Assembly (NCBI GenBank): GCA_017460665.1
Contig: JAFUAO010000026.1
Span: 1-34,180, forward strand
Length of the DNA: 34,180 nucleotides
Direction of reading: 5' to 3'
Origin: Ruminococcus sp.
GTDB taxonomy: Bacteria; Bacillota; Clostridia; Oscillospirales; Ruminococcaceae
A program made the translations under genes and the position numbers. Positions 1 through 34,180 of this stretch are shown here, one piece after another; position 1 is the stretch's first letter; every line of letters begins with the position of its first letter. Below the pieces are notes generated by a model, which was not told the origin of the DNA, searched no databases, and saw nothing but the letters and a program-made list of their open reading frames with translations.

Positions 1-350
1 CCACCAATGCCGCCCGGCTCAGACCGGGCGGTGGGCGTTCACCGAAAACCACCGGGCGGACTGCTATGCATATAGCTGCGAAAGCCAGATCAGAGATCTG
101 GTACGCAGCTTAACACGGGTCCGCCCCTACGTTTTTTCGGTCACAGCCGGGCGAACGGAATTCGCCCCTACAATTTGTTTCCGGAGATCGGCCGGGACGT
201 CGAGGACGCCGTCCCCTACGATCGTACAGGTCATGCGGACGGCCAATGGCCGTCCCTACAGACGTTCGGGGATCCGTGGGCGCACAATGTGCGCACCTAC
301 AAAAAGCCTCCCCTGAAAGGGGAGGTGCCTCGAAGGGGCGGAGGGGTATA
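1..350. repeat. REP-like palindrome cluster, copy 1
   Basis: No gene is visible here. The stretch is a string of short G+C-rich palindromes, most ending in CCCCTAC or CCCTAC. They include a GCCGCCCGG/CCGGGCGG hairpin (1-36), a GGGCGAAC/TTCGCCC unit (about 147-171), GGGACGTCGAGGACGCCGTCCC (193-214), GGACGGCCAATGGCCGTCC (about 237-255) and GGGCGCACAATGTGCGC (about 279-295). A CCTCCCC-TGAAA-GGGGAGG hairpin at 307-325 follows; read on the minus strand it runs into a T-tract. The same unit types recur at 9.56-10.13 kb and 33.9-34.0 kb, so this is a dispersed family rather than local noise. Confidence 0.8.
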
Positions 351-406
351 ATTCCGAATTGAAGAGCCCCTTCTGTTAGCCTTAGTCAACTTTTTTACAT
401 CGGGTA

Positions 407-435
407 TTGACAAGATAAGGGGAATGTTGTATAAT
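407..435 (+). promoter_or_regulatory. metK promoter
   Basis: A perfect sigma-A promoter: TTGACA at 407-412, a 17-bp spacer and TATAAT at 430-435. Transcription would start near 442, immediately ahead of the SAM-I aptamer. Confidence 0.9.
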
Positions 436-445
436 AATAGCATAC

Positions 446-541
446 CTTATCAAGAGCGGCGGAGGAACCAGGTCCTGTGAAGCCCGGCAACCTGTTATCA
501 AGGTGCCAGATCCTGCGGTATCATACCGAAAGATGAGGAAC
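446..541 (+). promoter_or_regulatory. SAM-I (S-box) riboswitch
   Basis: The leader carries the S-box core in order: CTTATCAAGAG at the 5' side, GGAGG-ACCAGGTCCTGTGAAGCC, the CCCGGCAACC segment, AAGGTGCCAGATCCTGCGG, and a closing ACCGAAAGATGAGG. This is the standard SAM-I aptamer, and its position ahead of an intrinsic terminator and metK fits transcription attenuation when SAM is abundant. Boundaries are approximate to a few bases. Confidence 0.95.
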
Positions 542-559
542 ATTAGCCACAATGCGAAT

Positions 560-582
560 GCGTCCCATCGGACGCTTTTTTT
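560..582 (+). terminator. Riboswitch expression-platform terminator
   Basis: Stem GCGTCC (560-565), loop CATC, stem GGACGC (570-575), then seven T (576-582). It lies between the SAM-I aptamer and the metK ribosome site, so it is the off-state terminator. Confidence 0.88.
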
Positions 583-604
583 ATGCTTTTCCAAGGAGGT
601 CATT

Positions 605-1789
605 ATGAGCAAGAATTTCTTTACCTCTGAGTCTGTTACAGAGGGACACCCCGACAAAATATGCGACCAGATCTCTGACGCTGTTCTGGACGCTATGCTT
701 GAGCAGGACGAGCTCTCACGAGTTGCCTGCGAGACCGTAGTCACTACCGGAATGATCATGTGTATGGGAGAGATCTCCACCAAGGCAAGGGTGGACATCC
801 CCAAGATCGCACGTCAGGTAGTCGCTGACATCGGCTACGACAGGGCAAAGTACGGCTTTGACGCCCACACCTGCGCTGTCCTCACAACGATCGACGAGCA
901 GTCTCCCGACATCGCCATGGGCGTAAACGAGGCCTATGAGTACCGTGAGCAGAACGACTCCGACGACGGTCTTTCCAACGGCGCCGGCGATCAGGGCATC
1001 ATGTTCGGCTTTGCCTGCAATGAGACTCCCGAGCTCATGCCTCTGCCGATCTCTCTGGCCCACAAGCTGGCTCTGAAGCTGACAGAGGTCCGCAAGGACG
1101 GCACTCTCCGCTACCTGCGCCCCGACGGAAAGTCTCAGGTGACTGTGGAGTACGACGACGGCAAGCCTGTAAGAGTAGATGCAGTCGTCATCTCCTCTCA
1201 GCACTCAGCGGACATCTCTCTGGACCAGGTCCGCAAGGACATCGAGGAGTTCGTGATCCGTGAGGTGATCCCGGAGGAGCTCATGGACCAGAACACCAAG
1301 TTCTTCATCAACCCCACCGGACGCTTCGTCGTGGGCGGTCCTCAGGGCGACAGCGGCCTTACCGGAAGAAAAATCATCGTTGATACATACGGCGGCTATT
1401 CCCGTCACGGCGGCGGCGCCTTCAGCGGAAAGGACCCCACGAAGGTGGACCGCTCGGCAGCCTATGCAGCCCGTTATATCGCCAAGAACATCGTTGCGGC
1501 CGGACTTGCTGACAAGTGCGAGGTCCAGCTCTCCTACGCTATCGGCGTGGCCAAGCCGATCTCCATTTTAGTGGACACCTTCGGCACTGGCAGGGTGGAC
1601 GAGGACAAGCTCTCTGCGGCGGTGGACAAGGTGTTCGACCTTCGTCCGGCAGCTATCATCAAGATGCTGGATCTGAGGAAGCCTCAGTACAGGCAGCTCG
1701 CAGCATACGGTCACATGGGCCGTGAGGACCTGGGCGTAGCCTGGGAGAGGACTGACAAGGCCGAGGCTATCAAGGCAGCCCTCGACTGA
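605..1789 (+). CDS. metK: S-adenosylmethionine synthetase
   Basis: Makes S-adenosylmethionine from methionine and ATP in the cytoplasm. The 394-residue product has the usual family length and signatures: [17 protein letters not shown] near the N-terminus, the [15 protein letters not shown]-binding motif and the [17 protein letters not shown]-loop-like motif. The reading frame is open upstream to 503, but that part is riboswitch. ATG 605 is chosen because AAGGAGG (593-599) lies just before it and the protein then begins [18 protein letters not shown], as in homologues. The gene is monocistronic: riboswitch-controlled promoter upstream and a strong terminator right after the stop. The product SAM presumably represses its own synthesis through the leader. 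Confidence 0.98.
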
Positions 1790-1805
1790 TCTTATACAAA
1801 AACAA

Positions 1806-1831
1806 AGCCACGGAGCGCTCCGTGGCTTTTT
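1806..1831. terminator. Bidirectional terminator between metK and the convergent operon
   Basis: Perfect 10-bp stem AGCCACGGAG (1806-1815) / CTCCGTGGCT (1818-1827), with T-rich tails on both strands (TTTTTGC on plus; TTTGTTTTT on minus). It serves metK and the minus-strand operon ending at 1833. Confidence 0.9.
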
Positions 1832-1832
1832 G

Positions 1833-2825
1833 CTATTTTTCGGCGTAGAAGCCCTCTACGCAGTTCTCGGTGATGTTGAAGATCGTGATCAGCTTCTGCC
1901 GCCCGACGGTAATGGTCTGATAGATCCTGCCCTTGTAGACCGAGTAGGACTTAGCCGGCTGATCGTCGGTGCCGATGAAGGTGTAGATCAGGTCGTAGAT
2001 CCCTCCGGGCTGGCCGAAGCCGTCGATCTCCACCGTGGAGATCCCCAGAGCATAGGTCCAGTACAGGGTCAGGGGCGAGTCAGTGATCTCCTCCGCAAGG
2101 GACCTTATCAGCGAGCAGCGCACTCTCAGGGACTCCGCCATGCTCTTCCTGTCGCTTGGCGAGATCAGCGGATAGGAGGCCACCTCGTAGATGTCGCCGT
2201 TGTTTTCATAGCCGGCCTCGGCGTAATACTTCTCATAGGCCTGATCCATGCGCTGCTCGAAGAGCTCATAGTCGTAGCGGAAGGCGGTAGTCTCCTCGGC
2301 GAAGCGGTCCAGCGCACGGTTCACGTCCTGAGCAGAGAGCTCCTGCTCCTCCTCTTCGTGCCAGAAGCGGATATACACCACACTACAGTCGATCGGGTCG
2401 ATGATGCAGTCCAGCAGCCGGGCGTTCCCGGCGGTATCGGTGTAGCTCCAGCCGTTTGCGTAGATGTACCCGTCACGGCTCAGCGCCCAGGCCTTGTTCA
2501 GGTCGTAGGCGGCATCGTCATCGATCTGGCCCGAGTCGCCGAAGCTGCTGAGAGCCTGAGCGACCGCTGTGGCGACAGAGCGCTGCTTTGCGGAGACAAA
2601 TCCCGTGTTCAGGGCGTTCCCGTCGAAGATGTGCAGATCCCCCATGGGGTCGAAGCCGGTCTCGCTGCCGGAGAGGTATACCACCCCAGCGGCTCCGGCG
2701 GTCCGTGGGACCTCAGTAACTGCTCCGGAGGGGTCCTCGGTAAGGAGAGATGCCACGCCTGCGCTGAAAAAGCCCAGCAGCAGGACGGCTCCAAGGAGCA
2801 GGGCGAAGATGATGTTCTGTTTCAT
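1833..2825 (-). CDS. Membrane-anchored accessory protein of a two-component operon
   Basis: A 330-residue protein of unrecognised family. It begins with a hydrophobic segment (about residues 4-28, IIFALLLGAVLLLGFF) that would act as a signal anchor, followed by a long, mostly hydrophilic and acidic domain that should face outside the membrane. The frame is open further upstream, but ATG 2825 overlaps the stop of the kinase gene in an ATGA arrangement, so the two are translationally coupled. Being third in a regulator-kinase operon suggests it modulates or helps the kinase sense an envelope signal. That is inference from position and topology only; no catalytic motif was seen. Confidence 0.75.
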   Translation of the reverse strand: MKQNIIFALLLGAVLLLGFFSAGVASLLTEDPSGAVTEVPRTAGAAGVVYLSGSETGFDPMGDLHIFDGNALNTGFVSAKQRSVATAVAQALSSFGDSGQIDDDAAYDLNKAWALSRDGYIYANGWSYTDTAGNARLLDCIIDPIDCSVVYIRFWHEEEEQELSAQDVNRALDRFAEETTAFRYDYELFEQRMDQAYEKYYAEAGYENNGDIYEVASYPLISPSDRKSMAESLRVRCSLIRSLAEEITDSPLTLYWTYALGISTVEIDGFGQPGGIYDLIYTFIGTDDQPAKSYSVYKGRIYQTITVGRQKLITIFNITENCVEGFYAEK

Positions 2826-4273
2826 GAGGGCTCCACCTCCTTCATCAGCAGGCTCACAGTGGTGCCCTTGCCGATCTCGCTGGTCACGGAGAGCTCCGCC
2901 CCGTGGACGCTGGCGATCTTTTCGCACAGAGCCAGACCAAGACCGGCACCTCCGGCCTTACGGCTGCGGGACTTGTCCACCATGTAGAAGGGCTGGAAGA
3001 CCTTTTCGACGGCCTCCTGGCTCATGCCGATGCCCTCGTCCGCCACCGAGATCAGGACCCGGCCGTCCCCGTTATGCCGGGCGTTCAGGGCGATGCGCTT
3101 GCCCTCGGAGGAGGCCTTGACTGCGTTTTCGATAAGGTTTGAAAGAAGGGAGATGAGCAGCTCCTGGTCGGCCATGACTGTGATCTCCTCTGAGGAGGTG
3201 TATAGCGTCAGGCCGTTCTTGCTGAGCTGAGGGGCGAATGCAGCCTCAAGGTCCCGGAAGATATCCCTCAGGGCCACGGGCTCCATCTCGGTCTCGGTGC
3301 CGCCCAAGGCCACCAGCTCCATGAGCTTTCCTGAAAGGGAGCGGAGGCGCTTTGTCTCCTCAACGATAACGCCGGCGTACTCCATGCGCTCGCTGTCGGA
3401 GACGTTCTTCTTGATCCGGAGCAGGTCTCCGAAGCCAAGGATCGAGGTCAGGGGAGTCTTCATCTCGTGGGCAAGGTTCGCAATGAAGGTCTGTCTGTCC
3501 TCGGCGGTCTTTTCCAGCCGAGCGGCGTTGCGCTGGATAGAGTCGGCCATGGCGTTCATGTTGCCGGAGAGCTCTCTGAACTCGATGCTGCCCTTTTTGC
3601 GGATACGGATCTTGTAATTCCCCCCGGCGATGGCCTTGGTGTAGATGTTGAGCCTGCTCAGAGGCCTCAGGAGGATGATCACCGTCACCAGAAGGATCAG
3701 CGAGACGATCGCTGCGGAGATGATAGAGACCTTCCTTACGAAGTCACGCTGGCGGTCACGCATGGCGTAGATGTCCGAAACGTCAAGGGCCGTGATGACG
3801 ATGTAGTCTCTTCCCTCGACGGTCATGGCGGAGGTGACGGTCATGATCCGGGACTTCCCCAGAGTGAAGATCCTGATCTGGCAGGTGTCCGGGTCGGGGG
3901 AATAGCCGGAGATATGGTCCTGGACCTCACCGAGCTCCATGAGCTCGTCGAAGCCGCTGCCAGCCACCAGCCGGCGGTCTGAGGCGGAGAACACCGCAGC
4001 GTGGGCGGTGTCGTTGTCCGGGCCGAAGAACAGCTCCTTGGCGGTGCTGGCCACCTGCTCCTCCGACAGGATCACCTCGTCGGCACGGAGCCTTTCGTAG
4101 ATCACGGCGTTGGAGAAGGAGGCTGCGAAAAACTCGTACTCATTGACGGCGTGGGCCTGCTCCCTTTCAAGGAGCATTTTATGGCTGCTGGAGAGGACTG
4201 CCGCCGATACGATGTTGATAGTCAGTATCATCAGCAGGAGGGAGCTGAGGAAGATGTTCTGCCACAGCTTCAT
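2822..4273 (-). CDS. Sensor histidine kinase (HAMP, HisKA, HATPase)
   Basis: A 483-residue membrane kinase. Two membrane segments (about residues 8-28 and 183-203) enclose an extracytoplasmic sensor of about 155 residues. A HAMP linker follows, then the H-box ANLAHEMKTPLTSILGF with phospho-acceptor H269. The ATPase domain has the N-box (N383 in LIENAVKA), the G1 box DEGIGM (D412) and the G2 box GGAGLGLALCEKI. All catalytic motifs are intact. The gene overlaps the response-regulator gene by four bases (ATGA) and the accessory gene likewise, giving a tight three-gene operon. The ligand is unknown; the divergent C39-peptidase lipoprotein next door hints at an envelope signal. Confidence 0.95.
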   Translation of the reverse strand: MKLWQNIFLSSLLLMILTINIVSAAVLSSSHKMLLEREQAHAVNEYEFFAASFSNAVIYERLRADEVILSEEQVASTAKELFFGPDNDTAHAAVFSASDRRLVAGSGFDELMELGEVQDHISGYSPDPDTCQIRIFTLGKSRIMTVTSAMTVEGRDYIVITALDVSDIYAMRDRQRDFVRKVSIISAAIVSLILLVTVIILLRPLSRLNIYTKAIAGGNYKIRIRKKGSIEFRELSGNMNAMADSIQRNAARLEKTAEDRQTFIANLAHEMKTPLTSILGFGDLLRIKKNVSDSERMEYAGVIVEETKRLRSLSGKLMELVALGGTETEMEPVALRDIFRDLEAAFAPQLSKNGLTLYTSSEEITVMADQELLISLLSNLIENAVKASSEGKRIALNARHNGDGRVLISVADEGIGMSQEAVEKVFQPFYMVDKSRSRKAGGAGLGLALCEKIASVHGAELSVTSEIGKGTTVSLLMKEVEPS

Positions 4274-4935
4274 ACGCTGTTCTGGCTCTCCAGCCTGTAG
4301 CCCAGCTTAGGGATCGTGATCAGCTTGTCCTTGAGCCCCAGCTTCCGGCGCACCTGCTGGACGTGTATGTCCACCGTGCGGCTCTCGCCCTCGAACTCAT
4401 AGCCCCAGACTGCCGAGAGGAGCCTTTCACGGGTGACGGCGATGTCCTGATGCTGGAGGAAGTACACGATCACGTCGAATTCCTTCGGGGTGAGCTGGAC
4501 CTGCTTCCCTGCAAGAGTTATGATATGGCGGCCTATGTCAGCGGTCAGGTCGCCGTAGGTTATAGTGTCACGGGTCTTTTCCGAGCGCCTGAGCACCACG
4601 TCTATCCGGGCGAGGAGCTCCAGTGCCTCGAAGGGCTTCACGATGTAGTCCTCTGCACCGAGGCGGAGGCCCTTGACCTTGTCGGCCACGTCCTGCATGG
4701 CAGTCAGGAAGATCACGGGAGTGCCGCAGGACTTGATGCTCTCCATGACCTCGAAGCCGTTCATCTCCGGCAGCATTATGTCCAGCAGGATCAGGTCGTA
4801 GCTGCCCTTCATGGCCTCCTCAGCTCCCGAGCGCCCGTCGTAGCGGCAGGTGCCGGAGTAGCCCACTATGGAGAGGGTGGCCTTGATCATTTTGGCGATA
4901 TTGACGTCGTCTTCTATGATGAGTATGCTTATCAT
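4270..4935 (-). CDS. OmpR/PhoB-type response regulator
   Basis: A 221-residue DNA-binding regulator. The receiver domain (about 1-115) has the acidic pair D9/D10, phospho-acceptor D52 in LILLDIMLPEMNG, T78, and K100 in EDYIVKPF. A winged-helix DNA-binding domain follows (about 125-220, with LTPKEFDVIVYFLQH and RTVDIHVQQVRRKLG). The frame continues upstream, but ATG 4935 gives the canonical start MISILIIEDD and has an ACGAGGT ribosome site. It is first in the regulator-kinase-accessory operon. Targets are probably its own operon and/or the divergent lipoprotein gene (inference). Confidence 0.95.
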   Translation of the reverse strand: MISILIIEDDVNIAKMIKATLSIVGYSGTCRYDGRSGAEEAMKGSYDLILLDIMLPEMNGFEVMESIKSCGTPVIFLTAMQDVADKVKGLRLGAEDYIVKPFEALELLARIDVVLRRSEKTRDTITYGDLTADIGRHIITLAGKQVQLTPKEFDVIVYFLQHQDIAVTRERLLSAVWGYEFEGESRTVDIHVQQVRRKLGLKDKLITIPKLGYRLESQNSV

Positions 4936-4967
4936 TTGTATACCTCGTAAAAATATTATCAAAAGGC

Positions 4968-4996
4968 TTGACAACGGATGAAAAATACTTAATAAT
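4968..4996 (+). promoter_or_regulatory. Putative promoter for the C39-like lipoprotein gene
   Basis: TTGACA (4968-4973), 17-bp spacer, AATAAT (4991-4996), one mismatch from the -10 consensus. It points at the lipoprotein gene and would give a leader of about 185 bases. The leader contains a CTTTTGCA/TTTTGCA direct repeat 11 bp apart (about 5107-5125). No convincing promoter was found for the opposite-strand regulator operon. Confidence 0.55.
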
Positions 4997-5189
4997 AGTA
5001 TTGCCGGAAATGATCGTGATATTTCCGGTGGGAGCTCCGTTTAATAAACAGGGCCATGAACTTATTGTAACAGCAATTCGTCCTTATGTCAAAGGGGACG
5101 GGCCAACTTTTGCAATTTTTTTGCACTGTCACACCATGGCCCCTTGGGACGTACTATATCTATGAGACTAAAGGAAAGGAGGCGGAGCT

Positions 5190-6128
5190 GTGAGACGATC
5201 GGCATTTTTAGCGGCGGCTGCCGTTTTGCTGACGGGCTGCGGAGCTCAGGCAAAGGCGGACTTAGGGTCCTCCGAGCCGACTACAGAGGCATCAGTGACT
5301 GCTGTACAGGTCACTGAGCCGGAGACCGAGGCACCTACTGAGGCCTCTACAGAAGCGCCCACTGAGCCGGACACTGAGCCGGAGACAGAGGCCCCTACTG
5401 AGGCTCCCACTGAGCCGGAGGAGGTAAATGCCCAGCCGGAGGAGGCAAATGCCGTTTTGGAGAATAGAACTGACCCGGCAGAGGTGGCTCAGCCGGAGGA
5501 TCCGCCCCCGGCAACGGTCATGGTGCTGGACGTGCCGTACTACTCTCAGGCAGAGATGCCTACGGGCTGCGAGCTGGTGAGCACCTCCATGCTGCTGGCG
5601 TACTACGGCTATGATATATCCGCCTTCGACCTTGTGAACGAGGGCTATGTGGGGACCTCGATCCTCGTTGAGGACAAAAACAGGAAGGGCAGTCTCCGGG
5701 GCGGCACTCCCGATGAGGTCTTCGTGGGGGACCCCTTTGACAAGAGCGGCTACGGCTGCTACAGCGGAGCGATCTTCACGGCGCTGGACAGCTATCTTGC
5801 GGATGAGCCCTATTCTCCCACGGATCTGGGCGGCATGAGCCTTCCGGACATATGCTCTCAGTACATCGACGCCGGGACCCCTGTGCTGGTGTGGGCCACG
5901 ATCAGCATGGTGCCCAGTTTCATAAAGCCGGAGAATAGCTGGTTCGTCAACGACACTGACGAGATCTTCTCGTGGATCTCCAACGAGCACTGTATCGTGC
6001 TGGTGGGGTATGACGATGAGTATTACTATTTCAACGATCCGCTGAAGGGCGACGCCATAGCCTACGGCCGGGCGCTGACTGAGCAGAGGTACTCTGAGCT
6101 GGGGTATCAGGCCATTTGCATAGAGTGA
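5190..6128 (+). CDS. Lipoprotein with C39-like cysteine peptidase domain
   Basis: A 312-residue cell-surface lipoprotein. A signal peptide ends in the lipobox LLTGC (lipidated C17). A Thr/Glu/Pro-rich spacer of repeated TEAPTE/TEPE units (about 30-105) is followed by a papain-fold domain of the Peptidase_C39_2 (YvpB-like) type (about 112-312). Probable catalytic residues are Q120 (oxyanion), C127 in MPTGCELVS, H267 in NEHCIVLVGYD and N282/D283 in YYFNDPL. The start is GTG 5190, chosen because AAAGGAGG lies at 5175-5182. It is divergent from the two-component operon, which may regulate it. Substrate unknown; such domains cleave or bind extracellular peptides or cell-wall material. Confidence 0.88.
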   Translation: MRRSAFLAAAAVLLTGCGAQAKADLGSSEPTTEASVTAVQVTEPETEAPTEASTEAPTEPDTEPETEAPTEAPTEPEEVNAQPEEANAVLENRTDPAEVAQPEDPPPATVMVLDVPYYSQAEMPTGCELVSTSMLLAYYGYDISAFDLVNEGYVGTSILVEDKNRKGSLRGGTPDEVFVGDPFDKSGYGCYSGAIFTALDSYLADEPYSPTDLGGMSLPDICSQYIDAGTPVLVWATISMVPSFIKPENSWFVNDTDEIFSWISNEHCIVLVGYDDEYYYFNDPLKGDAIAYGRALTEQRYSELGYQAICIE

Positions 6129-6144
6129 TGTGGAAAAAAATGTC

Positions 6145-6172
6145 CGCCGGGGAGGTCTCCCCGGCGTTTTTT
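6145..6172 (+). terminator. Terminator of the C39-like lipoprotein gene
   Basis: Perfect 10-bp stem CGCCGGGGAG (6145-6154) / CTCCCCGGCG (6157-6166) followed by six T. Confidence 0.92.
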
Positions 6173-6240
6173 GTGCATAGTAAGGGACCGTTTGTCCGCA
6201 AAATGTCATTTATTTGAGCGAAAACTACATATCAGCCGTA

Positions 6241-6269
6241 TTGACTTTGTTAATTTCCGGTGATATAAT
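6241..6269 (+). promoter_or_regulatory. Promoter of the double-esterase gene
   Basis: TTGACT (6241-6246), 17-bp spacer, TATAAT (6264-6269). An AGGAGG ribosome site follows at 6305-6310, seven bases before ATG 6318. Confidence 0.9.
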
Positions 6270-6317
6270 TAAATTAGATAAAAAGTTCGGGATCTATTAA
6301 GATCAGGAGGAATTAGA

Positions 6318-9300
6318 ATGAAACTGAAAAAATTTTTGAGCGGCCTGACCTCTGCTGCTTTGGCGTTCACAGCGCTTACAGGGATCGGCCAGACTATGCC
6401 TGAGAAAGCCCTCACTGCTCAGGCTGCAACAGCAAACTGGAAGTTCGACTTCGGCGGCGGCGGTACGGCCAGCGGCTATACCGGAGTCTCTGCCACAGAG
6501 GGCTACAGCTCGTCCAAGGGCTACGGCTTCGCCAAGACCGGAAGCGTCAGCAACGTGGCTTCCGCCGGATCCGGCGCTCTCAGCGACGCCGTCAAGTTCA
6601 GCTCGGACGACACCGGCAATACCTTCAACGTGGATCTGCCGAAGGGCCTTTATCAGGTCAAGGTCACTACCGGAAACAGCCCCCGTACAACGATCCGTAT
6701 CGAGGGCATGGTCCAGATGATGAACCTGACAGGCAACAACGCAGTAGAAACTATCCAGATCCCCATTACCGACGGCCAGCTCAGCGTTCAGGCCATCACC
6801 GGCATCAAGAACGGCGACTGTACGATCGCTGCCCTTGAGGTGACCCAGCTCAACGATACCGGCACTATGAAGCCTACGATCTGGATCTGCGGAGACTCTA
6901 CCGTTGCCAATTACTATAATACAGCCGATACCTCTCAGCATGGCTGGGGCCAGTTCCTCGGGGACTATGTGGATACCTCATACTGGGAGATCCGCAACCA
7001 GGCTACCAGCGGCCAGTACGCAAAGGGCTTCTATGACAGCGGTCAGTTCGCCCCTATCGAGTACTACGGCAAGCAGGGAGACATCTACGTCATCTCTATC
7101 GGTATCAATGATACGAATTACTCCAATGACGCCGAATACAAGGAAGTCGTTACGACTATGGTCCAGAAGGCCAAGGCCAAGGGCATGACCGTCGTGCTGG
7201 TAAAGCAGCAGGGCAGGAGAAGCGACTTCCACAGAACTGACAACCGTGGCAATTACGCTATCCTTTCAGGACGCTGGTTCGGCGGTATCCTGGACCAGAT
7301 CGGCGCTTCCGAGGACGTCAAGGTAGTCGATCTGTTCAACGCTTGGCAGGACTTCGGCTTCTCGCTGGGCGCTGACTATGAGGCAGCCTATGCCGCTATG
7401 GAGCCCTACTACGCAGCCGGTGACGACCTCCACCAGAGCAAGCAGGGCGCACAGAAGATCGCTGAGCTCATGAGCGGTCTGCTGGAGCTGACCCGTGAGC
7501 CTGTTGCTATGGACACAACAAAGGCCTATCGCTTCAAGAACGTCAACAGCGGCCTCTACCTTGAGGTAAAGGACGGCGCTGCTGAGGTGGGAGCCAATGT
7601 CCAGCAGTGGGGCGGCGATACTGTCGGCGACTGGAACGTTTGGCGCCTCAAGAACAAGGGCTATAACTACTACGAGATCTGGTCATATCTGGGCGGCGGC
7701 AGCACCTACCTCCTTGACGTCACCAACGGCAGCAAGGACTCCGGCGCAAATATCGCTCTGAATACCAATACGAATACAGGAGCACAGTGGTTCCGCTTCT
7801 TCCCGAACCAGGACGGGAGCTACACCATGATCTCACGGTGCTCCGGCGACTCAGGCGCTATCGAGGTGGCTAACGCCTCTATGGACCACGGCGCAAACGT
7901 TCAGCAGTGGGCTGAGAACGGCCATGACTGCCAGAAGTGGATCGTAGAAGAGGTGGAGTGGCCTGTGGCTCAGGTGACTACAGCTCCTCCTGTGACTACC
8001 GTTCCTCCGACTACGACAGTCCCCGTGACACAGCCCTCCGGAAGGATGGCCGGCGACGCTAACTTGAGCGGAGATGTTTCCCTCAACGACGCAGTTGCGA
8101 TCCTCCAGTATGCTGCTCTCCCTCAGAAGTATCCTCTGACGGACCTGGGCAAGCTCAATGCTGATGTTTCCGGCAATACTCAGGGCGTTCCCGACGGTGC
8201 TGTCACCGGTCTGGATGCTCTGTATATCCAGATGTACGACGCAGGACTGGTACAGCTCCCGATCATCGACGAGCCTATCGTTACTGAGCCCCCTGTTACC
8301 GAGAACCCTTGGGCGAACTACTTCTTCGCAGTTGACCAGACCTGGGATCAGGGCGCAGCAGAGTCCAATCACGAGAACTTCACTAAGACCGAGGCAGCCA
8401 TGGGCTCCTCCGAGAATATCGGCTTCGTGAACCTTGACAACGTCAAGGGCAGCAGCATCACCTTCACGGTGAACGTTGAGACAGCCGGAAATTACATGAC
8501 CCACATCAGATACTCCAACGGCTCTACAGTGGACAGAAAGGCATTCGTCTATGTCAACGGCGATACTCAGACCTACTGGCTCCAGTCGTTCATGGGAACT
8601 GCTGACTGGGATACATGGGCAGAAATGGGCATCGTCCTTCCCATGAAGGCCGGCAGCAATACGATCAAGCTGGAGTCCGCAGTTGACGAGGGCTGTCCTA
8701 ACCTGGACTACATCACCCTTGACTGGACCGACGAGCCGATCGCTGAGGTATACGATCCCAACGCACAGCAGCCTGAGGTACCCGCAGGCGAAGATCCGGT
8801 GCTCTTTGTGCTGGGCGATTCCACCGGCCAGAGCTACAGAGCTTCTGAGCAGGCGGCTCAGGGCGGACCTATACAGGGCTGGGTATACTATCTGAACGAG
8901 TATGTGAACAGCGGCCTCACCATAGATAACAGGTCAAAGGCCGGGCGCTCCACCAAGAAGGCCTACGACGAGGGCAGATGGCAGGGCATAGTCGACTCCA
9001 TGAAGGCAGGCGACTTCGTCATCATACAGTTCGGTATCAATGACGGCAACCCAAACAACTCTGACAGATACGCTCCCGTATGCGGAAACGTGGACAACCC
9101 AACTGAGGGCTCATACGAGTACTACATGACCATTTTCATCAACGACTGCAAGGCCAAGAACGTGACACCGGTGCTCATGTCAGTAACGCTCAACGGAAAT
9201 TCCTACTCAAACGGCAAGTTCGTTCCCGGTTACACTAACGTCACTGACGCTCTGAAGAAGCTGTCTGCGAAGCACAACGTACCTTTCGTTGATGCGAATG

Positions 9301-9488
9301 CGGCTCTGGTGGACCACTACAACTCAGTGGGCTACGACACAGCACGCTCATACCACTTCGGCTACACTCTCGGCGACTTCAAGGATATGACCCATTTCAA
9401 CGAGGGCGGTGCGGAGATCGTTTCAGGAGTGATCGCAAAGGCTATCAAGGCAGCGAATATCTCCGGACTTTCAAACTACATCAAGTAA
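6318..9488 (+). CDS. Cellulosomal double rhamnogalacturonan acetylesterase-like protein (CE12-lectin-dockerin-CBM-CE12)
   Basis: A 1056-residue secreted protein. After a signal peptide (about 1-37) and a beta-rich domain (about 40-180), the first SGNH/CE12-like domain has S194 in ICGDST, SIGINDTN, and D369/H372 in DDLHQSKQG. A ricin-B/CBM13-like lectin domain follows (about 393-545, with two NVQQW repeats), then a PT-rich linker and an internal dockerin (about 575-650, GDANLSGDVSLNDAVAILQ and GAVTGLDALYIQ). Next come a CBM6/35-like module (about 661-806) and a second CE12-like domain with S833 in LGDST, QFGINDGN and D1023/H1026 in DMTHFNEGG. CE12 enzymes remove acetyl groups from rhamnogalacturonan I, so the role is pectin deacetylation on the cellulosome. 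Both active sites look complete. A dockerin in the middle, not at an end, is unusual. The gene is monocistronic. Confidence 0.93.
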   Translation: MKLKKFLSGLTSAALAFTALTGIGQTMPEKALTAQAATANWKFDFGGGGTASGYTGVSATEGYSSSKGYGFAKTGSVSNVASAGSGALSDAVKFSSDDTGNTFNVDLPKGLYQVKVTTGNSPRTTIRIEGMVQMMNLTGNNAVETIQIPITDGQLSVQAITGIKNGDCTIAALEVTQLNDTGTMKPTIWICGDSTVANYYNTADTSQHGWGQFLGDYVDTSYWEIRNQATSGQYAKGFYDSGQFAPIEYYGKQGDIYVISIGINDTNYSNDAEYKEVVTTMVQKAKAKGMTVVLVKQQGRRSDFHRTDNRGNYAILSGRWFGGILDQIGASEDVKVVDLFNAWQDFGFSLGADYEAAYAAMEPYYAAGDDLHQSKQGAQKIAELMSGLLELTREPVAMDTTKAYRFKNVNSGLYLEVKDGAAEVGANVQQWGGDTVGDWNVWRLKNKGYNYYEIWSYLGGGSTYLLDVTNGSKDSGANIALNTNTNTGAQWFRFFPNQDGSYTMISRCSGDSGAIEVANASMDHGANVQQWAENGHDCQKWIVEEVEWPVAQVTTAPPVTTVPPTTTVPVTQPSGRMAGDANLSGDVSLNDAVAILQYAALPQKYPLTDLGKLNADVSGNTQGVPDGAVTGLDALYIQMYDAGLVQLPIIDEPIVTEPPVTENPWANYFFAVDQTWDQGAAESNHENFTKTEAAMGSSENIGFVNLDNVKGSSITFTVNVETAGNYMTHIRYSNGSTVDRKAFVYVNGDTQTYWLQSFMGTADWDTWAEMGIVLPMKAGSNTIKLESAVDEGCPNLDYITLDWTDEPIAEVYDPNAQQPEVPAGEDPVLFVLGDSTGQSYRASEQAAQGGPIQGWVYYLNEYVNSGLTIDNRSKAGRSTKKAYDEGRWQGIVDSMKAGDFVIIQFGINDGNPNNSDRYAPVCGNVDNPTEGSYEYYMTIFINDCKAKNVTPVLMSVTLNGNSYSNGKFVPGYTNVTDALKKLSAKHNVPFVDANAALVDHYNSVGYDTARSYHFGYTLGDFKDMTHFNEGGAEIVSGVIAKAIKAANISGLSNYIK

Positions 9489-9489
9489 A

Positions 9490-9520
9490 AAAAGGGACTG
9501 CGTGAGCAGTCCCTTTTTTG
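9490..9520 (+). terminator. Terminator of the double-esterase gene
   Basis: Stem AAAAGGGACTGC (9490-9501), loop GTGA, GCAGTCCCTTTTTT; begins two bases after the TAA stop. Confidence 0.92.
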
Positions 9521-9522
9521 CC

Positions 9523-9557
9523 TAGTTGAGAGTTCAGAGTGGAGAGTTGAGAGTTGT
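9523..9557. repeat. GAGTTGAGAGTT simple direct repeat
   Basis: Tandem variants of AGTTGAGAGTT / CAGAGTGGAGAGTTGAGAG. Low-complexity direct repeat at the left edge of the second repeat cluster. Confidence 0.7.
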
Positions 9558-9694
9558 GGTGTCCGCCGTTGGCGGACGGATCGAAAATGTAGGGACGGCC
9601 ATTGGCCGTCCGTGGGTCCAAAAAACCGTAGGGGCGGACCCGTGTGTCCGCCCGTGCCGTATATGAAAAACCACTGGGCAAACGCATCCAAACC

Positions 9695-9853
9695 ACCGCC
9701 CTATATTTCTAGGCCAGCAGGCCCGAAGGGTCCTGCGAAGGATAGTCAAAAGCCGGCGGGGTGGGGTATGAGGGAAAAGAGAGTGCAGAGAGGAAAACCG
9801 AAGAGAGGGGAGGGCCGCCGGCTTTTGTACCAGTTTTTTGTTAAAGCCCTCCC
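9695..9853. repeat. 159-bp dispersed repeat, copy A
   Basis: Matches 34022-34180 over 159 positions with three substitutions and no gaps. Within it AAAAGCCGGCGG (about 9754-9765) and CCGCCGGCTTTT (about 9816-9828) form the arms of an inverted repeat around a purine-rich segment. No ribosome site or conserved frame was seen, so it looks like a non-coding mobile or structured element. Confidence 0.9.
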
Positions 9854-9874
9854 CTCCGGAGGTGTTCCTCTTTG

Positions 9875-9916
9875 CCCACCAATGCCGCCCGGCCTTAGCC
9901 GGGCGGCATTGGTGGG
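9875..9916. repeat. Perfect 18-bp hairpin in repeat cluster
   Basis: Arms at 9875-9892 and 9899-9916 are perfectly complementary (CCCACCAATGCCGCCCGG type) around the loop CCTTAG. A related but 3'-shortened version occurs at 1-36. Confidence 0.88.
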
Positions 9917-10135
9917 CGTTCCTGCACATGAAAACGGGTATACAGATCAGCGCACGTTTCAAAAACGGCCGGGCGAACGATGTTCGCCCCTACAATTTGT
10001 TCCCGGAGATCCGATCGATCGGCCGGGACGTCGAGGACGCCGTCCCCTACATAATGTATATGGCGCACGGACGGCCAATGGCCGTCCCTACAAACGTTCG
10101 GGGAGGCCGGGCGCACGATCACATGAGATCCGGGC

Positions 10136-10166
10136 AAAAACAAAGGACGTTCCAAAAGAACGTCCT
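10136..10166 (-). terminator. rpmB terminator
   Basis: On the minus strand, AGGACGTTC (10166-10158), loop, GAACGTCCT (10152-10144), followed by TTGTTTTTG. It sits 20 bases past the rpmB stop. Confidence 0.88.
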
Positions 10167-10186
10167 GCATTTCAGCACTATTATCG

Positions 10187-10372
10187 TTATGCTCTCTCTA
10201 CCTTACCTGAACGCAAGCATCTTGAGCAAGCGTAGATATGACAAGGAGTACCCTTGACGATAGCCTTAACACGCTTAACATTAGGCTTCCATGTTCTGTT
10301 TGAGCGTCTGTGAGAGTGAGATACCTTGATCCCGAAAGTAACTCCCTTACCGCAGATATCACATTTTGCCAT
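10187..10372 (-). CDS. rpmB: 50S ribosomal protein L28
   Basis: A 61-residue protein of the large ribosomal subunit with the L28 signature MAKCDICGKG near the start and the RRSNRTWKPNVKRV basic core. Cysteine pairs C4/C7 and C49/C52 mark the zinc-binding (C+) form. A ribosome site AAGGAGGTG lies upstream of ATG 10372. The gene stands alone, with a good extended -10 promoter and its own terminator, and is divergent from the site-2-protease-like operon. Confidence 0.97.
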   Translation of the reverse strand: MAKCDICGKGVTFGIKVSHSHRRSNRTWKPNVKRVKAIVKGTPCHIYACSRCLRSGKVERA

Positions 10373-10417
10373 CAGGCTGCACCTCCTTATGATACTTGTA
10401 AATTAGACAACATGAAT

Positions 10418-10446
10418 ATTGTAACACAAACTCCCGGAAAATGCAA
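10418..10446 (-). promoter_or_regulatory. rpmB promoter
   Basis: Minus strand TTGCAT (10446-10441), 17-bp spacer ending in TGT, TACAAT (10423-10418): a sigma-A promoter with extended -10. Confidence 0.85.
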
Positions 10447-10504
10447 GTGTTTTCTGAAAAAAACTGAAAATTTTTTTGAAAAGTCGTAAATTTGATCTTG
10501 GGAC

Positions 10505-10533
10505 TTGAAAAAATTGTGCAATTGGTGTATAAT
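10505..10533 (+). promoter_or_regulatory. Promoter of the S2P-like/scpA/scpB operon
   Basis: TTGAAA (10505-10510), 17-bp spacer, TATAAT (10528-10533). This rules out the longer reading-frame start at 10505, which would lie inside the -35 box. Confidence 0.9.
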
Positions 10534-10591
10534 ATATTATGACTATCTATGTCAGACCAGACTTTTTATACTTATAATAATAGAGGTGCTT

Positions 10592-11290
10592 ATGGATATC
10601 CAGGCGATAAGACTGTTTTTCAAGTATTTTTCAAGGGCGCTGATGCTTCTGCTGGTGCTGCCGCTGACCAACTCCGCAAAGGGAATTATGGCCAAGAAGC
10701 TGGGCGACGACACTGCCGAGCGTGAGGGCAGGATCACCCTGAACCCCTTCGTCCATTTGGATCCCTTGGGATCCCTTGCGATCTTGCTGTGCGGCTTCGG
10801 CTGGTCAAAGCCCATGCCGATCAGCCCGGTCCGCATGAGGAACTACCGTCAGGGCGTGGTGCTGATCTCGCTGACCGGCCCTGTGACCCACTTCTTAGCG
10901 GCGATCGTGTGCGACTTCTTCGTGAAGCTCTTCTACTGCCTTCCGGCGCTCCAGAGCCAGATGAGCAGAGTTACGCCCATGTGGTGCCTTGCGCTGGTGC
11001 TGTCGATACTCTCTGACATCAACGTTTGTCTGGGAGTCATCAACCTCCTGCCCCTGCCTCCTATGGACGGCTTCAATATCCTCCACCAGTTCGCAGGACC
11101 TAAGTTCAACCGCTGGTATTATGCCAATTATCAGCTCATCAACCGTATCTCTACGATCATACTCCTGGCCCTGTTCTTCATGCCGGAGCTCACGGACTAT
11201 ATGTTCGATCCGCTGGGCCGGCTCATAGACTGGGTGGACGGCCTTTTGGGCTATGCTACGGCATGGGTGCCGTCAGTGTTCGGTGGCTGA
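10592..11290 (+). CDS. Site-2-protease-like (M50) membrane protein lacking HExxH
   Basis: A 232-residue integral membrane protein aligned by eye to the bacterial M50 family that often sits beside scpA. Conserved family blocks are present: KKLGDDTAEREGRITLNP, the HLDPLGSL stretch, FGWSKPMPI, LTGPVTHF, and the second metal-ligand motif NLLPLPPMDG (D159). Where the family has the zinc-binding HExxH, this protein reads T26-N-S-A-K30, so both histidines and the catalytic glutamate are gone. It is probably not an active protease; a structural or binding role is inferred. ATG 10592 has a GAGGTG site and lies downstream of the promoter. It is first in an operon with scpA (3-base gap). Confidence 0.88.
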   Translation: MDIQAIRLFFKYFSRALMLLLVLPLTNSAKGIMAKKLGDDTAEREGRITLNPFVHLDPLGSLAILLCGFGWSKPMPISPVRMRNYRQGVVLISLTGPVTHFLAAIVCDFFVKLFYCLPALQSQMSRVTPMWCLALVLSILSDINVCLGVINLLPLPPMDGFNILHQFAGPKFNRWYYANYQLINRISTIILLALFFMPELTDYMFDPLGRLIDWVDGLLGYATAWVPSVFGG

Positions 11291-11293
11291 TCT

Positions 11294-12049
11294 ATGGAGA
11301 CAATTAGCTATAAGCTGGACGTCTTCGAGGGGCCGCTGGACCTGCTCCTCTCCCTCATCGCAAAGCATAAGCTGAACATCTTCGATGTGGACATATCGAA
11401 GCTCCTTGAGCAGTACCTTCTATATATCGAGGAGGCTAAGTCTCAGGATCTGGAGCTTGCAGGAGAATTCCTGGAAATGGCCGCAAGGCTGATCTACATC
11501 AAGACAGCTTCCCTCCTGCCGAGGCCGGAGGAGGCCGAGCAGATGAAGAAGGAGCTGGAGGGCGCTCTCATCGAGCTCTCTCTGTGCAAGGAGGCGGCAA
11601 GGCTCCTTGCGGAAAGGAACGTGGGCGGCGACATCTTCGTCCGTGAGCCCATGGAGCTGAAGGTGGACATGACCTACACGCTGGTCCACGAGCCGAGCAG
11701 ACTGGTGGACGCATACAGCGCAGTTTCCAATAAGAAGCTCCGCAGCGGCGATCAGAAGCTGAAGCTGGAGAGCAAGATAAACTCAGTCGTCAAGCGCAGG
11801 ATCGTGCCTGTGCTCACTAAGGTGGTCCATATCCTTCGGGAGCTCTACAGCACCGGCGAGGTCAGCATGGACAAGCTGTATGAGGGAGTCACCGACCGCT
11901 CCGCAAGAGTGGCCACCTTCCTTGCGGTCCTGGAGCTGACACGCTTCGGCAGGATCACGATCAGCGACGACAACAGGATAGTATTTTTCAAAGGCGGAAA
12001 GGAGGGAGCCCGCAGGACATGGAGATCAAAGAGAAACTCGGCGCAATAG
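11294..12049 (+). CDS. scpA: Segregation and condensation protein A
   Basis: The kleisin subunit of the SMC-ScpAB condensin, which organises and segregates the chromosome. The 251-residue product has the family N-terminus YKLDVFEGPLDLLLSLIAKHKLNIFDVDI, the middle LELAGEFLEMAARLIYIKTASLLPR, and a C-terminal winged-helix region (VSMDKLYEG...VATFLAVLELTRFGRI) that contacts SMC. It starts three bases after the S2P-like gene and overlaps scpB by 31 bases, indicating translational coupling. Confidence 0.97.
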   Translation: METISYKLDVFEGPLDLLLSLIAKHKLNIFDVDISKLLEQYLLYIEEAKSQDLELAGEFLEMAARLIYIKTASLLPRPEEAEQMKKELEGALIELSLCKEAARLLAERNVGGDIFVREPMELKVDMTYTLVHEPSRLVDAYSAVSNKKLRSGDQKLKLESKINSVVKRRIVPVLTKVVHILRELYSTGEVSMDKLYEGVTDRSARVATFLAVLELTRFGRITISDDNRIVFFKGGKEGARRTWRSKRNSAQ

Positions 12050-12597
12050 AGGCCATACTCTTCGCAAGCGGAGAGCCGATCGAGATCTACAGGCTGTCTG
12101 AGGCCTCCGGCGTGGACGTGGGAACGCTGCCGTCGCTGGTGAAGCTCCTGAACGACCGCTATGACGACGTGGGCAGCGGCCTGACGATCAAGAAGCTGGA
12201 CAGCAGCTATCAGATGTGTACGAGGGAGGAGTTCGCTCCCCAGATAAAGGCTGCCCTTGAAACGAAAAGATCGACGCCTCTTTCCAATGCGGCGATGGAG
12301 GCACTGACCATAATCGCCTATAATCAGCCGGTATCCAAGGGATTTGTGGAGAACGTCAGGGGAGTTGACAGCTCCTCTGTGGTGAACAATCTCGTGGAAA
12401 AGGGACTGGTAGAGGAGGCCGGAAGGCTGGACGTTCCGGGCAAGCCCATAGTTTACCGGACGACGCCTGTGTTCCTGAGGAGCTTCGGGCTGAGCTCAGT
12501 GGCGGATCTTCCGCCGCTGCCGGGGCATGAGAACGTTCAGATCTCCGAGGAGGAAGAGCCTCAGCTGGCTATCCCGGAGACGGAGGAAGAGGAATAA
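12019..12597 (+). CDS. scpB: Segregation and condensation protein B
   Basis: Partner of ScpA in the SMC complex. The 192-residue protein has the two winged-helix domains of the family: KLGAIEAILFASGEPI at the N-terminus and STPLSNAAMEALTIIAYNQPVSKGFVENVRGVDSS in the second domain, then LVEEAGRLDVPGKPIVYRTT. The tail is acidic. A GGAGGG ribosome site at 12001-12006 lies inside scpA. The operon ends here in a palindrome array. Confidence 0.97.
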   Translation: MEIKEKLGAIEAILFASGEPIEIYRLSEASGVDVGTLPSLVKLLNDRYDDVGSGLTIKKLDSSYQMCTREEFAPQIKAALETKRSTPLSNAAMEALTIIAYNQPVSKGFVENVRGVDSSSVVNNLVEKGLVEEAGRLDVPGKPIVYRTTPVFLRSFGLSSVADLPPLPGHENVQISEEEEPQLAIPETEEEE

Positions 12598-12627
12598 TAC
12601 TTACAGCAAGTAGAGCTGCACCCGTTA

Positions 12628-12789
12628 GGGGACGCTCTCTCTTGCAGAGCGTCCCCTCTTCCAAAACAGTCCACTGGACTGTTTTGGAATTCACCCCTTG
12701 CAGGGCGCTTTAAGCCATTGGGGCTCTGCCCCAAACCCCGCCAGAGGCTCTGCCTCTGGACTCCGCCAAAGGGATGTGATCCCTTTGGA
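12628..12789. repeat. Array of five successive palindromes
   Basis: Five hairpins in 162 bases: GGGGACGCTCT/AGAGCGTCCCC (12628-12656), a perfect 27-mer palindrome CCAAAACAGTCCA-C-TGGACTGTTTTGG (12661-12687), TTGGGG/CCCCAA (12718-12734), CCAGAGGC/GCCTCTGG (12741-12759) and CCAAAGGGAT/ATCCCTTTGG (12766-12788). The first could act as a terminator for scpAB, though its T-tract is poor. The remainder looks like an intergenic repeat element. Confidence 0.8.
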
Positions 12790-12817
12790 AACCCGATTTT
12801 ACGAAAGGAGCGGCAGG

Positions 12818-13717
12818 ATGATCGTTCTGAAAATACTTCTGTGGATACTTCTTGCCGTTCTCGGCATAGTGGTCCTAGTGCTGATCCTCCCCATTCGGGC
12901 CGAGGTCAGCTTCATCGGCGAAAAGCTGCGCTATAAGGCAAAGCTCTGGGTGATCCCCGTACTCAGCTCTGAGGGCGGAGGCGTCTTGGGGTGGCTGAAA
13001 AAGCGCAGGAACAAGAAAAGACCGCAGGAGGACGACCTCTCCGACAGCGACTGGGACGACCTGCCTGAGCTGGACGAGGACTTCGGCGACCTGCCTCTGA
13101 CGCCCTCTGAGCAGCGTGAGGAGAGCTCCGATCAGGAGGCTGCCCCTCAAACAGCCGCTGAGGAGAACGAGCCTGCTGAGGCCGCTCATGAGGAGGAACA
13201 GGTGAGCCCTCCTGCTGAAGAGACTATGCAGGAAGAGACCCAGCCGGAGGAGAGCTCCTCCTCAAAAAAGAAACGCCGCAAAAAGGAAAAGCCCCCCAAG
13301 GAGCCCAAAACTCTCGGGGAGAGGCTGGAGGCGCTGCTGGACCTTTGGCGTGCCGCCGACAGGCCCGTGCTGAAGATCTTCAAGGGCATCAAGCTCTATG
13401 ACCTGTACATCGACTTCATCATCGCCGACGAGGACGCCTACAAATGCGCCCTGAACTACGGCAGGATCAGCGGTGCGGTGTTCAATTTGCTGGGCTGGCT
13501 CAGCGTGCTGTTCAACGTAAAGCTGAAAACTGTAGATGTGAACGCCGGCTTCGCATTAGACAAGAGCCGCTGGGACGCCTCGGTGAAGGCCTCCTTCCGG
13601 CTGGGGACTCTGGTTATCGCAGGGCTATGGTTCCTGATAACATACATCTTCCGGTATTTCATTCCCGGAAGACTACAGGCTAAAAAGCTGCAAAGATCCG
13701 CCGCAAGGCAGAAATGA
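12818..13717 (+). CDS. DUF2953 membrane protein (YtfI-like)
   Basis: A 299-residue protein with an N-terminal membrane segment (about 3-26), a long Glu/Ser/Pro-rich acidic then Lys-rich low-complexity spacer (about 65-170), and a C-terminal part typical of DUF2953 (FKGIKLYDLYIDFIIADEDAYKCALNYGRI, LKTVDVNAGFALDKSRWDASVKASFRLGTLV) with a second membrane segment near the end. In clostridia this family sits directly before gerW, exactly as here (ATGA overlap). It is presumably sporulation-associated; molecular function unknown. ATG 12818 is preferred over the longer frame because AAAGGAG lies at 12804-12810 and the extension reads through repeat DNA. Confidence 0.88.
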   Translation: MIVLKILLWILLAVLGIVVLVLILPIRAEVSFIGEKLRYKAKLWVIPVLSSEGGGVLGWLKKRRNKKRPQEDDLSDSDWDDLPELDEDFGDLPLTPSEQREESSDQEAAPQTAAEENEPAEAAHEEEQVSPPAEETMQEETQPEESSSSKKKRRKKEKPPKEPKTLGERLEALLDLWRAADRPVLKIFKGIKLYDLYIDFIIADEDAYKCALNYGRISGAVFNLLGWLSVLFNVKLKTVDVNAGFALDKSRWDASVKASFRLGTLVIAGLWFLITYIFRYFIPGRLQAKKLQRSAARQK

Positions 13718-14157
13718 GGTATATGATCATGGATACTAAAAAGACACCGGTAAGCGATCTGCTGGGAATTTCTATGGAAAAGGTCAAGGAGATGGCTGAC
13801 ATCAACGCTATCATCGGCGACCCCATAAAGCTGGAGGACGGCACTACCATAATCCCGATCTCCAAGGTGACCTACGGCTTTGCTTCGGGAGGCTCAGACC
13901 TTCCCTCAAAGTACGATAAGGACCTTTTCGGCGGCGGAGCAGGCGCAGGGGTCTCCATCAAGCCTGAGGGCTTCCTGGTGATCGCTCCCGACGGCACCGC
14001 AAGAATGGTGGGCATGGACTCCGGCAGCGACCCGATCAGCAATGTGCTCAACAATATGCCCGGCATCATCGAGAAGGTACAGGGCTTCATCTCAAAGAAG
14101 AAGGGTGCTCCCGAGGAGGAGACCGCCGCTGACGGCGCAGTTACCCTTAACGACTGA
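13714..14157 (+). CDS. gerW: GerW-family sporulation protein (YtfJ)
   Basis: A protein of up to 147 residues matching the YtfJ/GerW spore protein family: core SMEKVKEMADINAIIGDPIKL, then TTIIPISKVTYGFASGG, a Gly-rich GGGAGAGVSIKPEGFLVI, and a C-terminal amphipathic tail. GerW is needed for normal spore germination in Bacillus. ATG 13714 overlaps the upstream stop, but ATG 13729 has the better-spaced TGAGGT site, so the true start may be 13729 (142 residues). It lies in an operon with DUF2953 and probably dacF. Confidence 0.93.
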   Translation: MRYMIMDTKKTPVSDLLGISMEKVKEMADINAIIGDPIKLEDGTTIIPISKVTYGFASGGSDLPSKYDKDLFGGGAGAGVSIKPEGFLVIAPDGTARMVGMDSGSDPISNVLNNMPGIIEKVQGFISKKKGAPEEETAADGAVTLND

Positions 14158-14206
14158 GAATGATCGGCCATTCCCCGGCATATGCTTATGCTGAGGAGGA
14201 ATGACC

Positions 14207-15346
14207 ATGAAAAAGCTCATAACAGCGGCATTTGCGCTGGTCCTGACAGCAGCGGCAGCGCCCTGTGAGGCCTTTGCGGAGGAGGCTCCGCCGGAGGTCT
14301 CGGCAAGGGCGGCGGCTGTCATTACTGCGGATACCGCCGAGACAGTCTTTCTGTCCGGCGAGCAGGGGAAGCTCCCTATGGCCAGCACCACCAAGATCAT
14401 GACGGCTATGCTGACTATCGAGAGCGGCGGGCTCTACGAGGAGTTCACCGTGGACCCGGACGCCATTATGGTGGAGGGCTCTTCCATGGGGCTGCTGCCC
14501 GGGGACAAGGTCACAAAGTACGACCTGTGCTGCGGTATGCTCCTGCCCTCGGGGAACGACGCCGCCAACGCTGCGGCTGTGCGTATCGCAGGCAGCACCG
14601 AGGCCTTTGCGGAGCTGATGAACGCCCGTGCAAGGGAGCTGGGCCTGGGCCATACATACTTCGTCACGCCCTCCGGACTTGAGGGCGAGGGCCACGGCTC
14701 GTCAGCGCTGGATATGGCGATGCTTGCCCGAGAAGCGCTGAAGTCCCCCATATTTCGGGAGATCTGCTCTCAGGAGAGCATGAAGCTCAGCTTCGGGGAT
14801 CCGCCCTATGACAGGTGGCTGAGGAACACCAACAAGCTGCTTTCCCTCTACGGGGGGACCTACGGCGTCAAGACCGGCTTCACGGACGAGGCCGGGAGGT
14901 GCCTTGTGTCGGCCTGCGAAAGGGACGGCAAGAGGCTGATCTGCGTGACGCTCAACGACAGGAACGACTGGAACGACCACATGGCCCTGTACGACTATGC
15001 CTTCGGGCAGGCGGAGCTGATCTCTCCGGCAGCAGAGAGCGCTCAGGTGGCCGTGGTGGGCTCTGAAAAGGAGTCCGTTAGCTGCGCTCCGGGAGAGCTC
15101 CCGGAGATAACTGCTCTTGAGGCAGGGCCTGAGGAGCTGACTTTCACGGTGATCTCGGCGCCATTCGTCTATGCTCCGGTGAGCGTGGGGGAGGAGCTGG
15201 CTCAGCTCAGCATCGCCTACAACGGCCGTGAGATCACAAGGGTGCCGCTCCTTGCAGAGGAGGAGGCTCCCAAAAAGGCCGCAGAGCCGGAAAAGCCCGG
15301 CGTTCTGCGAAGGATATTTTCAATGCTCAGGAGGCTCTTCTCCTGA
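14207..15346 (+). CDS. dacF: D-alanyl-D-alanine carboxypeptidase (DacF-like, S11)
   Basis: A secreted penicillin-binding protein that trims the terminal D-Ala of peptidoglycan stem peptides. All three catalytic motifs are present: S60-T-T-K63, S115-G-N117 and K222-T-G224. An N-terminal signal peptide (about 1-24) and a C-terminal beta domain ending in a basic amphipathic membrane-anchoring tail (RRIFSMLRRLFS) complete the class A PBP5/DacF form (379 residues). ATG 14207 is chosen over 14201 because AGGAGG (14194-14199) is correctly spaced only for the former. The sporulation neighbours favour a DacF assignment. Confidence 0.93.
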   Translation: MKKLITAAFALVLTAAAAPCEAFAEEAPPEVSARAAAVITADTAETVFLSGEQGKLPMASTTKIMTAMLTIESGGLYEEFTVDPDAIMVEGSSMGLLPGDKVTKYDLCCGMLLPSGNDAANAAAVRIAGSTEAFAELMNARARELGLGHTYFVTPSGLEGEGHGSSALDMAMLAREALKSPIFREICSQESMKLSFGDPPYDRWLRNTNKLLSLYGGTYGVKTGFTDEAGRCLVSACERDGKRLICVTLNDRNDWNDHMALYDYAFGQAELISPAAESAQVAVVGSEKESVSCAPGELPEITALEAGPEELTFTVISAPFVYAPVSVGEELAQLSIAYNGREITRVPLLAEEEAPKKAAEPEKPGVLRRIFSMLRRLFS

Positions 15347-15357
15347 AAAGGAGTAAA

Positions 15358-16092
15358 ATGGATAATAAGATCAGGATCCAGAAAATGATAGCCGACAGCG
15401 GCTTCTGCTCACGGAGGAAGGCCGAGCAGCTCATCTCTCAGGGGAGAGTGAAGCTGGGCGGCCGCCCGGTGAAGCTGGGGGACAAGTGCGGCTTCAAGGA
15501 CATAATAACTATCGACGGCGAGCGGATAGATATGCCACGCCGCAGGAATTTCCGCTATATCATGCTGAATAAGCCAAGGGGCTACGTCACTACGGTCTCC
15601 GATGAGCTGGACAGGCGCTGCGTCATGGACCTGCTGGAGGGCGTGGAGGAGCGTGTCTACCCCGTGGGAAGGCTTGACAGGAACTCCGAGGGGCTGCTGC
15701 TCTTCACCAACGACGGCGAGTTCGCAAACAACATCATGCACCCCAGCCGCCATGTCACCAAGACCTACCGGGTGACAGTTAGGCCTGACATCACCGACGA
15801 GCAGCTCACACAGCTCTCCTCCGGTGTGGAGATCGACGGCAGGATGACCATGCCGGCAACTGTTGTGGTAAAGACCAAGGAGCAGGGCAGAGTCGTGCTT
15901 TTGATCTCTATCAAGGAGGGCCGCAACCGCCAGATCAGGAAAATGTGCGAGGCAGTAGGCCTGGAGGTGGCAAGGCTCCGCCGGATCAGCGTGGGACCGG
16001 TAAAGCTGGGGATGCTACAGCCCGGTGAGTGGCGTGAGCTGACTCCCGATGAGCTAAGATCTCTCCGCACGGCCATCGGCAAGGGGAAGTGA
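15358..16092 (+). CDS. rluB: 23S rRNA pseudouridine synthase (RluB/RsuA family)
   Basis: A 244-residue RNA-modifying enzyme converting a specific uridine of rRNA to pseudouridine. An N-terminal S4 RNA-binding domain (about 3-50, IADSGFCSRRKAEQLI) is followed by the catalytic domain with D107 in GRLDRNSEGLLLFTNDG and the family motif KEGRNRQIRKMCEAVG. AAAGGAG lies just before ATG 15358, 11 bases after dacF. RluB rather than RsuA is inferred from its usual place after scpAB in Firmicutes. Confidence 0.94.
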   Translation: MDNKIRIQKMIADSGFCSRRKAEQLISQGRVKLGGRPVKLGDKCGFKDIITIDGERIDMPRRRNFRYIMLNKPRGYVTTVSDELDRRCVMDLLEGVEERVYPVGRLDRNSEGLLLFTNDGEFANNIMHPSRHVTKTYRVTVRPDITDEQLTQLSSGVEIDGRMTMPATVVVKTKEQGRVVLLISIKEGRNRQIRKMCEAVGLEVARLRRISVGPVKLGMLQPGEWRELTPDELRSLRTAIGKGK

Positions 16093-16096
16093 GATA

Positions 16097-16483
16097 ATGC
16101 TCGAGATACAGGAAAAATTCGACACCACTGGCTATGAGGAGCTGGCAGAGCGGGCCTCTGGCCGGGAGCTGCACATAACTGAGGCTCTTGACGGAGACAG
16201 GCCGATCGGCTATATCGCCTATTGGTACGGAGCTGACAAGACTACGGTCTGTGCCTATGACGACGGCGGAGACCTTATGCTCTGCGACGGTCTGGTCAGA
16301 TCTGTCATGTTCAAGAGCGTCCTCAAGGGGATCGGAGCCATGGAGTTCGACCTCGCCGAGGACAAGGCCTTCGACAGCCTCAGACGGCTAAGGTTCCTTA
16401 CCGGCGAGAGCCGGATCTGTCAGGAGCTGGACAGCTTCATGAACGGCTGTGAGAGCTGTAAGGAAAACAAAAAGGATAATTGA
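16097..16483 (+). CDS. Small hypothetical protein, possibly GNAT-like
   Basis: A 128-residue soluble protein of unrecognised family starting four bases after rluB. It has alternating beta-type segments (PIGYIAYWYGADKTTVCAYD, DLMLCDGLVRSVMFKSVL) that loosely recall a GNAT acyltransferase core, but no clear acetyl-CoA-binding signature was seen. The C-terminus carries a cysteine cluster (CESCKENK). The tight spacing puts it in the dacF-rluB-metA transcript. Function unknown. Confidence 0.75.
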   Translation: MLEIQEKFDTTGYEELAERASGRELHITEALDGDRPIGYIAYWYGADKTTVCAYDDGGDLMLCDGLVRSVMFKSVLKGIGAMEFDLAEDKAFDSLRRLRFLTGESRICQELDSFMNGCESCKENKKDN

Positions 16484-16504
16484 TACTGAAAGGAGCGATT
16501 TGAA

Positions 16505-17452
16505 ATGCCGATCCGTATTTCCTCTGAGCTTCCGGCATTCAGAACGCTTGGAGAAGAGAATATTTTCGTTATGTCCAAGGAGCGGGCCGAGCACCAGGAT
16601 ATACGCCCGCTGAAGGTAGCTATCGTCAACATCATGCCTAAGAAGATCGAGACCGAGAGCCAGCTCATGCGGCTGCTGAGCAATACGCCCCTCCAGGTGG
16701 ACATCGACCTTCTGCAAATGGCTTCACACGTCTCACGGAACACCTCACAGAAGCACCTTGAGGCCTTCTATAAGACCTTCGATGAGGTCAAGGACAGCCG
16801 CTATGACGGTATGATCGTCACCGGAGCTCCTGTTGAGCTCTTGGAGTACGAGGAGGTGGACTACTGGGACGAGATCACTCAGATCTTCGAGTGGTCCAAG
16901 ACCCACGTCTATTCGACACTGTATATCTGCTGGGCAGCCCAGGCCGGACTGTATTACCACTTCGGGATACCGAAGTATACCCTTCCTCAGAAGATGTTCG
17001 GGATCTTCCCCCACAGAGTGCTGAGGGAGAACGTCCAGCTCCTGAGAGGCTTCGACGATGTTTTCAACGTGCCCCATTCTCGGAACACCGAGGTAAGGCG
17101 TGAGGACATCGAGAAGGTGGGACAGCTTGAGATCCTCACCTATTCTGAGCTCTCAGGCGTCCACATCGTTGCCAATAAGAACGGCAGACAGTATTTCATA
17201 ACAGGCCATTCGGAGTACGACAGGGACACTATCGCCTCGGAGTATTTCCGTGACCTGAACAAGGGGATCGATATCCAGCTGCCATACAACTATTTCCCGG
17301 ACGACGATCCGGAGAAGCTGCCCCTCTTCTCTTGGAGGTGCGCTGCGAACCTGATGTTCTCGAACTGGCTCAACTACTGCGTCTATCAGAGGACGCCGTT
17401 CAATCTGGACGAGCTCGAGATCCGCAGCTGGACTTGGGAAACACCGCTCTGA
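16505..17452 (+). CDS. metA: Homoserine O-acetyltransferase (MetA type)
   Basis: Activates homoserine for methionine synthesis. The 315-residue protein is full-length for MetA, with catalytic C142 in [15 protein letters not shown] and the HSEYDRDT region carrying the His/Glu of the active site. At the position that sets acyl-donor choice it has E111 (GAPVE), as in Bacillus cereus MetA, where Glu selects acetyl-CoA; the E. coli succinyl enzyme has Gly. Acetyltransferase activity is therefore inferred, although the family name is often succinyltransferase. AAGGAG precedes ATG 16505. No riboswitch lies directly upstream, in contrast to metK. Confidence 0.94.
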
Positions 17453-17472
17453 TAATGAAAGGTATAGGGATC

Positions 17473-17913
17473 ATGGAAGACAACAGACTTGAGGACTTCG
17501 GTCCGGAGAAGTTCGACGTGGAGGAAAAGGTCTTCGTCGATCAAACGGAGTTCAAGGACTTCGACAAGCCAAAGCACTATAGGGGGAAGTTCTTTTCAGT
17601 GCTGACGCTGGTGCTGAGCCTTGTATCCTGCGTTTACGCACTGGGAGGCTTCTTCTGGATAACCGCTGCCGTATCCGGAGCAGCACTGGTGGTGGGAGCT
17701 ATCGCTCTCGCCCGAAAGCACAGCGACGCAGGAGTAGCACTGAGCGGTATGATCATCGCAGGTGCAGTCCTTGCCATTTGTATCTGGACCTACGCCGACG
17801 GCAGCGGCCATTGGGAAGACGAGGGCTGGAGGATGCCGTGGAGCTTTCCCAAAAGCTCCGATTACGGCGACGCAGAATATGAGGCTGAGATAACTGAGGA
17901 GGTGATCCTATGA
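17473..17913 (+). CDS. Small membrane protein, DUF4190-like
   Basis: A 146-residue protein: acidic cytoplasmic N-terminus (about 45 residues), then two to three membrane segments (SVLTLVLSLVSCVYALGGFF, AVSGAALVVGAIALA, GMIIAGAVLAICIW) and an acidic tail. The alternation of hydrophobic stretches and the IALARKHSDAGVALSGMII segment recall DUF4190-type proteins. ATG 17473 is favoured by AAAGG at 17458-17462; the longer frame runs back into metA. It overlaps the next gene by four bases. Confidence 0.8.
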   Translation: MEDNRLEDFGPEKFDVEEKVFVDQTEFKDFDKPKHYRGKFFSVLTLVLSLVSCVYALGGFFWITAAVSGAALVVGAIALARKHSDAGVALSGMIIAGAVLAICIWTYADGSGHWEDEGWRMPWSFPKSSDYGDAEYEAEITEEVIL

Positions 17914-18368
17914 GCGAAAAGACCTACATCGACGAGATGAGCTGCGAGATGATCGACGAGATGAGCGACGCCATGGTGGACGACACCAAGGGCCGCCGCC
18001 GGAGGGAATTCAACGACTTAGGGATCACCGGCAGGCCTAAGGTAGCCGACTCGAACAAGCACTCCGGCGGGAGCCATCTCTGCGAGGACGGCGACGCCCA
18101 TGACGCTATCGAGCAAAGGCGGTCGGTGGACTATCGGACAGTGAACAGCGACAGGCCCCAAAAGACCACGGTCTATACCACTCAGCGCAGCTACCAGCAC
18201 CCCTCTCAGCAGGGGACCCAGGTCTCTGGAAAGGGCGTGCTGCTGCTGATCCTGATCTTGATGTTCGTGATCGGGTGCTTCGCCAGCTCGCTGCCGCTGG
18301 TAGTGATCAGCATAATACTGTTCGTTTCAGTTTTCAGCAAAAAAAATAACGGCTCAGGCCGTAAGTGA
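17910..18368 (+). CDS. Hypothetical membrane protein
   Basis: A 152-residue protein with a long polar, charged N-terminal region (about 105 residues, rich in Asp/Glu/Arg) and two adjacent hydrophobic segments near the C-terminus (VLLLILILMFVIGCFASS, LPLVVISIILFVSVFS). Translation is coupled to the previous gene (ATGA overlap) and a GAGGTGATCC ribosome site lies upstream. No family recognised. Confidence 0.75.
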   Translation: MSEKTYIDEMSCEMIDEMSDAMVDDTKGRRRREFNDLGITGRPKVADSNKHSGGSHLCEDGDAHDAIEQRRSVDYRTVNSDRPQKTTVYTTQRSYQHPSQQGTQVSGKGVLLLILILMFVIGCFASSLPLVVISIILFVSVFSKKNNGSGRK

Positions 18369-18389
18369 ACGATATAGGAGGTAAATCAT

Positions 18390-18938
18390 ATGAGCGATGT
18401 ATACGTTGACAACAATAACTACACACAGCAGGACGAGACGCCAAATTCCTACAAGAAGGGCTTTGCCATAACCTCATTCGTGCTGGGCCTTTTGGGACTT
18501 CTCTGCTGCTTCTGCGGACTGGGCTGGATCTTAGCGCCCCTTGCGCTGATCTTCGGCATCATCTCCCTTGCCACGAAGCGTGGAGGCAAGGGCCTTGCGA
18601 TCGCAGGCGTGGTGCTGGCAGCTATAACTCTGCTGCTGCTGATCTGCTTCAGAGTTTTCTTCGGAGAGGTCTCAGACGACTTCATGAAGTTCGCCCTGAA
18701 CGGTCCTCAGTATGTTGCGGATTATGAGGCAACAGGCGAGGTGCCGGAGGAATTCCAGAAGTACAGGGATCCCAAGTACGACAAGTACTGGTCCTCCTTC
18801 GAGGTAAGGGACTTCGATGAGTTCTACGCCAAGATCGTAAAGCAGTACAAGGATCAGTACATCAGCCAGGGAGGAACTCTGCCGCCGCCCTCATCAGGGA
18901 GCACGTCGGCTGAGCTTAGTCTGCTGCCGGCTGTCTAA
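18390..18938 (+). CDS. DUF4190-like membrane protein with C-terminal domain
   Basis: A 182-residue protein. A short polar N-terminus precedes two membrane segments (AITSFVLGLLGLLCCFCGLGWILAPLALIFG and LAIAGVVLAAITLLLLICF) with the intervening SLATKRGGKGLAIAG loop typical of DUF4190-type proteins. A hydrophilic domain of about 90 residues follows, with repeated aromatic and acidic residues. AGGAGGT lies before ATG 18390. Its stop overlaps the convergent DUF2752 gene by four bases. Confidence 0.82.
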   Translation: MSDVYVDNNNYTQQDETPNSYKKGFAITSFVLGLLGLLCCFCGLGWILAPLALIFGIISLATKRGGKGLAIAGVVLAAITLLLLICFRVFFGEVSDDFMKFALNGPQYVADYEATGEVPEEFQKYRDPKYDKYWSSFEVRDFDEFYAKIVKQYKDQYISQGGTLPPPSSGSTSAELSLLPAV

Positions 18939-19345
18939 AACCAGAGGCTCACAGGAGCCAGCGCCGGGATCAGGTTCCGGAGCACACAATAAGCTACCGC
19001 TATCCCCGAGACTGCAAGGTAAAAATTGCGGCTCTCGGGGATCAGCTTTATTTTTTTGCCCAGAGCCGTGAAGATGTTCTGCACCCAGAAGAGGAGGAGC
19101 CATGCTCCTGCCGCCACGAAGAGGGCGTTGTCCCTGAGAGCCGTCAGGAGATCCCCCGCAGCAAGGTCGTACAGACAGTGTGAGCCTCCACAGCCCGGGC
19201 AGTACACTCTCAGGAAGAGCCTCGCCGGGCAGGGCGGGACGTGCATACTGATATTTTGCCGGTAGAAGCCGATGAACAGGTACCCCAGCGGCAGAAGTAC
19301 AAGTGGAAGGAGCGCTATGACAGCGCTCTTTTTGCGTTTACCCAT
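18935..19345 (-). CDS. DUF2752 membrane protein
   Basis: A 136-residue membrane protein with three hydrophobic segments and the DUF2752 hallmark C49-P-G-C52-G-G in RVYCPGCGGSHCLYDLAAGDLLTAL. The paired cysteines in that motif suggest metal or redox chemistry, but the function is unknown. AAAGGAGAGC precedes ATG 19345. It converges on the DUF4190-like gene with overlapping stops and is divergent from spoIIP. Confidence 0.9.
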   Translation of the reverse strand: MGKRKKSAVIALLPLVLLPLGYLFIGFYRQNISMHVPPCPARLFLRVYCPGCGGSHCLYDLAAGDLLTALRDNALFVAAGAWLLLFWVQNIFTALGKKIKLIPESRNFYLAVSGIAVAYCVLRNLIPALAPVSLWF

Positions 19346-19441
19346 AAAGCTCTCCTTTCGGACAATTTTTGCGGAAAAATTGATCTTTGCCGGAATGATC
19401 CGGCGAAAACGGAAGTATGATATTAGTAAAGAGGTGAGAGG

Positions 19442-20614
19442 ATGACCCGTATGAAGAAAAGAAGACTTGCTCAGGCGGTGAGGCTGGGGCTGCTCCTTGG
19501 TGCGCCATTGGCGGTGGGAGCTCTCACGAAGTGCCTTCCTGCGGCAAGGAGCGCCCTTTCAGGCTTTGCAGATGCAGACCTTGGCAAGAGCACCGCAGGG
19601 GAGCTGGTCCGCCAGCCCGACTACGCACAGGACTCCGGAGCTGACCCGAAGAAGGATATACTGAGCGGCGCCCTGATCGTCTCCGAGGGCTACGGGATCG
19701 AGGCTGAGACCCGTCAGAGCGGCACAGGGGTCAAGCTGCTGAGCCCCCTGGAGATGGTGAGCCTTGATCCCGGCCCTAAGCCCTATCCGGCTGAGGACCA
19801 GTGGTCCCTTGACGGCACTGTGCTGAGGACCACCTACGGCGAGTACAGCGGCGACAGCTTTTTCGACCTTGAGGGCGGCGGTCAGGTCAACAACAAGACC
19901 TCCCTCTCCAACGAGACCCTTCTCAGCGAGAGCCGCTGTCTGCCAAATTTCACTATAACTGACACGGACGAGCCGCAGGTGCTGATCTATCACACCCACA
20001 CCACCGAGAGCTTCGAGCCCTTCGTCCGGGAGAGCTACGATACCTCATTCAACTACCGCACCACCGACGACACCAAGAACATCGTCATGGTGGGGGACGC
20101 TATCCAGGCGGAGCTGGAGGCCTGCGGGATCGGCGTGATCCACGCCCGGACGATCCACGACTACCCCTCCTACAACGGCTCATACGGCCGGAGCCGTGAG
20201 ACGATCCTTCCCATTTTGGAGCAGTACCCCACGATCAAGGTGGCGCTGGACATACACCGTGACGCTATCTCAGCCGACGGTGTGGCCTACCAGCCCTTTT
20301 CCGTCCAGCAGGGGAAGGAGGCGGCTCAGGTCATGATCATCTCCGGCTGCGACGACGGGACCCTTGATATGCCGGAGTACATGAAGAACTTCCACTTCGC
20401 CTGCGCCCTACAGCAGCAGCTGGAGTCCGACTGGCAGGGGCTGACCCGGCCCATACTCTTCGACTACCGCCACTACAATCAGGACCTGACCACAGGGAGC
20501 CTGCTGATCGAGGTGGGCTCCCACGGGAACACCCTTGAGCAGGTGCAGTATTCCGGCCAGCTCATCGGCCGGTCCCTGGGGGAGCTCCTGAGCGCCATAA
20601 AGGAGCAGTCATGA
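19442..20614 (+). CDS. spoIIP: Stage II sporulation protein P (peptidoglycan hydrolase)
   Basis: A 390-residue membrane-anchored amidase/endopeptidase that, with SpoIID, thins septal peptidoglycan during forespore engulfment. An N-terminal hydrophobic segment (about 12-29) precedes a catalytic domain beginning near residue 178. Probable zinc ligands and catalytic residues are in LIYHTHTTESF (H184, H186, E189), ALDIHRDA (H272) and SLLIEVGSHGNT (E357), all family-conserved blocks. AAAGAGGTGAG lies upstream of ATG 19442. No sigma-A promoter was found ahead of it, consistent with sporulation sigma control (inference). Confidence 0.95.
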   Translation: MTRMKKRRLAQAVRLGLLLGAPLAVGALTKCLPAARSALSGFADADLGKSTAGELVRQPDYAQDSGADPKKDILSGALIVSEGYGIEAETRQSGTGVKLLSPLEMVSLDPGPKPYPAEDQWSLDGTVLRTTYGEYSGDSFFDLEGGGQVNNKTSLSNETLLSESRCLPNFTITDTDEPQVLIYHTHTTESFEPFVRESYDTSFNYRTTDDTKNIVMVGDAIQAELEACGIGVIHARTIHDYPSYNGSYGRSRETILPILEQYPTIKVALDIHRDAISADGVAYQPFSVQQGKEAAQVMIISGCDDGTLDMPEYMKNFHFACALQQQLESDWQGLTRPILFDYRHYNQDLTTGSLLIEVGSHGNTLEQVQYSGQLIGRSLGELLSAIKEQS

Positions 20615-20910
20615 GAAGCAAAAAGACCGCAGCAGGAGCGGCCGTTGTTTACCTGCTCCTGACCGGCGGTCTTTGGATGTTCGTTAGGTCCTACGCCAGC
20701 TTCCGCACACGGATCTCTCCGCAGGAGGGAGCGGCGCTGTCGGTCCAGGCAGATCACGGCGAGCTGAGATCGGACTTCCTTGGAAAGGAGGCCGTCCTTG
20801 ACCTGAGCCCTTTGAGCTCTGACAGCCCCGGCTATCTCCCGGCCTATCTCTTGGTCCCCGACGAGGTGCGGGCGTGGGTGCTGTTATGCAGAGTGGTGGA
20901 TGAGCTTTGA
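20611..20910 (+). CDS. Small hypothetical membrane-anchored protein
   Basis: A 99-residue ORF that overlaps the spoIIP stop by four bases (ATGA), so it is probably translated with it. One hydrophobic segment (about 8-27) is followed by a polar domain. No family recognised. Its last 27 bases overlap the convergent hydrolase gene. Possible alternative: a degenerate tail of the spoIIP transcript. Confidence 0.6.
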   Translation: MRSKKTAAGAAVVYLLLTGGLWMFVRSYASFRTRISPQEGAALSVQADHGELRSDFLGKEAVLDLSPLSSDSPGYLPAYLLVPDEVRAWVLLCRVVDEL

Positions 20911-21444
20911 CTGCATATCGTAGTAGAAGGTGTTGAGCTCCCCTGAGTAGATCAGCTCCGAGCCGGGGAAGTTCCGGAAGTCGTCGGGCTTGTACAGGCA
21001 GAAGGGCTTCTCCAGAGGGATCCCCACCTTGTCCAGGGTGTATGCCACGAACTGAGAACAGACGAAGCTGGTCTCACGCTGCCATTCGATGTTGAAATAA
21101 ACGGCCAAAAGGCCCAGCAGGTTGTAGGAATAGATGTTCCTGTTATGTGAGAAATGTTCGATGATCAGCTCATATTTTTCCTTTTGCTCCTGAGAAACGG
21201 GGATACGGTAGATCTCACATGGGATGAAGCCATAGTCGCCGAGGGTGCCCTTGCCCACGATCTCTTTATTGAAGGTCGCCGGGAGAGGGAAGGGGCGGTA
21301 GGTCCTGCAGAAGCTGTACATCTCTGATAAGCGCTCGTCGCCTGAGAGGGAGACGTGGTTGAATGGCTTCTTAGTGATGAACTTGAAGAAGCGGGCAGGC
21401 CGGGTGCCTGTCTGAGCGACTATGAGATATATGTAGTGGTCCAA
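20884..21444 (-). CDS. Permuted papain-fold (YiiX/NlpC-P60-like) hydrolase
   Basis: A 186-residue protein resembling circularly permuted NlpC/P60-superfamily enzymes (YiiX/YebB type), in which the catalytic His comes before the Cys. Candidates are H30 in KPFNHVSLS and C129 in TSFVCSQFVAYTLDKVG. Such proteins act on amide or thioester bonds of cell-wall or lipid substrates; the substrate here is unknown. The frame is open back to 21495, but TTG 21444 is taken as the start because GGAGGTG lies six bases upstream and the sequence then begins DHYIYLIVAQTG, a natural beginning for the fold. It is transcribed from a promoter back-to-back with that of tRNA-Arg. Confidence 0.8.
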   Translation of the reverse strand: MDHYIYLIVAQTGTRPARFFKFITKKPFNHVSLSGDERLSEMYSFCRTYRPFPLPATFNKEIVGKGTLGDYGFIPCEIYRIPVSQEQKEKYELIIEHFSHNRNIYSYNLLGLLAVYFNIEWQRETSFVCSQFVAYTLDKVGIPLEKPFCLYKPDDFRNFPGSELIYSGELNTFYYDMQSKLIHHSA

Positions 21445-21536
21445 AATTTCACCTCCGAGAGGGATCTGTCGTGCAGGCGGGGTAAAAATGAACAAAAAGT
21501 TTGACCTCCGCCGCAGTCAAAATATAGTCTTTAATA

Positions 21537-21565
21537 ATTATACCACAACCACTTGAAAATTTCAA
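21537..21565 (-). promoter_or_regulatory. Promoter of the papain-fold gene (divergent pair)
   Basis: Minus strand TTGAAA (21565-21560), 17-bp spacer ending TGG, TATAAT (21542-21537). Its -35 box is half of the palindrome TTGAAAATTTCAA (21553-21565) shared with the tRNA promoter. Confidence 0.82.
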
Positions 21566-21581
21566 GAGTTTATGGTATAAT
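21553..21581 (+). promoter_or_regulatory. tRNA-Arg promoter
   Basis: TTGAAA (21553-21558), 17-bp spacer ending TGG, TATAAT (21576-21581). Transcription would start about ten bases before the tRNA. Confidence 0.88.
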
Positions 21582-21598
21582 TGTTGTTAGTGTGATAT

Positions 21599-21673
21599 GC
21601 GCCTGTAGCTCAGTGGATAGAGCAGTGGCCTCCGACGCCATGTGCGCAGGTTCGACTCCTGTCAGGCGTACCA
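21599..21673 (+). tRNA. tRNA-Arg (anticodon CCG)
   Basis: A complete 75-base cloverleaf: acceptor GCGCCTG/CAGGCGT (first pair G-U), D-stem GCTC/GAGC, anticodon stem GTGGC/GCCAT with loop CTCCGAC (anticodon CCG, reading CGG), T-stem GCAGG/CCTGT with loop TTCGACT, and an encoded CCA end (21671-21673). Confidence 0.97.
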
Positions 21674-21766
21674 GGCAGCGTGACGCTGCACCCGGTTTTG
21701 CGCCTCACTTTATGTGGGGCTCTTGTTTTTCTGCAAGACCTCAGCTCTATCTAAACGTCCAAACGC

Positions 21767-21795
21767 AAAGACCGCCTATGATAGGCGGTCTTTTT
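21767..21795 (+). terminator. Hairpin/terminator, copy 1 of a duplicated pair
   Basis: AAAGACCGCCTAT (21767-21779), G, ATAGGCGGTCTTT (21781-21793) followed by T and CATAT: a perfect 13-bp inverted repeat with a T-tract on plus. Almost the same sequence recurs at 24068-24098. It can terminate the tRNA transcript and lies between the tRNA and the decayed islet. Confidence 0.85.
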
Positions 21796-21835
21796 CATAT
21801 AGGGTAACGCATTTAGGCTGACCTAAAACGGGAGG

Positions 21836-22530
21836 CTATGCCTGATCGATACTGAAAACAGAATGGGGCTCATTGCAGTACTGGAGCAGGAGGGCGATCT
21901 TTTTCATCTTGTCATTGATGCCGTAGGATGTGCCGACCGTTACTCCTCCGCCCACGTTCAGGCGCCTGCAAACACGGAAATACGACGGCATATCCACCGG
22001 TGCGATCTTTGGATGATCGACCGCAGAGAGGCAGTTCATGCCCGGCGCATCTATGATGCCCGGGAGGACCTCCGGGTGCCGGGAGAGGACCTAACTGAAA
22101 ACAGTGAACATCATCTCTGACTGGTTCGAGACATAGCTCTTGCCGTAGAGAGTAAAGGGAATGTCGTTGGGGACCTTCTTATTCTCTGCTGCATCACCGG
22201 TATCGGCAGCTTCCGGCTCGGCTCCACGGACAGCTTCCTCGACTTGGGCCGGGGCAGCCTGTACCGGGGCTGTCTGTACCGGAGCGGCGGCAGGCTTTGC
22301 AGCCGGTCTTTCGTGCTCCGCCATAAATACCGGAGCCGCAGCGTTGCGAAGGGTCGATGCGACAGCGCCCGGATCCTTGACCGTGATACCGCCGACAGCA
22401 TTGAGCACCTGATGGATCTCTCGGAGATCAGATCCCTTGTGATGATGTGTTTATCGTTCCGCTGTATGGAGCTGCTGAGCAGCAGCTTCAGGTCCATGCG
22501 GGCGGTCCTGATCTTATCGATATTATCCAT
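21836..22530 (-). pseudogene. Decayed gene with frameshift and in-frame amber stop
   Basis: Three fragments make one protein when joined. The 5' part starts MDNIDKIRTARMDLKLLLSS and runs to ITRDLISE. A two-base AG-type expansion near 22420 then shifts the frame into IHQVLNAVGGITVKDPGAVASTL, a Pro/Ala/Gln-rich linker, and SNQSEMMFTVFS. There an in-frame TAG (22091-22093) interrupts the protein, after which the same frame continues VLSRHPEVLPGIIDAPGMN to a stop at 21836. The downstream domain (MPSYFRVCRRLNVGGGVTVGTSYG, KMKKIALLLQYCNEP) looks well conserved. No start codon with a ribosome site was seen and coding sense extends about 48 bases further upstream to about 22578, so the 5' end may be missing too. 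Family not recognised. Confidence 0.75.
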
Positions 22531-22585
22531 GTCGTTCAGCAGAGCGAGGATTTTGAACAGGTGGAAGGATCTCAGGAAATGTCGA

Positions 22586-22614
22586 TTGACTTATGACCGC
22601 AGCTATGGTATAAT
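22586..22614 (+). promoter_or_regulatory. Promoter of the AT-rich membrane protein gene
   Basis: TTGACT (22586-22591), 17-bp spacer ending TGG, TATAAT (22609-22614); a start near 22621 leaves a very short leader. Confidence 0.85.
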
Positions 22615-22650
22615 AAAGCTCGCAGTAAAAACAGAAAGTTGAATGATAAA

Positions 22651-23121
22651 ATGAGAAAGCAACAATTCATTACAGTACATGAAGAAAATTTAAGTATTGC
22701 AAAATTCCTTGGAATCATCGCCGCCATAATTTGCATATTTTACTCTTTTAGAGGACTATTTATGGGAGAAACCTTTGTAAAAGGCTTTATAAAATCATGG
22801 CTGTCTGGATTTGGTATAGTTGCCTTATTGTTTGTTTTACTTGTTGCGTTGATATTTTTTCTTGATTGGTTGCTGTATTCATGTGTAAGAAAAGTAGTCA
22901 TCATGAAAGGTACCAAGCACAACGGAATAGTTGCCTCAGAAATAGGAAAGAAGCATACAAGCCGTGGTGCTGTTCGTCTTAATTGGAAATACGTCATAGA
23001 GCTTGAAGACTACTCAATATATTTAAGTACTGCATATACAAGTCAGATACCTTTAAGAAGAAAATGCACAGTCTATATTCTTGGATCAAAATGTATAATT
23101 ACCGCCTTTGACGTGAAATAG
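22651..23121 (+). CDS. AT-rich two-TM membrane protein, probably acquired
   Basis: A 156-residue protein from ATG 22651; the frame can also start at TTG 22639, and neither start has a good ribosome site. Two hydrophobic segments (FLGIIAAIICIFYSF and GIVALLFVLLVALIFFLDWLLY) are followed by a soluble basic C-terminal domain of about 80 residues with beta-type pattern. No family recognised. Base composition and codon use (many A/T-ending codons) differ strongly from the G+C-rich neighbours, suggesting recent transfer. It has its own strong promoter and sits between decayed genes. Confidence 0.75.
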   Translation: MRKQQFITVHEENLSIAKFLGIIAAIICIFYSFRGLFMGETFVKGFIKSWLSGFGIVALLFVLLVALIFFLDWLLYSCVRKVVIMKGTKHNGIVASEIGKKHTSRGAVRLNWKYVIELEDYSIYLSTAYTSQIPLRRKCTVYILGSKCIITAFDVK

Positions 23122-23150
23122 CATAATTTTATTTTATTGGAGGAAATACA

Positions 23151-23306
23151 ATGGAAAAAGAGCAAAACACCGTTGAACTTACAAGGTCACTATACAAGGA
23201 GATCAAGGCTATGAACCGTGAGCAAATGCAGAGCGTACTTACGAATATCTATCAGCAAGGAGCTGAAAGCGTTGAGCATAGCCGATGTCGTGGAACAGCG
23301 AGGTAA
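23151..23306 (+). pseudogene. Truncated small gene, 51 codons
   Basis: A TTGGAGG ribosome site precedes ATG 23151. The product starts MEKEQNTVELTRSLYKEIK and has a helical, charged pattern to about YQQGAESVE. The remaining codons (HSRCRGTAR) are antisense to the end of the HD-type gene, so the original gene appears cut at about 23275 and closed by a chance stop at 23304-23306. It follows the AT-rich membrane gene by 29 bases and may share its transcript. Family not recognised. Confidence 0.6.
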
Positions 23307-24000
23307 GTCCCCAGAATTCGAGGAACTTCGCTGCCAGCCTATGATCCTCTGTGTCGGTATCTGCCGGGAGCCCAAGGGCATCGGCGTATGCGTCACGGAA
23401 GGCCTTCCTGTAGCTGCTGCTGGTGTCATAGACAGCAAGTCCTATCAGGAAGACATAAACTGAGTGGGAAAAATGATCCCTGTGCTTCATCAGCAGAGAG
23501 CTTGCGTTGCTCTCAAATTCAGAGAGCATATCGATCATAGCCTTTGTCTTGTGGCAGCTCCCGAAGAACATCTCAAGATAACAGAAGTATATATCGAAGG
23601 CGTCCTTGGTGATGCCGGATCCCATGGATCTGTGAACAGAGACCTCAAGGCAGCGGCGGTCAAGGTCGCACTGCATATTATAAGGGATCTGACCGGGCTT
23701 CAGGCTGGCGCCGTCGCTGTCCATCTTCCTGGCGGCCTCCTCGAAGTTGTTGGGGTCGTTCTCGATGATACGGATATGGTCCATATGCTTAGGATCGGTC
23801 ATATACCGCAGGTCAGCGCATCGGCAGCGTATGAAGCTCACGGCGTGCTGTTCCAGCTCTGTTATGGGCTTATAGCTGGGAACTCCCTTTTTCACACGCT
23901 TACTGGTACTTTCGATCTCCCAGCAGCGGCTGACAGTGAAGGGCTCCGGGATATGCGGAGCGTCCTCGACGGCGTAGAGCCCCCGGTCGATCTGCTGCAT
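23239..24000 (-). pseudogene. Truncated HD-type gene
   Basis: A frame of 253 residues whose C-terminal half has HD-like features: MKHRDHFSHSVYVFLIGL and, near the end, FWGLTSLFHDIGYA. Immediately after FHDIG the sequence runs into DNA antisense to the truncated small gene (QRFQLLADRYS), so everything C-terminal to the HD pair is lost. At the 5' end no ribosome site precedes ATG 24000, and sense-like codons (AYRALAAM) extend upstream to a stop, so the N-terminus may also be missing. HD proteins are metal-dependent phosphohydrolases; here activity is unlikely. An alternative is a short intact gene of unknown function. Confidence 0.65.
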
Positions 24001-24067
24001 AGCAGCGAGCGCACGGTACGCTTTTTTGGATCTTTACAGTGGGGCGAGATCTGCCTCCCAAAAGCTA

Positions 24068-24098
24068 AAAGACCGCCTATGATAGGCGGTCTTTTTTT
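24068..24098. terminator. Hairpin/terminator, copy 2 of a duplicated pair
   Basis: AAAGACCGCCTAT (24068-24080), G, ATAGGCGGTCTTT (24082-24094), then more T and CATAT. It matches 21767-21795 except for two extra T. T-tracts on both strands; it can end the dockerin metalloprotease operon, whose stop codon (24098-24100) touches it. Confidence 0.85.
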
Positions 24099-25564
24099 CA
24101 TATTATCAGCATATCTTTCATGGCGATAAGGTCGAACACATTGATCTTGCCGTCCTCGCAGAGGTCTCCGGCCTGCCAGTCGGCGAGCTCTGAGCCGGGT
24201 CTTGCAAGGAGCCAGCTCTGGACGGCCACAAGGTCTGCGATGTTGAAGGCGTTGTCGGAATTCACGTCGCCCTTTATCTTGTGGGAGTTCTGCTCCAGGT
24301 CCAGCTTCCAGATACTGAGGATCTGGCCGGTGCTCTGGTCGTAGGTGAAGCCGATCGAGATCCGGTCTCCGGCCTCGTAGTAGGCGAGGTTCTTTCTGTC
24401 GTCACCGGAGAAGTAGTCCGTTCCGCTGAAGGAGAAGCTGCCGTTCTGCTCAAAGCTGATCCTGCCGCCGTCGTCGCTGAGGGAGACCTCAGAGATCGTG
24501 TCGGTGAACTCAGCGCTGGCAGTCTGCACCGCCGGCTCAGTGGTGACAGCGGTGGTCACTGTGGTAGTCGTAGTCACGGGAGCAGCAGTAGTGGTCACGG
24601 GAGCAGTCGTTGCCGGCTGAGCGTTTGCAAGGTCGAACCTTCCGGCGTCGTCCTTGATCTTGCTCCACATATATCTCAGCATCCAGCCGTCGAAGTTAGT
24701 GATCTTCGCAGCAGATCCTGCCATCATGATCGAGTTCTCGCCGCCGGGGAAGCCTCCGGGCGGGAAGCCGTCGGACTCGCCCTCACCGCCGTAGAAATCG
24801 GTCATGCCGAAGCCGTGTCCGATCTCATGCTCAAGGACGTGGAGGCTGCCGTTTTGCAGCATTCCCAGATAGGCCGTATCGGAGAGCCTCTGCCCCCAGT
24901 CTCCTCCGCAGCCGCCTATATCCGGGAAGCCCTGAGTTGCCCACATATACATATCGAAGCGCTTGTCCAGACCGCCGGGGTACTGATAGCCCGTATCGTC
25001 GAAGTGGTCGAACCGTGACAGCTCTGAGGGAGCAAAGGGCTCCTTGTCGGGGATAGTGTCACGGCCGTTGGAGGTGTCGTACTGGGCGTCATAGTATTTT
25101 GTGTCGGTGTAGACCACCTCGTCGTCGTGGAGGTCCAGCAGGCAGCTCTTGTCGATGACTGCCCAGCCCACCACCTTCACGTCGATGTGGTCGTAGGGCC
25201 AGTTCTCATAGCCTGCCAGCCAGTCGTTCCAGTCGTTTATGCACTGAGAGAGCATGGTCTCGAAATGCTGGCGCTGCTCATAGGTAACGGTGCGGTAGGA
25301 CTGCCACTTGATCACATAGTTGATCGTGCCCTTTCCGGCGACGATCTGGTCGAAGATAGTGTTCCTCCTGACGGTGGACTGCTCACGGACGATCCTGTTC
25401 TCCCAGATCCAATCAGCGGCGTACTGGAAGTCCGAGGGCAGATCCGAAATGCTGGAGGCGCTGGCGGTGACCGGCGAAGAAAGGCTTATCTTAGGAGCGT
25501 AGCCGGCTCCTGCGGCTGTTATGACTGCCGCTATAGCAGCGGCGCAGATCTTCCTGATCCTCAT
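24098..25564 (-). CDS. Secreted dockerin protein with metzincin-like zinc protease domain (paralogue 1)
   Basis: A 488-residue extracellular protein. Signal peptide (about 1-35); a large catalytic domain (about 40-312) with HExxHxxGxxD at H246-E-I-G-H250-G-F-G253-M-T-D256 and a following MMAGS (M280/M281) that could be the Met-turn of metzincins. A Thr-rich linker (about 318-345), a beta-type module (about 350-425) and a C-terminal dockerin (about 430-487, GDVNSDNAFNIADLVAVQ and DGKINVFDLIAMKDM) complete it. The dockerin should attach it to a cohesin scaffold. Substrate unknown. AAAGGAGG precedes ATG 25564, and only 12 bases separate it from the upstream paralogue, so they form one operon. 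Protease activity is inferred from the zinc motif. Confidence 0.88.
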   Translation of the reverse strand: MRIRKICAAAIAAVITAAGAGYAPKISLSSPVTASASSISDLPSDFQYAADWIWENRIVREQSTVRRNTIFDQIVAGKGTINYVIKWQSYRTVTYEQRQHFETMLSQCINDWNDWLAGYENWPYDHIDVKVVGWAVIDKSCLLDLHDDEVVYTDTKYYDAQYDTSNGRDTIPDKEPFAPSELSRFDHFDDTGYQYPGGLDKRFDMYMWATQGFPDIGGCGGDWGQRLSDTAYLGMLQNGSLHVLEHEIGHGFGMTDFYGGEGESDGFPPGGFPGGENSIMMAGSAAKITNFDGWMLRYMWSKIKDDAGRFDLANAQPATTAPVTTTAAPVTTTTTVTTAVTTEPAVQTASAEFTDTISEVSLSDDGGRISFEQNGSFSFSGTDYFSGDDRKNLAYYEAGDRISIGFTYDQSTGQILSIWKLDLEQNSHKIKGDVNSDNAFNIADLVAVQSWLLARPGSELADWQAGDLCEDGKINVFDLIAMKDMLII

Positions 25565-25576
25565 GATGATCCTCCT

Positions 25577-27064
25577 TTACTGACCCTGCTCTGTGAGGAG
25601 CTCTCTCAGGGCGATAAGGTCGTACACGTTTATTATCCCGTCCTCGCAGAGGTCTCCGGCCTGCCAGTCGGCGAGCTCTGAGCCGGGTCTTGCAAGGAGC
25701 CAGCTCTGGACGGCCACAAGGTCTGCGATGTTGAAGGCGTTGTCTGCGTTGACATCGCCCTTGATCTTGTGGGAGTTCTGCTCCAGATCCAGCTTCCAGA
25801 TACTGAGGATCTGGCCGGTGCTCTGGTCATAGGTGAAGCCGATCGAGATCCTGTCTCCGGCCTCGTAGTAGGCCAGGTTCTTGCTGTCGTCGCCGGAGAA
25901 GTAGTCAGTTCCGCTGAATGTGAAGCTGCCGTTCTGCTCAAAGCTGATCCTGCCGCCGTTGTCGCTGAGGGAGACCTCAGAGATCGTGTCGGTGAACTCA
26001 GCATTGGCAGTCTGGATCGCCGGCTCAGTGGTGACAGCAGTAGTCACTGTAGTAGTCGTTGTCTCAGGAGCAGCAGTAGTCACGGGAGCGGTCGTTACCG
26101 GCTGTACCGCCGAAAGATCGAACCTTCCGGCCTCGTCCTTGATCTTGCTCCATGAGTATTTCAGGAACCACTTGTCGAAATCGTTGATGTAAGCGCAGGA
26201 CCCGGCCATCATGATCGAGTTCTCGCCGCCGGGGAAGCCTCCGGGGGGGAAGCCGTCGGACTCGCCCTCGCCGCCGTAGTAATCCGGGAAGCCGAAGCCG
26301 TGTCCCATCTCGTGCAGCAGGATATGGGTGCTGGTGGTGCCGTTTATCAGGCCGAGGACGGACTGGTCCGAGAGGATCTGGCCGTAGTGATAGCCGTAGC
26401 CGCCCATGTTGATCATGCCTGTTATGCCGTGGAGGTACATATCGTAGCGGTTATCGTAGCTGCCGTTGTAGCTCCAATTTTTGTCGTTCCAGTGAGCATA
26501 CCGGGAGATGTCCGTGGGCTCGGCGGGCTGGATCGCCGGGACGCTGGAATTGCCCATGCCCGATGAGATCATGTCGTCCCTCAGCCAAGAATTCGCCGTT
26601 TCGGTGTAGACCACCTCGTCCGGCTGGCGGTCAAGGATACAGCTTTCGTCCAGCACCGCATAGCCCACCACCTTGACGTTGACGTGCTCGAAGGGCCAGT
26701 CGTCGTAGCCGATCAGGTTATCGGTCCACATATTGACTGCCTCCTCCAGCATCTGGGGCAGCTTCTGGCGCTGCTGGAGAGTGATCTTCTCATAGGACTG
26801 CCAGATCAGGATGTACTGGAGGGTGCCGTTCCCGGCCACGATCTGGTCATAGATCGTAGACCATGCCTCCATGGACCTTTCGGTCTGGATACGGTTCTGC
26901 CAGATCCAGTCGCAGGCGGTCTTGTAGTCAGCCGGGATCTCAGAAATATCGGCAGCCGAGGCTGTTGTTTCCGGCAATGCGGTGCCGGCGCCGGTGTGCA
27001 GCTCAAAGGGCACACAAAGAACTGCCGCTGCCAAGGCTGCGGCGCATAGCTTTTTGAAATACAT
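25577..27064 (-). CDS. Secreted dockerin protein with metzincin-like zinc protease domain (paralogue 2)
   Basis: A 495-residue paralogue of the next gene with the same layout: signal peptide (about 1-37), catalytic domain with H251-E-M-G-H255-G-F-G258-F-P-D261 and MMAGS, Thr-rich linker, beta-type module and a dockerin (GDVNADNAFNIADLVAVQ). The catalytic halves differ widely, while the linker-to-dockerin part is nearly identical, also at DNA level, showing recent duplication or gene conversion. ATG 27064 is used because AAGGAG lies just upstream; the longer frame has no such site. First gene of the operon, transcribed from 27239-27267 through a leader of about 165 bases, and divergent from the AraC-type regulator. 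Confidence 0.88.
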   Translation of the reverse strand: MYFKKLCAAALAAAVLCVPFELHTGAGTALPETTASAADISEIPADYKTACDWIWQNRIQTERSMEAWSTIYDQIVAGNGTLQYILIWQSYEKITLQQRQKLPQMLEEAVNMWTDNLIGYDDWPFEHVNVKVVGYAVLDESCILDRQPDEVVYTETANSWLRDDMISSGMGNSSVPAIQPAEPTDISRYAHWNDKNWSYNGSYDNRYDMYLHGITGMINMGGYGYHYGQILSDQSVLGLINGTTSTHILLHEMGHGFGFPDYYGGEGESDGFPPGGFPGGENSIMMAGSCAYINDFDKWFLKYSWSKIKDEAGRFDLSAVQPVTTAPVTTAAPETTTTTVTTAVTTEPAIQTANAEFTDTISEVSLSDNGGRISFEQNGSFTFSGTDYFSGDDSKNLAYYEAGDRISIGFTYDQSTGQILSIWKLDLEQNSHKIKGDVNADNAFNIADLVAVQSWLLARPGSELADWQAGDLCEDGIINVYDLIALRELLTEQGQ

Positions 27065-27084
27065 GATAAAAACTCCTTTTTTGC

Positions 27085-27127
27085 GAGATCCAGCCATATC
27101 CCATGCCTCTGAAATATGGCCGATCTC
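27085..27127 (-). promoter_or_regulatory. Leader hairpin before the dockerin protease operon
   Basis: On the transcript, GAGATCGGCCATAT pairs with ATATGGCTGGATCTC (one bulged G, one G-U pair) around a 14-base loop. It lies just upstream of the AAGGAG ribosome site (about 27073-27078). It could protect the 5' end or affect translation; there is no T-tract, so it is not a terminator. Confidence 0.55.
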
Positions 27128-27238
27128 AGATCTGTCCCCTTACAAACAGATAAAACCTTTCCGGAAGCCCAGTGCAGAAGGCTCTCCCGGGGGCATTGCC
27201 TAAATGTCCCGGAAGGTCCGGAAATATCCTATACAATA

Positions 27239-27267
27239 ATTGTACATGATATGTTCACATATTTCAA
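27239..27267 (-). promoter_or_regulatory. Promoter of the dockerin protease operon
   Basis: Minus strand TTGAAA (27267-27262), 17-bp spacer, TACAAT (27244-27239). Confidence 0.8.
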
Positions 27268-27320
27268 TGTATGATAGTGTATTTTTTTAGCGATCTTTTC
27301 AGCTTTTATGTAAGATCGTC

Positions 27321-27349
27321 TTGCAATTGCCGGGGGAATATGGTATAAT
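27321..27349 (+). promoter_or_regulatory. Promoter of the AraC-type regulator gene
   Basis: TTGCAA (27321-27326), 17-bp spacer ending TGG, TATAAT (27344-27349). A near-perfect GGAGGTGATC ribosome site follows directly before ATG 27373. Its -35 is about 54 bp from the divergent protease promoter, close enough for joint control. Confidence 0.88.
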
Positions 27350-27372
27350 ATTACATCATAGGAGGTGATCAG

Positions 27373-29109
27373 ATGAACAGCCGTCCCCTTATCGGAGTCG
27401 TTTCCCCGGTGCTGTCAAAGGCCCACACTCAAAATATCATCTGTGGAGTCTCAGCTCAGGCCAGTGAGTGCGGCTGCGACGTGATCATAATGGCTCCTCT
27501 TGTCAGCTTCACGGGAGGCTCCAGTCAGGCAAAGGGCGAGCAGGTGATCTTCGACCTGATCGCCTCTCAGGACTTCGACGGATTTCTCTACGTCAAGGAC
27601 GATACCACTATGGGCATCGAAGTGATCGCCCGTGTGGAGGAGCTCCTTGCGGCCTCCAACAAATACGTCATGGCTGTTGACGAGGAGGAGAACGCCCTCT
27701 TCGACAGCACCCAGTACGACGACTACTACGACTTCAGCAAGGTGGTGGAGCACCTTGTGCAGGTCCACGGCTACCGGCGGATCCACTGTCTCACCGGGCC
27801 GGAGGAGCTGTTCCAGTCCCGGACCAGGCTCCGGGCCTTCATGGACGTGATGAACAAGTACGGTCTGCCATGCGACGAGAGCTGCTACACCTACGGCACC
27901 TTCTGGGTGGACTCCTCACAGGAGCTGGCCCGAAGGATGATCTCAGGAGAGATCGAGATGCCTCAGGCCGTGGTCTGCGGCAACGACATAACCGCCATGT
28001 CCCTGATCAAATGCCTCCAGGGAGCAGGGATCCGTGTGCCGGAGGACGTGGCTGTTACCGGCTACGACGGCTACAGCTTCACCGCAAATGTGGACGTGGT
28101 GCTGACCACCTACCTCCGGGATCACTTCCAGCTAGGGGCGGACGCCATGCGGAGGCTCTACCGGAACATCAGCGGAAAGCTCTGCCGGAAGGTCTCACGG
28201 CCCGACGACGGCTTCATGCTGGGGAGCTCCTGCGGCTGCCGAGAGATCCCTGCCGACCAGCTAAGGATCAGGCTCGCCGGGAGAAAGCCCAAGATGTGGC
28301 TGGAGGAGGTGTTCTGCGACGACACCATGATCGACCTCCACAGCGCCCAGACCTCCGGAGAGCTCATTGAGAAGGCCCTTTGGCACTGCAATATGCTCTA
28401 CGGGGCGGAGCAGGTGAGCATCTACCTCTCCGACGAGGAGGACCTCAGCGACCTGCCGGATCTCATAAGGCTCCGGGGGAGGATCAAGGGCGAAAGGGTG
28501 GATATGAGCGGCGGAAGGGCCTTTAGCCGGACCAGTGCCGCCGGTTTTTCGGAGGACGGCGGCCGGGTGCAGTTCCTCTCGCCGATCCATTACGGCGACA
28601 GGCAGTTCGGCTATATCTCGGTCTCCTTTTACGACAGCAGCAGTATCTACGACAGGAATTTCCTCGACCTTACCGCCTGTCTTGACACAGGCCTTGAGAG
28701 GATCCTCGCCGGAAGGGAGCAGCCCCCGGAGAGGAGCTCCTCACCGCACAGCAGCGAGCGGAAGCTGAAGGCTGACGAGAGATACCGTGAGCTGTCGGCC
28801 CTTCGCCGGAAGATGCAGAGCTCCCCGGAGAAGCTGCCGAGCATCGACAGGATCTGCGCTGAGATCGGCATGAGCAGGAGCTCCCTACAGAAGAATTACA
28901 GCGCATTTTTCGGCAACAGCGTTTTCGACGACCTGATCCGTTTCCGCATAGAGAAGGCCAAGAGGCTCCTTGCGGAGACCAGCCTTTCGATAGCTGAGGT
29001 GGCCGAGAGCTGCGGCTACAGCTCCGAGAGCTACTTCATGAAGCAGTTCAAGAAGCTGACGGGTATGACGCCTACGGAGTTCAGGAAAAACAAAGAGCCG
29101 CTGTTTTGA
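27373..29109 (+). CDS. AraC-family regulator with LacI-like ligand-binding domain
   Basis: A 578-residue cytoplasmic transcription factor. The N-terminal part (about 1-290) is a periplasmic-binding-protein-like sensor of LacI/GalR type (SRPLIGVVSPVLSKAHTQ, RRIHCLTGPEELFQSRTRLRAF, PQAVVCGNDITAMSLIKCL, VPEDVAVTGYDG). A central region (about 310-450) may be a GAF-like domain. The last 100 or so residues are an AraC-type double helix-turn-helix (IDRICAEIGMSRSSLQKNYS; LSIAEVAESCGYSSESYFMKQFKKLTGMTPTEFRKN). No membrane segment or signal peptide was seen, so the sugar-binding-like domain senses a cytoplasmic ligand. It is divergent from the dockerin protease operon and flanked by dockerin genes, making these the likely targets (inference). 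Confidence 0.93.
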   Translation: MNSRPLIGVVSPVLSKAHTQNIICGVSAQASECGCDVIIMAPLVSFTGGSSQAKGEQVIFDLIASQDFDGFLYVKDDTTMGIEVIARVEELLAASNKYVMAVDEEENALFDSTQYDDYYDFSKVVEHLVQVHGYRRIHCLTGPEELFQSRTRLRAFMDVMNKYGLPCDESCYTYGTFWVDSSQELARRMISGEIEMPQAVVCGNDITAMSLIKCLQGAGIRVPEDVAVTGYDGYSFTANVDVVLTTYLRDHFQLGADAMRRLYRNISGKLCRKVSRPDDGFMLGSSCGCREIPADQLRIRLAGRKPKMWLEEVFCDDTMIDLHSAQTSGELIEKALWHCNMLYGAEQVSIYLSDEEDLSDLPDLIRLRGRIKGERVDMSGGRAFSRTSAAGFSEDGGRVQFLSPIHYGDRQFGYISVSFYDSSSIYDRNFLDLTACLDTGLERILAGREQPPERSSSPHSSERKLKADERYRELSALRRKMQSSPEKLPSIDRICAEIGMSRSSLQKNYSAFFGNSVFDDLIRFRIEKAKRLLAETSLSIAEVAESCGYSSESYFMKQFKKLTGMTPTEFRKNKEPLF

Positions 29110-29117
29110 GCGGCTCT
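29094..29117 (-). terminator. Terminator of the HExxH/beta-helix dockerin gene
   Basis: AGAGCCGCT (29094-29102), loop, AGCGGCTCT (29109-29117). On the minus strand it is followed by TTTGTTTTT, so it mainly ends the minus-strand gene. It overlaps the last codons of the AraC-type gene; its plus-strand T-tract is poor. Confidence 0.85.
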
Positions 29118-29125
29118 CTTGATGT

Positions 29126-31789
29126 TCATTCGCCGAGGAAAAGCTGCCTCATGGCGATCATGTCGAATACGTCGATCTTGCCGTCCTCGCACAGGTCTCC
29201 TGCCTTCCAGTCGGCAAGGTCGGAGGAGGGCTTTGCCAGCAGGAAGCTCTGCATGGCCACAAGGTCGGAGATATTGAAGGCCTTGTCAGCGTTCACATCG
29301 CCCCGGATCCGGCTCTCTGAGTCGTCTGGCTCCTCGCTGCCGGAGTAGGTGACTGCCGGCTCGTCTGCTGCGGCATTGGTGATCTGGATATAGTCAAGAG
29401 CTCCCTTGAAGCCCTCCCCGACCACGGCCTTGTCGTCCTGAGAGGCGCTGAGGATCTCCTGCATATCGATGGAGACCGACTTGCTGCCTGCCTGCTGGCC
29501 GTTGATCAGGAGAGCAGCCTGACCGCCCATGATCCTGACAGTCACCTTGCTCCACTGGCCCTTTTCCAGCGCCGGAGCAGTGATCGTTTCGGTGGTGGTC
29601 CCGTCGGTCAAGGTCAGCTCAGCGCTGCCGGATGCATTGCTGGGAGTGAAGGAGATATAGGCCTTGCTGTCGCCGAAGCGGAAGAGCTCCTGACCGGCGG
29701 CGCCGCCCTTCCACAGGGCGCCAAGGCTGATCTGTATATCCTTAGACTGGAGCAGGGAGGTATCCAGCAGCAGTCTGTCCTCATTGCCGTCAAAGCTGAG
29801 GACGCCCTTTGCGGAGGTTCGCTCGCTGGACCACTGAGCCCCTATCTGACGGGCATTCGTGGCGGTGCTGCTGTCCTTTGCCCAGTTCTCGGAGGCGGAG
29901 CTGAAGTCGTATGAGGCCACATAGCTATCTGTCAGCGAGTAGTGGCCGTAGTCGTCCAGCCAGCCGAAATTCACTCCGTCAGTAACGGTCTTGTCGTTGC
30001 AGTAGTCTCCGTCGAGGATAAGGCTCCCGGAGTAGGAGGCAGAGCCGTAGATGTAGGTCATGCCCTTGGCGACGGCGTTGTCGGAGAGCTTCACGGCCTC
30101 CGCAAGATAGGCCTTCTGCTGGACCTTTGCATTGCCGGAGACCGAGCAGGAATTGGTCACCACGGCGCTTCCGCTGATAACGGCATTGCCGCTGAGGGAG
30201 ACCGTGCCGAACTTCCAGCCGTTGTCGTAGATCATGCCTCCTCCGTCAACTACCGCATGGCCGCTGACGACCACGTTGTCCTGAGCCGTCACGCTGTTGG
30301 CGACGATAGCGTGGTCCTCCACACGGACGTTCCCGGAGAGCTTAGCGCTGCCCAGCACCATGGCGTCAGGCCCGACGTAAACTGAGTCCGCAACGCTGGC
30401 GGTGTCGGCCACCCAGCCTCCGCCGTTGGAGTGGATATGGCCTGCGTCCTTGGAATAGCCGCCGGACTGCTGGACCTGAGCGCCCTCCAGCTTCACCTGG
30501 TAGGGGTAGCGTCTGCGCTCGGCGCCGTCCTTGTAGCTGGAAACGTTGTCCTTGTGGAAGGCGTTGATCTTCACCAGCTCCTTCGGCATAGCGGAAACAG
30601 TGAGATAAGCCGAAACAGCGCCGTTTGCGGGAACTGTCACGCTCTGGCCGCTGCCGAAGAGGTCTGAGTAGGACTCATTGCCGTCTGCGTCAACGGTCAC
30701 GATGCAGGCCTGCCAAGCGGCGTTCTCGTCATCTGAGATCCCTTTCAGCTCCGCAGTCACTGTGCCTCCGGTGATCTCAAGGGGCACGATGTTGATCCCC
30801 GACTGCATGGGAGCCTCCTCCTGAGGCACCTGGAGCCAGCCGGTGCCGTTGTCCTGCAAAACGGTGTAGAACAAATTCCAGTAGAATGGCGACTGTGCCA
30901 GCTTTTTATCGAACTCCTCCTGATAGGCCTCCTGTGCGCCGAAGTCGAAGGTAGCCATGCGCTTTGCGTAGTGTCCGAAGACGGTCTGAGCGTCAGTGCC
31001 GAAGATCCTTGTGATCGTATCGAAGGGGTACTCGCCGGGCTGAGCCTCTGAGATGATCCGCTTTACAGAGTTTATGCCAAGTCCCGGCAAATTATCCGGA
31101 TCGTAGGAGATGTACACCAAAAACGGCCACACCTCATAGTAGTTCCGGCCGTGGGGGAGGGTAAGGCTCAGGTTGCGGATATAGGGCTCGAACCAGCAGG
31201 TCTTGGTGGAGCCGGTATAGTATTCGCTCCCAAGGTACATCTCACGGAACCAGTTGGCAAGGGGCTCCCACCAAGCGCCGGTGATGTCCTGGTCCACCCA
31301 GGCCTTCTGCTGCATAGTAACGACGTGGCCGAACTCATGGGAGATCGTCAGGTCGTCCAGCATGGCTTCGGGGCTGATGATCTCGATGCCGTAGCCGTCC
31401 TCAGCGCTCATGAAGGCCCAGCCGTCGGGGTACTGGTCAAGGCCGGTGTAGGTCAGATAGATGTTGGTCTTGTACTTCTGGGAGCTCCGCCCGTAGATGT
31501 CCACGTTCATGTTCTCCATGCCCAGATACTCGCCGTAGCAGTGCCAGAGCTTCTCGTAGTCCTCAAGGTTCCTTTTTAGGAACTGCTCGTTGACCCGGCC
31601 TGTGGTGTCGTTGTTGCCGTAGAAGATGACGAAGTGCTCTGACTCGACGTAGTTTGCGCTGGTGCAGTAGCCCCACTTGTCACGGATCTTGAACTCCTCC
31701 TCGGCGGCGTCTGCCTTCCTCGGCACGATCGAGAGCATCGAGGCTGCCATCGAAAGTGCGGTGAGGGACGCAGTCAGCTTGTGTTTCAT
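29126..31789 (-). CDS. Secreted dockerin protein with HExxH peptidase-like, hexapeptide beta-helix and LamG-like domains
   Basis: An 887-residue extracellular protein. Signal peptide (about 1-28), then a peptidase-like domain resembling Svx/AvrXca (DUF6055-like) proteins with H151-E-F-G-H155 and E176 in WWEPLANW as a gluzincin-style third ligand. After a linker of beta-type domains comes a stretch of imperfect hexapeptide repeats (about 455-600; VADSVYVGPDAMVLGSAKL) predicted to fold as a left-handed beta-helix. A LamG/concanavalin-like domain (about 610-815, VLSFDGNEDRLLLD) and a C-terminal dockerin (about 827-887, GDVNADKAFNISDLVAMQ and DGKIDVFDMIAMRQ) follow. AAAGGAGG precedes ATG 31789; the longer frame lacks a site. 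The Svx link is from memory of that family and is tentative; the domain order is seen directly. Confidence 0.85.
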   Translation of the reverse strand: MKHKLTASLTALSMAASMLSIVPRKADAAEEEFKIRDKWGYCTSANYVESEHFVIFYGNNDTTGRVNEQFLKRNLEDYEKLWHCYGEYLGMENMNVDIYGRSSQKYKTNIYLTYTGLDQYPDGWAFMSAEDGYGIEIISPEAMLDDLTISHEFGHVVTMQQKAWVDQDITGAWWEPLANWFREMYLGSEYYTGSTKTCWFEPYIRNLSLTLPHGRNYYEVWPFLVYISYDPDNLPGLGINSVKRIISEAQPGEYPFDTITRIFGTDAQTVFGHYAKRMATFDFGAQEAYQEEFDKKLAQSPFYWNLFYTVLQDNGTGWLQVPQEEAPMQSGINIVPLEITGGTVTAELKGISDDENAAWQACIVTVDADGNESYSDLFGSGQSVTVPANGAVSAYLTVSAMPKELVKINAFHKDNVSSYKDGAERRRYPYQVKLEGAQVQQSGGYSKDAGHIHSNGGGWVADTASVADSVYVGPDAMVLGSAKLSGNVRVEDHAIVANSVTAQDNVVVSGHAVVDGGGMIYDNGWKFGTVSLSGNAVISGSAVVTNSCSVSGNAKVQQKAYLAEAVKLSDNAVAKGMTYIYGSASYSGSLILDGDYCNDKTVTDGVNFGWLDDYGHYSLTDSYVASYDFSSASENWAKDSSTATNARQIGAQWSSERTSAKGVLSFDGNEDRLLLDTSLLQSKDIQISLGALWKGGAAGQELFRFGDSKAYISFTPSNASGSAELTLTDGTTTETITAPALEKGQWSKVTVRIMGGQAALLINGQQAGSKSVSIDMQEILSASQDDKAVVGEGFKGALDYIQITNAAADEPAVTYSGSEEPDDSESRIRGDVNADKAFNISDLVAMQSFLLAKPSSDLADWKAGDLCEDGKIDVFDMIAMRQLFLGE

Positions 31790-31854
31790 ACTGATTCCTC
31801 CTTTATTCCCGGTATTGTTATTTTTGCCCAAAAAACAACAATTTGTATAAAATA

Positions 31855-31883
31855 ATTATATGTTATCACTTTAGCTTTGTCAA
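31855..31883 (-). promoter_or_regulatory. Promoter of the HExxH/beta-helix dockerin gene
   Basis: Minus strand TTGACA (31883-31878), 17-bp spacer, TATAAT (31860-31855): a perfect consensus promoter, with a leader of about 60 bases. Confidence 0.92.
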
Positions 31884-31966
31884 TACATTATTGTCCGGTA
31901 TAGTGGGATCATTTTTTCTTTCCGCTGTAAAATAGGCCATACCTGCACTATATTACAGCTAAAAGG

Positions 31967-32002
31967 CAAAAAAGCCCGTCCGGGCAGGTGCTCGGACGGG
32001 CT
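31967..32002 (-). terminator. Terminator of the expansin/micro-ORF transcript
   Basis: AGCCCGTCCG (32002-31993 read on minus), loop of 10, CGGACGGGCT (31982-31973), then TTTTTGCC. It lies five bases past the stop of the 37-codon ORF. Confidence 0.9.
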
Positions 32003-32007
32003 GTGTC

Positions 32008-32121
32008 TTACTTTATGGGAAGACCGGTCTCGCTGTCTATCTCGGGGCCGGAGGTAACTATGATGTCCTCGGCTGAAAAGGCGATGATCTCCATCTCCGG
32101 AGATGTATAGAGCTCTTTCAT
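32008..32121 (-). CDS. 37-residue micro-ORF downstream of the expansin gene
   Basis: A 38-codon frame with a strong TAAGGAGGAAAC ribosome site before ATG 32121, starting 12 bases after the expansin stop and ending just before the terminator, so it has every mark of a translated second cistron. The peptide has no signal sequence or membrane segment. Its N-terminal half is SPEMEIIAFSAEDI followed by IVTSGPE; the rest is short, acidic and ends in GLPIK. From memory, short clostridial ORFs with a pattern like SPE-x-E-I-x-x-F-x-x-ED-[VI]-[IV]-T-[TS]-SG are common and unannotated; I cannot verify this here. The constant-leader plus variable-tail look would suit a precursor or signalling peptide, but no function is claimed. 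Confidence 0.8.
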   Translation of the reverse strand: MKELYTSPEMEIIAFSAEDIIVTSGPEIDSETGLPIK

Positions 32122-32133
32122 TGCGTTTCCTCC

Positions 32134-33765
32134 TTACTTTGTGAACTGGACAGTGCCGGCAACGGTGTATGCGTCTCCGGCTGACTCCGGGAGCTTGAGG
32201 TCTATGTCCTCCTCGACGATCGACTCGCCGTAAATATCGGTGATCCTCAGAGTGGCCTTGCCGCTGGTAACAGCGCCTTCGGGGAAGTGGAAGTAGTTAT
32301 AGTCGCTCATACGGGTCAGTTCCTCGAAGTCTCCGCTGGAGGTCTTGTACTCCAGCTTAGTGATCGGATAGCGGTGGTTCCTGACCTGGATCTCGCACCA
32401 GGATTTGGAGGAACCATTCTTGATCTTATAGCTGATGTTCTCAGTGTCTGCTGAGGGAAGAGGCAGGATATGCCATTCTATCGGGATCTTTCCGCTGACG
32501 AAGCTCTCGTCCTGAGTGAATCTAGTGATAAGTATATCCACATCGCCGGACTCCATATTGTTTGCACCGTCCACATTGGTAACGAGAACATATGCTGTTT
32601 TTCCGCTTTCGTTTGTCAGCTCCAGATAGGCGCCGGCTAATTCTGCGCCGTTGTAGTCCGCCACGCTGAGGGCGCAGTTCTCATAGCCGTATTCCTTTGC
32701 GTAGTCGTCAAGAAGTGCAGCTCCGCCCTCAGGACCGTCGTAATCGGGCGGATACCATGTGGCATATCCCGAGTGTGTCACATCGGACATCCACTTCTCA
32801 TCGGACGAAGGCGAGGGAGCGTTCTTGGCCTCAGTGCCGTAAGCGTAGAGGGCCTTGCACACGTCCACCAGCTTGCTGTCGCTGTCCTCCAGAGCCATAG
32901 CAAGGTACTGTGCAGCGCTGAACTTTGCGGAGATACTGCCGTTTGTCAGCTCATAGCTCTCGTCCAGCTTAGATGCCGGAACGTCTATGCCGATCTGGAG
33001 GTACTTCGTGCCGTTAGCCTGTACATCGGCCGAGGATCCTCCGAATGTGAAGTCCGAGAGGAAGCTCTTGGCATCGGTCATGGAAGAGCCCTCAGCCAGC
33101 TCAAAGTAAAGGGTGAGCCGGAGCTTGCTCTTCAAAGAAAGGTTCATTCCGTAGTAGCTCACAGGCGAGCCGGAGAGCGCACTGTTGAGGTCGTCCTTGG
33201 CGACAGCATCTGCGCTGATAGTCACGCTGCTGTAGTCTGCGCCGGTGATCCCGTCGCTGGGCGAGCCCTTTGCGTCAACGCCGAAGTACTCCTGAGCGGC
33301 GCCGCCGTACATGAGCATGGACTTGGCAAGAGGCTTGACATCGTCCATATCCGAGCCGCCGCTTACGATCTCGTTGAGATAATCGCAGACAGAAACGCTC
33401 TTTTTGAGCACCTCATCGCTGCCCTTTTTGATGACAACGGTGTGCTTCTTCAGCATATCCATTGCATTTTCAGCGGCCTCGATGTAGTCGCCGCTCTCGG
33501 ACTGTGTCACTGTTGCAGGAGCGTCGTCGAGGGTGAAGGTGTAGTCGCTGAGGCTGCCGGGAACGCTCACATAGAAGAGAATACCGATCTCGGAGCCGCC
33601 TGCAAGGAGGCTCATGCTCAGTGAGGGCGAAGTTACGCTCTGTGATGAGCCGGTACCGCCTGCCGCAAATATCACGGGCATGGCGACGCTTGCGGAGGAG
33701 CAGGCCATTACAGCCGCTGCTGCTGCCGCAGCGATTTTTTTAGTCAGATCAAATCTATTATGCAT
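32134..33765 (-). CDS. Bacterial expansin (EXLX1-like) with large N-terminal extension
   Basis: A 543-residue secreted protein. Signal peptide (about 1-35); an unnamed module (about 45-314) with two similar motifs, SMLMYGGAAQEYF and ALYAYGTEAKN; then a two-domain expansin (about 325-543). The C-terminal half tracks Bacillus subtilis EXLX1 block by block: GYATW, YNGAELAGAYLEL, GKTAYVLVTN, IPIEWHILP, IQVRNHRYPITKLEY, TDIYG, KLPES, AYTVAGTVQF. D410 sits where EXLX1 has its essential Asp82. Of the cellulose-binding aromatics, the second Trp (W456) and the Tyr (Y489) are kept, but the first Trp is S455. Expansins loosen cellulose-matrix contacts without hydrolysis. No dockerin is present, so it is probably secreted free or bound via the N-terminal module. 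GGGGAGG precedes ATG 33765. Confidence 0.9.
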   Translation of the reverse strand: MHNRFDLTKKIAAAAAAAVMACSSASVAMPVIFAAGGTGSSQSVTSPSLSMSLLAGGSEIGILFYVSVPGSLSDYTFTLDDAPATVTQSESGDYIEAAENAMDMLKKHTVVIKKGSDEVLKKSVSVCDYLNEIVSGGSDMDDVKPLAKSMLMYGGAAQEYFGVDAKGSPSDGITGADYSSVTISADAVAKDDLNSALSGSPVSYYGMNLSLKSKLRLTLYFELAEGSSMTDAKSFLSDFTFGGSSADVQANGTKYLQIGIDVPASKLDESYELTNGSISAKFSAAQYLAMALEDSDSKLVDVCKALYAYGTEAKNAPSPSSDEKWMSDVTHSGYATWYPPDYDGPEGGAALLDDYAKEYGYENCALSVADYNGAELAGAYLELTNESGKTAYVLVTNVDGANNMESGDVDILITRFTQDESFVSGKIPIEWHILPLPSADTENISYKIKNGSSKSWCEIQVRNHRYPITKLEYKTSSGDFEELTRMSDYNYFHFPEGAVTSGKATLRITDIYGESIVEEDIDLKLPESAGDAYTVAGTVQFTK

Positions 33766-33830
33766 ATAGACCTCCCCTTTGATATGTTTTTTTAGAAGTA
33801 TTGCAAAAAAAAGCAGATACTTATGTAGCT

Positions 33831-33859
33831 ATTATACCATAGTTTTCCTGAAAATGCAA
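33831..33859 (-). promoter_or_regulatory. Expansin promoter
   Basis: Minus strand TTGCAT (33859-33854), 17-bp spacer ending TGG, TATAAT (33836-33831). Confidence 0.88.
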
Positions 33860-33910
33860 TAGGTTTTGTGCAATTGAGGGAGGCTTTGTTTGAAAAACCG
33901 GAGGAACTTG

Positions 33911-34021
33911 TAGGGGAGGCCGCCCTCGGCCTCCCGTGCGCCATATATGTTGTGTAGGGGACGGCGTCCTCGACGTCCCGGTCATGTACGATAAACCACC
34001 GGGCGAACGATGTTCGCCCCT
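33911..34021. repeat. REP-like palindrome cluster, copy 3
   Basis: Units of the same family as at 1-300 and 9.56-10.13 kb: GGGGAGGCCGCCCTCGGCCTCCC (about 33913-33935), GGGGACGGCGTCCTCGACGTCCC (about 33957-33979; the reverse complement of the GGGACGTCGAGGACGCCGTCCC unit) and GGGCGAACGATGTTCGCCCC (34001-34020). GTAG/CTAC borders recur. No gene is visible from 33766 to the window end. Confidence 0.85.
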
Positions 34022-34180
34022 ACCGCCCTATATTTCTACGCCAGCAGGCCCGGAGGGTCCTGCGAAGGATAGTCAAAAGCCGGCGGGGTGGGGTGTGAGG
34101 GAAAAGAGAGTGCAGAGAGGAAAACCGAAGAGAGGGGAGGGCCGCCGGCTTTTGTACCAGTTTTTTGTTAAAGCCCTCCC
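34022..34180. repeat. 159-bp dispersed repeat, copy B (runs to window end)
   Basis: Aligns without gaps to 9695-9853 with three substitutions. The match is still perfect at the last base of the window, so the repeat probably extends further. Confidence 0.9.

What the first reader, a model, noticed from the sequence alone, without database searches (positions are those of the whole stretch)
32008..32121. Overlooked 37-residue peptide gene cotranscribed with an expansin
A strong ribosome site, 12-base spacing from the expansin stop and a terminator five bases after its own stop argue that this micro-ORF is really translated. The peptide has a regular SPEMEIIAFSAEDI-IVTSG front half and a short acidic tail, no signal peptide and no modifying enzyme nearby. 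A constant front with a variable tail would fit a family of precursor or signalling peptides linked to extracellular plant-wall proteins.
Basis: partly seen in the sequence, partly recalled or inferred. Interest (0 to 1): 0.75.

Follow-up and report, generated by a model that had tools for sequence, protein, structure and literature searches.

The report
Orphan RiPP precursor beside secreted expansin
A 37-residue gene missed beside a plant-wall-loosening protein belongs to a large family of peptide precursors that appear to be recognised and modified by a shared enzyme set encoded elsewhere in the genome, and many are paired with a large secreted protein carrying the same unnamed double domain.

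Summary
The micro-ORF is real: RBS overlapping the expansin stop, 12-nt gap, hairpin terminator 5 nt after its stop. It belongs to a family (118 distinct members parsed) with an almost constant ~24-residue front (consensus MKEKYTAPEMEIIEFESEDVITTS) and a variable acidic tail; one genome has 14 matches. Relatives elsewhere sit in a cassette of HprK-like kinase, PqqD-type RRE, SipW-like peptidase, ABC exporter and nucleotidyltransferase: the gene set of the linear polyphosphorylated peptides (LPP) published in May 2026. The window's genome has all five genes, on three other contigs, so any processing would be in trans. The new part: of 106 copies with enough upstream sequence, 71 lie just behind a protein of 300 aa or more, mostly secreted; 55 of 76 upstream proteins carry a tandem ~140-aa domain that Pfam scans did not recognise. 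Eight of eight expansins with that domain have the peptide; 12 of 12 ordinary expansins examined have neither. Tails diverge in step with the partner's domains. Best reading: an orphan LppA-like precursor, modified in trans, whose tail works with its partner outside the cell. Modification, export and tail-domain contact are inferred. New variant of a known kind, and a handle on the unknown role of LPPs.

The parts
32008..32121 (-). 37-codon precursor-like peptide gene (includes stop)
   Evidence: conserved family, purifying selection
32050..32121 (-). constant front, residues 1-24: MKELYTSPEMEIIAFSAEDIIVTS, with the YxxP motif of RRE-binding leaders and the near-invariant Ser24
   Evidence: YxxP role from PMC13381572
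32011..32049 (-). variable tail, residues 25-37: GPEIDSETGLPIK; a D..GLP[IV] type of ending is shared by the 8 expansin-linked copies
32129..32135 (-). ribosome-binding site AAGGAGG overlapping the expansin stop
31973..32002 (-). intrinsic terminator hairpin followed by T run
   Evidence: -23.9 kcal/mol, z -5.4
32134..33765 (-). partner gene: tandem-domain expansin, 543 aa, with a signal-peptide-like start judged by eye
33283..33639 (-). first copy of the unnamed ~140-aa domain (aa 43-161)
   Evidence: E 7e-20
32821..33228 (-). second copy of the unnamed domain (aa 180-315)
   Evidence: E 7e-27
32143..32769 (-). expansin EXLX1 module (aa 333-541)

Best explanation
The ORF encodes an orphan precursor peptide of the LPP type (linear polyphosphorylated peptide, LppA-like). 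Its front is a leader whose YxxP segment would bind the genome's stand-alone PqqD/RRE protein. The RRE would present it to an HprK-like kinase (most likely target Ser24), to a soluble SipW-like peptidase that removes the leader, perhaps to a nucleotidyltransferase, and to an ABC exporter, all acting in trans from other loci. The released tail works outside the cell with the co-translated partner, a secreted protein with a tandem unnamed domain, here an expansin. Shown: the gene, its family, the operon pairing, the enzyme genes and conserved active or binding residues, co-occurrence, and tail-domain co-divergence. Inferred: binding, phosphorylation, cleavage, export, and any contact of the tail with the partner.
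For: Family with near-invariant front and variable tail. Copies beside kinase-PqqD-SipW-like-ABC-nucleotidyltransferase cassettes in several families; of 80 named kinase loci kept, 58 have both PqqD and peptidase within 5 kb, 34 all four other enzymes and 33 a peptide, many contigs being short. Same five gene types as the LPP cluster shown by Popov et al. to phosphorylate and cleave LppA. Window genome: kinase, peptidase and ABC on C92, PqqD on C21, nucleotidyltransferase on C55. Peptide and kinase in 149 genomes: 53 both, 16 peptide only, 7 kinase only, 73 neither, Fisher 4e-18, not corrected for phylogeny. RRE Asn and Asp equivalent to those that fix the leader Pro and Tyr in the LppB-LppA crystal: 88 of 88 and 82 of 88; peptidase Ser, His, Asp: 80 of 80 each (the residue mapping is mine). 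Partner link. Tail-domain partial Mantel r 0.45, 0 of 2000 permutations.
Against: No biochemistry. The LPP consensus (YxxPxVLxHQxIxFETxxS) is only partly matched: Y, P, a hydrophobic residue and a Ser one position further, but no HQ or FET. The RRE profile is closer to lasso RREs TfuB1 and TbiB1 than to LppB. 18 of 106 distinct peptides with an early Tyr lack the Pro at Y+3. 16 genomes with a peptide match lack the kinase, including the closest expansin relative G005 (90% complete), although several are fragmentary or the peptide match is weak. Of 35 testable domain places picked because no listed peptide lay beside them, 22 still show none. The PqqD gene of the window genome has no other cassette gene beside it.
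Confidence: 0.72

Rival explanations
1. Lasso peptide precursor: the same YxxP leader, but the tail becomes a threaded macrolactam.
For: Leader motif and PqqD similar to lasso B1; one of 25 members gave a weak lasso_cyano match, E 0.12.
Against: No match to the lasso leader peptidase family PF13471 in the window genome; 9 of 149 genomes have one, 7 over the cut-off. Tails parsed as short as 5-7 residues cannot make a lasso. I did not scan the cassettes themselves for B2 or the cyclase.
Confidence: 0.03
2. Intracellular small protein that stays unprocessed, for example a regulator that binds the RRE or the partner's mRNA or nascent chain.
For: No signal peptide; the front is more conserved than the tail; some genomes have the peptide without the kinase.
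Against: Members lie in exporter/peptidase cassettes; the tail follows the secreted partner's domains more closely than the front does (partial r 0.45 against 0.15); Ser at the boundary in 112 of 118 fits processing or phosphorylation.
Confidence: 0.12
3. Linear peptide pheromone: the tail is exported and sensed by a receptor, reporting deployment of the partner protein.
For: Short acidic, Pro-rich tails; some tails end like the C-terminus of a cassette-type lipoprotein, e.g. IELPLVPLR in both in L091; a response regulator and a histidine-kinase-like protein, judged by eye, lie near one cassette, L046.
Against: The pairing with a structural domain suggests a physical rather than regulatory role. 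I did not search the neighbourhoods systematically for a receptor. It can hold together with the best explanation.
Confidence: 0.1
4. Spurious ORF or decayed remnant.
For: Short; one copy in the genome; no Pfam or NCBIfam model.
Against: Present in 8 of 8 domain-bearing expansin loci, pS 0.75 against pN 0.28, RBS and terminator.
Confidence: 0.02

Closest known systems
Linear polyphosphorylated peptides (LPP; LppA/K/B/S/D/N), Popov et al. 2026, PMC13381572
   Same: Same five enzyme types (HprK-like kinase, discrete RRE, SipW-like leader peptidase, MsbA-like exporter, nucleotidyltransferase); precursors with conserved YxxP front and variable C-terminus; no cyclase needed; conserved catalytic and leader-binding residues.
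   Different: Precursor is unlinked from the enzymes in the window genome; up to 14 peptide matches in one genome, many far from a cassette; paired with secreted tandem-domain proteins; leader lacks HQ/FET; found here in Ruminococcus and other Clostridia, words that do not occur in the paper's main text. Product not examined.
Paeninodin/pseudomycoidin-type phosphorylated lasso peptides (kinase K, nucleotidyltransferase N; seen via passages of PMC8498205)
   Same: K, N, discrete RRE and ABC transporter; YxxP/WxxP leader.
   Different: No PF13471 peptidase match in the window genome; SipW-like peptidase instead; tails far too short.
Trans-acting precursor fleets such as prochlorosins (recalled, no call)
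   Same: One machine, many precursors scattered over the genome.
   Different: Other chemistry; to my recollection those precursors are not each paired with a secreted protein.

Membership tests
LPP (linear polyphosphorylated peptides) | Enzyme set kinase, RRE, SipW-like peptidase, MsbA-like ABC, nucleotidyltransferase in the genome | tested here: met
   G000 C92, C21, C55
LPP (linear polyphosphorylated peptides) | Enzymes and precursor clustered together | tested here: inconclusive
   Met in relatives; not met in the window genome, where peptide, C92 genes, PqqD and nucleotidyltransferase lie on four contigs
LPP (linear polyphosphorylated peptides) | Leader consensus YxxPxVLxHQxIxFETxxS | tested here: inconclusive
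   Y, P, hydrophobic at Y+5 and a terminal Ser (Y+19 rather than Y+18) match; L, HQ and FET do not
LPP (linear polyphosphorylated peptides) | RRE belongs to the LppB clade | tested here: inconclusive
   LppB 9x8z hit at E 0.0028 but TfuB1 at 5e-5 and TbiB1 at 3e-4; key Asn and Asp conserved; no tree built
LPP (linear polyphosphorylated peptides) | Ser/His/Asp catalytic residues of the leader peptidase | tested here: met
   80 of 80 distinct peptidases; G000 copy read
LPP (linear polyphosphorylated peptides) | Linear product bearing several phosphates | not testable with these tools
   needs mass spectrometry
Lasso peptides | B2 transglutaminase-like leader peptidase (PF13471) | tested here: not met
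   no match in G000; 9 of 149 genomes have one
Lasso peptides | Asparagine-synthetase-like cyclase | not tested
   not searched; its broad family also covers housekeeping enzymes
Lasso peptides | Core long enough for a ring plus threaded tail | tested here: not met
   tails of 5-7 residues in several members; the window's own 13-residue tail alone would not decide it

The most novel reading that the evidence does not exclude
Each tandem-domain secreted protein is made with its own tag peptide. The shared LPP machine attaches phosphate, and possibly a glycan, at the boundary Ser and exports it; the variable tail docks into the partner's tandem domain. The system would then be a surface-display or retention device, comparable in use to cohesin-dockerin, that holds expansins, leucine-rich-repeat and transglutaminase proteins at the cell surface, with the cassette lipoprotein (some share the tail's ...ELPxxP ending) as a membrane-bound counterpart. 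This would give LPPs a first biological role.
Probability: 0.18. Interest if true: 0.88.

Novelty: new variant of a known kind. Interest (0 to 1): 0.68.

Why it matters
The authors of the LPP paper state that the role of LPPs is unknown. Here a large set of LPP-like precursors, scattered through Ruminococcus genomes, is tied in operons to secreted proteins with a shared, unnamed double domain, including plant-wall-loosening expansins of fibre degraders. That pairing turns an open question into a direct test: does the tail bind the domain, and does the modification matter? It also shows that RiPP-type precursors can lie far from their likely enzymes, where cluster-based mining would miss them.

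Tried and rejected
Lasso precursor: no PF13471 match in the genome and tails too short. Peptide specific to expansins: rejected, since 12 of 12 ordinary expansin loci fetched lack it, and most partners are other proteins. Strict one-to-one pairing of domain and peptide: rejected. I picked 40 domain places by eye from the (truncated) listing because no peptide in the (truncated) listing lay beside them; one search gave 11 with a clear divergent peptide, 2 marginal (L269, L275), 3 followed by a lipoprotein start (L242, L243, L259), 5 not testable because the frame or contig runs out (L255, L257, L258, L261, L277), and 19 with no recognised peptide. Cleavage after Ser24 by the -3/-1 rule of signal peptidases (rule recalled): kept open, because alignment with LppA puts the Ser at the phosphorylated core position 3 and the cut before it. 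Domain identity: no Pfam match and no PDB match better than E 0.095; folding was not available. PHROGs: nothing. Exact-motif literature search: no papers. Phylum-wide sampling with the peptide profile reached E<=0.1 in only 9 of 398 genomes, the window's own included; most of the others are short matches inside long frames and probably chance, G107 and G527 being the convincing ones.

Full report
WHAT IS THERE. The ORF at 32008-32121 lies on the minus strand and codes for MKELYTSPEMEIIAFSAEDIIVTSGPEIDSETGLPIK. The expansin stop codon overlaps an AAGGAGG ribosome site, 12 nt lie between stop and ATG, and a stable hairpin with a T run starts 5 nt after the ORF's stop. A perfect consensus promoter lies between the terminator and the next gene on the same strand (31883-31855). 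That expansin and peptide form one transcription unit is inferred from this layout.

A REAL FAMILY. The peptide has matches at E<=10 in 69 of 149 genomes (the window's own included), 16 of 45 genera, with up to 14 matches in one genome; a few are weak (E above 0.1). The window's genome has a single copy. Pooling the loci I fetched gave 119 profile hits at 110 distinct places. Adding divergent copies typed from later calls, 118 of 120 distinct peptides could be split into front and tail: tail median 12 residues, median net charge -2, two tails with a positive charge, and Ser just before the tail in 112 of 118, Thr in 6. Pfam, NCBIfam and PHROGs scans gave no model (single weak hits only).

SELECTION AND THE EXPANSIN CONTROL. 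An expansin model search matched 72 of 149 genomes. Eight matches are long or contig-truncated expansins with the domain described below: seven show the full domain pair, the eighth (G005) only its last ~22 residues because the contig ends. All eight are followed by the peptide 12-36 nt downstream. Their peptides keep a D..GLP[IV] type of tail; pooled pS is 0.75 and pN 0.28 (synonymous sites are near saturation, so ratios are rough). Other expansins have frames of about 300 aa; the 12 such loci fetched, each with at least 327 nt downstream, have neither the domain nor the peptide.

THE ENZYMES. Several family members sit in a conserved gene order: peptide, small lipoprotein, HprK-like kinase, PqqD protein, signal-peptidase-like protein, ABC exporter, nucleotidyltransferase (the order varies). 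Family scans of one cassette: PqqD PF05402 7.7e-14, nucleotidyltransferase PF14907 2.2e-46, ABC exporter; the kinase has only sub-threshold HprK-type matches and the peptidase sub-threshold signal-peptidase-I matches. In the window's genome kinase, peptidase, ABC exporter and lipoprotein are on contig C92, the PqqD protein on C21, the nucleotidyltransferase on C55, none beside the peptide. Across the same 149 genomes: peptide and kinase 53 both, 16 peptide only, 7 kinase only, 73 neither; peptide and PqqD 53, 16, 4, 76. These counts ignore phylogeny, include weak peptide matches, and some assemblies are as little as 64% complete.

THE PARTNER. Of 106 distinct places with at least 400 nt upstream, 85 have a same-strand ORF ending within 100 nt (79 within 60 nt, median 18), 71 of them at least 300 aa long and 60 of those with a signal-peptide-like start by a simple rule; 21 of 106 have none. 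Of 76 upstream proteins of 200 aa or more, 57 carry a ~140-aa domain, 55 of them as a tandem pair. In the window protein the pair is N-terminal to the expansin module; in examples scanned elsewhere it follows leucine-rich/DUF285 repeats, beta-helix repeats or a transglutaminase core. The domain matched no Pfam model in those scans and no solved structure better than E 0.095. Genomes with the domain: 41 of 149, and all 41 have a peptide match. The converse is looser: of 35 testable domain places without a listed peptide, 13 have a divergent or marginal one and 22 none. Over 50 non-redundant pairs the tail distance follows the domain distance with partial r 0.45 given the leader distance (0 of 2000 permutations reach it); the leader given the tail gives 0.15 (17 of 2000); without the expansin group (45 pairs, no permutation run) the tail value is 0.43. 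Co-descent of the operon explains part of this, and the conserved leader carries less signal, so it is a hint of co-evolution and not proof.

MECHANISM AND CLOSEST KNOWN SYSTEM. Popov et al. 2026 (PMC13381572; I read the abstract, sections 6, 7, 8, 11 and 12 and passages) describe linear polyphosphorylated peptides made by LppK, LppB, LppS, LppD and LppN from LppA: the same five gene types. They show RRE binding through YxxP, several phosphates on core Ser3, and RRE-dependent cleavage by the SipW-like LppS; LppN showed no activity in their host. Here the RRE residues that I map to LppB N33 and D70 are kept in 88 of 88 and 82 of 88 proteins, and the peptidase Ser, His and Asp in 80 of 80. Counting from the Tyr, Ser24 of the window peptide (Y+19) is the best counterpart of the phosphorylated Ser (Y+18). 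Differences: the HQ/FET part of the LPP consensus is absent, the RRE profile is closer to lasso RREs than to LppB, and the precursor is an orphan. The main text of that paper has no occurrence of Ruminococcus, Clostridi-, Lachnospir-, orphan, secreted or lipoprotein; its supplements were not read. Literature searches in which I saw no earlier description of this peptide family or pairing, judging by listings; passages of PMC12282076 and term searches with no occurrence in PMC7470986 and PMC12710340 added nothing. Phosphorylation and hexose attachment in lasso relatives are taken from passages of PMC8498205 and PMC7533575. Rumen isolates were recently reported to hold many RRE-containing clusters (PMC13289728, passages), which may include these.

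VERDICT. I file it as LPP-like, a new variant, and not as a proven LPP member. Its value lies in the pairing with tandem-domain secreted proteins, which offers a direct test of what LPPs do.

Noticed in passing
window 29126-31831 (-): Downstream secreted-looking protein with DUF6055 (5e-46), laminin-G-like and dockerin type I domains and a sub-threshold Svx/AvrXca match; preceded by a perfect TTGACA-17-TATAAT promoter at 31883-31855.
   Followed up: partly
G000:C92 = L131:10532-10996 (-), and cassette lipoproteins in other loci: Small Ser/Thr/Glu-rich lipoproteins beside the kinase end in IELPxxP; a few peptide tails carry a similar ending (L091, L223).
   Followed up: partly
L151 (JAMPEF010000063.1): Contig deposited as Alistipes senegalensis carries the cassette with a kinase 100% identical to that of G079:C85 and has the same length (11025); G079 is in the window's genus, so the deposit may be mislabelled or contaminated.
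   Followed up: no
L212:4495 (Kandleria vitulina DSM 20405): A family member with the usual front but a tail of about 95 residues.
   Followed up: no
L075, L094, L095, L235: Two peptide genes within about 4 kb on one strand with different tails; in L094 each follows its own domain protein, in L095 the second follows the lipoprotein.
   Followed up: no
L046:8564-10686: A response regulator and a histidine-kinase-like protein, judged by eye, lie divergently next to one cassette.
   Followed up: no
G000:C16:11186-11770 (+): The window's genome has a second, ordinary expansin in a 318-aa frame; the own-genome peptide searches found no copy on that contig.
   Followed up: partly
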